Part shown: in pieces, positions 1 to 64,000 of the stretch
How positions within the stretch are numbered: position 1 is the stretch's first letter
Layout: each line of letters opens with the position of its first letter
Assembly (NCBI GenBank): GCA_013306675.1
Contig: JABLUY010000001.1
Span: 404,334 to 468,333, forward strand
DNA: 64,000 bases
DNA from: Thraustochytrium sp. TN22
Lineage: Eukaryota; Sar; Bigyra; Thraustochytrida; Thraustochytriidae
Direction of reading: 5' to 3'
Notes under the pieces: model-generated
What the model saw: only the letters and a program-made list of their open reading frames with translations
What the model was told of the DNA's origin: nothing
Databases searched by the model: none
Position numbers and translations under genes: made by a program

Positions 1-99
1 GGGATAATATGGCTATCCTGATTAAACTCCGTCTAGGGCGATGGGATTGGGATATATGCTCAACCATCTGCGCGGCCCCGTGCGCTTATTCTTGCATCT

Positions 100-1518
100 C
101 TACTCCAGGTGCAGCTTGAGCGCCTTGGCGCGGCCGCGCAGGTCCTTGACTTCGGCCTGCAGGTCCTCCTGCAGTTCCTCGATGCGGGCCTGACCTGCCT
201 CGGCCTCTGCGATCGTGTCCAGCTGAAGCTGGCCAAGCACGAGCTGCGCGGACTCCACCAGGCGCTGGCCGTGGTGCGCCAGCGTGGCGGGCAGCTCGGC
301 GCGCGCGTCATCGAACTTTGCGGGCAGGCCCTCGACGAAGGCGGAGGCCCGCTTCTCGAGCACCCTCGAGGCCCGCAGGAAGTTTTTTGCCACACCACCG
401 TCCAGGCCCAGCGTCTGCAGAACCGGGTTCACCTCCTCGTCCTCCTCGTCCTCCTCGTCTGACTCCTCCGCATCGAGCTCCTCCTGCACGGAAGTGCGGA
501 AGTCGTCCAGAAAGTACTTGTCCGCGGTGCGCTCCAGCAGCCCGTTCGAGTAGCGGTAAAAGGCGGAGATGAGCGCCAGAACGCCAAAGATGGAGCCCAC
601 CACGGGCACCCGCTGCGTGCTCACCATGAAAAACGTAAAGATGGACACGAAGACCGAGGACCAAAGCGTGCGACCCGTGAGCCACGCCTTGAGCCCGCCC
701 GGCACGCGCTCCACTACCTCGTCCAGCGAGTACAGGTTCAGGTTCTTGTCGAAACGGCTCAGCATGGACGCCGCCTCGCACGAGAGCACGCAGAGCAGCA
801 CGGCCTGCGGCAGGTTGTAGTGGTGCTCGTTGACCGCCTCGTCGATGGAGCGGAAGCAGCTGCGCGTCTTGGTCGCAGCCCAGTACGCAGCCACCAGCAG
901 CTGGTGGATGTCATTGTGCTCTGCCATCTCAAACAGGTAGTCACCAGGGAAGAAGTGCACGGGCAGGAACCCGTAGATGATGAAGCTGATGAGGCCCGCC
1001 GCCGACGGCAGCACCAGCGTGCGCCGCATCAGCGAGCGCGTCAGCTTGCCGTTAATTTCGTACAGCACAAAGGCGTCCAGCGGGAGGAAGAGCAGCCAGC
1101 CCAGCGTCGTCTGGTTCTCGCGCTTGCGCATCGAGTACTGCTGATGCCTCCCGCGCACGTAGGCCGCCGTGCCGATCATGTCCCACCAGTCCACGAAGGC
1201 CGTGCTGCCGCCGCGCAGCCCCATCATCGCGATGTCCGCGACCAGCACGAGCAGCAGCACCCAGGCCGCCGCCGTGCGCAGGTACACCGCCGCCTCCACC
1301 ACCTCTGCGCTCGGCTCGGGCGCGGCCTTGGCCTTGGCCTGGGCGCTCCTGCGCTTGGCCACCGCGCTGCTCTTGCGGCGCGACGCGCGCCGCTCCGCCG
1401 CGGCCTCGTCCTCCCCCGCGCGAGACGACCGCCGCGACGACCGCCGCCGCGCCTCCTTGGCCGCCGCCGCCGTCGCGACGGCCTCCTCGCCGAGCCCGGC
1501 CATCTCCTCCGCGCCCAT
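100..1518 (-). CDS. Multispanning membrane protein, family not recognised
   Basis: Predicted 472-aa protein. The open frame continues upstream to 1698 but only from a GTG through a Gly/Glu-rich stretch, so the first ATG (1518) is taken as start. Residues 1-75 are Arg/Lys/Ser/Ala-rich and probably cytosolic. Hydrophobic segments follow at roughly 80-102, 135-155, 165-190, 235-255 and 280-325 (the last probably two helices). An acidic run of Glu/Asp (about 350-365) separates the membrane part from a C-terminal amphipathic helical region (about 430-472, heptad-like EELQEDLQAEVKDL) likely to form a coiled coil. The tail therefore probably lies in the cytosol. No family motif could be named. It is divergently arranged with the C2-DENN gene across about 1.35 kb. 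Confidence 0.75.
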   Translation of the reverse strand: MGAEEMAGLGEEAVATAAAAKEARRRSSRRSSRAGEDEAAAERRASRRKSSAVAKRRSAQAKAKAAPEPSAEVVEAAVYLRTAAAWVLLLVLVADIAMMGLRGGSTAFVDWWDMIGTAAYVRGRHQQYSMRKRENQTTLGWLLFLPLDAFVLYEINGKLTRSLMRRTLVLPSAAGLISFIIYGFLPVHFFPGDYLFEMAEHNDIHQLLVAAYWAATKTRSCFRSIDEAVNEHHYNLPQAVLLCVLSCEAASMLSRFDKNLNLYSLDEVVERVPGGLKAWLTGRTLWSSVFVSIFTFFMVSTQRVPVVGSIFGVLALISAFYRYSNGLLERTADKYFLDDFRTSVQEELDAEESDEEDEEDEEVNPVLQTLGLDGGVAKNFLRASRVLEKRASAFVEGLPAKFDDARAELPATLAHHGQRLVESAQLVLGQLQLDTIAEAEAGQARIEELQEDLQAEVKDLRGRAKALKLHLE

Positions 1519-1532
1519 GCTCGCTCCCGCCT

Positions 1533-1590
<58 letters not shown>

Positions 1591-2870
1591 GCGTCCGGGC
1601 TCTGCCTCGCCGCCCGCCGCGCGCTGCGCGGCCTGCACGCGCGGCGCCACCGCGCCGCTGCGGCGCCGCGGCCACGAGGCGCCGCGCGTGCCGCACACCG
1701 GTCTTCACCGTCTTCTTGAGCGAGGTCCTTGACACTGTCGACGGGTTGGCGGAGAGGGCCGAGTCCGGGAGCAGGGGCGAGCAGCGGCACGGGCAGGCCG
1801 GCCTGAGGAGGAACTCGCGCGAGCAGCACAGCGCAGCACCGCGACGCTGCAGGGCAGCACGCTGAGCGCAGCACGCTGAGCACGCGGCGCTGCAGCCCGA
1901 GCTGGCAGGCCAGCGCCACGACGGCCGGGAGCCTCCTTAGCCCGGCGACTCGAAGTGGCTGGCTGCAGGGCGGCGCTGCTCAAGGTCGAGCGTGGAGCCG
2001 AGCCGGAGCACGGGAGGTACTGGAGTAACTACTCGGGTGGGTAACTACACTACTTCGGTGACGTGGGCGGCGGGGTGTGACGTCGACCTCACTCGGCCAC
2101 GCGAGAGTAGAGGCGGAAGCTGAGCCTGCCTGCAGCGCGCCTGCGAGGTTTGCACGCGCGGTGCAAACTTGCCAACGGAGTGTCTCAAGTGCAGCCGTCC
2201 TGCAACGAGGCGCGATCGCTTCAGATTTGCGGCGCTTTGCGGCGACTGACCTCACGTGTCGGCTAAGCGTGACGTTCTCAACGCTGGTCCTTGTCCGGCA
2301 ATTTCTGTCTGTAGGCGCATCGCGCGTGATCGTGCAACAAATGCAGGCTGCTGCGCCAGCCTGCGTCATCGTCAGGCCGCCGTTGGCGAACCTTTGGTTG
2401 GGCAGAGGGAGCAGAGGTGACGAGCACGCCTCGGAGCGCGCCTTGCAGCGCGCCTCACCGCGCGCGCCTCGCATTTGCAAGATCGTCTTGGTTGGCGATC
2501 TCTTCGATCGGTCACACTCACCACAGGCAGCGCAAGTCGTTGTCAACGATGGATCTAGGCTCGCGTCAAACTTATTAGTTACTTGCCTGCCTCCGAGTCC
2601 GAGTCGTTTGCTCGCCAGCACGAACTAAGTTCGTAAATGCGTGTCGGTCATGGTCCCTCATCAGCCTGGAGGCGGCGACGATGATGTGGCTGACAGCGAG
2701 CCTCAGGCTGACCGTGACGGCGAGGCGCGGGTCGCCGCCCTCAGGCTGGTCACGGCGGCTGCGCGGCTCGGCTCGCCTTCGTTCGCTCGCAGCCCAGAGC
2801 CGAAGGCGCGCGGGGCGGGAGCGCTCGCGCTGGCGCGGCGGCGGGCGCGGGCGCGGCGGCGGGCGGCGCG
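1519..2870. other. Divergent intergenic region, no gene recognised
   Basis: Upstream region shared by the membrane-protein gene (-) and the C2-DENN gene (+). Overlapping open frames on both strands (about 1980-2628) have no recognisable domains and look like products of GC-rich composition. No promoter motif could be identified with confidence. Confidence 0.4.
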
Positions 2871-5800
2871 ATGCGGCTGGTGGTGAGGGTCGCGGAGGGC
2901 CGCGACCTGCTGCGGTCGCCGCTGGACCGGTGCGGGGCGTACGGGGATGGCGCGGGGCCGGGCGACGCGTGGGCGGGCGGCGCGGGCGGCGGCGCGGGCG
3001 GCGAGGGCCCGCCGCGGGCAGGGTCGCCGGTGTCGCCCCAGTCGCCGCTGGACGTGGGCCTGGGCGGACCCGGCGGCGCGTCGAGTGCGCACGGGTCGGG
3101 CAGGCGCAAGCAGAGCGCCATGTCGTCGATGCGGAGGTTCGCTATGGCGCGCATCGCGAGCCCCATGATGGGCCGCGGCCACGCGCGCCGATCGCAGGTG
3201 CAGGTTCCGCAGGCGGGCAAGCCGTTCGTGCGGCTCAAGCTCAAGAATGAGGAGCAGACCTCGAGCATCGGCGAGGATGCCTTCAACTGGCGCTGGGACG
3301 AGGATTTCACCTTTGACGTGACCGGGCTTTGGGACGAGGACGACGTCACGGCAGACGACGAGGATCTCGTGCTGGACATTGAGGTGCGCGACTCTGTCAA
3401 GTGCCAGTGCTACGGGTTCACAAAGATTCCGCTCAAGCGGCTCTCCGGCTCCGGCACCGTCGCGCAGTGGTACCAGCTGCAGCGGCCGCCGCGCACCGCC
3501 GCGGACGATGAGGCGGACTCCGTGCTCATGGCCTCGGCCCTTGCCAGCGAGTTCCTAATGGAGGGCGGTCACGAAAGCGGCGGCACACAGAACGGAGGGG
3601 CCGGGTCGCCGACCAGCGCGACGTCGCCATCGGCCGACGCGGACGCGCACGAGTTGACAGACGGCTCGGCGGCCGGCGCGGCGGCGGCGGCGGCGGCGGC
3701 GGCGGCCGGGGACCGCGACTTGGAGACATGTGGCGTGCTATTTCTGCGCATCCACTTCGAGGAAGAGGACACCGGCGCGGACGACAACGCGAGTGTGGGC
3801 TCGGCGGCCGTCAGTCTGGCAAGCTACTCTTCGCGCGGCTCCTCGCCGCGGCGCGCCCGGGGCGGGAGCGCCGGGGCGGCGCCGACAGTCAATCCGGCAG
3901 CCGCAGTGGGCACAGGCCACGCCTCGCGCCCCGACAGCTCCGACGCGGCGCCCCAGTCGTCCCCGCGCAACCGCAGCGCGCGTTCGCGGCACCTGCCGGC
4001 ACGCCTGGCCGACTACGTCGTCCTGGCGCGCATGCCCAAGAACGGCCGCGAGCCGGAGCTCATGGAGCGCTTCCCAGCCAATGATCACCACGACCTGGCG
4101 CTTCCGGTGAAGCTCGAGTGGTTCATCTTCGCATTCGGGCCCAAGGCGGAGCACTGTGTGGCGGCCAGCGAGCTGCGCGCCGGCGGCGAGCAGGTCGACA
4201 TCTTTGCCTTCGTGCACGCGCCACGCGGTGTGGCCATGTTCGGCTACTGTCTCATGTACCACAACCGCGAGCTGGGCGCCGCGGCCTGCGTGTGCATCCT
4301 GAGCCGCCTCAGCTGCGGCGACATGTTCCGCGACGTGCTGCTCGAGCTGCACGCCGAGGTGCAGCATGCCTACCGGCAGAGCGGGCCGGAGGCAGCGCGC
4401 GCCGTGCAGGAGCGCCTCGCGGACCGCCTCGTGCACGGTATCCCCATGCCCCTGCCGGGCGAGCTGCGCGTCGAGTTCAACCTTAGCCGCGCGTCGGGGA
4501 GCGTCTTCCGGTGTGAGCTGCCGCGCCTGGGGTCCCCTCCACGCCTGACTTTCTCCGAGGGCCTCGAGTTCCTACTGCGCAAGCTGGGCGTGCAGCTACT
4601 CGTATCGCTTTGGGGCGCCCTGCTGCTGGAGACCAAGCTCATCATGCACTCGCGCTCGCAGCGGGAACTGTCCATCACGGGCGAGACGCTGCTGGCTCTG
4701 CTCTACCCGTTCCGCTGGCACCACACCTACATCTCCGTGCTGCCGCCGCAGCTCACCGAGTGCCTGCAAGCGCCCTTCCCCTTCGTGCTCGGTCTGCACT
4801 CGGACCTGGTCGAGAAGCGGGATCGTATCCTAGACAACGAGCTCAATCACGCACTCATCCTCGACCTGGACCGCGGCATCGTGCGCAAGGGCGCTGGCTT
4901 GCACATTGAGCCGCTGCCGCTCGCCGAGGCACGCCGCCTGGAGCGCATGCTCTGCCATGCCACCGGACTCAACCCGTGCGCGCTCGACGTGCCGGCTGAC
5001 CCGCTCAGTTCGTGGGAGGACAACCCGGGCCCGGCCCTGCGCCTCACGCCCGCCATGACCCAGCAGGCGCAACTTTGCTTCCTTGAGTGCGTGTGCCAGA
5101 TGCTGCAGGGCTACCGCGAGTGCCTCTTCTTCCTCAACGAGAGCATGCCGGTCTTCAACACGCCCAAGTTTCTCGAGCGCCGCGCGGCTGAGGCTGCCTT
5201 CTTCTCGCACCTGCTCGAGACCCAGGCCTTTGAGAACTTTAAGGAGATCCAGCAGTCCAAGTGGCTCGAGACCTTTCACGCCTACTTCTTCCGCGTGCAG
5301 ATCCGCAACCGCAACCGCGAGCAGTACCTGGCGCTCAGCAACCAGAAGCGCGTCATGCTGGAGCGCCGCCGCGCCGCCGCCACGGACCCGGACAACCGCG
5401 ACTTTGACGGCGCGCGGCGCGCCCGCGCCGTGCCCAGCGACGAGGTCGCCCTCAAGCGTCGTGACGCGCGCAACGAGAACGCCGTGCTCGCGCAGATGCG
5501 CCGCCTGGCGCTCGGCAACGAGGCGCCCGGGCTCGACCCGCTCGCGCTCGAGGGCTCCTCGATCCATGCCGCGGCCACGGCCGCGGCTGCGGCCGCTGCG
5601 GCCGCGGACGACCAGGACGACCAGGACGACTCGCCCACCGCCGAGGGCAAGCACCAGGCGGCGGCGTCGCAGCATCAACAACAAATGCAGCAGGCGCAAC
5701 AGCCGCGAGACTCCCCGCTCGCCATGTGGGAGATGCCTCCGCCCGGCCAGGTCATCAAGTGCATTTTCTCGGACGAGAACCCAGAGGGCGAGCCGGAGGC

Positions 5801-7316
5801 CATCGACCTGGGTATCGTGGCCGCCGAGCTCAACGTGGACGTGGAGGCATTGCGCGAGGCCTACCGTGACCTTCGCGTCATCACCGGGACGCAAAATTTT
5901 CAGGAGCACGGCCTCGACGCGCTCAACTTCGGAGATATGTATGGCGACTCCTCGCTCGAGTCCGAGCTCGACGACCTCGGCGAACTGGACCGCCCCGCGC
6001 GCGCTCATGCCCACTCGTTATCGCATGCGCACGTGCGCTCGCGCGCGCGCAGCGACAGCGCCGCGCGCCGTGGCGCCGCCGGCAGCATGTACGAGCCCAA
6101 TTACGCTCGCGAGCGGTCCAAGCGCGACCGGCGCGTGGAGCTGGCGCTGCAGGAGTGCATCACGCGCATCTTCCTCAACAAGTCCGTCAACCCGGACCAG
6201 CTCGATAAATGCAGCAGCGCCTTCATGGCCTCCAAGCACGCGCGCGACCTGTTCGTGCTCATCCTCTACCAGCCCCAGCACCGCGCCGTCTCCAACTACC
6301 GTTACGCCTACGGCAGCCGCGGCCGCGGGCTGCGCGAGGACGCCTTCAACGCGCTCGTCAAGCTCTGCTGCGACCTCGTCGACGCCTGTTCGCGCCGCGA
6401 GGACTACCACAACGGCCGCCAGATGCTAGACGTCTCGCAGTCCTACTATCTGGACCGCACTGCGCCCGTCTTCCCGCCCTCGGCCTACGACAAGTCGCCG
6501 CTCTCGCCAGCCGACCCGGCCAACTCCCCGGTCGCCAGCGCTCCGTCGCGCCGCGCTTCCGTCGACGCTTTCGGCAACCCGATGGCGCCCGTCCCGCCCG
6601 AGGACTACCTCGACTCGCACCTGCGCGGGCTCGAGCTCTGGAAGACGCTGCTCTTCTGGGAGGACGCCTTCGCCGAGACGCTCGCCATGGAGCTGCGCAA
6701 GCAGAATCGATCCGTCACCATCGGCGCGCCCACCTCGGATCTCCCCGAGCTCGCCACGACCGCCGCCGCCGGCACGGAATCCGCCGCGCCAGTGCAGGAC
6801 GACGCCCCTGGCACTGGCGCCGACATTGCGGCGAACGCTTCTTCGCAGGCCGTCGTACAGGCTGCGCCACCGGGCGCAGCCGACGCCGAGCTGCACGCCT
6901 CGCTCGGCGGCGCCGCCTTCCAGACGCCGGCATCCGCTGCCAAGCCAGTTACTGCGAATTCGTCCTCGGGCCGCTCGCGCCGCATGACCACGCCTCCTGG
7001 CGAATCCACCTTCTCCTCGTACCCGTCCCAGGATCCACGCGCTCTGCACCATGGCACCTCGGCCTCGCACGCCGGCGCCGCCGTGGCTGGCGCGGCCGTT
7101 GGCCAGGACACACTCTTCGAGCTCACCTCCACCATGGTCCACCAGATGATCCGCATCGGCGCGCCGCAGGACAAGGCCAAGGCCCTCGTCAGTCGTGTCG
7201 TGTCCCAGCACGGCCTCGACGAGGAGCACGAGGAGGTCCTCTACACGCTCATTTCCAACGTCTCCCGCGCCGTGGAGGTATCCAATCAGTCACATGTCAC
7301 CCCGCTCGAGATCTGA
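2871..7316 (+). CDS. C2 domain-DENN domain protein (putative Rab GEF)
   Basis: A 1481-aa single-exon protein. It opens directly with a C2-like strand (MRLVVRVAEGRDLL), followed by a Gly/Ala-rich insertion (about 25-110) and the rest of a C2 fold (KPFVRLKLKN, then FNWRWDEDFTFDV and VLDIEVRD, to about residue 205). A low-complexity Ala/Ser linker leads to a tripartite DENN module: uDENN from about 378 (DYVVLARMPKNGREPELMER), cDENN about 545-665 (FSEGLEFLLRKLGVQLLVSL, LLALLYPFRWHHTYISVLP, PFPFVLGLHSDL) and dDENN about 767-820 (FFSHLLETQAFENFKEIQ). DENN proteins exchange GDP for GTP on Rab GTPases, and the C2 would suggest membrane recruitment. The C-terminal 650 residues are partly disordered with a helical end segment and are not assigned. 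Acidic C2 loop residues are present, but calcium binding cannot be asserted. Confidence 0.85.
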   Translation: MRLVVRVAEGRDLLRSPLDRCGAYGDGAGPGDAWAGGAGGGAGGEGPPRAGSPVSPQSPLDVGLGGPGGASSAHGSGRRKQSAMSSMRRFAMARIASPMMGRGHARRSQVQVPQAGKPFVRLKLKNEEQTSSIGEDAFNWRWDEDFTFDVTGLWDEDDVTADDEDLVLDIEVRDSVKCQCYGFTKIPLKRLSGSGTVAQWYQLQRPPRTAADDEADSVLMASALASEFLMEGGHESGGTQNGGAGSPTSATSPSADADAHELTDGSAAGAAAAAAAAAAGDRDLETCGVLFLRIHFEEEDTGADDNASVGSAAVSLASYSSRGSSPRRARGGSAGAAPTVNPAAAVGTGHASRPDSSDAAPQSSPRNRSARSRHLPARLADYVVLARMPKNGREPELMERFPANDHHDLALPVKLEWFIFAFGPKAEHCVAASELRAGGEQVDIFAFVHAPRGVAMFGYCLMYHNRELGAAACVCILSRLSCGDMFRDVLLELHAEVQHAYRQSGPEAARAVQERLADRLVHGIPMPLPGELRVEFNLSRASGSVFRCELPRLGSPPRLTFSEGLEFLLRKLGVQLLVSLWGALLLETKLIMHSRSQRELSITGETLLALLYPFRWHHTYISVLPPQLTECLQAPFPFVLGLHSDLVEKRDRILDNELNHALILDLDRGIVRKGAGLHIEPLPLAEARRLERMLCHATGLNPCALDVPADPLSSWEDNPGPALRLTPAMTQQAQLCFLECVCQMLQGYRECLFFLNESMPVFNTPKFLERRAAEAAFFSHLLETQAFENFKEIQQSKWLETFHAYFFRVQIRNRNREQYLALSNQKRVMLERRRAAATDPDNRDFDGARRARAVPSDEVALKRRDARNENAVLAQMRRLALGNEAPGLDPLALEGSSIHAAATAAAAAAAAADDQDDQDDSPTAEGKHQAAASQHQQQMQQAQQPRDSPLAMWEMPPPGQVIKCIFSDENPEGEPEAIDLGIVAAELNVDVEALREAYRDLRVITGTQNFQEHGLDALNFGDMYGDSSLESELDDLGELDRPARAHAHSLSHAHVRSRARSDSAARRGAAGSMYEPNYARERSKRDRRVELALQECITRIFLNKSVNPDQLDKCSSAFMASKHARDLFVLILYQPQHRAVSNYRYAYGSRGRGLREDAFNALVKLCCDLVDACSRREDYHNGRQMLDVSQSYYLDRTAPVFPPSAYDKSPLSPADPANSPVASAPSRRASVDAFGNPMAPVPPEDYLDSHLRGLELWKTLLFWEDAFAETLAMELRKQNRSVTIGAPTSDLPELATTAAAGTESAAPVQDDAPGTGADIAANASSQAVVQAAPPGAADAELHASLGGAAFQTPASAAKPVTANSSSGRSRRMTTPPGESTFSSYPSQDPRALHHGTSASHAGAAVAGAAVGQDTLFELTSTMVHQMIRIGAPQDKAKALVSRVVSQHGLDEEHEEVLYTLISNVSRAVEVSNQSHVTPLEI

Positions 7317-8012
7317 CGACGACGCCGTGAGCCTGCCAATGGCTCTCAGACTCAAGGCCTCACTGACGTCACGGCAGGCAGGCCGACGCTGACCCGAAAT
7401 TCTGTGAACTAAGGCCTATCTTCTTACGCACGGTTTTTCCATCCAGGTACCAGTTCCCTTGATTACCCTGTGCTGGCAGCCATCCATTCTGGGCATCTCC
7501 AGCCAGCAGATCGAGACCTCAAGCAAGCAAGCAAACACAGCAGACCTCAATCAATCCCACCGCCGAGACGTACGTATAGATGGAGGCGCTGGCCGCCGCG
7601 GCGGCCGGTGCGGCGAGCGTGTGGCGGGTGCGAGGGGTGGAAAAGGGCAAAGACGTGTCCAAAGCGGTGCGGAAGGAAGCGTCGATGCAGTGCGGACACG
7701 AAGGCGGAGGACGAGAAGGAGAAGAGGGGGCGGGGGGCGGGGAGGCGAGTGAGCGTAAGGGGGCCCGTTCTAAACCGTGTGGTCGGATTTGGCGACCTCG
7801 TCGGCTTCGCACCGGGCCAATAGATTGCCTCTCTTTTGAGAATAGGCGCTGGACAGCGAGCCTGCGTTCGCGCAGGTCGTGCTCGACGGTGGACCGGGAG
7901 GCTTATATCATTCATCGATATGCTTGGGTGAGGGGGAGGGGGGGGGGGAGGCAGGATATGCGGGGCGGACGTTGTAAAGGAGAGCAGGAAACTGACTCGT
8001 GCCGGTTGCTCA

Positions 8013-8037
8013 CACAGACAGACAGGCAGACAGACAA
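8013..8037. repeat. GACA tetranucleotide microsatellite
   Basis: Imperfect run of CAGA/GACA units between convergent genes. Confidence 0.7.
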
Positions 8038-8141
8038 GCCCCTCTTTTGCACATCTTGCATGTCACTTCACGTTTGGACCTTAGCTACTACGTTCAGTTG
8101 ACGCGTATCGTATCGTGGGAGCCCAAAGCCCCCTGCGCCAT

Positions 8142-8240
8142 GGCCACTGACTTCGTGGCTTCGTTTGCGCGCCTTGGCCACTGACTTCGTGGCTTCGTTT
8201 GCGCGCCTTGGCCACAAATGGCTTCGTGGCTTCGTCTGCA
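8142..8240. repeat. 34-bp tandem repeat, two perfect copies plus a degenerate third
   Basis: Units begin at 8142 and 8176 and are identical over 34 bases (starting ggccactgacttcgtggctt). A third, altered and shortened copy starts at 8210. It lies in the gap between convergent genes, about 300 bp beyond the IMP2-like stop codon. No function is evident. Confidence 0.9.
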
Positions 8241-8537
8241 CATCAGTCACCCTCCCGAAGGCTGCCGATGGAAGACGTCTCAGATCTGATGCTCTACAGC
8301 ACCTTGTGAGAGAGCAAGCGCGCCTCTGGTCTTTCTTGTTGTGAACTGTCACGCGACGAGCAATTGCCCGGCGGGTAGGAGCAGAAGCAGTCGCACGGCA
8401 ATCAGCTGTATGGCAACCCATCGTCTGGCGCGAGCTGCTGGGGCAGCTAGCCTCCCAACCTCTTGAAAACGTGCGCCGCATCACGTCCAGCTCTTTGTTG
8501 TCCTCCCACCAGCATCGGCGCGACGCTGGACGCTCTT

Positions 8538-9287
8538 CTACTTCTGCAGATGGCCGTCCACGTCCCGGTCGACGAGGCCATATTCGTCCTTGATCTGTTC
8601 GACGCGCTCGAGGAATCGCTCAATCTCGGCCGCCTCCTCGGTCATGTCGAAGACATGCTCGTCTGAAGGCTCGTCCACGTCTTGTGATTTCCGGGTACTG
8701 CCCGGCTCGCGAGCAGCGCCGGCGTCGACGGCCTCATCGTGGTCGCTGTCAATCTGGTATGGGCGCTTGCGCACGCGGGAGCTGCGGCGGCGCGGACGGT
8801 CAGCGTCAATGGCGGAGATGCGCCACGGCGGGAAGCAAACATAGCGGATGCGACCAATGATAAGCCCGAGAGGCACGGGGCCAAACTCGTTGCTATCAAT
8901 GCTGTGCTCTGCATTGTCGCCCTCGAGCCAGCCCTGACCCTTGCCAATGTGCACGTAGTTACCCTCGCGGTCCTCGACCCAATCGCCCTCGATGGCGACG
9001 AGGCGCTTGATCAGGTAGCGCGTCGGATCCTCGACGGATTGGCAGAGCACAATGCTGCCGCGCTCATACAGGCCGGCCCGGATGCTCATCTTGTCGACGA
9101 TGACGACGTCCTGCCAGTAGCGCGCAAAATAGTACTTGCTGAGCGTCTCCGCGCTGGGCGTCGGGTTGATGGTGGGCTGCATGCTGATACCGCGTGTGAA
9201 GCAGAAGTCCACGACGTTGTCGCGAACCGCGATGGCCACCGGCACCACGCTCGCGAAGGCGCCCAGCGCGCGCGCCGTGCGCAGCAT
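8538..9287 (-). CDS. IMP2: Mitochondrial inner membrane protease subunit 2-like (signal peptidase I fold)
   Basis: A 249-aa protein of the S26 signal peptidase family, clade of mitochondrial inner membrane peptidase IMP2/IMMP2L, which trims presequences of proteins sorted to the intermembrane space. The N-terminus (about 5-21, GAFASVVPVAIAV) is the membrane anchor. Box B carries the nucleophile Ser35 in GISMQPTINP and box D carries the general-base Lys94 in RYLIKRLVAIEGDW. The later signature GDNAEHSIDS (box E) is also intact. The C-terminal ~75 residues are Arg-, then Asp/Glu-rich and extend beyond the usual family length. The start at 9287 is chosen because the anchor begins shortly after it. 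An in-frame ATG at 9695 would add a long Arg-rich stretch that looks like promoter DNA. Confidence 0.88.
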   Translation of the reverse strand: MLRTARALGAFASVVPVAIAVRDNVVDFCFTRGISMQPTINPTPSAETLSKYYFARYWQDVVIVDKMSIRAGLYERGSIVLCQSVEDPTRYLIKRLVAIEGDWVEDREGNYVHIGKGQGWLEGDNAEHSIDSNEFGPVPLGLIIGRIRYVCFPPWRISAIDADRPRRRSSRVRKRPYQIDSDHDEAVDAGAAREPGSTRKSQDVDEPSDEHVFDMTEEAAEIERFLERVEQIKDEYGLVDRDVDGHLQK

Positions 9288-9693
9288 CCCGCTAGCCCGC
9301 CTGCGCCGCCCCGCGTCTTTCTTCTTTCGTTCATTGCCTGCTGCTTTGGTGCTTGCGGAAAGGGGGGCAAAAGGACAAGCGGCCCAAGGACGCGGGCAAA
9401 AACATCGTTGCGCCACTTCGGCTAAGGACCAGTGGCGCGCAGAACCCCGTGCCGGGCGCGGCGCCGCGCGGCGAGCGAGCAGGCGCGCGCGGGGCCGGCG
9501 GGCCAGCCGGCGGCGGAGCGCACCGCGACGGGCCCCGAGGGAGGCCCGGCCAGGGCCCCGCTTCAGAGCGCTGGTGTGGCGGAGGCCGAAGGTGTCCAGA
9601 CTCGGGAAAAAGATGCGCACCTGCTGCGTCAGAGCAGGCGCCGCGGCGCCGTGGAGGGCTGCGGCGCGGGCTCGCACGCGGCCATGGAGGCGC
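9288..9693. promoter_or_regulatory. Bidirectional upstream region, IMP2-like / RRM protein
   Basis: About 406 bp separate the chosen divergent start codons. It is GC-rich with no recognisable TATA or other motif. In-frame extensions of both neighbouring genes run through it, so the exact 5' ends are uncertain. Confidence 0.4.
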
Positions 9694-12600
9694 ATGATGA
9701 GCCAGGAGCACGGCGACGGGTCGCGGCCGCAAGGCACGCCGATACAGGGGCTTGACCTGACGCAGCAGCGGCCGCGGTTCGTGCGGCAGCCACCTTCCGT
9801 CGTGGTGTCTGAGCTGGACGGCGACGCCGCGGGCGCGCCGCAGTTCTACCGCGACGGCGACGGCGAGGTGCGCGACCTACCGCAGGGCGAAACGCTGGCG
9901 CAGCTGGTGGACGAGGCCATCCGCATGGACATGCTGCGCGACCAGCGCGAGACGCTGGCGCGTGCGCGCCGTGTGCAGAGCGACACGAGCGGCGTCTTCC
10001 CAGACCAGGACGGCGCCTACCGCTTCGAGTTGGTGGACTCCATCGGGCGCCGCACGACGCGCGGCGGCTTCGCGGACAAGGCCACCGCTGAAGTGCACTT
10101 TCGGGAGGCACAGCGTCACTACCTGGGCCTGGGCCTGCTGGACGCCTTTCGAAGGCGGGCCGAGGCGTCCCACGACTTTGAGACGGCCATCGAGGAGTAC
10201 CTCAAAGGCGAGCTGCAGCAGACGTCTGAGGCGGTCGAGAGCATCGCGGCGGCACGCGTCCCGGGGAAGGACGTGAACTGGCAGGAGGGCCCGCCGGAGT
10301 TTCCGCCCCTGCTGACCCGGGAGGTCGTCGAGACCATGGCGCCCGCAGAGCGCACACGGCTCAACCTCGAGATTGTGGCGCGCGCGCAGAGCCAGTTTGT
10401 CGGTACGGCCGACGCGAGCACGCGCGCGCTGGCGCGCGTCGCGGCCGCGCGCATCCGGCAGCTCGGCGCCTTTGGCGCACGGCCCGCCGCCACCATTGAC
10501 ACGCACTACCGCTCCGTGTACGAAAACGTGAGCAAGCCGAACTCGACGGCGCGCGATTTTGTTGACGTTGTGCAAAACTTCGGCCCGGCCACCAACCATC
10601 AGACCGACGCGGTCTTCGGCTTGTTGACCGAGGTCCTCGGCGTGGACAAGCTCCCGCTCTTCGAGAGCATCAAGACGCGCGAGCAATGGGAGCATGTCTT
10701 CTCCGTGCACGCGCGCGACCTCTCGCGGCCGGACGTGCCGCTCCGTCTCGACGAGGCCATCCCGAATGTATCCTCACGCAAGGAGGCCGCACTGGTGGCC
10801 GAGTACGAGCGCGCCAATGCGCCTTCCGTGGAAGCCGCGCGGAAGGCGCTCATCTGTGCGCAGCACGCGCTCGTGGCGCACGCGCCCTTTGCCATGCCTC
10901 AGGATCTGCGCGAGCGTGTCGCCGGCCTCACGCCGCTCGCAGCGCCGGCCGCCTCGCAGGTGTCGGCCGCCTCCATGAAGGGCCGCCCGGGCATTGACAT
11001 CTTCCAGGGCTTTGTGCGCAACCGCGCCGACACCATCCTGCAGCTGCACGAGCGCCTCGTGCGCGAGACGGACGTGGGCGCCAAGGTGCTCGAGCCCTAC
11101 GCGGTTTGGGCCACGCCCGAAGCGCGTCTCGCGGCCTCCGGCTCCATGCAGCTGCGCGAGTTCGTGCGCGAGGAGCTGGCGCCGGCGCTCAATGAGCTGC
11201 GGACCGAGACCGGCGAGGAGCTACAGAGCATCCTCACCTTGTCGCACAACTTCCGCGACAACGATTGGACCGAGGCGCAACACCGGGACGTAGACTTGGA
11301 GGCGCGCGAGCGCGCCGTGGCGTCGCTCAGCGTAGTGGACCGGGACGTCTGGCTGGCCAGCCCGCCGGACGCCGCCCAGGGCAGTTTGGGCCAGTGGATC
11401 GCCGAGGTGCGCGACGCGCAGGGCGGCGCCCGCTCCCGCAAGGGCCGCAGCGGCGAGCTGGCGCTCGCGCTCAGACCCGCGGCCGCCGCTCGCCTTGACC
11501 GTCTCATGGAGGTGCTCATGACGCAGGTGCCGTGCCGCGCGCGCGCCGATGTGCTCGAGCACATGCGCCAGCTGCCCAAGGCGCGTAAGGCGCCCATGTT
11601 GCGCGCTGCGCTCAATGTGGAGGCCGCTGTGGCGGCGCTCGGCCCGCACGCGGATGCCGTGCTGCCCGCGCTTAGCGCTTTCCATAACTCGGAAGCCTTC
11701 TGGTATCTCGCGAGTGTGGGCCGGCTTGGCGCAAGGCTCGACGCGCTGCACGCCTACGTGGCGCCGGACCTCGTGCCGTTTCCGGGCCACGCGTCCAGCG
11801 TGCACGTGTCCGTGCTTCCTTATGACCGCGAGAAGGCTGCTTACGTACCGCATTCGCCCGACGTGGCCGTCGTGCCGCGGCCCGTGCGCAGTGGTCTGGC
11901 TTTCGCGCCGGACTCTCCCAGCGTCATGCCCGCCTACGACCACGTCGCCGGCCTGCCTGAGGCGCGCAGCATCGCGGCCAACCCGCCCGCGCAGGTGGTC
12001 GTGCTCCGGGGGAACGCGTCTGAGTTCCAGCCGGGCGCCACGCTCACCGAGTCGCAGTTCGCATGGCTTGGCTGCGACGGCATCTGGTACGAGAATCTCG
12101 ACGTGGCCATGCGCACGTGGTACACGCCGGACATTGTGGGCGATGTCGGCACGGTGGATGACGAGGCGCAGCTGCTGCTGAGCCTGCGGCGTCTGCGTGA
12201 GCTGGCCACGGACTCGGTCGACATGCTGCGCATGCACCGCCACGTGCGCGCCGAGTCGAGCGCCAACCTCGAGCGCACCTTGCAGAACATTGTGCAGACC
12301 ACGACCGACCCGGCGGATCGCCGTTTGCTGAACCGTGCCTTGGCGCGCATGTGGTTCGAGTCGCGTATCGTCTTCAACCCAACCGGCTGGAGCATGACAA
12401 TCGGCCGCTCCAAGTGGCTCAGCCGCGTGCAGCGCTCTTTCGAATCCTCACTGGGCGAGCGTCGCGTACAGCTGCTGTACCCGAGCATGATGCAGAACCT
12501 GCTGGCCGTCACGCCGGAGCGCATCACCGCCATGAAGTACGTCATGGGCCCAGACGAGGCCGACGAGGTGGAGGGCTTCGTCACGCCTGCTGCCGCCACC

Positions 12601-14922
12601 GCCGCGTCGGGCGAGTCAGGCGACGCCGGCTCCAACATGCAGCAGGCCGTGACCGAGGGCCTCGCCACGCGCCGCGGCCCGCGCTCGCTTCTTTCGCTGC
12701 GCGACTACCAGATGCGCTACCTCTTTGATGTGGCGGACGCGACCCAGATTGCATCGGCCGTCGGCATTCCGCTGCACGAGCGCCGCCGCGCCATCGAGGA
12801 CGAGGCATGGAGCAAGCGGACCCTCTTTATTGAGAACATTCCGGCAGAGCTGGACGAGAAGCTCCTCCGCACACTCATGGAGCACGGCTACGGCGACGTG
12901 GAGCGCATCTCCATCCATCGCGAGCAGACGCTCGCGGCTGGGTCCTACTCGCAGCTTGTGAACCGTGATCTGAGCCGGGTGGTTGGTGTGACCACAAGTA
13001 CAAGCGCGCCGTTCAGCGGCGCCGCCGGTGCCGGTGCCGGTGCCGAGACCGAGACCGAGGCCGAGACCGAGACCGAGACCGAGGCTAAGGCCGGCGAGAC
13101 GTCTGGCCCTAGCGCTGGCGCTGGCGCTGGCCAGGCGGAGGTGCGCGCGGCGCACACCGACTCCCGGCTGGGAAGCCTCTTGAGCGGACCGGGTGGCGAG
13201 GAGGCGCTGCCGACGGAGGCCGGCATGCAGCAAATCATGCTGCGGCACCACGGCCGCGCGCGCAGCGTGGAGCGCGCAGCGCGCCTGCACGTGCAACAGG
13301 CACGGGACCAAATGTACTGGCTGGACCAGAACTGGAACAAGGCGGACCTGATCCAGACCGCGGACGAGGACAGTGGCTTGCGCATGGCTCTGCGCCAAGC
13401 CGCTGCGGGGGGCTACGTCAAGAAGGCCGTGCACGAACTGGTGGAGCTGGACTCACCTGAGCTGAGCGCGCAGCTGGCCATTGCCGTGGAGGAGTGCGAC
13501 GCGGAGCGCCAGGTGCTGCGCGAGCTGAGTGACCGCCTGCCGGAGGCCGTGCGGTCCGCCGCCAAGGCGTGGGAAGCCTACACCAAGCTTTACAAGATGA
13601 CAAAGGGCAAGGCGCCTTGGTGGCCCGACACTGTCGAGGAACTGCGCAGTAGCGGCGCAACCTTCGTCTCGGACACTACGGACGCCGAGGCGCGGCAGCT
13701 TGCGCGCGTGCAGACGCAGTACGCCAAATTTCAAGCTGCCGTGGAGTGGGTCAACACGCTCTTCCGCGTCGTCCCTGAGCAGCAGCGCTCCGTGTGCGTC
13801 AAGACGGACCACCTGTTGGATCTTGTCAAGGAGGCGCAGCGTCGGGCCAACACGGTAAACGCCGCACTGGGCATGGCCGAGCGTGCGGAACGCGCCGCGC
13901 AGCGGGCCAAGGACAATGCTGATGCCACGGCTGACGATGACGAGGCCTTTGTCTACCGCGGGCTCTTCACCGCAGAGAGCAGCGACCCGGACCATCTCGT
14001 CGGGGGCGCTGCGACGTCGTCCTCAACGTCCACGGATGCCGCGCGCTCCGGCTGGCTCGGTGCGGACGAGGAGGAGTCCGTGGACCTGCACGCCAGCGGC
14101 TTCGCCGGCGACGAGGACCTAGACGACGAGCTCTCGGACGCTTTCCACGAAGACGCGGAAATGGACGATGAGGCCGGGGGCGACGCCATGTCCGGCATGA
14201 GCCCACAGGAGATGGGCGCCCTGCTGAATTTCAAGGACTGGTACAACTCTGTCCAAGACGCCAAGCTGTCGGACCGCCTCGCGCGCGCGCAGGAGATCCA
14301 GCGCACCGCCAAGCTCGCGCGTTCCAAGGGCAAGCGCTCGCGCGACACACTGGCCAAGGTGTACAACCAGATTGTGCCGCGCACGGGGGCCTACGCGTTT
14401 GTCACTTTTCGTGATGAGGAGTCCTACGCACGCGCCAGCTCGCTGGCCGTACGCACCTTTGGCATGAGTATCGCAGTGCCGCAGTCCAAGCGCGCTCGCA
14501 TCGCGCTCGAGAGCGAGCCGACCGCGCTCACTGAGGCGTCCAACTTGGGCGAGTACAAGTCGGTGCGTTGCACGGTGGCGCCTGCCAAGACCAAGGCCAA
14601 GCTCTTCGTGCGCGGTCTGCACGTTGGGCTCACGGCCGAGGAGGTGGCGCGCGTGCTGCAGCACTACCTGGACCCGGTCTTCCCCAACATTCACCTGCGC
14701 TCCAGCGACCGCAAGGCGCTCACCGACGGAACCTGCATGCTGCACTTTTATACATTTGCAGAAGCTCTCGCTGCCTACGAAGCCCTCAACGAGCGTCTCG
14801 TGCTCGGTAGCCCGCTCGTCGTTGGCTGGAGCCTCCGGCGCGAGACCTCGGCGCGCTCTGGCCCGAAGCGGCCTCGTCACTCCAACGACCCCATCAGGCA
14901 TATCACCGGGGCCCAAGTCTGA
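9694..14922 (+). CDS. Large RNA-binding protein with a split RRM and a C-terminal RRM
   Basis: Predicted 1742 aa. ATG-ATG at 9694 is chosen because the open frame upstream crosses the promoter and first exon of the opposite gene. The N-terminal ~1000 residues are mostly helical without a motif I can name. At about 1043 an RRM starts with an RNP2-type strand (RTLFIENIPAELDE), an alpha-1 helix and beta-2 (VERISIHRE). The matching RNP1 strand (TGAYAFVTF, about 1564) appears only some 480 residues later, after a Glu/Thr/Ala-repeat linker, a helical region and an acidic segment. The alpha-2/beta-4 end follows (VRCTVAPAK). A second, uninterrupted RRM lies at about 1636-1715 (AKLFVRGLHVGLTAEE ... 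GTCMLHFYTF). The role in RNA metabolism is inferred from the RRMs only. Confidence 0.8.
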   Translation: MMSQEHGDGSRPQGTPIQGLDLTQQRPRFVRQPPSVVVSELDGDAAGAPQFYRDGDGEVRDLPQGETLAQLVDEAIRMDMLRDQRETLARARRVQSDTSGVFPDQDGAYRFELVDSIGRRTTRGGFADKATAEVHFREAQRHYLGLGLLDAFRRRAEASHDFETAIEEYLKGELQQTSEAVESIAAARVPGKDVNWQEGPPEFPPLLTREVVETMAPAERTRLNLEIVARAQSQFVGTADASTRALARVAAARIRQLGAFGARPAATIDTHYRSVYENVSKPNSTARDFVDVVQNFGPATNHQTDAVFGLLTEVLGVDKLPLFESIKTREQWEHVFSVHARDLSRPDVPLRLDEAIPNVSSRKEAALVAEYERANAPSVEAARKALICAQHALVAHAPFAMPQDLRERVAGLTPLAAPAASQVSAASMKGRPGIDIFQGFVRNRADTILQLHERLVRETDVGAKVLEPYAVWATPEARLAASGSMQLREFVREELAPALNELRTETGEELQSILTLSHNFRDNDWTEAQHRDVDLEARERAVASLSVVDRDVWLASPPDAAQGSLGQWIAEVRDAQGGARSRKGRSGELALALRPAAAARLDRLMEVLMTQVPCRARADVLEHMRQLPKARKAPMLRAALNVEAAVAALGPHADAVLPALSAFHNSEAFWYLASVGRLGARLDALHAYVAPDLVPFPGHASSVHVSVLPYDREKAAYVPHSPDVAVVPRPVRSGLAFAPDSPSVMPAYDHVAGLPEARSIAANPPAQVVVLRGNASEFQPGATLTESQFAWLGCDGIWYENLDVAMRTWYTPDIVGDVGTVDDEAQLLLSLRRLRELATDSVDMLRMHRHVRAESSANLERTLQNIVQTTTDPADRRLLNRALARMWFESRIVFNPTGWSMTIGRSKWLSRVQRSFESSLGERRVQLLYPSMMQNLLAVTPERITAMKYVMGPDEADEVEGFVTPAAATAASGESGDAGSNMQQAVTEGLATRRGPRSLLSLRDYQMRYLFDVADATQIASAVGIPLHERRRAIEDEAWSKRTLFIENIPAELDEKLLRTLMEHGYGDVERISIHREQTLAAGSYSQLVNRDLSRVVGVTTSTSAPFSGAAGAGAGAETETEAETETETEAKAGETSGPSAGAGAGQAEVRAAHTDSRLGSLLSGPGGEEALPTEAGMQQIMLRHHGRARSVERAARLHVQQARDQMYWLDQNWNKADLIQTADEDSGLRMALRQAAAGGYVKKAVHELVELDSPELSAQLAIAVEECDAERQVLRELSDRLPEAVRSAAKAWEAYTKLYKMTKGKAPWWPDTVEELRSSGATFVSDTTDAEARQLARVQTQYAKFQAAVEWVNTLFRVVPEQQRSVCVKTDHLLDLVKEAQRRANTVNAALGMAERAERAAQRAKDNADATADDDEAFVYRGLFTAESSDPDHLVGGAATSSSTSTDAARSGWLGADEEESVDLHASGFAGDEDLDDELSDAFHEDAEMDDEAGGDAMSGMSPQEMGALLNFKDWYNSVQDAKLSDRLARAQEIQRTAKLARSKGKRSRDTLAKVYNQIVPRTGAYAFVTFRDEESYARASSLAVRTFGMSIAVPQSKRARIALESEPTALTEASNLGEYKSVRCTVAPAKTKAKLFVRGLHVGLTAEEVARVLQHYLDPVFPNIHLRSSDRKALTDGTCMLHFYTFAEALAAYEALNERLVLGSPLVVGWSLRRETSARSGPKRPRHSNDPIRHITGAQV

Positions 14923-15072
14923 CGCGCTCGAATCTAGCCGCTTGCCAACGCAATTGCCGCCGCCACTGACCTTGTGACCATTTGCCTGTCTTCTCCTTCC
15001 TTCCTTACATACATACATATCTCTCTCTCGCTTTCGCTGGGTACTCTTGCTGAGGAGTAACAGAGAGAGAGC

Positions 15073-15112
15073 GCTAGCTAGCTAGCTAGCCAGCTAGCTA
15101 GAGCTAGCTAGC
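15073..15112. repeat. CTAG/GCTA palindromic microsatellite
   Basis: Run of overlapping GCTAGCTAGC units between the convergent RRM-protein gene and the small two-exon gene. Self-complementary, so it could fold into a hairpin in RNA. Similar short GCTAGCTAG islands occur in other gaps of the window. Confidence 0.85.
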
Positions 15113-15175
15113 GTGAAGAGAGTTCTGCCTGCTAGTGCTTCCCGTGTCGTGCCAACATTCGCCAGACCTCGCTAG

Positions 15176-15613
15176 CTAGCGCGTGGTGCTGAGCGCCTGC
15201 AGCTGCATGCGGAGCATGTGTTCCTGCTCCATCATGTGATGCAATTGCCGCTCGGCATCCGCGCGCTCCAGCGGCGCCAGGTGTGGCAGCTGTGCCCGCA
15301 GGTGCTGCAGCCGGTGCGTCAGCTCCACGTGCTGCGCCATGGCGTGTTGCCTCTGCATCTCCTCTCGCGCGCCCGGCACACGTTGCGGTCCCATGCGCGC
15401 CGCCTTGTCCCGCAGAAAGCTCATGTAGTAAAAGGATAGCTCATGCAGCTTCTCCTGGCGCGCGGCCGGGTCCTGGACCCCGTCGATGTGCTGCATCGTC
15501 TCCGAGACGAGTCCCTGCGTCGCGCCTTTGTGCGGAGCACACCGTCAGCGCGACCCCATCAACCCCTGCAACACCACCAACGAGCGTTCCGACTTACTCT
15601 TGTCGCGGTTCAT
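15176..15613 (-). CDS. Small Met/Gln-rich coiled-coil protein, two exons
   Basis: Inferred as complement(join(15176..15525,15598..15613)), 121 aa. The 16-nt first coding exon encodes MNRDK and ends at a consensus donor (A|GTAAGT, intron from 15597). The acceptor is AAAG|GC at 15526/15525, giving a 72-nt intron that restores the frame exactly (MNRDKSATQGLVSETMQHID). The body is helical and charged (QDPAARQEKLHELSFYYMSF, then EEMQRQHAMAQHVEL), likely coiled coil. An internal ATG at 15496 would give a 106-aa product without splicing. Not recognised as a known family. The acceptor's pyrimidine tract is weak, so the gene model is tentative. Confidence 0.5.
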
Positions 15614-16162
15614 CCTGCCGGCGCTGTCCTTGACCTCGTCCTCGTCCTCGTCCTCGACCTCGACCACGACCTCGCCCTCGTCCTCGTCCTCGTCCGCGTC
15701 CGTGCACGTCCCGCTCGATCTCGTTCAAGACCGACCCTGACACATTAAGCACTGCGACGCAGCTCGCTGGCGCGGCCGCGCGGCCGCGCGTGCGCCCGAC
15801 TGCCGCGGCCCTCGCGCGACGCCGGCTCCGCGCCCCCAGCGAGCGCGGGCGAGCGGGCGAAGCGTGTCTGCGGCGGCCGCCGAGGCGGACTTGCGTGCCC
15901 GGCCTTGACTGCCCCTCACTTTCACCACCGTCAGCCAGCACAGCTCCTGGTGCCACAGCCAGCCTGCATTGCCACGATGTAAGTTGCTGAGCGCGGCTTT
16001 TCATGCAGCGTGGTACGGTACTCGTACTGTTTTGCCTCTCGCTCCGATCGCTGCCGGGCCGCGCCTCTTACTACATGCCATGGATGACATCAAAAGTTAG
16101 TGCGCCGCGACCCCGACGAGCCACGGCACGCCTTCAGATCGCAAGCTGACACGCTCGCCGCG
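15614..16162. other. Divergent intergenic region
   Basis: Between the small two-exon gene (-) and the DUF2855 gene (+). Contains a run of (CCTCGT)n-like repeats at about 15625-15710, transcribed as acidic-coding GACGAG on the minus strand but with no ATG in that frame. A consensus donor GTAAGT at 15979 on the + strand could belong to a 5'-UTR intron of the DUF2855 gene. Confidence 0.4.
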
Positions 16163-17519
16163 ATGGAGGCGGTGGTGGACGAGGACGACCTGACGCAGAT
16201 CCGCGTGCGCGAGCGCGAGGTGCTGGAACTGCGCGAGGGCGATGTGCTCGTGGAGGTGGAGCAGTGCGCCTTCACGGCGAACAACATCACGTACGGGCTG
16301 AGCGGCAAGAACATGCGGTACTTCGACTTCTTCCCGACGCGCTCGCCGGGCAAGGCGGCCATCCCGAGCTGGGGCTTGGCGCGCGTCGTGGCGTCGCGCA
16401 GCGCCGAGGTCCGCGTGGGCGAGCGACTGTACGGGTTCTTGCCGTACGCGCAGTACGTGGTGCTGCACGTGAGCAAGGCGCGTGCGGACGCCTTCATGGA
16501 TCTGTCCGGCGCCCGTGGGCAGCTTGCGCCCATTTACAATACGTACAACCGACTGGCGTCGGGACTCGACCCGCTCTACATTTCCGAGGAGCTGGAGGAC
16601 CTGATGATCCTCATGCGGCCGCTCTTCCTGACCTCATGGCTGCTCATGGACTACACGCTCGCCAGCTTCGCGGGCGAGCCCGGGGTTGTGCTGCTCACCT
16701 CGGCGAGCAGCAAGACGGCGATTGGCACGGCGTTTTCGCTTCGGCACGAGCGCGAACTGGCGGGGCCGGGCCACAAGGGCGCGCTGCGGACCGTGGGCCT
16801 CACGAGCCCGTCGAACTTGGACTTCGTGCGCAGCCTCGAGCTCTACGACGAGGTCATCGCCTACGACGACGCGGAGCGGGCCCTGACCGGCTCAAGCGCT
16901 GCCAAGGCGCTCGTCATCGACATGTCGGGCAACGCCAAGGTTCTGCGGGCCGTGCTGGGAGCCCTGCCCCAGGCTACTTGTTGCCGCGTCGGGCTCACGC
17001 ACTGGGACGCTGACAGTGACGCGCCCGGGGACTTCTTCTTTGCGCCGCACTACGCGCAGGAGGTTGCCAAGCGTATGGGCACGGACAACATGAATAACCC
17101 GATCGTCTTTCTTTCCCTAATAATACTGCGCAACTCATTTTGACACAGGAAGGATTCATGATATAATTTGCTTGGAAGGATGATTCGAGGATATCCTTGT
17201 TGCCAGAGCAAGCTTGAGAAACCAATTTACTCGCTGCTGCGCGTCGCGACGCGTTCGTGCTCTTTGGGGTGCAACCGCGATGGTTAGGTGCGTCGCCTCC
17301 CTGTTTGAATTTTTGGAGTGTGGCCTGACGGTTCTGATACAGATGGTGGAGACGAGGAGAGGCCGCAAACCGCGTTCAAGCGCGCGTGACTCGGTGCGAC
17401 GCGGCTGCAAGGCTCGGCGCGGCGCAGCTGCCGTGGGCGCGCGACCGAGAGCGCGTCCTAGGCCTTCGGCGCGTGGGAGCGAGCCGCTGCGGCTCCGCAA
17501 CATTGACCCAGAACGCAAG

Positions 17520-18003
17520 CATGAGCTCGCAGTGCCAGCCGTCAAGGGGCGACGACGCGAAGGAGGCTGCTGCGACGAGCGTGGCGGAGGACTCCGACGA
17601 CTCCGACGACGAGGAGCGCGACGACGGGAGACAACCCGTTCAAACGTCGCGTCGTGCGTTGAGCTCATCCCAGAGCGGGGAGTCCGAACGGGATGAAGAT
17701 GAGGTGCGGCGCGCGGCGAAGCGGCAGAAGACGGGCCCGACCCCGCAGACGAAGGCCTGCAAGTGCGGCTCGACCACGCACCTGCGGACGAACAACCGCG
17801 CCTGCCCGTTAAACAAGAACACTGGCCAAGGTGGCTCGTCGAGGAGGGCTTCAGGCGCTGCGCAACAAGATGAACCGTACCATGTCTGTATCCGACTTCC
17901 GATGCGAACTGGTCATCGCGATGCTGCAGTACAGCACGCAGCTGCCGAGCTCGACCGTGCCGACCACGCCCGTGCACATTTCTGGCGCGTCGAGCTTTGG
18001 TAG
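17520..18003 (+). CDS. Acidic zinc-knuckle ORF inside the piggyBac-like element
   Basis: From the ATG near 17520 (MSSQCQPSRGDD) the frame encodes an Asp/Glu/Ser-rich segment, a basic stretch (AAKRQKTG) and one Cys/His motif, CKCGSTTHLRTNNRACPLNK, of zinc-knuckle type. Such N-terminal or accessory motifs occur in transposase proteins. The frame then continues into sequence without similarity before its stop. It probably is the 5' remnant of the transposase gene before an internal deletion or unspliced junction near 17830. Confidence 0.45.
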
Positions 18004-18505
18004 CGAGCCAGATGAGTCGAGCGGCTCGGTGTCCCAGATGTCAAGCCCTGTGGTCCTGTCCACACCGTCTAGCCCTGTGCACGTTGGCTGCCAAGGCGTA
18101 TCTCTGTCTCAGAGCGAGGCCATGGCCTTGTGCAGCAAGGCCCCACAACGGAAGCCCCAAGTGCAGGAGTTCTTTAACCGGATGGACAAGGGCAAGCGTG
18201 TTCGTCTCAACAGGCTCCTGGACCACAAGGCTGTGCCCGTTGCGGCGCCCGTCCCGATGAAGCTGGGCGCCGGAGGCGCGGCAGGCAAGAAGAGACTGGC
18301 TCAGAGGACCTGCGTCGTGTGCCTGGGTCAAGCCACCAAGAAGTGCTACACTTGCGGTGTCCCACTGCACTCTACTAGCCGCGGCAACGAGCGATCGACC
18401 TGCTTCGAAAAGTTCCACAAGAGGACGCGGATCGACGTGCCCCTCAAGTGGACGGCGAGCTCATCGCGCTCCAGCAACAGCTCGAACGGCTCGACATCCG
18501 ATTGA
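17831..18505 (+). pseudogene. C-terminal remnant of a piggyBac-type transposase
   Basis: A 224-aa frame without a convincing start of its own. It begins with the short motif that follows the catalytic core in piggyBac proteins (MSVSDFRCELVIAML), then a Ser/Pro-rich linker, then the diagnostic Cys-rich zinc-binding end: CVVC, CYTC and CFEKFH spaced as in piggyBac transposases. The three catalytic Asp residues and the dimerisation/DNA-binding region are missing. Confidence 0.65.
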
Positions 18506-18874
18506 GCACACGACCCTAGGTTGCCTCAATACTAGAAACTCTAGCATCAAGAAAGCAAGTTCCTATTAATAGAGATCATCCAAGGGAACCCGGGACGACC
18601 AAGTTGCGACAATTAGGCGCAAGGTGGGAAACCCGTAATTATAGGGACGTTTTGAGCAACATCGGGATAAGGTCTCGCGGGAGTACTTTGGCGCTTTCCT
18701 GGAGGACACCAAGGCTAAAAACTGGTGCGCAGTCGAGCGCATCACCGGGGGCGCGGCCTTCGAACAGGCGTTCCGGAGCGCACTTAACGACGGCTTCGAC
18801 CCGGCCAAGGGCATGGTCGTCTCGCTGCGGCCCGAGAACCCCGCAAAGCTCTGATGAAGATGATCTTCTTTCTC

Positions 18875-19729
18875 TTATGATGCAGCAGAAGCGACCCGGC
18901 GAACGGGCTTGTGTACAAAGGCCGCCACGAGCGCGGCCGTCTCCCTTTTGGCGAGGATACTCCAGTGATTACAGTCTGTGACCTCCTCCAGCGAGCATGG
19001 CGCGCGGCGCGGCGACTTCCAAATGTCGAAAGCGTCGCCCTTGAGCAGCGGCAGCTCGCGCTGCGCCATGAGCAGCAGCATGCGCCCCTCGTAGGCCGCG
19101 AGGCGGCCGGTCTGTGCCAGCCTGTAGCGCTGCGCGGAAGCGTCGCTGCCCACGACGTGGTCCACGAAGGCCGGGCCGAGGCGAGGCACGGCGCTGGAGA
19201 GGTTCTCCAGGTCGTAAATGCCAGAGATGCCGATGATGCCCCAAGCGGGCGCGTCCAGTCCCGCCTGCAGCGCCAGGTGCGCACCTGCGGAGTGGCCGGC
19301 GACGTAGAGGCGTTGTGAATCGCCGCCGAAGGACGCGGCGTGCTGCTCCGTCCACGAGAGCGCCGCGCGCACGTCCGCGACTTGATTGGCAAGCGTGGAG
19401 TCGCTACCGACGCGGTAGCCTGCCGCCATCACAAGCACCCCATGGTCCGCCGCGCAAGTCTCCGCGAAGGAGACCACGGTGGAGAGCTTCCGCGAGCCCA
19501 GTCGAAAGCCGCCCCCGTGCAGCAGCACCACCGTGGGCACGGGCGCCCGCGGGAACGCCTCGGTCGAGGCGCCGGGCGCATACACATCCAGTTCGTGCGC
19601 CGCGTCCCCGCCAGACACGTACGCCACGTCCGGCCAGCGCAGCAGGTCGCCGCGCCGCGCCGACGCGCGCCGCCTCGGCGGGACCGCGGCCGCCGCCGCC
19701 GCCAGCCGCGCCAGCAGTCGCGCTCGCAT
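18875..19729 (-). CDS. Alpha/beta hydrolase (carboxylesterase / kynurenine formamidase-like)
   Basis: A 284-aa hydrolase. The oxyanion-hole motif HGGG is at 71-74 (TVVLLHGGGFRLGS), the nucleophile Ser147 lies in GHSAGAHLAL, SGIYDLENL at about 169 matches the strand after the nucleophile in kynurenine formamidases and isoprenylcysteine methylesterases, and His255 (CNHWSIL) is the probable catalytic His. The acid residue is likely Asp near 232-235. The N-terminus (MRARLLARLAAAAAAVPPRR) is Arg/Ala-rich and could be a mitochondrial presequence. An alternative in-frame ATG lies at 19924. Substrate cannot be decided from sequence. Its gene stops 20 bp from the end of the DUF2855 frame (convergent) and is head-to-head with TRAPPC11. 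Confidence 0.85.
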   Translation of the reverse strand: MRARLLARLAAAAAAVPPRRRASARRGDLLRWPDVAYVSGGDAAHELDVYAPGASTEAFPRAPVPTVVLLHGGGFRLGSRKLSTVVSFAETCAADHGVLVMAAGYRVGSDSTLANQVADVRAALSWTEQHAASFGGDSQRLYVAGHSAGAHLALQAGLDAPAWGIIGISGIYDLENLSSAVPRLGPAFVDHVVGSDASAQRYRLAQTGRLAAYEGRMLLLMAQRELPLLKGDAFDIWKSPRRAPCSLEEVTDCNHWSILAKRETAALVAAFVHKPVRRVASAAS

Positions 19730-20010
19730 GCCGACCCGGCGCGAGGGCGGCAGCAGCGAGCGGCGGCCAGGGCCGGGGCCGGGGCCAGGGCCGGGCGAGC
19801 GCCGCCGCGCGCCACAGAGCGCCGCCGCCGGCGCTCTGCGGGGCGGGGCGGGGCGCCGCGAGCTCGAACTTTGATGAGCATTGATCGACGTCGAAGCGGC
19901 CGCCTTTTTCGAAGCTTTCATCATCCAAACGTGCTCCCGCTGGCCGCGGCGCGGTGCGGCGGCGCGCGGCGCGGGCGGCGCGCGGCGCGCGCGGCGGCGG
20001 CAGCAGCGCG
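19730..20010. promoter_or_regulatory. Short bidirectional upstream region, hydrolase / TRAPPC11
   Basis: 281 bp between divergent start codons. GC-rich with (GGGGCC)-like runs near 19770-19795. No recognised motif. Confidence 0.4.
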
Positions 20011-23000
20011 ATGGCGGGCGGCGGCGCGGGCGGCGCGCTGCGGCCGCTCGTGATCGTGACGGATGGCGGCGGCGGCGGCGGCGGCCACCGTGGCCACGGC
20101 GGCCTGCAGCAGGATGGCGCCGCCGTGGCGGCCGGCCTGCGCGCGGGCCTGCGCGAGGCGGCACGCGCGGCGGCGGGCAGCGCGAAGCGCAGCGTGGCGC
20201 GCGGCGGAGAGGGTGAGGATGAGCTCACGGACGCGCTCGAGGCGGGCGGCTTCAGGGTCGACGAGCGAGCGCTCAGCTACGAGTATCCGTCCCGCAGGGG
20301 GGCGCCAGGCCAGGCACCAGGGGCGCCGCAGGAGATGAGCCGCAGCTCGGACGCGCCCGTGGCCTCGCCAGCGCACTTCCAGCCTGGTCAGGTCTCGTCC
20401 GGCCGTCCTGAAGGCGCGCAACAGCCGCCCAAGGCGGCCCAGACGCCCGAGCCCGCGGCGCCGGCCCTGGCCAAGAAGACGCTCCAGGGCATCTTCTCCG
20501 CGACGTGGCACCACAAGCACTCTTATATTGTGCCCAGCTGCGTGCTGCTCGTGTGCCGGCAGGACACAGCGGACGCCGAGGTGGGCCGGCGCGTGGCGGA
20601 GCTGCGCCAGCGGCTCAAGCAGCACGTCGCGCTCGTGCGTGTGCTGGTCGTCTTGTACGCGGAGAGCGATGTTCCGTCGGACCTCCAGGTGCCGCACAAA
20701 AACGACGAGGTCCAGCACCGCGTGCAGGCACTCGTGCGCGAGCTCAGGCTCCCGCCGCAGTCCGTGGCGGTGGTCAACAGCGCGGACGCGGCGGAAGGCC
20801 CGCTGCTGGCCCTGGCAAACCTCGTGCGCAGCGAGTCCGCCGCATACTATGAGGCTCGCATGCGTCGCGCGCGGCAGCAACTGCAGCAGCACCAGCAGCA
20901 CCAGCAACACGAGACGCCGCAGCATCGCAGCAACATGTACGCGGCCATGGCGCGTTACAACTTGAAGCTCGCGCGACTGAGCGAGGCAGCTTTGGCCTTC
21001 GACAAGGCGCTCAAACACCACGAGTCGGCCTACCTGGCATGCATGGAGCTGGCCTCGCGAACGCGCGCCGACCCGGGCGCCGAAAACGTGTTGGTACCAG
21101 AGGCCGGGGCCTTCGCGGCCTCGGAGATCAAGGCCGTGGCGGAGATCGTGCACTTGCGGCTGTGCTGGATGCGGCTCGCGCCCGGCCCGAGTGCCAAGGC
21201 GGTTTCGAGCCAGACGACCAAGACGGTGCTCTCGCAATTCGACCGGCACATGGCCAGCTTTCGAGCGCTGCGCGGGCCTGCGGCCTTGCTCTTCCAGCAC
21301 TGGGAGTGGATGGCGGCACAACACACTAGCTTCGCAGACATTGTGCGCGAGCTTGGCACCGCCGTCTCCATGTCAGGTCTCCTCGTGCTTGACCGGGCGC
21401 GCTGCAGCGTGGGCTACCACCTGCGGCTGGCAGCGCGCTATGCGGTGCTGCGGCGTGAGGCTGCGCAGGACCTTGGCCTGGCCGGGCCCTCGCCTGACAG
21501 CATGCCGCAACTCGAGGAGCAGCAGGGTGAGCTTTGCGAGCAGCATCGCGCGCAGATCGACCCCAGCCCGTACCTTGGCGGGTACCCGGTCGTGGTCAAG
21601 GAGGAGAGCGCCGCTGCCGGGCCGGCCGGCGTCGCAGGCCGACCAGAACCGTTCCCTGACGCCTCCGTGGCCCACAGCTTGGTGCAGGGCGCACTGTATC
21701 TGGCGGAGGCGCGCTGCGACCAGGGCGCGGAAGCGCTGGAGCTCCTACGTGAGGTGCTGGAGCTCTCCACCGAGACGCAAAAGGACGCGCGCAGCGTGCG
21801 CCTCATCGCCGGAATTCGCGGACGCATCGGCCACGAACTCGTGCAGCGCGGTGACTACGGCGCGGCCATGCGCGACCTGCTTCACGCCGCAAGCGTCTTT
21901 TCGCGCGAGCGCTGGTTTGAGCTCGCGGCGCCCGTGCTGGAGGACATCATGGTGGCGGCGCGCGTTCTTCCCGCTGGTGACGCGCACTTCGACCTTGAAT
22001 CCGTCTCTGAGCGCCGCAAGGTGATGCACAGCGCGCTGCGCCTGCTGGCGACGCGGCGCGCCTCGCCTACTCGCAAAGCCGAGGTGTCGCGGCTCCTACT
22101 GGAATGGCTTGGGAAGCCAGTGCGCCGCGCCGAAGACGGCACAACGCCGGACGGCGCGCGCCTCAAGCTCGCCTTCACGCTGGATGACCTGGAGGAACCG
22201 CCCATTCGCTGGGCTGCCTGGTTCGATCGCCGCGAGGCCGCCGTGGGAGACACGGTGACGCTGCATGCGCGGGTGCGCTCCGACTTCGCCATCGATATAC
22301 GCTGCCAAAAGCTGGCGGTCACCTTCAGCGATTCGCGCTACGAGGCTGTGCTCGGCGAAGACATTCGCATCCCAGCGCACGGGGAGGTCAGTCTCCAGGT
22401 CCCAATGCAGCTTTTGGACCTTGCGGAGCCCACAACGTCGTCGGCGGCGGCGGTGGGGCCCGTCGAGGCCGGACCGGCCGCGCAGGCCGGGGCGCTGGCC
22501 CCGACCGCCGCGCCGCAGCTCGCGGCCATGGCGCCGCGACGCGGCGTTCCCCTGTCGCCCGTGCGTTTGCAGGTCAAGCTCGTGGCGGAAGCGGCGGAGG
22601 TGGCCGGGGAGCCGCTCCCTGGAATGGCGCTGCTCTCGGGCGTCTCGCTGTGGTCCTCGGCGTGCATGACGCCCGCCGAGGCGATCCACTCGAGCAGCGC
22701 GGCGCTCAACCTCATTACGGCGCCGAGTGCAAGTGCAAGTGCGGGCGCCGGCACAGTGGCGCCCTCGGCGGCTGCGACAGCCGAGGCTCGTGGCACTGAC
22801 GAGCGGCATCGGGCACTCCTCGTGCGCCCATTCGAGAGCGCGGTGAAACTGCGGCTGGAACACGCAGGCTTCGCGCTGGTAGGCGAAATGTTTGAGCTTG
22901 TGGCGCACCTTAACGCTGGCGCCGAAACGATTTGCGACGGCCAGCTCTGGGTGGCGTGTGACCCGCCGCTGCAGTCCATGTCCACGCCGTTCTTCTACAC

Positions 23001-24027
23001 CGAGGACGGCGCTTCGGCGCTTCCGCTAGCGGGCGAAAACCTGCAGCCAGTGGCGCCGTTGCGCGACGGCATCAGCTTGGGCGCGGGCGAGTCGTGCAGC
23101 GTCAGGTTCGCGTGCCGCTTCAGCTCGCTGCCATTTTCGGCATCGGCTGCGGGCGGCCGCCGCCAGGCGCGCACCTGTATCCTGAGCCTCGCATACGAGC
23201 TGCCACGCGCGGGCGTGCGCGTGCGCACGCGCGAGACCTTTGAGGTGCCGTGCTCGCTGCCATTTGAGAGCCGTACAAACCTCATCCCGCGCAATCCGCA
23301 GCTGCCAAGCGCGCTGAGCGTGAACGCACCCTGCACCGTGGACATCGACCTGGTCTGCCCGCTCAAGCCCATGACCGTGGATCACATTGAGGTGGTAGAC
23401 GTGCGCGTGGAGCCATCGGAGTTCTGCAGCGTTTTCAGTGAGGCGCGCGCCCCCCTGCGTCGCGACGACGATGGCAGCGCGGCTGGCGGCGCCTCGGACC
23501 TTGGGCTGCCGGCATCGGTGCTGCCGGCGCCCGTCACGATGCATGGCGGCGAACGCCTCTCGCTGGGCTTTGAGGTGGCCACGGCGGCTGCCGGCGATAA
23601 CACCATGCTGGGCTACGTGGCGGTGGTCTGGCGGCGCGCGCCCGGCAAGCCGGAGACTACCATGTATGTGCCGCTGCCCAAGTTACGTGTGGAGCACACG
23701 CAGTTTCACTTCCTGCTCACCACGAAACCGTCCACCACGAAGCGCGTGGGCCATGCGATGGTGGCCAGCATAGACATTCAAAATGCGACGGAAATTGCGC
23801 AGGAGCTCGACATTGCGGTCCAGAAGAGTCCGGACTTTTTCATGGCTGGGAGCTATGCCACGAGCCTCATCCTCGGCCCCATGCAGTCGTCGACCGTGGA
23901 TCTGCACCTAGTCCCGCTTGTCGCGGGTAATGCGCAGCTCCCCGGTGTCACAGTCGAGTCCAAGCGCCTCAAGGCCGTCTTCTCCGTGCCGTCTCCAACC
24001 GAGTCGCGCATTTTTGTCGCGCCATAG
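20011..24027 (+). CDS. TRAPPC11: TRAPP complex subunit 11 (Foie gras family)
   Basis: Predicted 1338 aa from the ATG at 20011 (MAGGGAGGALRPLVIVTD). The upstream frame starts only at a GTG. TRAPPC11 is a subunit of the TRAPP III vesicle-tethering complex at the ER-Golgi. The N-terminal part (about 165-280) matches the family's start (SYIVPSCVLLVCRQ, ...VVNSADAAEGPLLALANLVR). The Foie gras domain follows (about 300-660): MARYNLKLARLSEAALAFDK, EIVHLRLCWMRL, ALLFQHWEWMAAQHTSFADI, IRGRIGHELVQRGDYGAAMR and RERWFELAAPVLEDIM. The C-terminal ~600 residues are beta-rich, as in the gryzun segment (VTFSDSRYEAVLGEDI; VDIDLVCPLKPMTVDHIEVV). Ala/Gly-rich linkers and a His/Gln stretch near 300 are insertions relative to animal proteins. 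Confidence 0.88.
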   Translation: MAGGGAGGALRPLVIVTDGGGGGGGHRGHGGLQQDGAAVAAGLRAGLREAARAAAGSAKRSVARGGEGEDELTDALEAGGFRVDERALSYEYPSRRGAPGQAPGAPQEMSRSSDAPVASPAHFQPGQVSSGRPEGAQQPPKAAQTPEPAAPALAKKTLQGIFSATWHHKHSYIVPSCVLLVCRQDTADAEVGRRVAELRQRLKQHVALVRVLVVLYAESDVPSDLQVPHKNDEVQHRVQALVRELRLPPQSVAVVNSADAAEGPLLALANLVRSESAAYYEARMRRARQQLQQHQQHQQHETPQHRSNMYAAMARYNLKLARLSEAALAFDKALKHHESAYLACMELASRTRADPGAENVLVPEAGAFAASEIKAVAEIVHLRLCWMRLAPGPSAKAVSSQTTKTVLSQFDRHMASFRALRGPAALLFQHWEWMAAQHTSFADIVRELGTAVSMSGLLVLDRARCSVGYHLRLAARYAVLRREAAQDLGLAGPSPDSMPQLEEQQGELCEQHRAQIDPSPYLGGYPVVVKEESAAAGPAGVAGRPEPFPDASVAHSLVQGALYLAEARCDQGAEALELLREVLELSTETQKDARSVRLIAGIRGRIGHELVQRGDYGAAMRDLLHAASVFSRERWFELAAPVLEDIMVAARVLPAGDAHFDLESVSERRKVMHSALRLLATRRASPTRKAEVSRLLLEWLGKPVRRAEDGTTPDGARLKLAFTLDDLEEPPIRWAAWFDRREAAVGDTVTLHARVRSDFAIDIRCQKLAVTFSDSRYEAVLGEDIRIPAHGEVSLQVPMQLLDLAEPTTSSAAAVGPVEAGPAAQAGALAPTAAPQLAAMAPRRGVPLSPVRLQVKLVAEAAEVAGEPLPGMALLSGVSLWSSACMTPAEAIHSSSAALNLITAPSASASAGAGTVAPSAAATAEARGTDERHRALLVRPFESAVKLRLEHAGFALVGEMFELVAHLNAGAETICDGQLWVACDPPLQSMSTPFFYTEDGASALPLAGENLQPVAPLRDGISLGAGESCSVRFACRFSSLPFSASAAGGRRQARTCILSLAYELPRAGVRVRTRETFEVPCSLPFESRTNLIPRNPQLPSALSVNAPCTVDIDLVCPLKPMTVDHIEVVDVRVEPSEFCSVFSEARAPLRRDDDGSAAGGASDLGLPASVLPAPVTMHGGERLSLGFEVATAAAGDNTMLGYVAVVWRRAPGKPETTMYVPLPKLRVEHTQFHFLLTTKPSTTKRVGHAMVASIDIQNATEIAQELDIAVQKSPDFFMAGSYATSLILGPMQSSTVDLHLVPLVAGNAQLPGVTVESKRLKAVFSVPSPTESRIFVAP

Positions 24028-24403
24028 TTTTACTTGACCAGCAGCAGCACCAGCAGCACCAGCACCAGCACCCGCAGCACCAGCACCAGCAGTGGTTGGT
24101 GGTGGTGTACCACAACCTGAGAACTGCTGAGGAAGTGATCTTAATTTCGTATTGGAGGCGTCTCATTTGTCCTTGGAAGTGAGCGGCTCACAAGGCTGTT
24201 TCTTCATCGTTTCCGACGTGCACCTATCATGCCGACGCTCACAGGATAGAACTCATTTTGAAGCTCCGTGGAAGCGACTTGCCCTCATGAACTGTCAGGA
24301 ACGACAGGAAAAGCCCCCTCTTTCCTGTTCTCGGCGCGCGTCGGGTACGTCTTGTACTGGCAGGAAGGGGCGCACAATTCTTTCATGCTTATCTAAGACT
24401 ACT
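24028..24403. other. Convergent intergenic region with CAG/CAC repeat
   Basis: 376 bp between 3' ends of TRAPPC11 and the next gene. Starts with an imperfect (CAGCAC)n run at 24038-24093. Nothing else recognised. Confidence 0.6.
24038..24093. repeat. CAG/CAC trinucleotide microsatellite
   Basis: Imperfect run just after the TRAPPC11 stop codon, so probably in its 3' UTR. Confidence 0.85.
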
Positions 24404-26863
24404 CTACTCGTAGCGGGCGTGTCCCCCGAGGCGGGCGTTGGCATACGTGGAGAGGAGCGCGACGAGCGGTTCAATCTCCTGGCGTAGCTCGGCAGTGTGA
24501 AGAATGCCCTCGCAAAACTCCTCCACCTGCCGGCTGAGGTGGAGGTAGGAGCCGTCGTGCGCCCGCGTGGACCGCAAAATGGACTTGTACATGGCGAGAA
24601 GCTGGTCGTAGGAATGCTGCTGCAAGATGTCCGGCTCCGCGTGCGAGGCGCCGGCGCCTTGCGCGTATGCGGCAGCCCGGGCAACACCCCGTCGCCCGAG
24701 CACGATGTCGTTGAGAATCTTGCGCGCCTTGTGGTCGAGCTGCGAGCGCACCTCCTCCTCGATCTCATACAAGACGGTCTGCGGCAGGTCACGCGCGGTG
24801 CTCATGAGCGAGGACAGGTAGGCCTGCTTCACGCGGTCAAGCTTGGCGTAGATCTCGCGCATGACATTCTGCGCGTCAGAGAGAGGGTGCTGGCGCTGCG
24901 CGGCGTAATCGGAGCCCACGGGGCTCACCCCTGCGCCTTGGCGCCAGGCGACCGGCTCAGAGCGCGCCGAGAGGGGTGGGCTGCGGCCATTAGCGTATCC
25001 ATATGAGGCCGTCGCCGGCGGAGGCGGTGGAGGCGGTGACAGGGGGGGGCGCAGCACGCCGAGTGCTGGCGGCCGCCGTACCGTGAAGGGCCTGCCATCG
25101 ACCGTGGCGCTTGGCGGCGTGGCGACCGCTGGTGCTTTGGCGCGCGGGCGTTCTGGCGCCAGATTTACGGACCGGAAACCGGGAATAGGGGAGGCGGACG
25201 GCGAGAGCGCGAGGTCCTGGCCGTCTGTGGGCTCGCTCGCCGTGAGCATCGAGGCGGCCTCCCCCAGCGAGAGTTCTGAGCTGAGTGTCACGAGTTCGCC
25301 TAGCGGCGGCCGCGGCGGCCGCGGCGAGGTGGGCGGAGACGGCCCGGCCTGCGGCCGGCGACGCGTTTCGTAGCGCGAGTCCTCGGTGCCACCCGAAGCG
25401 CGACGCGAACCGAGTCGCTTGGCGAGCGGCGGCACGGCTGCGGCGCTGCTGGCATCCTCGTGCGAGTGCTTTGCGCCCGCAGCTTCCTCTCGCGAGAGCA
25501 GATCGAGCGCCCAGCCGCGCACGGTGGCCTCGCTGACATCTGGGATGGCGTTGCGCGTGTCGTCGTTCTGCAGGAGCGCGCGCTTGATGGCGTGGCTCAT
25601 CTCCTCGAGGCGGCGCTGGCGACTGCGGTCACGGTCAAGCTGGCTGTCGGCCGCGGCCGCGGCCATTCCGAGCTCGCGCAGCTTGTCGTGGTACGAGGCT
25701 CGGGCGCTGCCGAAGACCTCCTGCATGGCGCCCTGGTCGCGCGGCTGCGACAGGGCGTCATCCGGGTCAAGCGCCTGCGCGCGGATATCGTGGTTTTGCG
25801 CCACGGCCAGGTGAAGGAGCTGGGCGACCTCGACCACCACGCCGTCCAAGCTAAGCGGCACGGCGTTCTCATCGACGAGCGCGAGGAAGTTTTCGCGGCG
25901 CTCGGCAGCTTCGCCGGCGCCGGAGCCGAAGAGGTGCTTCGCCACGGCCTCCACCTCGGCCCACTTGAGGAAGACCTGCGCATCGGTGCGCGCCGAGGCG
26001 AAGGAGCGCTGGCTTGCCTGGCTCGCCGTGTCTCGGGCCCAGGTGTTGCGCACCGATCGCTGCACTATGCTATCCACGATGCCGCGCACGCGCACGAAAA
26101 AGCGCACGTCCTCGGCGTCATAATACTCCTCCAGAAAGCGCGCGAAGACCTCCACATCGATGCGGTGTCGCCTGTGCGCGTGCACACTGAGAACCATGTC
26201 CCAGGCGACCTGGTCAATAATCTGGCGCACGCCGTAGCGCTTGCTGAGGTGGTCCAAGACGAAGACCGGGAAGCTGCCGCGCAGCTCCTCGCGCTCGTAC
26301 CGGTCTGCGCCGGCACCTCCCGCGCTCATGCGGTCCTCGTACACGTCGTTGATCAGGCCCATGAGCCACTTGAGCGAGCGCTGCCGCGGCTCCAGCCGGT
26401 CGCGCAGCTCGATCAGCGAGCAGAATTTGGTGTACGAGGAGAAGTCCTCCGCGTCGTTTGACTCGCGAAAGGCACGCAGGATACGCCGCGTCTCCTGCGA
26501 CGGTCTCCCGCCGGACAGAATCGAGGACGCCGTGCCGCCGCTCGGCGCGCGGCGGGAGCGCCTGTCGCTGAGGGCGGAGTCGTCCTCCCCAAAGTCCCCG
26601 CCGAGGTCTCCGCGTTCGCGCTCCAGCTCTCGCTCCAGCTCCCGCTCCAGCTCAAGTTCCAGCTCGTGGTCCAGCCCGCGGCCTGCGAGCTGGCGGCCGC
26701 CGCGCGCGCTCGCGCCACTCGCGCCATCCTGCACCAAGGCAATATCCGCCGCGTACGAGCCGTCCTCCGATCTCACCAACGCGATGTCATTCTCCGCCAG
26801 AAACGACAGGTACTCCTCCCGCTCCGCCTCGTCCTCCACGTCGCCCAGCTCCACCACGACCAT
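24404..26863 (-). CDS. Large conserved-looking protein of unknown function
   Basis: Predicted 819 aa. The open frame continues upstream through polyAla/polyGly-coding DNA but without an ATG, so the start is MVVVELGDVEDEAE at 26863. Residues about 110-420 look like a folded helical domain (FSSYTKFCSLIELRDRLEPR, SLKWLMGLINDVYEDRM, RQIIDQVAWDMVLSVHAHR, DVEVFARFLEEYYDAEDVRF, FLKWAEVEAVAKHLFGSG). The aromatic/acidic pattern and FARFLEEYYD-type helices recall calcium-binding-like helical pairs, but no canonical EF loop is seen. Residues ~500-700 are Pro/Ser-rich and disordered, with SPPPPPP-type runs. The C-terminal ~120 residues are helical (REIYAKLDRVKQAYLSSLMS, LLAMYKSILRS). A Leu/Glu/Arg repeat (LELELERELERELERE) lies near 65-80. 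Not assigned. Confidence 0.7.
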   Translation of the reverse strand: MVVVELGDVEDEAEREEYLSFLAENDIALVRSEDGSYAADIALVQDGASGASARGGRQLAGRGLDHELELELERELERELERERGDLGGDFGEDDSALSDRRSRRAPSGGTASSILSGGRPSQETRRILRAFRESNDAEDFSSYTKFCSLIELRDRLEPRQRSLKWLMGLINDVYEDRMSAGGAGADRYEREELRGSFPVFVLDHLSKRYGVRQIIDQVAWDMVLSVHAHRRHRIDVEVFARFLEEYYDAEDVRFFVRVRGIVDSIVQRSVRNTWARDTASQASQRSFASARTDAQVFLKWAEVEAVAKHLFGSGAGEAAERRENFLALVDENAVPLSLDGVVVEVAQLLHLAVAQNHDIRAQALDPDDALSQPRDQGAMQEVFGSARASYHDKLRELGMAAAAADSQLDRDRSRQRRLEEMSHAIKRALLQNDDTRNAIPDVSEATVRGWALDLLSREEAAGAKHSHEDASSAAAVPPLAKRLGSRRASGGTEDSRYETRRRPQAGPSPPTSPRPPRPPLGELVTLSSELSLGEAASMLTASEPTDGQDLALSPSASPIPGFRSVNLAPERPRAKAPAVATPPSATVDGRPFTVRRPPALGVLRPPLSPPPPPPPATASYGYANGRSPPLSARSEPVAWRQGAGVSPVGSDYAAQRQHPLSDAQNVMREIYAKLDRVKQAYLSSLMSTARDLPQTVLYEIEEEVRSQLDHKARKILNDIVLGRRGVARAAAYAQGAGASHAEPDILQQHSYDQLLAMYKSILRSTRAHDGSYLHLSRQVEEFCEGILHTAELRQEIEPLVALLSTYANARLGGHARYE

Positions 26864-27935
26864 CTTGCGCCCTCCGAGCACCGCCGCGCTCTTCAACGAG
26901 CGACCTCTGCCACGCCCTCGGCCGCCGCCTCCGCCTCCGCCGCCGTCGCCGCCGCCGCCGCCGCCGCCGCCGCGCTGCGCTGCGCTGCGCTGCGCTGGCG
27001 GAAGTACCGCCCGCCGCGCCGCCGCCGCCGCCGCCGCCGCCCCGCCGCCGCCGCCCGCCGCCGCCGCCGCCGCCGCCCGCCGCCGCCGCCGCCGCCGCGC
27101 GCTCGGGCGCGCGCACCTGCCTCTGCGCGCCTGTGCGCGTGGTTCGGGTTCTGCTGCTGCGGCCAAGCCGCCGCCGCCGGATCAATTCGGAGGCGCGCCT
27201 CAGCTCGTGATCGCCGTCAGATCAGCTGGGAGAGGGCGCGCCGAGGCGCGAGCGGCCTGCCGCCTGCCTGCGTGCGTGTGCGGCACGGCCACGGCCCAGG
27301 CCGCTGGCTGCAGGACGGCGTGTGCGTGAACTGTGCGGCGATGCGGTGCAGGGCGGTGCTGGTGATCACAGGCGAGCACAGGCGAGAGGAGGATCTTGTC
27401 AAGACATCGTGGATCAGGAAGAACAGGAGCGCATCGAGAGGACTTGGCTTCCTCTAGCCCGAGGCTGCATTCGCAACAGCCAGGAGTGAGTTTGAGGTGG
27501 CTTGAGCTTTCAGGTAGCTCGCTCATCCCCGTGGCGGCCGCGTGTCTGGCTGCTAGAAGACTCCAAGCTTCGCGCCTTGACCATCGACTTCGAAATTCGT
27601 GGGAAAGAACCTCCCTTTCAGCCCGCGGCAGCTGCAGTCCATGGTTATAAAGAGAAAGTCTGGCCACTACTCGCTCGAGCCACCATACCTTACCATCTCC
27701 CAAAGCATTTGCGCCAAATGGAGCCTCAGGAGAAGACGCCAATTCGGCGGCAAGATATCACGGAACGGTACCGGTCCCACCACCCCATGAAACCTGTGCG
27801 CGGCTGAGGCGGCCTGGCCCAGCGAGGCGTGCTCGTACGCCTCTTTCACACCAGAGTCATACATACATGTCAGGACAGCCGTACGTATCTATCTCACTGG
27901 CATACCTGCTCAGGCCAGGGTCGCGCGGGGCCGCG

Positions 27936-27980
<45 letters not shown>

Positions 27981-28071
27981 GCAGTAGCAGCAGCAGCGGC
28001 GTGGCCGCCGCGCCTGTGTGCCTCCCTCGCCGCACGCGGCGCCGGGCTCAGAGCAGCGCTCGGCGGGCGCC
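26864..28071. other. Divergent intergenic region with GCC repeats
   Basis: About 1.2 kb upstream of two divergent genes. 26925-27115 is almost pure (GCC)n/(CCG)n, and 27945-27995 is (GGC)n/(GCA)n. A 180-aa minus-strand frame (27200-27742) lacks recognisable features and is not called. Confidence 0.5.
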
Positions 28072-30534
28072 ATGGCGGCGCTGGTGCAGGATGGCGGCGA
28101 GAGCGGCGGCGCGGGCGCCGTGGCGGCGCTCGTGCGGCGGGCCAGCGCCCGCGAGGGCGGCGTGGTGTGGCAGCAGTCGGTGACGAGCCGCGAGGACCTG
28201 CAGACATGCGCGCTGTGCGGCGCTGCCACCGTGCAGCCGCTGGCGGAACAGGTGGGGCGCCTGACCGGGGACGAGAGCGCGCCGTCGCGAGGCGCGCTGG
28301 AGCTGGGCACGCTGGAGGCAGGCCGGGGCGCCGAGGCGGCGGCAGAGGCGGCGTGCGCGTGCGCGTGCAGCCTGGGCTGCGGCAGCCTGTACTGCTCGGA
28401 GGCGTGCCGCGGCGAGGACTTCGAGCGTGGCGGCCACCGGTTCCTGTGCCTGGGGCTGGCCGAAGACGAGGAGCACCCGCTGTACCAGTTCCGCGTGCTG
28501 GGCTTTGCTAGTGGCTTCTTCGACGAGCTAGGCTTGGCGCAGCGGCTCCTCGGCCGCATCCTGGCCGAGGCGCTGGACGGCGCGAGCACACCGGTGCGTG
28601 ACCTGGTGGCGGGGCGCGGGGCGCCATGGGACGAGGTGGGCGACCCAGAGGACGCCGAGGCTCGCGCGGAGGTTCTCCGCGACTCCTGGGAGCTCCTGTC
28701 CACCTGCGTGCCGGCTGCGGCCGCCGCTGCCCCGGTAGACGCTGCGTTGTGGGCCCGCGTGGTTGGCTTTGCCGTGCAGCGCCGCGTCGACTTGAATCGC
28801 CTGCAGACGCCGCTGATGCGTTGCGCTGAAAGCCTCAAAGCGCTGGAGCCCGCGACGCGGGACCGCCTGGGGCGCGTCTTTGTGGACGCTCTGGAGCGCC
28901 GCGTGAAGAACTTCGACGACGACGACGACGACGAGGAGGAGGAGCAAACACACGAGGTTGGCGGCGAGGAGCACGGCGAGGCCGGCCACTCTCGGCGCCA
29001 CAGGCAAGCGCGCGCCCTGTCCGCGGCGTCTCGGTCCGAGTCGGAGCGCACGCGCCGGCGCGGGAGCTCGGCGGACCAGGTGCGCAGCCCGAACAGCGGC
29101 AGCGTTACAGGCCGCGTCGCCCGCGGCAACAGCCGGCGCAGCTCCACCAGTGAGGACGTCGGCAGCTATGGGGCGTCCGAGGATTTTGAGGGGGACGATG
29201 CCGAAGCGGACGAGGCCGAGGAACAAGAGGACGAGAATGGCGGGGATGAGGAGGACAAGAACACATCCGAGGTCGATGCGCAGCCGTTGACGCTGGAGAG
29301 TTTCTTGGCGGAGCCGCACTTGTTCTTGCCGTACCTGACCGGGTCCGCGCTCCTCCTTTTCGAGGGCGCGGGCGAGATGGGGCACAGCTGCACGCCAAGC
29401 GCCGAGATGTCGTGGACCTGCGAGGGCAGCGACGGCGTGCGCGTCGACGTTGAGATGCGCGCGGAGACCTCGCCCCCCACGGTGAGCTTTGTGGACAGGA
29501 CCCTCCCTTTCGGGGATCGGCGCGCGGAGCTGGTGGAGCGCGGCTTGGAGTGCACATGCGCGAGGTGCCTGGTCCAGGCCAAGGAGGACACGGACGGCGT
29601 CGCCTCGGACGAGCTGCGCAGGCTCCTGAGCCAGGCGCAGTCGGACGGTCTCTGCGAGGAGGGGCTCGCTGCCGCCGACCTCCTTCTGGCGCGCGATCCG
29701 CTCGACGTGGACGCTCTCGAGAGCAAGGCGCGCCTGCTGAGCTGGGCGGATCGCTGGACCGAGGCGGACCAGGTGCGCAGGGACGCGCTGGAGTGGCTCC
29801 AAGCGGCTTCCGCGAGCAAGAGCCTTACGGCGCGGGAGAAGGAGGCGGTGCGCGTGATGGAACGCAAGAAGGCGAACCACGATTTCTTCGCGTGCGCTCA
29901 GGTGGCTCAAGTCGCGACGGAGGACCTGGACGCGGCTTTTGAGCGCGTGGAGGCGCCCGCGGCCGCGGTCTCGGCGTCCGTGGCCCTCACAAGGGCCTCT
30001 GCACTGCTGGGTAGCGACATCTGGGTCTCGGCGCCGGACCGGCCGGTTGTGACGGCGGAGACTTGTGCGCGTATGATTGAGGAGGCCGAGTCGTACGCTG
30101 CGTCGCACGGCGGCTGGACCAGCTCGCGGCACTACGACGTTCCAACGACAGATCTTGAGGTGTGCGAGATGCCCTTTGTGCGCGAAGCTTTGCGCGAGGC
30201 CTTTCGCGAGCGCGTATTCCCGGCGCTCGCGGCTCAGTTCGACGTGGACCCGACCCGCATCCGACCGCTCGACGCATTCCTCGTCAAGTACGAGGCTTCC
30301 AGGCAATACTACCTCCCCGTGCACTCGGACGAGAGTCAATTTAGTATCACACTCGCGCTTAATGACCCGAGCGAGTACACCGGCGGCGGGACCTGGTTTC
30401 CGGGCTTGGGACGCTCTCTCAATGCCGGCGTGGGCGGCATGGTGAGCTTTCCTGGTGCACTGGCTCACGGTGGCCACGCCATCACGAGCGGCACGCGCTA
30501 CATCATTGCTGCCTTTCTCTACGCGAGCGAGTGA
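28072..30534 (+). CDS. SET/MYND (SMYD-like) protein fused to a 2OG-Fe(II) dioxygenase
   Basis: An 820-aa single-exon protein. Residues 45-125 hold a Cys-rich zinc cluster of MYND type (CALCGAATVQP, later CSLGCGSLYCSEAC, ending HRFLC). After a long linker with acidic and Ser/Arg-rich runs, residues ~438-495 match the core and post-SET of SMYD proteins: HSCTPSAEMSW, then VSFVDRTLPFGDRRAEL and CTCARC. Residues ~505-610 are helical like the SMYD C-terminal TPR region. The last ~170 residues are a prolyl-4-hydroxylase-like double-stranded beta helix: metal ligands His751 and Asp753 in HSDESQFS, distal His799 in FPGALAHGG and a 2-oxoglutarate-binding Arg809 in SGTRYIIAAF. Known SMYD proteins methylate proteins; known P4H-type enzymes hydroxylate side chains. 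Having both in one chain is unusual. Confidence 0.82.
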   Translation: MAALVQDGGESGGAGAVAALVRRASAREGGVVWQQSVTSREDLQTCALCGAATVQPLAEQVGRLTGDESAPSRGALELGTLEAGRGAEAAAEAACACACSLGCGSLYCSEACRGEDFERGGHRFLCLGLAEDEEHPLYQFRVLGFASGFFDELGLAQRLLGRILAEALDGASTPVRDLVAGRGAPWDEVGDPEDAEARAEVLRDSWELLSTCVPAAAAAAPVDAALWARVVGFAVQRRVDLNRLQTPLMRCAESLKALEPATRDRLGRVFVDALERRVKNFDDDDDDEEEEQTHEVGGEEHGEAGHSRRHRQARALSAASRSESERTRRRGSSADQVRSPNSGSVTGRVARGNSRRSSTSEDVGSYGASEDFEGDDAEADEAEEQEDENGGDEEDKNTSEVDAQPLTLESFLAEPHLFLPYLTGSALLLFEGAGEMGHSCTPSAEMSWTCEGSDGVRVDVEMRAETSPPTVSFVDRTLPFGDRRAELVERGLECTCARCLVQAKEDTDGVASDELRRLLSQAQSDGLCEEGLAAADLLLARDPLDVDALESKARLLSWADRWTEADQVRRDALEWLQAASASKSLTAREKEAVRVMERKKANHDFFACAQVAQVATEDLDAAFERVEAPAAAVSASVALTRASALLGSDIWVSAPDRPVVTAETCARMIEEAESYAASHGGWTSSRHYDVPTTDLEVCEMPFVREALREAFRERVFPALAAQFDVDPTRIRPLDAFLVKYEASRQYYLPVHSDESQFSITLALNDPSEYTGGGTWFPGLGRSLNAGVGGMVSFPGALAHGGHAITSGTRYIIAAFLYASE

Positions 30535-30840
30535 AGCAGATCGAACCGTGACGCACAAGCTCTTTCGGACTCCATCGCGAGCGACACGCGCAACGCCCCT
30601 TGCCGCCCTTGTTTTCTCTGCTTTTTCTTTTCTTTGCCGTGCAGCGTTATGATTCGTGACGCAAGCTTTGTCAGGTCTGAAGATCGATCTTCTCTGGAAA
30701 TGGCTTTCTCGTTTTCGCGGCATTGCAGTGCAAAAGCTTCTTGTTCACGTCGCCCTTCTTCTTCTCGCTCCCGCTGGTGGTTCACGTCAAGAAAGACACA
30801 CATGCATGTTTATTGTCATCATCGTCATGGGTGAGCGGAG
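30535..30840. other. Convergent intergenic region
   Basis: 306 bp, noticeably lower GC than the flanking coding DNA, with pyrimidine-rich and TTTTC runs. Nothing recognised. Confidence 0.5.
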
Positions 30841-31857
30841 CTAGCTGGAGTAAGGGCGGTCGCCTTCGCCAAAGGTGTGAATTTGGCAGAGGGAGACGAC
30901 GTCCTTGATGGCATCGCCCTGCACACTCTTGAGAAGTTGCGTGCCGCGAAAGGTCGCGTCCGTGTCGAGATAGCCCGCGCGCTTCTTGATGATGGGTCGG
31001 ACACGACCGCCGCGTACCGCGCAGAAGCGCTCGGGCTTCTGGCCGACGGTCATGTGGCGGTTGGACATGTCCTTGCAATGGAGCTGCATGCGACGCGATG
31101 TCATGTCGAGACGGTGGTTGTGCGTGCGATCGTGGTGCAGGCGAAGGTCGTGGAGCTTCTCGCGAAGTTTGGTGAGCTCAAAGTCCTGGCGGTCGGCGAG
31201 CTTGCGGCGCAGCAGGTCGCAGCGCTGCTGGATCTGCGCCTCGTGGCGTGCAACCTCGCGCGGGCGCCGCTGCGCAATGACGCGGCTGAGCGCCTTGGCG
31301 TCCTCGAATTGGTCAAAGTTGCAAAGGTGCTTCTCGCTATGCATGAGGTCAAGCAGGCCCTTGGAGTAGCGAACGCGCGGGCGATGCATGTTCTCAATGT
31401 AGGAGTCAAGGTTGGCCCGCTGGATGGCGTGCGCGTGCCGCAGATCAGCGAGGCGCTTCTCGCTGAGCGCCTCGAGGTCCTCGGTGGCGGCGATATGCTG
31501 CGTCTGTAGGTCGCTGCGGAAGCGCCGCTTGGCCTGCTCCAGCTTGCGGCGCTCGCGCGCCTGGTCCTTGTTCTGGTCGTCCAGCTGGATCGTCAGGAAC
31601 TCCTCCTGGATATTGCGCAGGCGGTCGCGCACCTTGGCGGCCGCGTCATAGTCTCGCGCCGCCTCGCACTCCTGCTTGGCGGCACGTAGCTCTTCCTCCA
31701 CGGCGGCCGTCAGCAACACCAGGTCGCGTGTATCGATACGGTCGCCCTCATCCACGCCGAAGAGCCCGAAGGCCTCCTTGAGGCTGCGCACATTAATGAG
31801 CTTGCGCCGGTCTAGCCGCCGCTCGTTCGGGTTGTCGGCCAGCACGTGCTCGCCCAT
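30841..31857 (-). CDS. Charged coiled-coil protein with a UVR-like motif
   Basis: Predicted 338 aa from MGEHVLADNPNERRLDRR. The frame continues upstream only into a GCTC repeat. Residues ~20-50 are a compact N-terminal element (RRKLINVRSLKEAFGLFGVD). ECEAARDYDAAAKVRDRL at about 68-85 fits the UVR helical-hairpin pattern. Residues ~90-270 are a long Arg/Gln/Leu-rich coiled coil with conserved-looking HRPRVRYSKGLLDLMHSEKH. The tail RPYSS ends the protein. This composition suggests a structural or cytoskeletal protein, perhaps ciliary. That is inference; no named family is claimed. Confidence 0.75.
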   Translation of the reverse strand: MGEHVLADNPNERRLDRRKLINVRSLKEAFGLFGVDEGDRIDTRDLVLLTAAVEEELRAAKQECEAARDYDAAAKVRDRLRNIQEEFLTIQLDDQNKDQARERRKLEQAKRRFRSDLQTQHIAATEDLEALSEKRLADLRHAHAIQRANLDSYIENMHRPRVRYSKGLLDLMHSEKHLCNFDQFEDAKALSRVIAQRRPREVARHEAQIQQRCDLLRRKLADRQDFELTKLREKLHDLRLHHDRTHNHRLDMTSRRMQLHCKDMSNRHMTVGQKPERFCAVRGGRVRPIIKKRAGYLDTDATFRGTQLLKSVQGDAIKDVVSLCQIHTFGEGDRPYSS

Positions 31858-31892
31858 CTCCTTTTCTTCCCGCTGCGCAGGGCCGAGGAGAA

Positions 31893-32021
31893 GCGAGCGA
31901 GCGAGCGATCGAGCGAGCGATCGAGCGAGCGAGCGATCGAGCACAAGAGTTCGCTAGCTCGCGCACGAGTTCGCTGGCGCACGAGCGCACGAGCGCACAA
32001 ACGCGCGAGCGCGCGAGCGAG
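31893..32021. repeat. GCGA/GAGC tetranucleotide repeat, degenerate to the right
   Basis: Dense GCGA/GATC units at 31893-31943, then GCAC/GAGC variants. It begins 36 bp upstream of the neighbouring minus-strand start codon and is therefore promoter- or 5'UTR-proximal. Confidence 0.85.
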
Positions 32022-32527
32022 CTTGCAGAGAGGCCGCCAAGCACGCGCCCCACCCACACAGCGCCTCGGGGATGAAGGTGAGCGGCACCTTTTCTCTCAC
32101 AACTTGAATGCAATCAGTCGCCCTCTCTGCCCAAGCCTCGGAGTAGTCATTTGCCACGCTCCGGACTTCTTCAACAGAGTCAAGCCACTGGGCGAAGACA
32201 TCTACAATGCTTCCATACCACGTGAGCTTCCGCGCGAGATCAGTTTGTAGGCCCAGCCCGAGGCGCGATCCGTTTCGAGCCGTTCGCCTGTGGGGGGGGC
32301 TTTCCTTCGCTTGCACCAGGGTGTATGTCGCACTCTGCTGCGGGTTTGCGCTGGCACCCACCAGCTTGTCTCCGGACAAGCCAGGCCATCCGCGCGCGAT
32401 ATACGTGCAACGTACCCCCAAAGCGTATCCGTTGGCACGTGCCAGGCGCATTTCGAGTACCGCCAGGCCGCCGAGGCGCGGCGCGCGCCACGCGAATGAC
32501 CCGGAAAGAGCGAAGCGAGTGGGCGAA

Positions 32528-32576
32528 CGATCGATCGATCGATCGATCGATCGATCGATCGATTGATTGATCGATC
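32528..32576. repeat. GATC microsatellite
   Basis: About 49 bp of (CGAT)n with two GATT variants. Fully palindromic units. Confidence 0.95.
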
Positions 32577-33015
32577 TCGCTTGCGCTGCGCGCCTCGGCG
32601 GCCACGGCAGCCACGGGCGCGTGACGCCGTGGAGGAGTGGAGCAGACGGAAGGAAGGAAGAAGAAAGAGCAAAGGGGAAGAGAGCGGGTTGGCTGGCACT
32701 CGGGCAGCGGCAGCCTCTCACGCGCAACAGAGACGCCGGCCGCTATCGCGATCGACTCGGATCGACTGAGGGGAAAACGAGCATCCAGGCTGCCGGAGCA
32801 GTGTGGCGAATCAAAGCCGCGCCAGCGTCTGAGGCAAGGCAAGGCACGGCGAGAGTAACGCAGCCAGCAGCCACCACTGCCAGGTGAGAGACGTAGCAGG
32901 AAGACAGGCGGGCGCCGCCGCAAGTTGTTGAACGACGGTTCGTCAGCCTGACTCGACTCGTCTCGAACGGAGCGCGGCTGCGCAGGCAGGCAGGCAGGCA
33001 CACATAACAGCGCGG

Positions 33016-33042
33016 CTCGCTCGCTCGCTCGCTCGCTCGCTC
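33016..33042. repeat. CTCG microsatellite
   Basis: Near-perfect (CTCG)n run inside the long intergenic region. Confidence 0.9.
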
Positions 33043-33556
33043 CGGCGGCGGCGGCGGCGGCCGGCGCGGGCGCGAGGCAAGTCCGGCGGCAAGGCCGAAC
33101 GTCGTCAGCGCACGCGCACGCGCACACGCAGGCCCCGCGCGAGCTCGCTCTGGCGCGCCACCTTCGCGCCGAAGTAGGCAAGCAGGCCAGCAAGCATCCA
33201 GCCGCCTCGCCTCGCCTCGCCTGCCTCCTCGCCGCGGCCGGAGCGGTCGCCGCGCCGCGCCTTGGCTGCCTGGCCTGGCCTGGCCGCCCGCCCGCCCGCT
33301 CGCGCAGCGGGTCCGGGGCGCGCGCCGCGCCGGCGCCTGCCGCGCAGCAAGCTTGGCGAGGAAAGCGAAGCAGGCCTCGCTTCCCACCGGCGCGGCCTCG
33401 CCCAGCGACCAAAGCACCAGCCGCCGCGCGCAAACCAAGCACGCGACCTCGGCCAGCGCGCGCCGCGGCCAGAGAAACAGGGGGAAGAGGGAGCCGCGCG
33501 TACTCGCCCCGCGCATACTCGCCGCACTCGTCGCGCCGGCAGCGCGGCGCGCGCCC

Positions 33557-33591
33557 GACTCGACCCGACCCGACTCGACCCGACTCGACTC
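33557..33591. repeat. GACTC/GACCC pentanucleotide repeat
   Basis: Seven adjoining 5-mers GACTC or GACCC. Confidence 0.85.
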
Positions 33592-33866
33592 AAGGCCGCT
33601 CAAGGCAGGCAGGGCGAGGCGCCGAGGCGAGCGCGCTCAAGGCGCGCTCGAGGCGGGCGGCAGACCCCGAGCGGCGCCGCCGGCGCCGCGCGGCTGCGCG
33701 GCTGCGGCCTGCGGCCGGCCTGCCGACGGGCGCGCGGCGGGCGCGAGCGAGCGGGCGCGCGAGAGAGCAGCAGCGGCGGCGGCGCGGCGCGCCGCGGCGC
33801 GGCGGCGGCGTCGAGGTGCGCGCAGAGGTCCCGAGAGAGGAAAGAGAGAGAGGCGAGCGCGCGCGC

Positions 33867-34016
33867 GCGGCGCGGCGCGGCGCGGCGCGGCGAGGCGAGG
33901 CGAGGCGCGGCGCGGCGCGGCGAGCGGCGAGGCGCAGCACGGCGCGAGCGGTGAGCAAGGCGCGGCAAGGCGCGGCAAGGCAACTTGGCTAGGCTAGGCT
34001 AGGCAAGGCAAGGCGT
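33867..34016. repeat. GGCGC/GGCGA/GGCTA pentanucleotide repeat tract
   Basis: A 150-bp tract of 5-mers drifting from CGCGG through CGAGG and CAAGG to CTAGG, ending about 100 bp before the start codon of the phosphodiesterase-like gene. Confidence 0.85.
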
Positions 34017-34118
34017 GGCGGCTCGGGGTATTGCGGCCGGCACTCGTCTCGCAGGTGCGGCTCCAGGCCTGGAGGAGCTGCTGGGCGAGTGGGCAGGCAG
34101 GAAGGCGGCGCGGCAAAA

Positions 34119-37115
34119 ATGGGCACGAGCAGGAGCAAGCCGAAGGTGATCGCGCCGGCGCAGCCCGCAGAGGCGAAACCGGCGGTGGACGCGGGCAGCG
34201 TGGCGAGGGATAACGAGGCGCTGCGCGCGGCGAGGGAGCAGCTGGAGCGCGCGAACGAGGAGCTCAAGCACATCCTGGAGCAGTCCAAGGAGGAAAACAA
34301 ACGCAAGCTGCAAGAGATCGAGGCGTTCAAGTGCAAGGTGGCGAGCCTGACGGTGGAGATCAACCAACTCAAGTCCGGGGATGACGAGACGTGGGAGGCA
34401 ACGGGCACGCCGTACCTGCGGCCGATCCGCGTGTCGGCGACCGGGGAGAAACGCGTGTCGGCGCCCAAGGACGCTGCCTTCCGCATGAGCAAGCACAACA
34501 TCAGCAAGCGCGTGTCGGCGGCGCTCTCGTCGAGTCTGGCGAGCAGCAGCACGAGCGGCGCCAGCAGCCTCGGCGGGACCAAATCCAACAATGACACGTA
34601 CAACCGCGGGCCGACGCGCATCGCCAAGCAGCTCAACCTCCACCTGCGCGGGAAGCGCAGCAAGGAGACCATTGTCGGGGCGCACAACGTGCCGCTCGGC
34701 GCGGCCCCGGGCGCCGGCGCCGGCGCGGATGGTGCCTCGAGCTCGGACGCCGGCCCGCAGGCTGTGCAATACCTGCCCCGGGGAGGGGTCTACGTGTACA
34801 CCAAAGCGGGGCCGGTGCAGTTCGGCATCCCGCCGGAGACGGTCAAGGATAGCATGAACCTCGGACTCGAGGTGCCGACGCTCTTCGTGGTCCCGCGCGA
34901 GCGCTTCAACATGCAGGCCGGCATCAACGTGAGCGAGATCGAGTTTCCGGCGTTCTTTAACTTCTTCGTGCGGCGGCGGCAAATGACGCTGGTCACCTAC
35001 CAGGAGTGCTCCGCCGACCTCTTGACCATTATGAAGGAGGCGCTGGACGGGCCGGAGGAGGATCAGCTCTATGTGAACGAGGAGTACTCGCGCTTCGCGT
35101 CCGAGGAGCTCCTGGCGGCGCGGCCGGACCACGTCAAGGAAATGGAGTACTTTTGCGAGCCGCGGCCCGGCACGCCGCCCATCAAGGTGTCGAATCTGGT
35201 CAAGTTCGCCTTCTTCAACGCGCTGGGCGAGTGCCGCCTGGACGATGGCGTCGTCATCAAGGACGAGTCGTTTGGCTTTACCGTGCTGCAGGACGACACC
35301 ATCATCGCGACCGTCTCGGACGATGAGGCCAGTAGCTGCTTCTTCCCCGGCACCGACCCGACGGCCGCCGTAGCGCGGCCTCCGCCCCGGTTCGGGCTGG
35401 CCGACGAAGCCGGCGGGCCGGAGGCGCTGCCGGCGGAACTCATCAAGCAGAACACGGTGACGCCGGACGCCTTCAATATTCCGCGCTTCGGCATGACCAT
35501 CCTCGGCAACTCGCACGGCTTTGACGCGAACGGGTCCACCTCGGGCTTTGTGATTTGGATCAATGGCCAGGGCATCATGGTGGACCCGCCGCCGCACAGC
35601 GGCGACTTCCTCAAAATGAACGGCATCCAGCCCAAGTCCATCACCGCCACCATCCTCACGCACTGCCACGCCGACCACGACGCCGGCACCATCCAAAAGG
35701 TCATCACCGAGGACAAGGTCACCCTCATGACCACCAAGACCATCTTCCAGTCGCTCCTGCGCAAGTACGCCGGCGTCGCTGGGCTCGGGACCGACTTTCT
35801 GCGCCAGCTTGTCAACTTCCGCCCCGTCTTCGTGGAGGAGCCCACCTACTGGGGCGGCGCCTCCTTCCGCTTCTTTTACTCGCTGCACGCCATCCCGTGC
35901 GTCGGCTTCGAGGTCACCTTCGAGGGCAAGAGCCTCGTGTACTCTGCAGACACCTATTACGACCCGGAGGGGCTTGAGAAGATGCACGAGCGCGGCATCC
36001 TGAGCCGCGCGCGCTGCGACGCCCTCTTGAGCTTTCCTTGGCACTGCGACCTCGTCCTGCACGAAGCCGGCGTGCCGCCCATCCACACGCCCATCTCCGC
36101 CTTCGCCGGTCTGCCCGAGGAGCAGCGCCGCAACATCCAGCTCATCCACATTGGCAGCAAGGACCAGCCCAACGCCGCCGCGGCCGGCCTGCAGATCTCG
36201 CGCCCGGGCCTCGAGAACACCACCGTGCTCATCCCCAACTCCGACACGCAGGAGACGCTGCGCTTCATGCAGCTCATCGCCAGCGTCGACATCTTCCGCG
36301 GCTTTCCCATTCCGCAGGCACTCGAGCTCCTCCTCATGAGCTCCAACGTCGTGTACCAACCCGGCGACACCATCGCGGAGAAGGGCACGCCCGGTGACAA
36401 GTTCATGGTCATCATGAAGGGCGAGGCGTCCGTCTCCTTTGGCAGCACCAAGAAGTACTTCAAGGTCGGCGACTACCTCGGCGAGATCTCCGTCATCACA
36501 GGCGAGGATCGCACGGCCACCATTGTCGCTGAGACCGCCTGCACCATCGTCGAGGTCGACAAGTACGCCTTCCACTACTTCCTCATGAAGGACAAGAAGC
36601 TCTATTCCAAGATGGAGTGCCTCGTGCGCAGCCGCATGGACGGCTCCTGGCATGCCATCGCGCGAAACTCACTCCTGCGCCGCCTGTCTGCCGCGCAAAA
36701 GACAAGCCTCCAGGCCTTCTTGCACCGCCAGCAGTTCAAGCGCGACGAGGAGGTCTGGCGCAAGGGCGGCTCGGCCAGCGGCGCCGTCCTCATCCTTTCC
36801 GGCGATTTTGTGTTTGAGGAGGTCCACAAGGCCGACCCTTTTGAGCTCCTCACCGCCACGCGCCACCCGCACCAGAAGCGCGCTCTCTTCGATAACGACA
36901 ACAGTGCCGAGGCCTTCGCCTTTGAGCCGCTCACCACGGGCGCATTCATCTGTGACCTCTTCGCCCTGACCACAAATGCGGAGCTCACCGTCACTCTCAA
37001 GTGCGACTCCGATGAGGGAGTCCTCTTTTATATCACCCAGGAGAACGTGCTCGGCTTTCTCGACGCCAATCCCATGACCCTTCTCACCCTGCTCAAGACC
37101 ATAGTCATCCTGTAA
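34119..37115 (+). CDS. Metallo-beta-lactamase-fold protein with two cNMP-binding domains (GbpA/GbpB-type cyclic nucleotide phosphodiesterase)
   Basis: Predicted 998 aa. The start MGTSRSKPK fits the N-myristoylation consensus (Gly2, Ser6) plus basic residues, so membrane attachment is likely. Residues ~28-90 form a coiled coil (LRAAREQLERANEELKHILE). The zinc-hydrolase domain (~450-715) carries HxHxDH as THCHADHDAG (His515, His517, Asp519, His520), later YSADTYYDPEG, DLVLHEAG and LIHIGSKDQ. Two cNMP-binding folds follow: one clear (about 720-827; VVYQPGDTIAEKGTPGDKFM, VGDYLGEISVITGEDRTATI) and one divergent (about 847-990; QFKRDEEVWRKGGSASGAV). The same order, MBL hydrolase then two cNMP domains, defines Dictyostelium GbpA/PdeD and GbpB/PdeE, cyclic-nucleotide-stimulated phosphodiesterases. 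Activity and nucleotide preference here are inferred. Confidence 0.85.
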   Translation: MGTSRSKPKVIAPAQPAEAKPAVDAGSVARDNEALRAAREQLERANEELKHILEQSKEENKRKLQEIEAFKCKVASLTVEINQLKSGDDETWEATGTPYLRPIRVSATGEKRVSAPKDAAFRMSKHNISKRVSAALSSSLASSSTSGASSLGGTKSNNDTYNRGPTRIAKQLNLHLRGKRSKETIVGAHNVPLGAAPGAGAGADGASSSDAGPQAVQYLPRGGVYVYTKAGPVQFGIPPETVKDSMNLGLEVPTLFVVPRERFNMQAGINVSEIEFPAFFNFFVRRRQMTLVTYQECSADLLTIMKEALDGPEEDQLYVNEEYSRFASEELLAARPDHVKEMEYFCEPRPGTPPIKVSNLVKFAFFNALGECRLDDGVVIKDESFGFTVLQDDTIIATVSDDEASSCFFPGTDPTAAVARPPPRFGLADEAGGPEALPAELIKQNTVTPDAFNIPRFGMTILGNSHGFDANGSTSGFVIWINGQGIMVDPPPHSGDFLKMNGIQPKSITATILTHCHADHDAGTIQKVITEDKVTLMTTKTIFQSLLRKYAGVAGLGTDFLRQLVNFRPVFVEEPTYWGGASFRFFYSLHAIPCVGFEVTFEGKSLVYSADTYYDPEGLEKMHERGILSRARCDALLSFPWHCDLVLHEAGVPPIHTPISAFAGLPEEQRRNIQLIHIGSKDQPNAAAAGLQISRPGLENTTVLIPNSDTQETLRFMQLIASVDIFRGFPIPQALELLLMSSNVVYQPGDTIAEKGTPGDKFMVIMKGEASVSFGSTKKYFKVGDYLGEISVITGEDRTATIVAETACTIVEVDKYAFHYFLMKDKKLYSKMECLVRSRMDGSWHAIARNSLLRRLSAAQKTSLQAFLHRQQFKRDEEVWRKGGSASGAVLILSGDFVFEEVHKADPFELLTATRHPHQKRALFDNDNSAEAFAFEPLTTGAFICDLFALTTNAELTVTLKCDSDEGVLFYITQENVLGFLDANPMTLLTLLKTIVIL

Positions 37116-37492
37116 GAAACCAGTCTTATTTCGTCGTTTAAGTACCAGGTACTGTGCGCTGAGCGGCGAGGGCTCGTGTCGTCGAGTCCGATGGTCCATG
37201 TCTGATGTCTTCGAGTTGATGCAAGCTTCTTTCCTCTAACTTAGCTGGAGACTTGACGTCACCGCTGGCAGACTTGGAGCCGGGGGCTCTCAACCAAACA
37301 GTACGTGCGACACTGGCAGCGCAAGTGAAAAATCGCGCGATCTATGGTGTTGCAAAGGCTGGACAAGAATCGATCGACCATTCATTCATTCACTGTCGTG
37401 AATGACGATGGAGTCGGCAAATTTGGTTTCGGTTCTGGGAAGAAAGTTACATGATCACGATGCAGTACCGCCTTCAGGCAAGTACCCTTCCA
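37116..37492. other. Convergent intergenic region
   Basis: 377 bp of lower GC between 3' ends, with a TTCA repeat (about 37380-37392). Nothing else recognised. Confidence 0.5.
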
Positions 37493-38506
37493 CTACAACG
37501 TAGCCGCAGCGGAGCTTTCGGCGCGAAAGTCAAAGCTCGGATCCAGGCGGTGAGTGTCGAGTCCAGTAAGCAGTGCCTCCGTGTTGCAAAGCAGTGTAAG
37601 GGCAAGCAAGATGGCGCCAAACAGAATCAAAAGGACCTGCATGGCAGCCGGCTCCGGGTCCGCCTCGCACGTGCTGGAGCGGAGGAGGGCGCCGCCCGCG
37701 ATACCCCAGCCAAGACTCGTGACCACCATAAAGAGGATCACCACGAGGGCGGCACGGCGACCGAGCGCGGCAAATCGCACGATGAGCGAGACCAGCACCG
37801 CGTACAGCAGGAGGAGGCCGGAGGACACCGAGAGGCAGGTGCGCCGGCGGTCGCGGCAGGCGGGCCCGCCCCGCGCGCCGTCGCCCCAATGCTCGGCCGC
37901 CAGGAGCGCGCCGAGGAGCGCCGTCAGGTAAATGGGCATGCAGACGAGAATGGCGCGCCGCGTCGCCTGCGTCCAGCACAGGCAGCGCACGTGGTAGAGG
38001 ACGACAGAGTCCATGGGCGCGTCATCGGGCTTGCCCAGCTCCAGGTCGACGAGCCAGACGCCGAGCGCCACGACGCCGGCCCAGACCGCCACGAGCAGGC
38101 TCAGCCAGGCACAGACCAAGGCCAGCACGGCGCAGCCCGCGGGTTTGCTCGCCTGCAGCACCACGACGCCCAGCACGAGCGCAGCAAGCGCAGCGCCGCC
38201 GGTGGCGGCCAGCACCTCGGGCGGCACCCTTCGGTGCCTTCCTCCCTCGCTCGGCTGCAGCAGCGCTGCTGGCTGCAGGTTGCGTGACGCCGCCACGGCC
38301 GTCACGCCTCCCGCCGCGCCGCCCAGCGCCGCCGCCTGCAGCAGCAGCGCGGCGGCCGCGCCGCCGCCGCTGCCCTGGCGCGCCGCCAGGAGCACCGTTG
38401 CCGCCGTCGCGTCGGCCGCCGCCAGCGCCGCGCACGAGGCCACCAGAGCCAGCAGCTGCGGCCGCCGCGCCAGCGCGCGCCAGCGCGTCTCCTCGCCGTC
38501 CTCCAT
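37493..38506 (-). CDS. Multispanning membrane protein, family not recognised
   Basis: Predicted 337 aa from MEDGEETRWRALARR. The upstream part of the frame has no ATG. Hydrophobic segments are visible at about 16-42, 50-70, 98-120, 122-152, 185-205, 232-250, 256-280 and 295-315, so seven or eight transmembrane helices. Short charged loops, one Cys-containing loop (GGPACRDRRRTCL) and a short cytosolic tail rich in Asp/Ser. Sequence between helices 4 and 5 (ELGKPDDAPMDSVVLYHVRC) may be the functional loop. No transporter motif could be named. Head-to-head with the membrane hydrolase gene across 126 bp. Confidence 0.75.
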   Translation of the reverse strand: MEDGEETRWRALARRPQLLALVASCAALAAADATAATVLLAARQGSGGGAAAALLLQAAALGGAAGGVTAVAASRNLQPAALLQPSEGGRHRRVPPEVLAATGGAALAALVLGVVVLQASKPAGCAVLALVCAWLSLLVAVWAGVVALGVWLVDLELGKPDDAPMDSVVLYHVRCLCWTQATRRAILVCMPIYLTALLGALLAAEHWGDGARGGPACRDRRRTCLSVSSGLLLLYAVLVSLIVRFAALGRRAALVVILFMVVTSLGWGIAGGALLRSSTCEADPEPAAMQVLLILFGAILLALTLLCNTEALLTGLDTHRLDPSFDFRAESSAAATL

Positions 38507-38632
38507 CGCGCCGCGCGCGAGCGGCGGCCGGCGCCGAGTCCCAGTCTGCTCGCTCGCTTCAAGCTGCTTGCCCGCTGGGGCGAACCTCGGGGCAGAAGAG
38601 AGGCAGACCAGCAAGCCTTGCTCGCCCCCGTC
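38507..38632. promoter_or_regulatory. Very short bidirectional upstream region
   Basis: Only 126 bp between the two divergent start codons. Both promoters and 5' UTRs must fit here or overlap the neighbouring coding sequence. It contains CTCGCTCGCTTCAAGCTGCT-like sequence and no known core element. Confidence 0.5.
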
Positions 38633-40243
38633 ATGGCGAGCTCGGCCGCCTCCGCGCGGCTCGCCGGGGCGCCGGCGGCCCCGGCGGCCCCGGCGTCCGC
38701 GTCCGCGTCCGCGTCTGCGTCCGCGCCCGCGCCGCAGGCGGCCGCCACGTCGCAGAGCAACTGCATCATCGACGACTACGCGTCCTCGGCGTCCACGGCG
38801 TCGAGCCCACGCTCGCGGGGCTCCGGCTCGGCCGCGGCGCGCGGCTCGGGCGCGGCGAGGGGCGGCGCCGTGACGAGCGGCCCGACGCCCGCCTTCGCTC
38901 TGGCCTCGGCATCGGCCTCTGCTTCTGCTTCTGCTTCTGCCTCATCCAGCTTCCTGCGCAGGTACCGGCGCAGCGCGCAGTTTGAGAGCGGCGTGCTGGC
39001 GAGGCCGAGCAGGCTGGAGCCCATCAGGACGTGCCTGAGCTGGATTTGGCTTGGCCCCGTGCTCGTCATGGTTGGCGCGCTCGTGTGCTTGCTGCTAGGC
39101 GTGCTGTGCGCCGCAGGGCGCGTGGAGCTCTTTGAGGACTGCGGCGACGCCCTCCTGCCGGCCGGCACACTGCTGCCCTGGCTCGCACTTGCCTTCGTCG
39201 TGTACCTAGCGCAGCCCTCTCGCGCCGCGCAGCAGCACGACGCCTTCTATTCGGATGCGCTGCTCGAGGAGGTCTTGGCCGGCGAAAACATCCTCGACGT
39301 CTACACAGTGACCACACGCGGCTGTCCGCCGCGCGACGGCAACGTGGTGGTCTTTCTCAGCGGCGTGGGCGGCGTGCCGGAAACCTGGCAGTCCCACGTC
39401 GAGGCCGTCGTGGACGCCGGCTTCGCCGCGATTCAGATCCAGCTGCCCGGGTCCGGCTGCCTCAGCGCCGTCACGTTTAGCTTCGAGCGCGCGGCACAGA
39501 TCGTCATGCGCGTGCTCGAGCAGGAGGTCCTCGACGCCCAGCCCGCGCTTGACGGGCCGGTCGCGGCGCCTCCGGCGCCAGCACCGCTTCTCGCGGCGGC
39601 CAGTCTCGTCGGAAGCTCCGCGCAACTGCTGGCGTCGCCCACAGACTTTGCGACTGCAGCGAGCCCGGGCCAGCAACAGCAATACCCGCTGCCTCAGCGC
39701 CGCATCGTGCTGGCGGCCTGGGGGCTTAGCTGCCATGTGGCCATGTACCTGGCGTCCTCGCGTCGGCTCGGCAACGCCAACCTCGCGGGGCTCGTGCTCT
39801 GCGGTTGTCCGCAGCTTCCGTCGCGCGCGCTCTCTTGGCCTGCGCGGATGGCCTACAGTGCCTTCCGCGTGGCGTGGATCGCGCAGCTCGCCCGCGTCTC
39901 CGAATACGCCAGCATGGGCCCACAGAATCGCCGCGCGGTATCACTGCAATCGCTGTATCCTGCGGCGCGCGCCGATTGGGCCACCTGCTTCGAGCACTCG
40001 AGGTCCACCTTGCAGCTCGCCTGCGCCGACCTCTTCGTGCCCGTGCTCGTCATTGCCTCCAGTGAGGCCTATCTTGCCGAGGCGCGCCAGCTCTTCGGCC
40101 GCCGCATGCATCATCCCGGTGCCAACGTCGAGGCCGTGCTGGAGCCGCAGCGCCGCCAGGCCGGCCTGCGCTCCTTCCCGCCGCCCTCGGAGGACGCGCT
40201 CTCCGCGCACCTCATCGACTTCGCCTCGCTTTCGCTCCCCTGA
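38633..40243 (+). CDS. Membrane-anchored alpha/beta hydrolase-like protein
   Basis: Predicted 536 aa (first ATG 38633; the frame upstream begins at a TTG). The N-terminal ~120 residues are Ala/Ser-rich and disordered. Two hydrophobic helices follow (about 130-165: IWLGPVLVMVGALVCLLLGV; and about 180-200: LLPWLALAFVVYLA). The hydrolase core starts at ~238 with VVVFLSGVGGVPETWQSHVE, then AIQIQLPGSGCLS. The nucleophile elbow is probably Ser366 in LAAWGLSCHVAMYLA, followed by LAGLVLCGCPQLPSRAL. The acid and His residues are not obvious (a candidate is VPVLVIASSEAYLAEARQLF followed by His residues near 500). It could be an esterase/lipase or an inactive relative; catalytic activity is uncertain. 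Confidence 0.7.
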   Translation: MASSAASARLAGAPAAPAAPASASASASASAPAPQAAATSQSNCIIDDYASSASTASSPRSRGSGSAAARGSGAARGGAVTSGPTPAFALASASASASASASASSSFLRRYRRSAQFESGVLARPSRLEPIRTCLSWIWLGPVLVMVGALVCLLLGVLCAAGRVELFEDCGDALLPAGTLLPWLALAFVVYLAQPSRAAQQHDAFYSDALLEEVLAGENILDVYTVTTRGCPPRDGNVVVFLSGVGGVPETWQSHVEAVVDAGFAAIQIQLPGSGCLSAVTFSFERAAQIVMRVLEQEVLDAQPALDGPVAAPPAPAPLLAAASLVGSSAQLLASPTDFATAASPGQQQQYPLPQRRIVLAAWGLSCHVAMYLASSRRLGNANLAGLVLCGCPQLPSRALSWPARMAYSAFRVAWIAQLARVSEYASMGPQNRRAVSLQSLYPAARADWATCFEHSRSTLQLACADLFVPVLVIASSEAYLAEARQLFGRRMHHPGANVEAVLEPQRRQAGLRSFPPPSEDALSAHLIDFASLSLP

Positions 40244-40753
40244 CCTACACTTTTTAAAGTTAGATCCCGGCGCATCCGGCACTGCGCCGGCCGCCGGCGG
40301 GCTTGCTGGCTTCGGCCGGCGAGGCCCGCCCGCCCCCTCCTCCCTCAGCCCCTTGGGTATGTGTGTGCTCTGTGTGCCCTTTCATCCGTTTCCTGCCCGC
40401 CGTGCGCATTCCGAGTTGTCGCGGCGCTCTGCCTGTTGTGGCGGGCCGCACATCCGGACCGACAGTCGTCTCCATCCAAGAACGACCTTTCATAGCTAGC
40501 TACGCGATGTGTCCTTTTATTTATTTGCTTTTGCTCGCTTGTTTGCTTGCTTGGCCTTGCTTGCAAAGCTCGCTCCCTCACTCGCGCGTGACAGTGATTT
40601 GCGCGCTGGAGAACGTGTGCGGTGACCGGACAAAACGGTCTCCAACGCAAAGTTCGCTTTCGCGTGTGCGCGAGGCAACTTGAGCGGCGCGCGACAACCT
40701 TCGCGGACGAGCAGATCAGGAGCAAGCTCTCTTCGCTCCGAGGCGGCGCAGGC
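40244..40753. other. Intergenic region between tandem + genes
   Basis: 510 bp. Includes a 14-bp block tagctagctacgcg at 40493-40506 that recurs at 44592, then a TTTGCTTGCT/CTCGCTTG-rich stretch (40525-40580). No gene supported. Confidence 0.5.
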
Positions 40754-42250
40754 ATGCCCGCAGGCGGCCTGCGCGCAGTGCGCGGCGCAGGTGGCAAGCG
40801 GCGACCTGCTGGTACCACGGCAGCGGCGGCGGTGCCGCTGACGGTGGAGCAGCGACGGTGGCGCGAGCATGACAAGATCCTCGTGCAGCGCATGGTGGAG
40901 CAGATGCTAGCGCTGACCAGCGCGGAACGACTGGAGAGCACGGACTACCAAGCGCTGGACCGCGAGCTGTCAGCAGCGATGTTAGACAACGAGGCCGCCA
41001 TCGCGCGGATCTTCGAGCATCGCACGCGCGAGGCGCGCGAGCGTCAAAGCGCCGCCAAAGCGCAAGAGCGTGCTTCCGTGCAAGGTGCGACTGATGATAA
41101 GGGCGAGGCTCCAAGGCTGCCTCGTCTCCGCGCGGATGCGAACGAGGTCGTGGCCGCGCCAGGGGCCAAACGCAGTCGCGGGGTGAGTTCCCGCCTCTAC
41201 GCGCAGCCTGCGCCGCCGCGCCCCTCTGTGCCGGTGGGCCGCAAGCTGCCGCCCTCTTCGCGGCCAAAGGCGCGGCCGCCCTCCGTCGTGACTTCGCAGC
41301 AGCCCGCGTCCCGCGGCATGTCTGCCGCCACTGTGCGCACGTCGCTGGCGTCCGCCTCGCAGACTGGGAGCCGCCGCAAGCTGGTCTCCGCGTCGCGCAA
41401 GTCTCCTGAAAGCGCTGCGGAGGACGCTGGCTACGACAGCGAGGCGCTCTCCGCAGGGAGCTACGACCACAGGCGCGCGGCTGAGGAAAAGGCGCGCGAG
41501 CAGAAGCTCGAGATCGAGAAGCTTCGCAAGGAGAAGGAGCGCAAGCTGCTCGCGTCGCGGGAGCGAGCCGCGCGCAAGACGGCGGAGGAAGCCGAGCCTC
41601 AAACCGAAGGCAATGCCGTAAAGGAGGCGAAAGTGACGGACGAGGAAAAAGAACTCCAGGTTGCTGAGGAGGATGACCACAAGGTCGAGGACAAGAAGGA
41701 GAAGGAGAAGGTGCGAGTACCCAAGGAGGAAGATGAGGACGAAGATGGAGACGAGGACGAATACGAGGACGAGGACTTTGACGAGGCTGCATCGCCGACC
41801 TCGCCGCAACTTGCGACTGGACGTGAAATCGGTCACGACGAAGAGGAGGAGGAGGAGGAGGAAGAGACGACAGCGGAGGCCAAGAAGGAAGACGGCAACG
41901 CCGGGGCGGCGGAGCCGGAGGCCCACGAGAGTGACTACGAGGATGATTACGAGGACAGCCTGAGGAGTCCAGGGACGGCAGCTAGGAGTCCGGTCGCAGC
42001 AAGCCCGGTGACGCCAGAAAGTCCCGAAACGGGGACAGAGGAGAGCCCAGTCCCTTCGGTCAAGAGTCCTGCGCTGCCAGCACTCGTGCCTGGGGCATCC
42101 ACAAGGGATGAGACGCGAGAGGCGGCAGCAAGGCCAAGCCTGCCGAAGAAGGCGAGCATGCCGTCGGTCGCACCGGTGGGCGATGACGAGGACTCGAGTG
42201 ACTTGTCAGAGTTTGACAATCTTGACTTCGGCGGCAAGCCGCTGGCATAA
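40754..42250 (+). CDS. Acidic/basic low-complexity coiled-coil protein
   Basis: Predicted 498 aa from MPAGGLRAVRGAGG. A short conserved-looking helical element lies at ~30-110 (VEQRRWREHDKILVQRMVEQ, ESTDYQALDRELSAAMLDNE). Residues 110-230 are Arg/Ser/Pro-rich. A Glu/Lys/Arg coiled coil covers ~235-300 (EEKAREQKLEIEKLRKEKER). Then comes a highly acidic stretch (EDEDEDGDEDEYEDEDFDE; ~325-345, and a second near 365-375) and a Ser/Pro-rich tail ending SSDLSEFDNLDFGGKPLA. No family identified. The short N-terminal helix is the best handle for searches. Confidence 0.65.
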   Translation: MPAGGLRAVRGAGGKRRPAGTTAAAAVPLTVEQRRWREHDKILVQRMVEQMLALTSAERLESTDYQALDRELSAAMLDNEAAIARIFEHRTREARERQSAAKAQERASVQGATDDKGEAPRLPRLRADANEVVAAPGAKRSRGVSSRLYAQPAPPRPSVPVGRKLPPSSRPKARPPSVVTSQQPASRGMSAATVRTSLASASQTGSRRKLVSASRKSPESAAEDAGYDSEALSAGSYDHRRAAEEKAREQKLEIEKLRKEKERKLLASRERAARKTAEEAEPQTEGNAVKEAKVTDEEKELQVAEEDDHKVEDKKEKEKVRVPKEEDEDEDGDEDEYEDEDFDEAASPTSPQLATGREIGHDEEEEEEEEETTAEAKKEDGNAGAAEPEAHESDYEDDYEDSLRSPGTAARSPVAASPVTPESPETGTEESPVPSVKSPALPALVPGASTRDETREAAARPSLPKKASMPSVAPVGDDEDSSDLSEFDNLDFGGKPLA

Positions 42251-42730
42251 AGATTCGAAGGCTCTTCACTGTCAACCATTAAGAGACAGGCTGGTCAGTC
42301 GGAACGATCTGCCGGAGATTGGCATCGGCGGCGCACCGCTAGCCAACAAGACGAAGAGAAAGTAAAAAGACAATGAGTGAACTTCAATCGATCGAGGAAT
42401 CACTTGGCTTTGAGGTACGAGACAGGCTAGCTAGCCAGCCCCAGCGCAGCGCTTGCCTATACATCGAAGTAGAGGCAAGTCGGGAGCAGGAGCAAGGCGC
42501 CAGCTAGCTAGGCCGCCCTCAACCCGCTCCAGGGCGCCATACACGCGGCCGATGCCCATGCGAGCAGGTGAGATGCCCGTGCAAGCAAGGCCGCGCCCCT
42601 GGTCCAAGGTGTCCTTGTTGAAGGAGTAACATGGGGGGAAGTAGGTTGCTTGTTGAGGCCCACCTTGGACTTGGCCGGGAATGATGGTGGTACTAGGTAT
42701 GAGGTCAGGTCAGAGGGCGCGCGCGCTCAA
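42251..42730. other. Convergent intergenic region
   Basis: 480 bp between the acidic coiled-coil gene and the HPt gene. Contains GCTAGCTAGCCAGC-type palindromes near 42425-42440 and 42503-42515. No gene seen. Confidence 0.5.
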
Positions 42731-43303
42731 TCACTCGTCATCGTCGTCGGCCTCCTCAGCCTTGGACTTGAGCTTGGCCGTGGTGTTTTGCACGCGACGA
42801 GCCTCAAAGGCAAGCTTGTTGAGCATCTCGGACATCAGGGCCTTGTCCGGCGTCTCGCCCTCCTTGTCGACCTTCTTGAAATAGTGCTCCACCTCCATGG
42901 CGGCGTTGCCGAGCGCGTTGAGGCTGCACTGCAGCGAGGAGCCCTTGATGGTGTGCGCCTGGCGCCAGACGCCCTCCCAGTCGTCCTTGGGGAAGGACTC
43001 GAAGGCCTTGGTCAGCTTCTCATCGAGGCCATTGGCCAGCAGCTCGATGATCATGAGCATGAACTCCTCCTCGCCGCCGATGGACTCACAGTCGCGCACG
43101 GTGTTCACCTCCTCCTCGGTGAGCTCCTCGTCATGCGTCTGCAGCTTGAGCTCGCCGGCCTCGCCGGCGGCCGCCGCGTCGCCGGCGGCGGCCGCGCCGT
43201 CCTGGCCGCCGGCCCCGCCGTTCTCGACCGGCGCCGCCTCCGCCTTGCCCGCCGTCGCGTCCGCCGCCTCCGTCTGCGCCGCCGCCGCCTCCGCCTCCGC
43301 CAT
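42731..43303 (-). CDS. Histidine-containing phosphotransfer (HPt) protein
   Basis: A 190-aa protein from MAEAEAAAAQTEAAD. Upstream frame is polyArg from GCC repeats without ATG. Residues 1-50 are Ala/Gly-rich linker. The HPt helical bundle spans ~70-175, with the phospho-accepting His117 in WRQAHTIKGSSLQCS and the following Lys and Gly typical of the family; helices LMIIELLANGLDEKLTKAFE and EVEHYFKKVDKE flank it. HPt proteins shuttle phosphate from hybrid histidine kinases to response regulators. No kinase or receiver gene lies within the window, so the partners are elsewhere. The protein is short and free-standing, like plant AHP and yeast Ypd1. Confidence 0.85.
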   Translation of the reverse strand: MAEAEAAAAQTEAADATAGKAEAAPVENGGAGGQDGAAAAGDAAAAGEAGELKLQTHDEELTEEEVNTVRDCESIGGEEEFMLMIIELLANGLDEKLTKAFESFPKDDWEGVWRQAHTIKGSSLQCSLNALGNAAMEVEHYFKKVDKEGETPDKALMSEMLNKLAFEARRVQNTTAKLKSKAEEADDDDE

Positions 43304-43315
43304 CGTGCCTCCGCT

Positions 43316-43346
<31 letters not shown>

Positions 43347-44598
43347 TCGCCCGCGCGCCGCCCGTTCAACTTTGATCCACCCGCCCGGCTCACCGACTCG
43401 GGCGAGCGCGGCGGTCGACTCGCCTCCACTGTCAAGCAGGCAGCTCTTGTAAGTTAGCCTGGCGGCTAACAACTTGAACCAACTCACTCAGAAGGCCTGC
43501 AGCGCTGTTGAGCTTGCAGTTGACTCGAACAAACTCGGACTCCGGGGAGAGAGACGCTATCTTTGCTCGTCTCCGACTCGGAGTCCTGCGCCGCGGTCAG
43601 GCAGGCGCGGCTGCAGCGCAGCAGGCAGCTGGCTGGCCGCGCCGCGCACTGGCCGGCACTGCGCTGCACCGTCGTAGGCAGGGCTAGCCGGCGCGGGCTG
43701 CAATCAGTCAGAGCAGTGGCAGAGGCGAGCTGCCTGGAGGCGCCCAGGACTCGGCGGCGTGCTGGTGCCACCTAGTGGACCACAGCACGTGACCTGAGGC
43801 GCAGGCTCGCGCAGCGAAGCGAATTCGTTAGTAAGTTGGGTGCGAGGCGACGGTCTGGACAACCGGTGGCTGGCTGCTCTGGCCACTGGCAGGCGAGGCT
43901 CTGTCTCCCGGCCATGGTTGGATGGCGTTTGATAGTGGTGGAGCTATCCGGGCAAGAGGTGCGGTGGCTGGAGATCCTTTTCTTTTAGCTTCCACTGTGG
44001 CACAGCGGCGGGAATGGTGACTGGTCGCCGTCGGGCTGCTCAGCTGCTGGCCGTGGCTGGCAGCGGTGAACTCGACCTCGTGCGAGCGCGCCAGCGTGCA
44101 GGCACCCTGGGCTGCGTCCTGGCAATCTCGCACGGCACATCGGGGAACCGCTTGCGCTGGGTTGTGCGAATGGTGGACTCAGGTGGAGGAGGTGAGTTTG
44201 TTGCAGGGGCTTGCAGGGGCTAGGCTCGACTCACTGAGGAATTGGTGCGGTGCTGTGGTGCGTGACGGCGGAGGGCTGAGCCTCCAGCACTGCTCGAGTC
44301 TTGTGGGTAGCAGTGGAGTGCCGAGGCGAGCTTCTACCGGTCTTTTAGACGAAACATTACGGGTAGCTAGAGGAAGCAAGCAGCATTTGCACTGCTTGGA
44401 AACTGGCCTGGCCGGCCTGGCCAACCTCACTGTCACCAGGCTGAGGCGGCGCCATCAAGAGGCAGCCAACTATGTTTGCCTCCAGGCGCCTTGGCGCCAC
44501 TAGCCTGGGCCTGGGCCTGGCTAGCCCAGCAGCTCGTGAACGCAAGACGCACTGCATCTTCTTTCTATGCACTGCATCTTCTATACATCAGTAGCTAG
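43304..44598. other. Intergenic region upstream of the HPt gene
   Basis: About 1.3 kb. The part next to the HPt gene is (CCG)n-rich. GGCCTGGCC repeats occur near 44404-44422. Several short frames on both strands lack recognisable features. No gene supported. Confidence 0.45.
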
Positions 44599-46345
44599 CT
44601 ACGCGCCACCGTAAATGTAAGCCTCATAGTCCTTGGCCTTTGCAGGGCAGTTGTGAAAGTCAGGGCGGTCCTTGCGGTCTGGGTCGTGGTCCAGCATGAT
44701 CTGTGAGTTGGCGCAGCCAATGGCCCAGAAGTTGATCCTGTGCAGTGCGAGCGCAAACTTCCGCGTCAGCCGGTTGTTGCAAGTGCCGAGATCGGTGCGA
44801 ACCTTTGCGCGGGTGAGAGTGCGCTGCACATGAAGGGTGTGGCCAGCTCGAAACGTACATAATGGTGGGACCCCGGTTGCTGATCATATGCCACCAGCCG
44901 GCCGGCAGGTAGAGCATCTCGCCCGCGTTGACGTCGACGTCAATGTAGTCGAGCTGCTCCTTCATGGAACGCTCCTTGGGCGTCAAGTTCTGGCGGAACG
45001 GGAACTTGAGCGGCGACCAGCAGAGCGCCGTGTGCTTGCCTACGCAAGCATTGGGGTAAAGCTTGCGGCTGTCCGTGGGCGGCGCGATGAACCAGCGCTT
45101 GGTGCCCTGAATATGGCTCACCCAGTTGTCGCAGCAGTCATGATGCATTTTCTGTGGCCGGGCGCGCATAATAGGGGATCGAAAGTCAGTCAGTCAGTCA
45201 GTCAGTCGGTCAGAAGCCAGGCGGGCGGAGCGGGCAAGCGCATCAAGCAAGTGACCTACGGTGTCAGCGGATGTAGTGCCCATCCACATCGTGGGCGGCT
45301 GGAACTCAGACGCGGCGAGAAAGGGCGGGAAGCTGACGTTGAACTTGGCGAGCTCGCGCGGCGGCAGCTTCATGTTACGCGGAATGTTACGGTTGCCCGT
45401 GCCGCTGGCGCCGTAGACGATCTTGGTGTCCTGTTCGAGCTTCCAGAGCGCCGGGCCAAAGTCCACGTCGCGCTTGCCCTTGTAGAGGCCCTGCTGGTTG
45501 TACTCCTGGCGCATGAGCGCGGTCTTCTTGGCCACCTTGGGCTCGTAGGGAAAGAACTCGCGCAGCTCTTTCAGCGTCCATCCCTCGGTGAGCACGCCCA
45601 GATGGCGCATGTACTTGAAGGGGATGATTACGGGCGTGCTGGTCTTGCGGAAGATCTCGTGAAACTGCTGGCGCGAGATGGGCTGGCCCAGGCGCGGGAT
45701 GTAGCGCTTGTGAGAGTACTTGCGGAAGAACTCCTCATGCAGCTCCAGCTGCGGCCACATCTTCTTGTACTGCGAGCGCGGCTCGATCGGGTCCGCCGGC
45801 ACGCGGATCTCGGGCGCCTCCAGGTACTTGTCGCCGTCCTGCATGTACAGGCCGCCCAAGCTCTCGACCGGGATGCCCTCCCAGGCGTCGCGGCTCTCCG
45901 TCGAGCTCGCGGACCGCGCGATCTCCTCCTCGGCCATCTCCTCCAGGCGCAGCTCCTCGGGCGACAGCGGCTCGCGCTCCTCGTCCGGCGCCTCGTTCTC
46001 CGGCATCTCGTCATCCTGCACCGGGTACGCGCCGTCGAGCGCCTCCTGCGCGGCGCGCTGAGCTTCCAAAGACAGCATCGCGGTCTCGTCCGCGCTGTCC
46101 CCTTCCGCGGCAAGGTCGCCGGCGTCCCCGGCCTTGGGCGCGAGCGCCTCGCCGGGCGACCCGCCCTGGGGCGTCGTCCACGATAGCAGCAGCAGGAGCG
46201 CCAGCAGCGCAATCAGCACGTCCTTGCCGGTCGGCGACCACCCGCCCTTGCGCCGCGTCTTGCTCTCGCCCGCGGTCTCCGGCAGCAGCGCGTCGCCGCG
46301 CCCAGAGCCGGTCACGCCCTCGCCCTTGGCCATGGCGCGCAGCAT
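44599..46345 (-). CDS. Type II membrane JmjC-domain protein, multi-exon
   Basis: Inferred as complement(join(44599..44823,44855..45151,45260..46345)), 535 aa. The start MLRAMAKGEG is followed by a signal anchor (~45-65, DVLIALLALLLLLSW), so the catalytic part would face the ER/Golgi lumen. Then an acidic stem and a JmjC fold: FRKTSTPVIIPFKYMRHL, ...TSADT|KMHHDCCDNWVSH across intron 1, GTKRWFIAPPTDSRKLYP and AGEMLYLPAGWWHMI. The Fe ligands are likely the His and Asp of HHD and the later His of WWH. Intron 1 (45259-45152, 108 nt) has GT-AG ends and restores the domain exactly. Between YLPAGWWH and the tail (RTDLGTCNNRLTRKFALALH) the frame shifts; a 31-nt GT-AG segment (44854-44824) would fix it but is very short, so a frameshift is the alternative. 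Likely a 2-oxoglutarate-dependent hydroxylase. Confidence 0.75.
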
Positions 46346-47705
46346 CTTGCCTCGCTCGCTCGCTCGCTCGCTCGCTCGCCCAAACCGCCTGCCCGGGCCG
46401 GACCTCGGGGCGCCAGCACAGGCGCTCCGCCGCGCCTGCCCGCTCGCTCGTGCGCGCGCGCGCCGGCAGGCTGGGTCTCGCTCGTCACGGGGTCGCGGCC
46501 GAGAGGTTTTGCTTTCTGAGGTCCGAGTCGCTGGCCGCCTTCGAGGCGGCGGGACGGCCCGGGTCCGGTGCGATCGCGCCGCCCTCGGCCTGGTCCACGC
46601 CGTCGCGTCCGGCGCGGGCGCGGGGCTCTGGCGCGCCGCGGGCGAGGTCTTTGCTCGCGGGTTCTGGCCCCCGCGCAGACCGCATTGCCACGGCCAGCCT
46701 CGCGCATTTTGGCGGCGCCCGTGCGGCTCGCGGCCGCGGGACGACGGCTGGCCGGGTCCGCTGGCAACAGGCCTGGCGGCCTTTTCGTCGAAGGCGCTCG
46801 TGCTCGAGCTCTGTACCACCGCAGGTAACGGCGCCGCGGACGCCGGCGCGCGCCGGCGCGTGCGCGTGACCGGAGTCCGTGACGCGCGGCGACTCGGAGG
46901 TCCTGGCAGGGCTCAACTTGAAGTTGCGGCCACCATGCCGAAAGGACAGGCCCGTGACCGGCCAGCGGCAGTGCCGGGCAGGGACGCCAAGGCTCCGGGC
47001 TCGTGATTCGATTGGGACTTTGGTCGTTGTGTTTCGCGCGGTGGACCCAAGCTCTCCGGAATTGTAAGGTGTAAATTAGTACACGCACATGATGCTCAAC
47101 GTGGCGCCGGCTGTGGTCTCTCGAACGTGCATTGCCGGCCATGTACCGTGTGCGGACGGGTCGGTCAAGATCATCTTGCAGAGCCCAACCGTGACGTACC
47201 ACTTTCATCGTGAATCCACGTCTTACGTTCGTGGGCTGGGTACTATGCCATGGTGGTACTCGGGTGCCCTACCAGATCAGATACCAGGGAGGTGGCCGTA
47301 TCACGGATTACCACGTGAGGTTTAGTCTTCGGCGCCCCGACGCGCCGGAGCAGGTCCTCGTGCTTGTTCGCGACGGCGACGATCAATCGATTCATCAATC
47401 AAAGCCGAGACCTCTCTCCGTCTCGCGCGCGGGCGCGGCGTCGCGGGCGCGCGGGCGGCGGCGGCGGGCGCGGCGGCGGCGGCGCGGCCAGCTGCCGGCG
47501 GAGGTCGGCGCGCGGGCACGGCGCGCGGCAGGCGCGGCGGGCGCGGAGGAGCGGATCGGTCGGGCGGCCGCTGGTGGCAGGCGGCGGCGGGGGCGTCGTC
47601 GTCAGCGGCGGCGCCAGCGGCGGCGCCAGCGGCGCGGCGCGGCGCGCGGACCGCGCACAGGGCGGAGCGCGTCGCGCGGCGCGCGGCGGCGCGCGGCGGC
47701 CGGGC
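46346..47705. other. Divergent intergenic region
   Basis: About 1.36 kb upstream of the JmjC gene (-) and the ankyrin-kinase gene (+). A CTCG microsatellite abuts the JmjC start. The last 300 bp before the kinase gene are very GC-rich, and the kinase frame stays open through them without an ATG. No gene supported. Confidence 0.45.
46351..46379. repeat. CTCG microsatellite next to the JmjC start codon
   Basis: Perfect (CTCG)n starting 6 bp upstream of the JmjC ATG, so within its 5' UTR or promoter. Confidence 0.9.
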
Positions 47706-48986
47706 ATGGACCTGGGTCCCGCATCGATCAACTGGAGCCCGAAAGGTGCGGCAGGATGGGGCCCGCTGCACCTGGCGGCCGCGTGCGGCGACATGAAGCG
47801 GCTCGTGACGTTGCTGGACTGCCTCAAGGAGGGCGAGGCGGAGCCGGGCGAGGGCGGCAGTAGCGACGAGCGGCCGGTCCCGCGACGGAGGCCGACGTTG
47901 CAGGCGGACGAGCGCAGCAGCAGCGGGCTGGTGGGCGGCCGGCTGGAGGCGCGCGCGTCGAGCGGCGACCGCGCCTTCCACGTCGCGCTGCGCAACGGGC
48001 AGGTGCTGGCGGCGCGCGAGCTGGCACGCGCCGGCTGCGACGTGCACGCGCGCGGCAAGGACGGCGAGACGGCCGCGCACATTTGCGCCGCCATGGACAT
48101 GGCGGAGGAGCTGACGTGGATGATCCGCTCGCACGGGCTGGACCCGACCACGCTGACGGAGCGCGGCGAGACGGTGGTGCACTGCGCCTCGCGCGAGTGC
48201 CGCATCAGCTTCCTGGAGTGGGCGGTGCGAGAACCTTGGCTCACGCCGGCCTTCTTCGTGCAGGCCGACAAGCTTGGCCAGAGCTGCCTGCATCACGCCG
48301 CGCGCAACGGGATCCGCGCCGGCGTCAAGTGGGTGCTCGAGTACCTGGACACCCTGGAGAAGGAGCACCCGGACTTTGATGTCCTCATGGCGCTGCCCAC
48401 CAACGTGCACGGCAAGGATCCCTGTGCGTTGGCGCGCAGCGAGGGCCACTACATGTGCGCCGAGCTTATTGACGACTACAAGCAGCTCAAGAACCGGGAC
48501 CGAAAGTTCCGCAAGCAAGCGCTCAAGCGCCTGCTCGACGCGGCACGCCGCAACAACCTCAAGTCCGTGCAGAGCATCACGAAGAAGCACGTGCGCTACT
48601 TTGACATCCTCGCCGCCGAGAACCGCTCCGGGAGCTGTTGTGTCTTTGAGGCGGCCGCCGCTGGCAGCGTCGATGTTGTGCGCTGGATCCTGGACCGCGG
48701 CGACGCGCCTGTCACGCCCTTCGTGGACCAGCGTCACCCGCGCACGGGCGAGTCGCTTCTGCACCGGGCGGCCGCGGCGGGCAGCGCGCCTCTCGTCAAA
48801 TTGCTCCTGGAGCGCGGCTTCTCGTGCAGCGCCACCAATGAAAAGGGCGAGACGCCGCTGCAACTCGTCCCGGCGCAGGCCACCGACGTGCGAGAACTGC
48901 TCGAGGCTGAGTGCGGCCGCATCGCGGATGAAGCAGCGGCGGCAGAGGCGGCCGAAGCCGCAGCCGCAGCAGCAGCGCAGCAAAAC

Positions 48987-49021
<35 letters not shown>

Positions 49022-50978
49022 TGCGGGCGAGCGTGCCAGCGGTAGGGGCGCCGCTGGCGCGGGCAGCGGCGGGTCGGTTGGCTCGGCCGGTGCCTGGGAC
49101 GGCCCGCGCCGCGCTGCATCCATGAAGGCGCGCCTCGAGGAGAAGCTGGACCGCCTGCGCGAGTGGCTCGCGGCGCTCGACATGGAGGACTGGCTTGAGC
49201 GCATGTGCGAGGAGGGCTTCGACTCGCTGGAGCGCGCGCAGCTCATTAATGAGCAGGACCTCGCGGACTGGGGCATGAAGAAGGGCTACCGGCGCTCCTT
49301 CTTGCGCTCGCTCGAGTCGCTGCGTACGGACGACACCGATCCAGCGGACGGGTCCGCCTCCTTGGAGCCACCCAGCCCGGCTGGCAAGGCACAGGACGGC
49401 GACCTGCAGGGCCTTCGCGGCACCGGCGCCGGCCATGGAGTCATGTCGCTGCCGGCCTTCGACCCGCACAGCTTGTCGGACCTGCGCGACGGCGACGAGG
49501 TCACCATCGAGGCGCTCACTCAGGGCACCAAGTACTCGCAGGGCCAGCCGCGGCGCTACGTGCTGCGACGCACCGGTCCTGTGTACGAGTGTTCGTGCCC
49601 GGAGTGGAAGCTGAACCAGGAGCCGCGCGAGGCGCGCACGTGCGAGCACCTCAAGCAGCTGCGCGGCGAGCCTGCCGAACTGCGCCGGATCGACTTGCAA
49701 CGCACGCGCATGTACCAAATGAAGTCGCTGCGCAAGGAGATCCACGATCGCGGCTCGCGCCGCGGCCTCGGCGGGCCCGGCGGCCTCGCGGCTGTTTCCT
49801 CGAACGGATCGGCCACGAGCGCCTCCTCGGCGAACTCTACCGTGTCCACGGCGCCCATGCCGTCGAACGGCCCGCTGAGCGCCGGCGACCGGTCTGCGCC
49901 CGCGCTCTCCCCCTCGACCTCGCGCGAGTCCAACTTCCAGGAGTCCGTCGGTGTGCCCTCGCACCAGATCCTTGCCTATGAGGAGCTCACCTTTGGCCAG
50001 ATCATCGGCGAGGGCTCCTTCGGCGTCGTGCGCGCCGCCGAGTGGCGCGGCATGCTAGTGGCTGTCAAGGAGCTGCGCGGCAACGAGAAGCTCCTGCTCG
50101 CCGGGTCCAACCCGAGTGGCGTTGATGTGGACGAGACGCTGCTGGGCGGCGGCCTGCCGCCGCGGCCCGAGGGCCTGGCGCGCGCCGAGTCCGTCACCTC
50201 TGAAGAGTGGGACCTCAAGCACGAGGCCGCCATGATGTCGCGCGTTAGCAACCACGAGAACATCGTGCCGTTTGTCGGCGTGCTGCTCACGCCGCGCCCC
50301 TGCGTCGTTACCAAGCTCATGCGCGGCGGCTCTGTGGAGGACATGCTCGTCGTCCCCGGCGCGCTGTACAAACGCAAGACCTTGTCCCAGGCGCGCATCT
50401 TGCAGATGCTCGTCGACGCCGCCGCCGGCGTCCTGCATCTGCACTCGGAAGGCGTCATCCACCGCGACATCGCCTCGCGCAACCTCCTCGTGGACGAAAA
50501 CCTTCGTGTCAAGGTGGCTGACTTTGGCTTCGCGCGCATCAAGGAGATCAACCGCTCCAAGGGATACACCTCGCAGCACGTGGGCCCCATCAAGTGGATG
50601 GCGCCCGAGGCCATGCGCTACCGCCGCTTCTCCGAGCAGACCGACGTCTTCTCCTTTGGCGTCACTCTCTTTGAGGTTCTCGTCGGCCAGCGTCCCTGGG
50701 AGGGCATCGAGAGCATGGACGTGGTCTACCGCATCTGCGACGGTGAGCGCCAGCTCGTTCCGGACTCGGTCGACTGCCCACCGGCGCTGCGCGACCTCGT
50801 CAAGCACTGCCAGCGCCACGGCCCCGAGGACCGCCCCTCGATGAAGGAGGTGCATCGCATCCTCGTTTCCGTCTGGCAGGGCCTGCAGACCGCGCAGCGC
50901 CCGCCGTCGCTCTCCAGGCCGCCTTCGGCCCCCATCGTTGGCAAGCCTTACGCACCCTTTGTCTCTCCTCCGGAATGA
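47706..50978 (+). CDS. Ankyrin-SAM-SWIM-TKL protein kinase
   Basis: A 1090-aa single-exon kinase (start MDLGPASINWSPKG). Ankyrin-type repeats cover ~15-400 (GPLHLAAACGDMKRLVTLLD, GETAAHICAAMDMAEEL, CVFEAAAAGSVDVVRWIL, ESLLHRAAAAGSAPLVKLLL). A polyGln run is near 428-438. A SAM domain is at ~482-541 (LREWLAALDMEDWLERMCEE, NEQDLADWGMKKGYRRSF). At ~628-655 is a SWIM zinc-finger motif, CSC ... CEH, CxC-x16-CxH. The kinase domain starts at ~760: GEGSFGVVRAAEW, VAVKEL (Lys ~787), HRDIASRN (~918), DFGFAR (~938), WMAPEAM (~966) and GVTLFEVLVGQRPWEGI. All catalytic residues are present. The class is tyrosine-kinase-like by HRDIASRN and GPIKWMAPE. Substrates are unknown. A Ser/Ala-rich linker separates SWIM and kinase. 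Confidence 0.88.
48988..49020 (+). repeat. CAG repeat coding for polyGln
   Basis: In-frame (CAG)n within the ankyrin-kinase gene, between the ankyrin and SAM parts. Confidence 0.9.
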
Positions 50979-51884
50979 TGAGCTTGCCGAGGAGGCGACA
51001 AACTTGACCAGCAGAAAGAGGGTTGCGGGAGCCAGCCACTGGCCCGCGCGCATACCTAGTGTTTACGGCCCGCGCTCACGCCACGCTCCCCGCACTCTTC
51101 TGCCAGCCATCAATGAATGTATTTTTCCTGACGTAAAGTGACGCGGCGCGGCGGTGAGCCTTGGTCGACGGGCGCCGCGATCCATCACTCTTGCCAACAG
51201 TTCCAAGAGAAGCGCGGCCCGCTCGCCGCCGCTGGCGCGACGCCCACAGCGGCGCTGCAGGGCCTGTGGATAGCTGCGGCTCGCAGAGGCGAGCCCTCGC
51301 TGTGGAGGGGACGCGCCTCCACTGTGGATCCGCAGCGCGTGCACGCGCGCGCTCGACGCGCCGCGATCAAGGCTTGCGTGCCTTGCCTTGCCTCGCCTCG
51401 CCTCGCCTCCCGAGCGCGGCAGACGGCCTTCGGCGAGCGCGCGCGGCGCGGGCGCGGCGCGGGAGGCAGCAGCAGGTGAGTGGGCGCGGAGCGTGGGCGC
51501 GGAGCGTGGGCGCTGGACGCGCGCGCGAGGTTCGGGAGCCGGCTGAGGTCCATGAGCGCCCAAGAAGTGGTGCGGCGCTGCTGATGCACGCACGGTGGCA
51601 CGAAGGCGCGGCGCGGCTTTGCGCAGCGACTCCAACGCGGCCGCGCGCGCCGATCGGCCGCCGGCGCGCGGCGGCGGCAGCAGAGCCGCGTGGAGGACTC
51701 CGGGCGCGGCGCGGGCGAGGCGGGCGAGGCCGGCAGGATCCTGGGCCAGGAGGAGGCGTCGTCGCCTGGGCGGGCGGCGGCGGCGGCGGGCGCCTTGGCG
51801 CAGCCCCAGCCCCACGCGAAGGACGAGGCGACGGCGACTGACGGGCATACGAAGCAGCGGCAAGCGCAGCAGCCGCAGAGCGAG
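50979..51884. other. Intergenic region between kinase and Patched-like genes
   Basis: About 900 bp. The Patched-like reading frame is open from a GTG at 51690, so this gene could begin earlier by non-ATG initiation or an upstream exon. A CTCGC-rich run lies at 51388-51410. Nothing else recognised. Confidence 0.45.
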
Positions 51885-51895
51885 ATGACGGCGGA

Positions 51896-51927
<32 letters not shown>

Positions 51928-54635
51928 AGGAGAGCAAGCCGCAGCGCGATGGCGCGCTGGTGCGGCTGAGCAGCGCCATCAGCAGGACGCTGAGCGGGTT
52001 CTTCCGCAGGCTGGGCACGGTCGTGGGCACGCGGCCGTGGCTCACGCTGCTGCTGACGACGGTGCTCATGGCCATCTTCGCGTACGGGTTCTCGGACTTT
52101 CGCTCCGAAGATGAGCCGCAGAATGCCTTCGTGCCGCAGGGCACGCGCGCGCTGACGGACCGCGCCGACATCCTCGAGTACTACGGCACCTCGTCGCGCT
52201 TTAACAGCTTCGTGCAGCTGGCATCCTCGGCTGCCTCGGACAAGAACGTCCTGGCCAAGGACAAGCTGGAATCGGCGCTGACCTTTTACCTGGGCCTGTA
52301 CGACCTGGCGCCCGTGGCCACGGGCGAGGACGGCGTGGAACGGGAGTACACCCTGGACGAGCTGTGCGTGACCATCCCGACGGGGCCCAGCACTTCGCAG
52401 TGCCTGCTCAACACCATCTTTAGCGCGTGGAACATGGACCTGGCGACGCTGCAGGCGGACACCGACGTGGTGCAGACGCTCAACGACACCTTCACGCGGG
52501 AAGAGATGGAGGTTTACATTGGCGGCATCGAGTACGACGCGGTCTCCGGCCTGCCGACGAGGGCCACGGTGCTGCGCGCCACGCTGTTTCTGGAGAGCAA
52601 TGAGTACGATTTGACGCCCGGCGACTCGAGCTCTGCGACAGAGGACCCGGTCGCGGAGGCGTGGGAGGAGGCCGCCGTCGAGTACGCCACCTCGTTTGGC
52701 GTGGGCGACGGCGAGCTCGTCGTGGTGTACCCGCTAAACGCCTGGGCTTTTAGCGACGTGGTGGGTGGTCAGATCCGGGGCGACGTCATCTTCCAGGCCG
52801 TCAGCTACATGATCATCATCGCGTACATCATCTTTGTGATGCAGAGCCGCTGCGACCGCGTGGGTAGCAGCTTTGCGCTGGCGGCCCTGGGCGTGCTCAC
52901 CATCGGCTACGCCATCATCAGCGGCTTTGGCTTCTCGCAACTGCTCGGCTTCAAGTACGGCAACAGTCACACGGTGCTGGTCTTCATCATCATGGGCATC
53001 GGCGCGGACGGCATCTTCATCATCACCAACGCCTTCCGCCGTACCAACCACGACGAGCCGCTGACGCAGCGCGCCGCGCACGCTCTCGAGCACGCTGGCG
53101 TCAGCCTCACGGTCAGCAGTCTCACCAACGTGGTTGCCTTCGCGCTCGGCTCCCTCACCGTCATTCCGGACCTGAGCTCCTTTTGCAAGTACGCAGCGCT
53201 CACCTTTTTCTTTCTCTGGGTGTACCTGCCGACGTTCTACCTGGCGTGCGTTGTGCTCAACGAGCGCCGCGTGCTCGGGGCCCGCCTCGACGTCCTGTGC
53301 TGCGTCAAGGACTGCCGTGACATGGAGGCTGCGGAACGCGTCGAGGCCAACCGCTACCAGCCCACGCGCCTCTCGGGCGTCATGCGTGATCGGTACGCCT
53401 CGCTGCTCATGCAGAAGTGGTTCCGCTACCCGGTGCTTGTGCTCACGCTCGCGCTCGCTGGCTACTTTGGCTACAACATCACGCTGCTCACGGTCGAGTC
53501 CACCTCGGAGAACTTCATTCCGGACGGCTCCTACATCAAGTCCTACAGCAACGCGGTGCGCCGCTACTTTGGCAGCGAGGATACCTCGGTGTCGGTCGTC
53601 ACCAAGGAGTTTGACTACTATGAGAAGCGCGCCGAGGTGGCTGCCTTTCCGGACAACTTCCGCTTCCCGACCACCTATGAGACGCAGCCGCCGTACATCC
53701 GGCCCACCTTTTCCTCGTGGATCGAGGACTTCATGGCCGCCATGGACAGCCCGCCCGCCTCCCTCACGCTGGTCTCGGGCGAGGTGGTCGCCGACGCCGC
53801 CCTCGACGGCGCGGCCTTCCCGGCCAGCTCCGACCTCTTCTACAAGTACCTGCGCCTCTGGCTCGATGATGCGAACTCGGGCGCGGTCTACGCGGACGAC
53901 GTGCTCTTCACGGACGACACGCGCTCGCAGATCGTGCGCGCGCGTATCGAGATGGCGCACGTGCCCATTGGCGGGTATGGCGATGACGGCCTCTTCCAGG
54001 AGAACGCCTACGAGGTTGTCAAGGCCGTCGACAAGATGTACGAGATCGTGGACTCCGCCTCCTTCGAAGCCTACGCGTACGGTTCCGATTACACGGACGA
54101 CTGGGCTTCTTATGCGGTCGTCTCGGACGAGCTCGTGCAGAACGTCTCGCTCGCACTTGCCGCCGTCTTTGTCATGATCTTCCTCTTCATCGGCCACCCG
54201 CTCGCCTCCACGCTCGTCTTCATTTGTGTCTCCATCTCCATCGTCGAGCTGCTCGGCGCCCAGACGCTGCTCGGGCTCAGCATCGATACCACCGCAGTCG
54301 TGCTCTTTGTGCTCTCCGTCGGCGTTGCCGTTGACTACTCGGCGCACATCGGCTACGCCTACATGACTGTGGCCGGCACCGCCGAGGAGCGACTTCGCGA
54401 GACGCTCGCCGACGTCGCCGTGCCCGTCTTGCACGGCGCCATGTCCACCTTCCTCGCGGTCCTCATGCAGGCTTTCTCCGAGAGCTACGTCTTCCGTACC
54501 GTCTTTCAGGATTTTGCCGTCATCGTCGCAGCCGCTATTCTCAACGGCCTCGTCATCCTCCCCATGCTCCTCTTCACCTTCAACCCGCCCGCCTACAGCT
54601 CTGCGCACCAGGTCAGCGCCGAGCTCGCCAAGTAG
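51885..54635 (+). CDS. Patched/Dispatched-like RND protein with sterol-sensing-type membrane domain
   Basis: Predicted 916 aa from MTAETTTTT; a 10-Thr tract follows the start. TM1 is at ~52-69 (WLTLLLTTVLMAIFAYGF), then a large luminal domain (~75-290). The first five-helix block (~300-455) carries the SSD-type motif GIGADGIFIITNAFRRT near residue 370 and FFLWVYLPTFYLACVVLNER. TM7 (~515-535, YPVLVLTLALAGYFGYNI) precedes a second luminal domain. A second five-helix block (~750-905) has SVGVAVDYSAHIGYAYM near 812 and SFAVIVAAAIL-type helices. Both central Asp residues typical of RND proton- or sodium-driven transport are present (GIGAD, GVAVD). Patched-family proteins move sterols or lipids. 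The ligand cannot be inferred. Confidence 0.87.
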
Positions 54636-54852
54636 GGCCGTGCGGTCTCTGCTACCAGGTAGAATTCATCAGCCCTTTTTGTGTTCATCGCTACTTGAGC
54701 GCCAAGCGAGTCCCACTCGTCGTCGATGCCCGTGTTCACCTCGCCAGGGCTGCCATTGACGTCGTCACCACCACCACCGCGACCTCCAGCACAGGCAGCC
54801 AGCCAAGGGATTTTCCTGCGCCGTCGCCGATGCCGGTGCCTAAAATCGGGCT

Positions 54853-54951
54853 TTACGGCACTGGCGCCGCCGTGGTTTCCAAGGTCGTTGCGCTCGAAGT
54901 GTCGGTCGGCTGCTCCGTCGGTGCGGACGTGGGGAGGCTTGTCGGCGCGAA
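54853..54951 (-). pseudogene. Fragment of a PT-rich stalk-coding sequence (minus strand)
   Basis: Read on the minus strand, this stretch gives FAPTSLPTSAPTEQPTDTSS and ends at a stop at 54853. The PTxxPTxAPT spacing is like the stalks of the triplicated surface genes at 59-64 kb. It stops abruptly at the 5' edge of the TPR array. Only ~33 codons, so the assignment is tentative. Confidence 0.35.
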
Positions 54952-54953
54952 CA

Positions 54954-56226
54954 GTACTACGACGAGGCGCTGGAGCTGTACCGGGAGGCCCTCGGCCCGC
55001 GGCACCCGGACGTGGCGCCAACGCTCAACAACATGGGCTTGGTGTACTCAAACCAGGGCCGCTACGAGGATGCGCTGCGCTACTACAACGAGGCGCTGGA
55101 GCTGAAGAGGGAGGCCCTCGGGCCGCGGCACCCGGCCGTGGCGGACACGCTCAACAACATGGGCTTGGTGTACTCAAACCAGGGCCGCTACGAGGATGCG
55201 CTGCGCTACTACAACGAGGCGCTGGAGCTGACACGGGAGGCCCTCGGGCCGCGGCACCCGTCCGTGGCGGACACGCTCAACAACATGGGCTTGGTGTACT
55301 CAAACCAGGGCCGCTACGAGGATGCGCTGCGCTACTACAACGAGGCGCTGGAGCTGACACGGGAGGCCCTCGGGCCGCGGCACCCGTCCGTGGCGGACAC
55401 GCTCAACAACATGGGCTTGGTGTACTCAAACCAGGGCCGCTACGAGGATGCGCTGCGCTACTACAACGAGGCGCTGGAGCTGACACGGGAGGCCCTCGGG
55501 CCGCGGCACCCGTCCGTGGCGGACACGCTCAACAACATGGGCTTGGTGTACTCAAACCAGGGCCGCTACGAGGATGCGCTGCGCTACTACAACGAGGCGC
55601 TGGAGCTGACACGGGAGGCCCTCGGGCCGCGGCACCCGTCCGTGGCGGACACGCTCAACAACATGGGCTTGGTGTACTCAAACCAGGGCCGCTACGAGGA
55701 TGCGCTGCGCTACTACAACGAGGCGCTGGAGCTGACACGGGAGGCCCTCGGGCCGCGGCACCCGTCCGTGGCGGACACGCTCAACAACATGGGCTTGGTG
55801 TACTCAAACCAGGGCCGCTACGAGGATGCGCTGCGCTACTACAACGAGGCGCTGGAGCTGAAGAGGGAGGTCCTCGGGCCGCGGCACCCGTCCGTGGCGG
55901 ACACGCTCAACAACATGGGCTTGGTGTACTCAAACCAGGGCCGCTACGAGGATGCGCTGCGCTACTACAACGAGGCGCTGGAGCTGACACGGGAGGCCCT
56001 CGGGCCGCGGCACCCGGACGTGGCGGTATCCTTGTACGGCATCGCGAACGTCCGCTTTGCCCAGCGCCGATTCCGTGACGCCTTGCCTCTGTTTGAGCAA
56101 GCCCGAGACATCTACACGGAGGCCATTGGTCCCGAGTACGAGTGGGCGGTGAATGCTCGAGCTCAGATCCAAAGGTGCCGCAATAAATTACGCTTTACGC
56201 TGATGTGGCGGTCACGAGACTCATGA
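54954..56226 (+). CDS. Kinesin-light-chain-type TPR repeat protein, 5' end missing or unresolved
   Basis: The frame encodes ten TPR units of 42 aa: a partial one (QYYDEALELYREALGPRHPD), eight near-identical full units (TLNNMGLVYSNQGRYEDALR + YYNEALELTREALGPRHPSV), and a diverged last unit (SLYGIANVRFAQRRFRDALP), then the tail RCRNKLRFTLMWRSRDS. This is the kinesin light chain / Fis1-type TPR (YxxALxxxxxALGxxHPxVA), a protein-protein interaction scaffold. No in-frame ATG exists between a stop at 54841 and the Met inside the first repeat (55033). Either a 5' exon is unseen (AACAG|TAC at 54954 could be an acceptor), or the gene is truncated by the rearrangement noted upstream. Confidence 0.65.
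55021..56028 (+). repeat. Eight tandem 126-bp units coding for TPRs
   Basis: Unit starts: 55021, 55147, 55273, 55399, 55525, 55651, 55777, 55903. Units 2-6 appear identical at the nucleotide level. Differences in units 1, 7 and 8 are limited to a few codons (aagagg versus acacgg; gcc/tcc/gac before GTGGC). Because 126 is divisible by 3, the other forward frames also stay open. Confidence 0.95.
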
Positions 56227-56419
56227 ATGATGTTTGTTTGCTTGCAATGTGTCGCTGTCATGCATGGTTGCTGTTACTCATGCTGACCTTGATGAAGCGC
56301 GCTGTAAGATGTGGCGAGGGCAGTGATGGATGCGGTGATGGGCGACTTGCGCTTCCCCGCGGTGGTTGGCGCCAACAAGAACGTGCAACCACAGCTGCTC
56401 GCGTCATGGACAGTACGAC
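56227..56419. other. Short gap between TPR gene and pseudogene
   Basis: Lower-GC sequence with nothing recognisable. Confidence 0.4.
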
Positions 56420-57033
56420 ATGGCGTGAAGGGGCTCCCAGGAAAGCGAGCGCTTCCTTGTCCCGCACACCTTCTGCAACGGGACTTGGGGCGATCACACC
56501 AACGACAACGGCATCATAGTCAGCAAAGAGGAGCGCAAGCAGGTGCTGCGCGTCGCCACGGCCGCCTTTGAGGACAGCACGGGCATGCAGCGCTTCTTCG
56601 ACGTGACGAACAGGTCCAACGAGGCGTGGGCCGGCACCTAGTCTGACCAGGGCGACGACTGCGCGCTGCACCGGGCCTGGTTGGGATCGGTAACTTCCCC
56701 CACGCACAAGGGCTACTTCAGCTACGACTCGGTCTATCATACCGCTGACCGGGCCCACCTAGACGTTCGTATGTAAGGAGCGGTGGACGGTGCCGCCGTC
56801 CTGCACGGCGTGCAGCTCGACATTGGCAACGTGCCGCGGCCCGCGTCCTTGCTCGACTTTGCCTGCATGCCCTGCCTGCGCCTCATCTTTCTCGCGATGA
56901 CGACGGCTCGCACATGTTTCAGTACCATGCCTTCAATAGCTTCTCCAAGGACAAGGAGGTCGCCACCGTCAGCTGCACGCCCAACGGCAGCACCTCGGGC
57001 TCCTGCACGCTCGTGCTGCGTCGCAAGCCGTGA
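56420..57033 (+). pseudogene. Decayed gene of unknown family
   Basis: Protein-like sequence that is no longer continuous. One stretch reads VPHTFCNGTWGDHTNDNG and RVATAAFEDSTGMQRFFD, another reads SHMFQYHAFNSFSKDKEVAT and SCTPNGSTSGSCTLVLRRKP before a stop at about 57033. Spaced Cys residues suggest a formerly secreted or lumenal protein. It is interrupted by at least one stop and at least one loss of frame. Family not recognised. Confidence 0.5.
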
Positions 57034-57119
57034 ATTTTGCTCCGCCGGCGGCGGTACATGAAAGACACAGGAAACCATTGCTAACCATTTGATGATGTGA
57101 GCTATTTTGTCAGGTCGGC

Positions 57120-58781
57120 TTAAGCCGCCACCGGCTGCGGTGGCTTATGGATCGCCGGCGGTGCCTCTTGTTGCTGCTGCACCAGCGGAAGAACAGGGCG
57201 TCCGGAGTCAACTTTGATGCTGGAGATACCGTCCTTGCCCATGGAATTCGCGGCCTTGACAAACGCAGCGCCATGCATGGAGCTTACCCGCGAGCGCTTG
57301 GTCGTCGAGGTCTTGGGCGTGCGCGTGCTGGCAACCTGCTGCGAGTCGGTGTTCTCCTCGCTATCAGAGATGTCCACGAAGATGGGCTCGCGACTGAAGA
57401 CCGGTCTTGGCGCGCTCCGTGGAGCTGGGGTGGGCGACGCGCTCCGCAGGGCCGGTGCAGGCGAGGTGCTGCGGCCGCCGATCCCGCTGCCGCGCCGGTC
57501 GCCCTGCTTGCACTCGCCGCCAAGGAACGCCGCGAAACCATCTGTCATGCTGACGAGCTCTGCAACGTCGCGCTGGACCTTCATCGTCGAAGCCGTGTAC
57601 GCCTCCCACGCAGCAGACCGACCGGTGCGCAGATTCTGGCGCTTCCTGTCCAGGTCCTTGAGCTGCTTGCAAAGCTCGCCCTCTTCCGCGCGCTTCTGTA
57701 CCACAACCTCCCTCCGCTTGGCCGCTTCTTCCTCAGCCTGCTTCGCCGCGTTCAGCAGCTCCTCGAGCCTCTGACGCTTGCTCTCGAGGCGGCGTTCCTC
57801 CTCCGCAAGGCACTCCTTGATCCAGGTGGCCTTTTGCTTCAGGAGCTCTGACCTCCGCTGGACCTTGCCTCGGTGGCCCTCTGCCTCCTGCAAGTCGGCT
57901 TTGACCGCAGTGCGCTTCTTCTGGATCGCGGCGCACGCGGCGTCCACTTCGGCGTACTCCTTCATCTTCTCGGCCTCCAGTTGGCGGAATTGGGCCTCCT
58001 TGGTCTTGATTGTTTGCGTCTCGCGTTGCACCTTGTCCCGTGTCTCAAAGATGGCGGCCAGAGCGGGCTGCAGCTTCTCCAGAAAGGCAGTCTTGGCGAC
58101 ATCCTTCTGTGCTTGGGCCAGCGTCTGCCTGATGGCCAGGTTTTGTGTGGCCTGGAGCGCCTCGCTGGCTTGTTTCAGCGCCGGCATCGCCGTTCCCGTC
58201 ATCGTCTCGTAGAAGGACATGATCCCGCCCTGGATGTCCTTGATGCACTTGGCGGCGTCCTGGTACGAGCTCGTCTTGGGCAAGCGCTGCACCATCAGCG
58301 TCACAAACTCGCTCGCCTCTCGCCAGCCGGCATGGATCTTGGTGGCGAGCTCCATGCACTGAGCGAGCTGGTTGTCGCCGGAGGCCCTGCAGGAAGCAAG
58401 GAGCAGCGAGAAGGTCGGGACGCGCCGCGTCGCCTCCTGCACCGCAACCAGGGTGCTCTGCAGCCGCCTGTCCTGCTTCGCCGCTGCCTCGCTCAGCGCC
58501 GCGATGGCCTCCCCGCAAACCCGCATGAAGTTGCCCAGGAACGAGTGCAGCCCCTCACGCGCGCGGTACGCCGCCTCCTTGGCCTCGCCCAGCCCGCGCG
58601 TGACCTCGTCCCCCGTCAAGACCTCGAGCGCCCCTTGGGGCTCGCGGGCGCCCGCCGCGTCCGTGACGCGCGACTTGACCTTTGCCCACTTGGTCGCGCA
58701 CGGCTCCAGCAGCTGCTGCAGCGCCTCCAGCGACGCCGCCACGGCCTGCACCTTGGTCTTGGCCTCCTGCTGCCGCTGCAT
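57120..58781 (-). CDS. Long coiled-coil protein
   Basis: Predicted 553 aa from MQRQQEAKTKVQAVAASLEA; the frame extends to 58934 only from a TTG. Residues 1-130 are helical (ASLEALQQLLEPCATKWAKV, AKEAAYRAREGLHSFLGNFM). The middle (~170-400) is a long Glu/Gln/Lys/Ala coiled coil (QRETQTIKTKEAQFRQLEAE, EERRLESKRQRLEELLNAAK). After a helical stretch the C-terminus is Ser/Pro/Thr-rich and disordered, with an acidic VDISDSEENTDSQQ and a basic TSTTKRSRVSS that could be regulatory. No named family. Similar composition is common in scaffold or cytoskeletal proteins. Confidence 0.7.
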   Translation of the reverse strand: MQRQQEAKTKVQAVAASLEALQQLLEPCATKWAKVKSRVTDAAGAREPQGALEVLTGDEVTRGLGEAKEAAYRAREGLHSFLGNFMRVCGEAIAALSEAAAKQDRRLQSTLVAVQEATRRVPTFSLLLASCRASGDNQLAQCMELATKIHAGWREASEFVTLMVQRLPKTSSYQDAAKCIKDIQGGIMSFYETMTGTAMPALKQASEALQATQNLAIRQTLAQAQKDVAKTAFLEKLQPALAAIFETRDKVQRETQTIKTKEAQFRQLEAEKMKEYAEVDAACAAIQKKRTAVKADLQEAEGHRGKVQRRSELLKQKATWIKECLAEEERRLESKRQRLEELLNAAKQAEEEAAKRREVVVQKRAEEGELCKQLKDLDRKRQNLRTGRSAAWEAYTASTMKVQRDVAELVSMTDGFAAFLGGECKQGDRRGSGIGGRSTSPAPALRSASPTPAPRSAPRPVFSREPIFVDISDSEENTDSQQVASTRTPKTSTTKRSRVSSMHGAAFVKAANSMGKDGISSIKVDSGRPVLPLVQQQQEAPPAIHKPPQPVAA

Positions 58782-59477
58782 CGCTCGCTCCGAGTCCTCC
58801 CTCTTTCTGCACAGCAGTTTGGTTCTGCTGCCGCGCCGCGCCGTGCTCGCCAAAGGGACAGGACATTCCCGTCGCGACGGCACGCGGGAGCGCCGTGGGA
58901 TTGTGGCGGGAGCGGGGCGCGCGTCTCGGACCAAGGCAACGCCGAGACGGAGTCAGAGCTGCACTGCTTGCTCCCGCTTGCTCGCTCCCTCCCCGCTCCC
59001 TTTTCTTGCTTGCTGCTTCGCTTGCTCGCTCCGCGCGTGCCTGTGCCTGGCTGTGCTTGATCGCGAGGATATCTCACTCATCCTGCGAGACTTCGGCAGG
59101 AGCGCGAAGGGATTCTCGCACACGTTGACCGTAATAAGACTCGGCCGCGACGAGCTCCTCGTGGCACCGACTGTAGTCTGTCAAGTCTGGCGGTCGCGGC
59201 GGGAGGTGCTCCACGACCGCGTCAGCGCACGCGATCAGCTCCGCACGACGCCGGCGCGCTGCACCGCCTTGGTCATCCTCATCCAGCCCGGCACGACACC
59301 CGGCTGCACCGCCTGCGCCAAGATGTCCGGCGCTGCTTGCCTAGTGAAGGCTAAGTTCGTCAGGCAGAGGCCAGGCCACCCGCCGGCCGTGCACGCAGTG
59401 GCCTCGCGTGGCTTGTAGCCATGGTATGATGGCCATCAATTCTAAGTTAGCAATCAATTGTCAACAGCCTAATTTAT
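58782..59477. other. Intergenic region before the triplicated genes
   Basis: About 700 bp with CTTGCTCGCT-rich upstream sequence of the coiled-coil gene (58965-59040). No gene recognised. Confidence 0.4.
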
Positions 59478-59690
59478 CACTGTCATTGCGCTCCAGAGCC
59501 GGTGTTAAAGGTGGTGCCATCATCACGAGCCGCAGCGCGCCCGCGTGAGGTCGCGTAGCGACTCATGGCCGATGGGTCCACGGTAAGCTGGCTACGAATG
59601 GAGCGCAAATATTCAGCTCGTGTAATGGCCTGGCGTTACAGGCTAGGCGCTGGGTCGTCACGGACCTCTTCTCTGTCGTCCTCTTCTTGG

Positions 59691-60278
59691 TCATCGAGAA
59701 TGGATGCGTACCACTCTGTCGTCTGAGGAAGTGGTGGTCGCGGGTGGAATGGAAAGCTCGCCTGGTGCAGCAGAAGTTGCGCTTTCTTCGTCTAGTTTGG
59801 GCGGGGAGACGGCGAGGGCTACGGGAGCCTGTCTCCTCGCACTTTGCAGTTGAACTGTCGGGGGGTGGGCTTTTTGGTGGGCATCATCTTTGGTCCAAAA
59901 GAAAACAAGACATCCGAGGCATGCCAACACCACGACGCAAACCAGGCCTACGATGATAACAATCAGGAGGTCCCGGCCATCTTCTTGCGCTGACGTTGGC
60001 ATTTGCGTGGGTGCAGGTGTCGGGCGCCGACAGCAGCAGTACTTCTCAGTCCACGCTGCAAAGCAGAAGTTCCAGTCCCATGCCAGGCCGGAGTACGAGC
60101 AGCGATCGCAAATGTAGAGGTCGCTCCCGCCTGCCGCCTGCTCCGCGTAGGACGAGTCCTGGCGGCAGCTTGACCAGCTACAAACACTCGGGCAAGAGTC
60201 CCTTGCGTGGCTGCACTGCCCTGCAGCAAGGGAGGCCAACGCGCCGGCCCAGAGCGCCAGTGCAACGAGCAGCCTCAT
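59691..60278 (-). CDS. Surface protein, copy 1 of 3 (short stalk, short tail)
   Basis: A 195-aa type I membrane protein. Signal peptide 1-20 (MRLLVALALWAGALASLAAG), then a Cys-rich ectodomain with ten Cys (22, 29, 33, 38, 57, 60, 72, 81, 82, 83), strongly conserved with the next two genes (SDLYICDRCSYSGLAW, WTEKYCCCRRPTPAPT). The stalk is only PTPAPTQMPTSA here, followed by a transmembrane helix at ~103-128 (LLIVIIVGLVCVVVLACLGC). The cytosolic tail ends soon after TSSDDRVVRIHSR. Downstream DNA (59478-59690) still matches the longer tails of copies 2 and 3, so this copy has lost its original C-terminus. Function unknown. Confidence 0.8.
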   Translation of the reverse strand: MRLLVALALWAGALASLAAGQCSHARDSCPSVCSWSSCRQDSSYAEQAAGGSDLYICDRCSYSGLAWDWNFCFAAWTEKYCCCRRPTPAPTQMPTSAQEDGRDLLIVIIVGLVCVVVLACLGCLVFFWTKDDAHQKAHPPTVQLQSARRQAPVALAVSPPKLDEESATSAAPGELSIPPATTTSSDDRVVRIHSR

Positions 60279-61043
60279 GCTCGCAGCACGCAGCGGCAGC
60301 GTTTCGGGACTGCTCAAGATTAGCCGGGCCGCAGCACATTGGCGGGACTCAGCGCGACTCGCAAGACCACTGCAGGCTGCGCCCACGCGCTGCGTTGTCC
60401 ATGGCTTCGACTCGAACTTGAATGGCATCACGCAACCGCTGGCAGACGCCCGCACTTTGCTGCACACTGCACAGATTAGTAGGCCGGACGCACGTCGGCG
60501 CGAAGCAGCCTGCGCCTGGCAGCGGCCAGGCAGCCTGTCCGCGAGCGGTGCACGGCCTGCGGTCGTCTAGCTTTAGGAAAGAACGTGGCGCAGGCCTGGA
60601 TTATAGTCCAGGTGCACGCCGTGCACGGTGCCGGCCGGTCTGCTTTCTTCTCGGGTGGGTAAGCGGCGCGGCTATTGCAGGGCCGCCTTGCGTCCTCCTA
60701 TGATGCCTGGAAGTGGTACAGCTCACTGGCAGATGATCGAACCAAGGCGGGTACCCTGGTACCCGTACCTTGACCGTGCAGCCTGCCAGTGCCAGTGAGG
60801 GCCCACTGCCAGTGGCAGTGGCAGTGGAACAAGTACTATGTAGTAACCAAGCAGGCAGGTCACCTGGGTCCGAGTCCCCAGCCTGTGCACTGACAGTGAG
60901 TCGGCCTCAGCAGCCATCGCGCGCGCGGGGCGGCGGCGGTGGCCCGACCACGGGCGAAGAGAACGCCGCACGCAGGAGCCATGCGTGGCTATAGCAACCA
61001 TGGCCACGATAGGGGATGTGCATTATTCAACAAATCTTCACTG
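60279..61043. other. Spacer of unit 1 with shared upstream sequence
   Basis: Carries the promoter-side part of copy 1 and a distal block shared with 61920-62608. No gene supported. Confidence 0.5.
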
Positions 61044-61919
61044 TCATTGCGCTCCAGAGCCGGTGTTGGAGGTGGTGCCATCATCACGAGCCGCAGCGCG
61101 CCCGCGTGAGGTCGCGAGCTCCGACACAGCCGCCTCGTAGCGACTCATGGCCGATGGGTCCACGGTAAGCTGGCTGGAGCGCAAACGATCAGCTCGTGTA
61201 ATGGCCTGGCGTTCCAGGCTAAGCGCTGGGTCGTCACGGACCTCTTCTCTGTCGTCCTCTTCTTGGTCGTCCTCTTCTTGGTCGTCCTCTTCTTGGTCGT
61301 CCTCCTCCTGGTCGTCGTCCTCCAAAAAACGTACTACCCTGTCGTCAGAAGAGGTGGTGGTGGTCGCTGGTCCGGAAGGGGCAAATTTTGCGACCTCGTG
61401 ATTCTCTTTGGGTGGAAAGACTTCAAGGGCCATCGGAGGGTCTGGCGACCTTGGCAAATCTTGCGTTTGATGGTAACGGCGGTAGGCAAGGGCTAATCCT
61501 AGGACAACAGCAGCAACAACCAGAACTAACCAATATGGCGGCCATGGCAGCGGTGTCGTGGGCGCCGCCGTCGTGGGCGCCAAGGTGGGCGATGGCGTTG
61601 TTGGCGCCAACGTTGGACGCTTTGTTGGCGCCAATGTAGGCATCCTCGTTGGTGCAGGTGTCGGGCGGCGACAGCAGCAGTACTTCTCCGTCCACGCTGC
61701 AAAGCAGAAGTTCCAGTTCCATGCCAGGCCGGAGTACGAGCAGCGATCGCAAATGTAGAGATCGCTCCCGCCTGCCGCCTGCTCCGCGTAGGACGAGTCC
61801 TGGTGGCAGCTTGACCAGTTACAATCACTCGGGCAAGAGTTCTGGGCGTGGCTGCACTGCCCTGCAGCAAGAGATGCCAACGCGCCGGCCCAGAGCGCCA
61901 GTGCAACGAGCAGCCTCAT
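61044..61919 (-). CDS. Surface protein, copy 2 of 3
   Basis: A 291-aa paralogue of the neighbouring copies with the same signal peptide and ten-Cys ectodomain. The stalk is longer (PTPAPTRMPTLAPTKRPTLA then three further PTLAPT/AAPTT blocks). TM at ~147-168 (YWLVLVVAAVVLGLALAY). The tail has PPKENHEVAKFAPSG, the shared TTSSDDRVVRFLE, a run of repeated DDQEED units (about five), and the end ITRADRLRSSQLTVDPSAMS ... RDDGTTSNTGSGAQ. The acidic repeat and the stalk repeat both look expandable. Topology: ectodomain outside, acidic tail in cytosol. Confidence 0.85.
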   Translation of the reverse strand: MRLLVALALWAGALASLAAGQCSHAQNSCPSDCNWSSCHQDSSYAEQAAGGSDLYICDRCSYSGLAWNWNFCFAAWTEKYCCCRRPTPAPTRMPTLAPTKRPTLAPTTPSPTLAPTTAAPTTPLPWPPYWLVLVVAAVVLGLALAYRRYHQTQDLPRSPDPPMALEVFPPKENHEVAKFAPSGPATTTTSSDDRVVRFLEDDDQEEDDQEEDDQEEDDQEEDDREEVRDDPALSLERQAITRADRLRSSQLTVDPSAMSRYEAAVSELATSRGRAAARDDGTTSNTGSGAQ

Positions 61920-62608
61920 GCTCGTAGCATGCAGCGGCAGCGTTTCGGGACTGCTTACAAGGTAGCCGGGCCGCAGCACATTGGCGTGACTCAGCGCGAC
62001 TCGCAAGACCACTGGCACTGCAGGCTGCGCCCACGCGCCGCGTTGACCATGGCTTCGACTCGAACTTGAATGGCATCACGCAACCACTGGCAGGCGCCCG
62101 CACTTTGCTGCACACTGCACAGATTAGTGGGCCGGACGCACGTCGGCGCGAAGCAGCCTGCGCCTGGCAGCCTGTCCGCGAGCGGTGCACGGCCTGCGGC
62201 CGTCTAGCTTTAGGAAAGCACGCGGCGCAGGCCTGGATTATAGTGCACGCCGTGCACGGTGCAGGCCGGTCTGCTTCCTTCTCGGGTGGGTAAGGCAGGG
62301 CGGCTATTGCAGGGCCGCCTTGCGTCCTCCTATGATGCCTGGAAGTGGTACAGCTCACTGAGCCAAATCCGTACGAGAAGAGTGGTGTACGAATTAAAAG
62401 GCGGTACCTTAGTGCTACCAAGCAGGCAGGTCACCCGGGTCCGAGTCCCCAGCCTGTGCAGTGAGTCGGCCGCAGCAGCCATCGCGCGCGCGGGGCGGCG
62501 GCGGTGGCCCGACCACGGGCGAAGAGAACGCCGCACGCAGGAGCCATGCGTGGCTATAGCAACCATAGCCACGATAGGGGGTGTGCATTATTCAACAAAT
62601 CTTCACTG
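61920..62608. other. Spacer of unit 2
   Basis: Upstream region of copy 2, homologous to the unit-1 spacer. No gene supported. Confidence 0.5.
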
Positions 62609-63526
62609 TCATTGCGCTCCAGAGCCGGTGTTGGAGGTGCCATCGTCACGAGCCGCAGCGCGCCCGTGTGAGGTCGCGAGCTCCGACACAGCCGCCTCGT
62701 AGCGACTCATGGCCATTGGGTCTACTGTAAGCTGGCTGCGAATCGAGCGCAGACGATCGGCCCGTGTTATGGCCTGGCGTTCCAGGCCAGGCGCTGAGTC
62801 GTTACGGACCTCTTCTCTGTCGTCCTCAGGCTCTTCTTGGTCGCTCTCTTCTGGGTCATCTTCCGCCTGGTCGCCCTCCTCCAAAAAGCGTACTACCCTG
62901 TCGTCAGAAGAAGTGGTGGTGGTCGCTGGTCCGGAAGGGGCAAATTTTGCGACCTCGTGATTCTCTTTGGGTGGAAAGACGGCAAGGGCCACCGGAGGGT
63001 CTGGCGACCATGGCGAATCTTGCGTTCGATAGCAACAGCAGTAGGCAAAGGCTCCTAGGACAACAGCAACAACCAGAATTGACCAATATGGCGGCGTTGG
63101 CGGCGGTGTCGTCGTGGGCGCCGCCGTCGTGGGCGCCAAGGTGGGCGAGGAGGTCGTGGGCGCCAAGGTGGGCGATGGCGTTGTTGGCGCCAACGTTGGG
63201 TACCTGGTTGGTGCCAACGTTGGACGCTTGGTGGGCGTCAATGTAGGCATCCTCGTTGGTGCAGGTGTCGGGCGACGACAGCAGCAGTACTTCTCCGTCC
63301 ACGCTGCAATGCAGAAGTTCCAGTTCCATGCCAGGCCGGAGTACGAGCAGCGATCGCAAATGTAGAGATCGCTCCCGCCTGCCGCCTGCTCCGCGTAGGA
63401 CGAGTCCTGGTGGCAGCTTGACCATTTACAATCACTCGGGCAAGAGTTCTGGGCGTGGCTGCACTGCCCTGCAGCAAGGGAGGCCAACGCGCCGGCCCAG
63501 AGCGCCAGTGCAACGAGCAGCCTCAT
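62609..63526 (-). CDS. Surface protein, copy 3 of 3 (longest stalk)
   Basis: A 305-aa paralogue with identical architecture: signal peptide 1-20, ten-Cys domain, stalk (PTPAPTRMPTLTPTKRPTLA, then PTRYPTLAPTTPSPTLAPTT and more PTLAPT units), TM (about 165-185, YWSILVVAVVLGAFAYCCCY, with three Cys that might be palmitoylated), then a tail with PPKENHEVAKFAPSG, SSDDRVVRFLE, an acidic run without the perfect DDQEED repeats of copy 2, and the same end (RDDGTSNTGSGAQ). This is the longest stalk of the three. Function unknown; adhesion or environmental sensing is only a guess. Confidence 0.85.
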   Translation of the reverse strand: MRLLVALALWAGALASLAAGQCSHAQNSCPSDCKWSSCHQDSSYAEQAAGGSDLYICDRCSYSGLAWNWNFCIAAWTEKYCCCRRPTPAPTRMPTLTPTKRPTLAPTRYPTLAPTTPSPTLAPTTSSPTLAPTTAAPTTTPPPTPPYWSILVVAVVLGAFAYCCCYRTQDSPWSPDPPVALAVFPPKENHEVAKFAPSGPATTTTSSDDRVVRFLEEGDQAEDDPEESDQEEPEDDREEVRNDSAPGLERQAITRADRLRSIRSQLTVDPMAMSRYEAAVSELATSHGRAAARDDGTSNTGSGAQ

Positions 63527-63655
63527 GCTCGTAGCATGCAGCGGCAGCGTTTCGGGACTGCTCACAAGGTAGCCGGGCCGCAGCACAGCGGCGGGACTCG
63601 CATCAGCGCGACTCGCAAGACCACTGCAGGCTGCGCCCACGCGCTGCGTTGACCA

Positions 63656-64000
63656 TCATACCATGGCGTCGACTCGAAACGCAAGGCCTTTTCGTGATCT
63701 GGCTGCTGGCACACTGTGCACGTAGCACCGCACGCCCCATCTGTGTCCGTCATTCTCCTTTTCGCGAAAGCACGGAGCAGGCCTGGACAAGACGTCATTA
63801 TTTATGGTTGATGATGCGCCGCCTCCGCGCCGCGTCTGCGACGAGGCTGCTAGGTAGTGTGGTGGTGATGATCCATGGCCAGTGCATCCACCCAAGCAGG
63901 AGCAGAAAGACATGTCCAATGGCTCACTCAAGTTGCGGCGGTCCAACCAAGGTTGAACCAACCATGGCCCACGGCCCACCGTGACCTGAACGCGTCATCC
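63656..64000. other. Unit 3 outside the duplication
   Basis: Sequence right of the duplicated block. Short frames on both strands; nothing recognisable. Confidence 0.4.

Follow-up and report, generated by a model that had tools for sequence, protein, structure and literature searches.

The question raised by this locus is whether a single polypeptide of Thraustochytrium sp. TN22 joins a SET/MYND methyltransferase to a 2OG-Fe(II) dioxygenase, in such a way that a writer and an oxygenase could act in a coupled or opposing manner on a shared substrate, as had been proposed in an earlier note on this DNA. The window, meaning the whole stretch of DNA that was analyzed, comprises 64,000 nucleotides of contig JABLUY010000001.1 (positions 404,334 to 468,333). 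The features of the gene are the following, in coordinates of the window.

28072..30534, + strand: single-exon-looking gene of 820 aa (open reading frame, codon log-likelihood ratio, Kozak-like GCCATGG at the ATG)
28072..28206, + strand: place where an N-SET would lie, residues 1-45 (similarity to the SMYD-like protein L025 at the level of shuffles)
28207..28449, + strand: MYND-type zinc cluster, residues 46-126 (eight ligands, similarity to L025/L038)
28912..29286, + strand: acidic / Ser-Arg low-complexity insert, residues 281-405, ahead of the C-SET (composition)
29356..29589, + strand: SMYD-type C-SET and post-SET, residues 429-506 (profile score against shuffles, alignments)
29590..30015, + strand: linker, residues 507-648, resembling TPR on inspection only
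30037..30525, + strand: PLOD/lysyl-hydroxylase-type 2OG-Fe(II) domain, residues 656-818 (match to LH3, HDHR residues)

The reading frame and its surroundings

The frame opens at the ATG at 28072, placed within a Kozak-like GCCATGG, and closes with a stop at 30534, which gives a protein of 820 aa. From stop to stop it extends over 848 codons; a model of independent bases at 70% GC gives such a stop-free run a probability of 7e-8. Codon usage was scored with a model derived from 4705 codons, taken from eight further frames of this genome. In the gene's own frame the log-likelihood was above zero in all 14 steps of 180 bp from 28072, and it was negative in the five flanking 180-bp steps looked at around the gene. 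With steps of 90 bp, 26 of 28 were positive across the gene, the score being +19.0 at residues 601-630, around zero at residues 631-660 and -0.9 at the low-complexity residues 301-330. No donor-like site was found between 29600 and 29950 with GTRAGN, the sole pattern tried, and this pattern appears three times in the ORF, at 29150, 29482 and 30442. The coding-type score along the frame and the lack of GTRAGN in 29600-29950 make it unlikely, judging from the sequence, that two genes are read through or that an intron lies at the module junction. The uninterrupted frame described in the earlier note was therefore confirmed, with its 820 codons open and coding-type in usage, and between residues 600 and 630, where a stop or an intron would have spoken for two separate transcripts, neither a stop nor a GTRAGN site was detected. 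As far as the DNA shows, the modules do follow one another in the proposed order within a single coding frame.

An antisense ORF (28528-30723, 731 aa) was rejected as a high-GC shadow, given that in each of the 14 steps the sense frame had the higher codon score; in the register of the antisense ORF the score was positive in 6 of 14 steps. Two further ORFs lie at the sides of the gene, both on the minus strand. The ORF at 24404-27166 shows GCC/CCG-rich trinucleotide stretches at positions 27000-27110 of the window, inside its start, and the part of it that was scanned (24407-26962) gave no Pfam match at E 0.01. The same negative result was obtained for the converging ORF downstream of the gene (30841-31944, 367 aa).

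The MYND finger and the SMYD-like module

The ligand set of the MYND-type cluster is complete (C46, C49, C97 or C99, C103, C108, C112, H122 and C126), with a long insert separating the second and third ligands. The region matches a protein encoded on C114 of the same genome (L025/L038) with a tblastn E of 0.00165 genome-wide, and its local score against L025 was reached by none of 500 shuffles; the Pfam zf-MYND model matched it with an E of only 1.1. These data support the MYND-type cluster that had been read by eye. For a position between N-SET and I-SET the support is confined to the finger, both flanks being non-significant against L025: in residues 1-45 the similarity was no better than shuffles (174 of 500 reached the same score), and for the I-SET 242 of 500 reached the score. 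The GAG at residues 13-15 could be a remnant of the GxG SAM loop, which is undetectable as such.

L025 itself (166-1827, C114) is a second divergent SMYD-like protein of this genome, with an N-SET-like GERGLFA, a MYND-like cluster and an insert that is acidic and contains poly-His. In this protein NHST replaces NHSC and the CxCxxC post-SET is absent, and the Tyr is kept (DYVRF). An acidic insert ahead of the C-SET is thus found in both proteins.

The assignment of residues 429-506 to the SMYD type was approached through relatives from the same genome. In a phmmer search limited to the fetched ORFs, residues 429-520 matched the protein L021 with an E of 1.9e-6, and L021 is SMYD-like, finding SMYD2 at 4e-13 in a PDB search. 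When a SMYD profile was built from L021, L005 and human SMYD2, leaving out the gene's own protein, it scored 29.3 bits against this protein, compared to 9.9 bits for the highest-scoring of 20,000 shuffled versions of residues 401-560 and 5.3 bits for the next best of the 426 window ORFs. When the whole protein was shuffled 20,000 times, the spaced pair HSCTPS and CTCARC never appeared, and the pair was unique to this ORF among the 426 window ORFs of at least 80 aa. Residues 399-640 alone found SMYD3 in the PDB at E=0.48, behind chance matches at 0.025-0.058, so the SMYD assignment rests on L021 and L005 as stepping stones. There is no proof of a folded SET domain, since, in addition to this direct match, the N-SET and I-SET are non-significant and the C-SET is only weakly similar to L025 (39 of 500 shuffles reached the score). 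Pfam SET did not match the protein either. Of the SMYD-like region with HSC and CTCARC described before, the spaced motif pair and the profile score stand, but a complete SET domain does not. The cysteines C440, C494, C496 and C499 are kept, and we take them to correspond to the zinc site of the post-SET in SMYD proteins.

The active-site strand could be aligned without a gap between the gene (VSFVDRTLPFGDRRAEL), L021 (VSYVDTSLPRADRRAQL) and SMYD2 (TSYIDLLYPTEDRNDRL), and from this alignment the place of the SMYD catalytic Tyr is occupied by Phe473 (29488-29490). The corresponding substitutions, Y239F in Smyd3 and Y240F in Smyd2, are reported in PMC1524980 to leave no methyltransferase activity, and PMC3136521 also gives SMYD3 Y239F as inactive. 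Other positions have changed as well: NHSC became GHSC at residues 437-440 (G437, with His438 kept), the PGEEL loop aligns with ETSPP, and the aromatic pair of RYAFRC aligns with ER-GLEC, which is one residue shorter. For SMYD3, PMC3136521 describes the post-SET Y257 as essential and F259 as contacting the cofactor analogue; the aromatics lost here appear to fall in the same columns in our own alignment. Such an apparent loss of chemistry in a module that keeps its structure is typical of pseudoenzymes, of which MLL5 is a studied case among SET proteins (PMC5094779). The methyltransferase "writer" of the earlier note is consequently not upheld, considering the Phe for Tyr, the GHSC, the loss of the GEEL loop and the post-SET aromatics, and the undetectable N-SET. 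That note had also held that loss of Fe- or SAM-binding residues would count against its reading; the Fe/2OG set is kept, but the SMYD catalytic residues are replaced, so that this objection applies in part, to the SMYD side.

Regarding the linker, a TPR reading was considered and set aside as unproven: Pfam TPR gave no match, and the similarity to the TPR part of L002, another protein of this genome, was reached by 143 of 1000 shuffles. The similarity of the linker to the C-terminal parts of L021 and L005 was reached by 699 and 872 of 1000 shuffles, respectively.

The oxygenase domain and the occurrence of the fusion

Residues 658-816 matched LH3 in the PDB with an E of 2.2e-9. A 2OG profile built from the gene's domain together with L002, L003 and L040 found LH3 at 5e-27, the lysyl hydroxylase 6ax6 at 3.6e-24, a P4H at 2.8e-6 and PiuC at 0.011. 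Up to an E of 0.1 this search gave 14 distinct PDB sequences, none of them named PHD2. By analogy, H751, D753 and H799 are presumably the Fe ligands and R809 the 2OG Arg. These four residues, and also Y740, are invariant in the 25 aligned rows, 24 of which come from viral contigs or bacteria and were picked out of 92 loci; the constancy of R809 is partly built in, as this Arg sits in one of the fetching patterns, and the patterns were without HxD and the distal His. The paralogues L002 and L003 share the same H, D, H and R. The oxygenase half thus looks apparently active in its sequence. The HSD (H751-S-D753), distal His (H799) and Arg (R809) of the earlier description were all found, but the fold type given there needs correction, the domain being closer to PLOD than to P4H.

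Pfam, NCBIfam and PHROGs were run on the whole protein and on its pieces, and nothing exceeded a Pfam cut-off, the 2OG domain staying below it at E=0.017; in NCBIfam the only models to appear were those of PRK05467 (Fe2+-dependent dioxygenase), well under the cut-off (domain E=0.00023), and PHROGs gave the 2OG family phrog_61 at 1.9e-13. The domain search for SET, MYND and 2OG that had been suggested thus returned MYND and 2OG below the Pfam threshold and was silent on SET. In a crude hydropathy scan no signal-like or membrane stretch was seen in the protein.

In a tree of 28 rows, the gene's 2OG domain grouped with L002 and L003 with a support of 97/98, and L003, LH3 and L040 formed long branches. 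A viral capture of the oxygenase is not supported by this grouping with its own paralogues, an argument that is weak because of the several long branches. When viral contigs were searched with the N-terminal 640 residues, 16 pattern matches yielded no confirmed relative, and the 79 pattern matches to the SMYD C-SET alignment yielded none either.

The two paralogues, L002 (1276-3297, minus strand, C446) and L003 (1438-2322, plus strand, C419), are PLOD-like in their 2OG domains. L002 carries TPR repeats ahead of this domain, with Pfam TPR above the cut-off and 2OG below, and in L003 Pfam PhyH was above the cut-off and 2OG-FeII_Oxy below. Seven viral or bacterial relatives were scanned. In six of them (L041, L043, L044, L057, L115 and L118, from IMG/VR) the 2OG domain forms the C-terminal part of a glycosyltransferase protein, the seventh being the bacterial L121, and an OGFOD2-like domain was also present in five of the seven. 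LH3 consists of a glycosyltransferase part followed by a C-terminal 2OG domain, and the order in the viral contigs is LH3-like.

The occurrence of the fusion was investigated in the genome (37.9 Mb, 453 contigs), where Pfam 2OG-FeII_Oxy_3 marked at least 15 further places, besides the gene, L002 and L003. Sixteen frames were compared, namely those of 14 of these 15 places plus L002 and L003, and in none of them was a MYND or an HSC-type motif found, the MYND pattern used being a loose one that matches the gene's own finger; none scored above 1.7 bits with the SMYD profile. At the fifteenth place (L135), neither the MYND pattern nor the HSC-type motif was seen in the pieces of frame available. 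A split fusion could be missed in these comparisons, as the loci span about 1.5 kb per side and introns were ignored. Iyer et al. 2010 reportedly surveyed peptide-modifying dioxygenases. No protein combining SET, MYND and 2OG was described among the literature matches listed, which does not establish its absence in print. The statement that no protein with this order had been described therefore stands for the three-part combination within a limited literature search, but not for MYND plus 2OG, which is known from PHD2 (PMC2928329).

Proposed role and comparison with known systems

The reading that we favor, and that we consider reasonably probable, is that of one soluble protein with a MYND finger, a degenerate SMYD C-SET/post-SET, a linker and a PLOD-like oxygenase, in which the pseudo-SMYD part would guide the hydroxylase. 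A targeted hydroxylase is likelier than a two-activity writer because the SMYD catalytic residue is lost and the oxygenase residues are apparently intact. The pseudo-SMYD part would no longer methylate; together with the MYND finger it would form a binding platform for proteins or peptides, by which a substrate of the C-terminal domain is delivered or regulated, the finger binding ligand peptides and the SMYD groove perhaps still holding a peptide. With O2, 2OG and Fe(II), the C-terminal domain would then hydroxylate the side chain of a lysine (less likely a proline) in an intracellular protein. Lysine is suggested by the kinship to LH3, the substrate being guessed from PLOD similarity only, and the cytosol or nucleus by the lack of a signal-like stretch. 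A more specific version, which we regard as rather unlikely, is that the lysine-binding cradle of SMYD, without methyl transfer, was reused for presenting lysine peptides to the attached lysyl hydroxylase, possibly protecting or blocking lysines that the active SMYDs of this genome would methylate.

Other explanations account for part of these data. The protein could be an oxygen sensor like PHD2, in which MYND recruits partners, O2 controls the hydroxylation of a regulator by the oxygenase and the pseudo-SET serves as spacer or binding surface. MYND and 2OG in one chain is indeed the layout of PHD2 and FgaA (PMC2928329), but the oxygenase is PLOD-like and PHD2 was not named among the PDB matches of its profile at E up to 0.1, so we consider this unlikely. 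The alternative of a decaying or recently fused gene, whose modules were joined by chance and whose N-terminal half drifts towards loss with only the oxygenase functional, would fit the undetectable N-SET, the non-significant I-SET and the low-complexity insert; it is hard to reconcile with 820 open codons of coding-type usage, and with complete MYND and post-SET zinc ligands, which neutral decay would hardly have spared selectively, and we find it quite improbable.

A bifunctional enzyme, with a SET part that still methylates and an oxygenase acting on the same or on the methylated substrate, could invoke the conserved C-SET/post-SET cysteines, His438 and the presence of all parts in one chain. 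However, F473 is the equivalent of the two inactivating substitutions in SMYD3 and SMYD2, and the N of NHSC, the GEEL loop, the post-SET aromatics and a detectable N-SET are all missing, so that we hold this to be highly unlikely, and the two-activity claim is corrected in this sense. That two genes, or exons split by an intron, were joined by chance read-through is hardly credible: the dip of the codon signal at residues 631-660 and the capacity of GC-rich DNA to keep frames open could be quoted for it, but frame and codon bias are the same on both sides, and the region between the modules has neither a stop nor, in 29600-29950, a GTRAGN site.

If the guided-hydroxylase reading holds, a methyltransferase module would have lost its chemistry and kept its zinc-built frame, being now joined to a hydroxylase, which would offer a testable case of rewiring in lysine-modifying systems and, next to PHD2, another path to an oxygenase guided by a MYND finger.

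To our knowledge, none of MLL5, SET3, UpSET and SET-24 is of the SMYD/MYND type or has an oxygenase domain. What MLL5, yeast SET3 and UpSET share with this protein is a SET-derived module whose catalytic motifs, including NH and the active-site Tyr, are described as lost (PMC5094779), and SET-24 of C. elegans is presented as a catalytically inactive SET protein (PMC12886896). With SMYD2 and SMYD3 the protein has in common the MYND ahead of the C-SET and the HSC plus CxCxxC motifs, whereas it differs in the active-site and N-SET changes described above, in the acidic insert and in the C-terminally fused 2OG domain. With PLOD/LH3 and the viral and bacterial PLOD-like proteins it shares the 2OG domain with HxD...H...R, LH3 being its best solved relative, but it is without the glycosyltransferase part found in six of the seven viral or bacterial relatives scanned and shows no signal-like stretch, having a SMYD-like N-terminus in their place.

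In PHD2 we know of no SET remnant, and the oxygenase here belongs to another subfamily, the PLOD-like one. The common trait with PHD2/EGLN1 and Drosophila FgaA is a MYND finger with a 2OG domain in one chain, a prolyl-hydroxylase domain in their case (PMC2928329). According to the same source it is disputed whether the finger raises or lowers the activity of PHD2, and zf-MYND is listed together with the HIF prolyl hydroxylase profile in PMC3475032.
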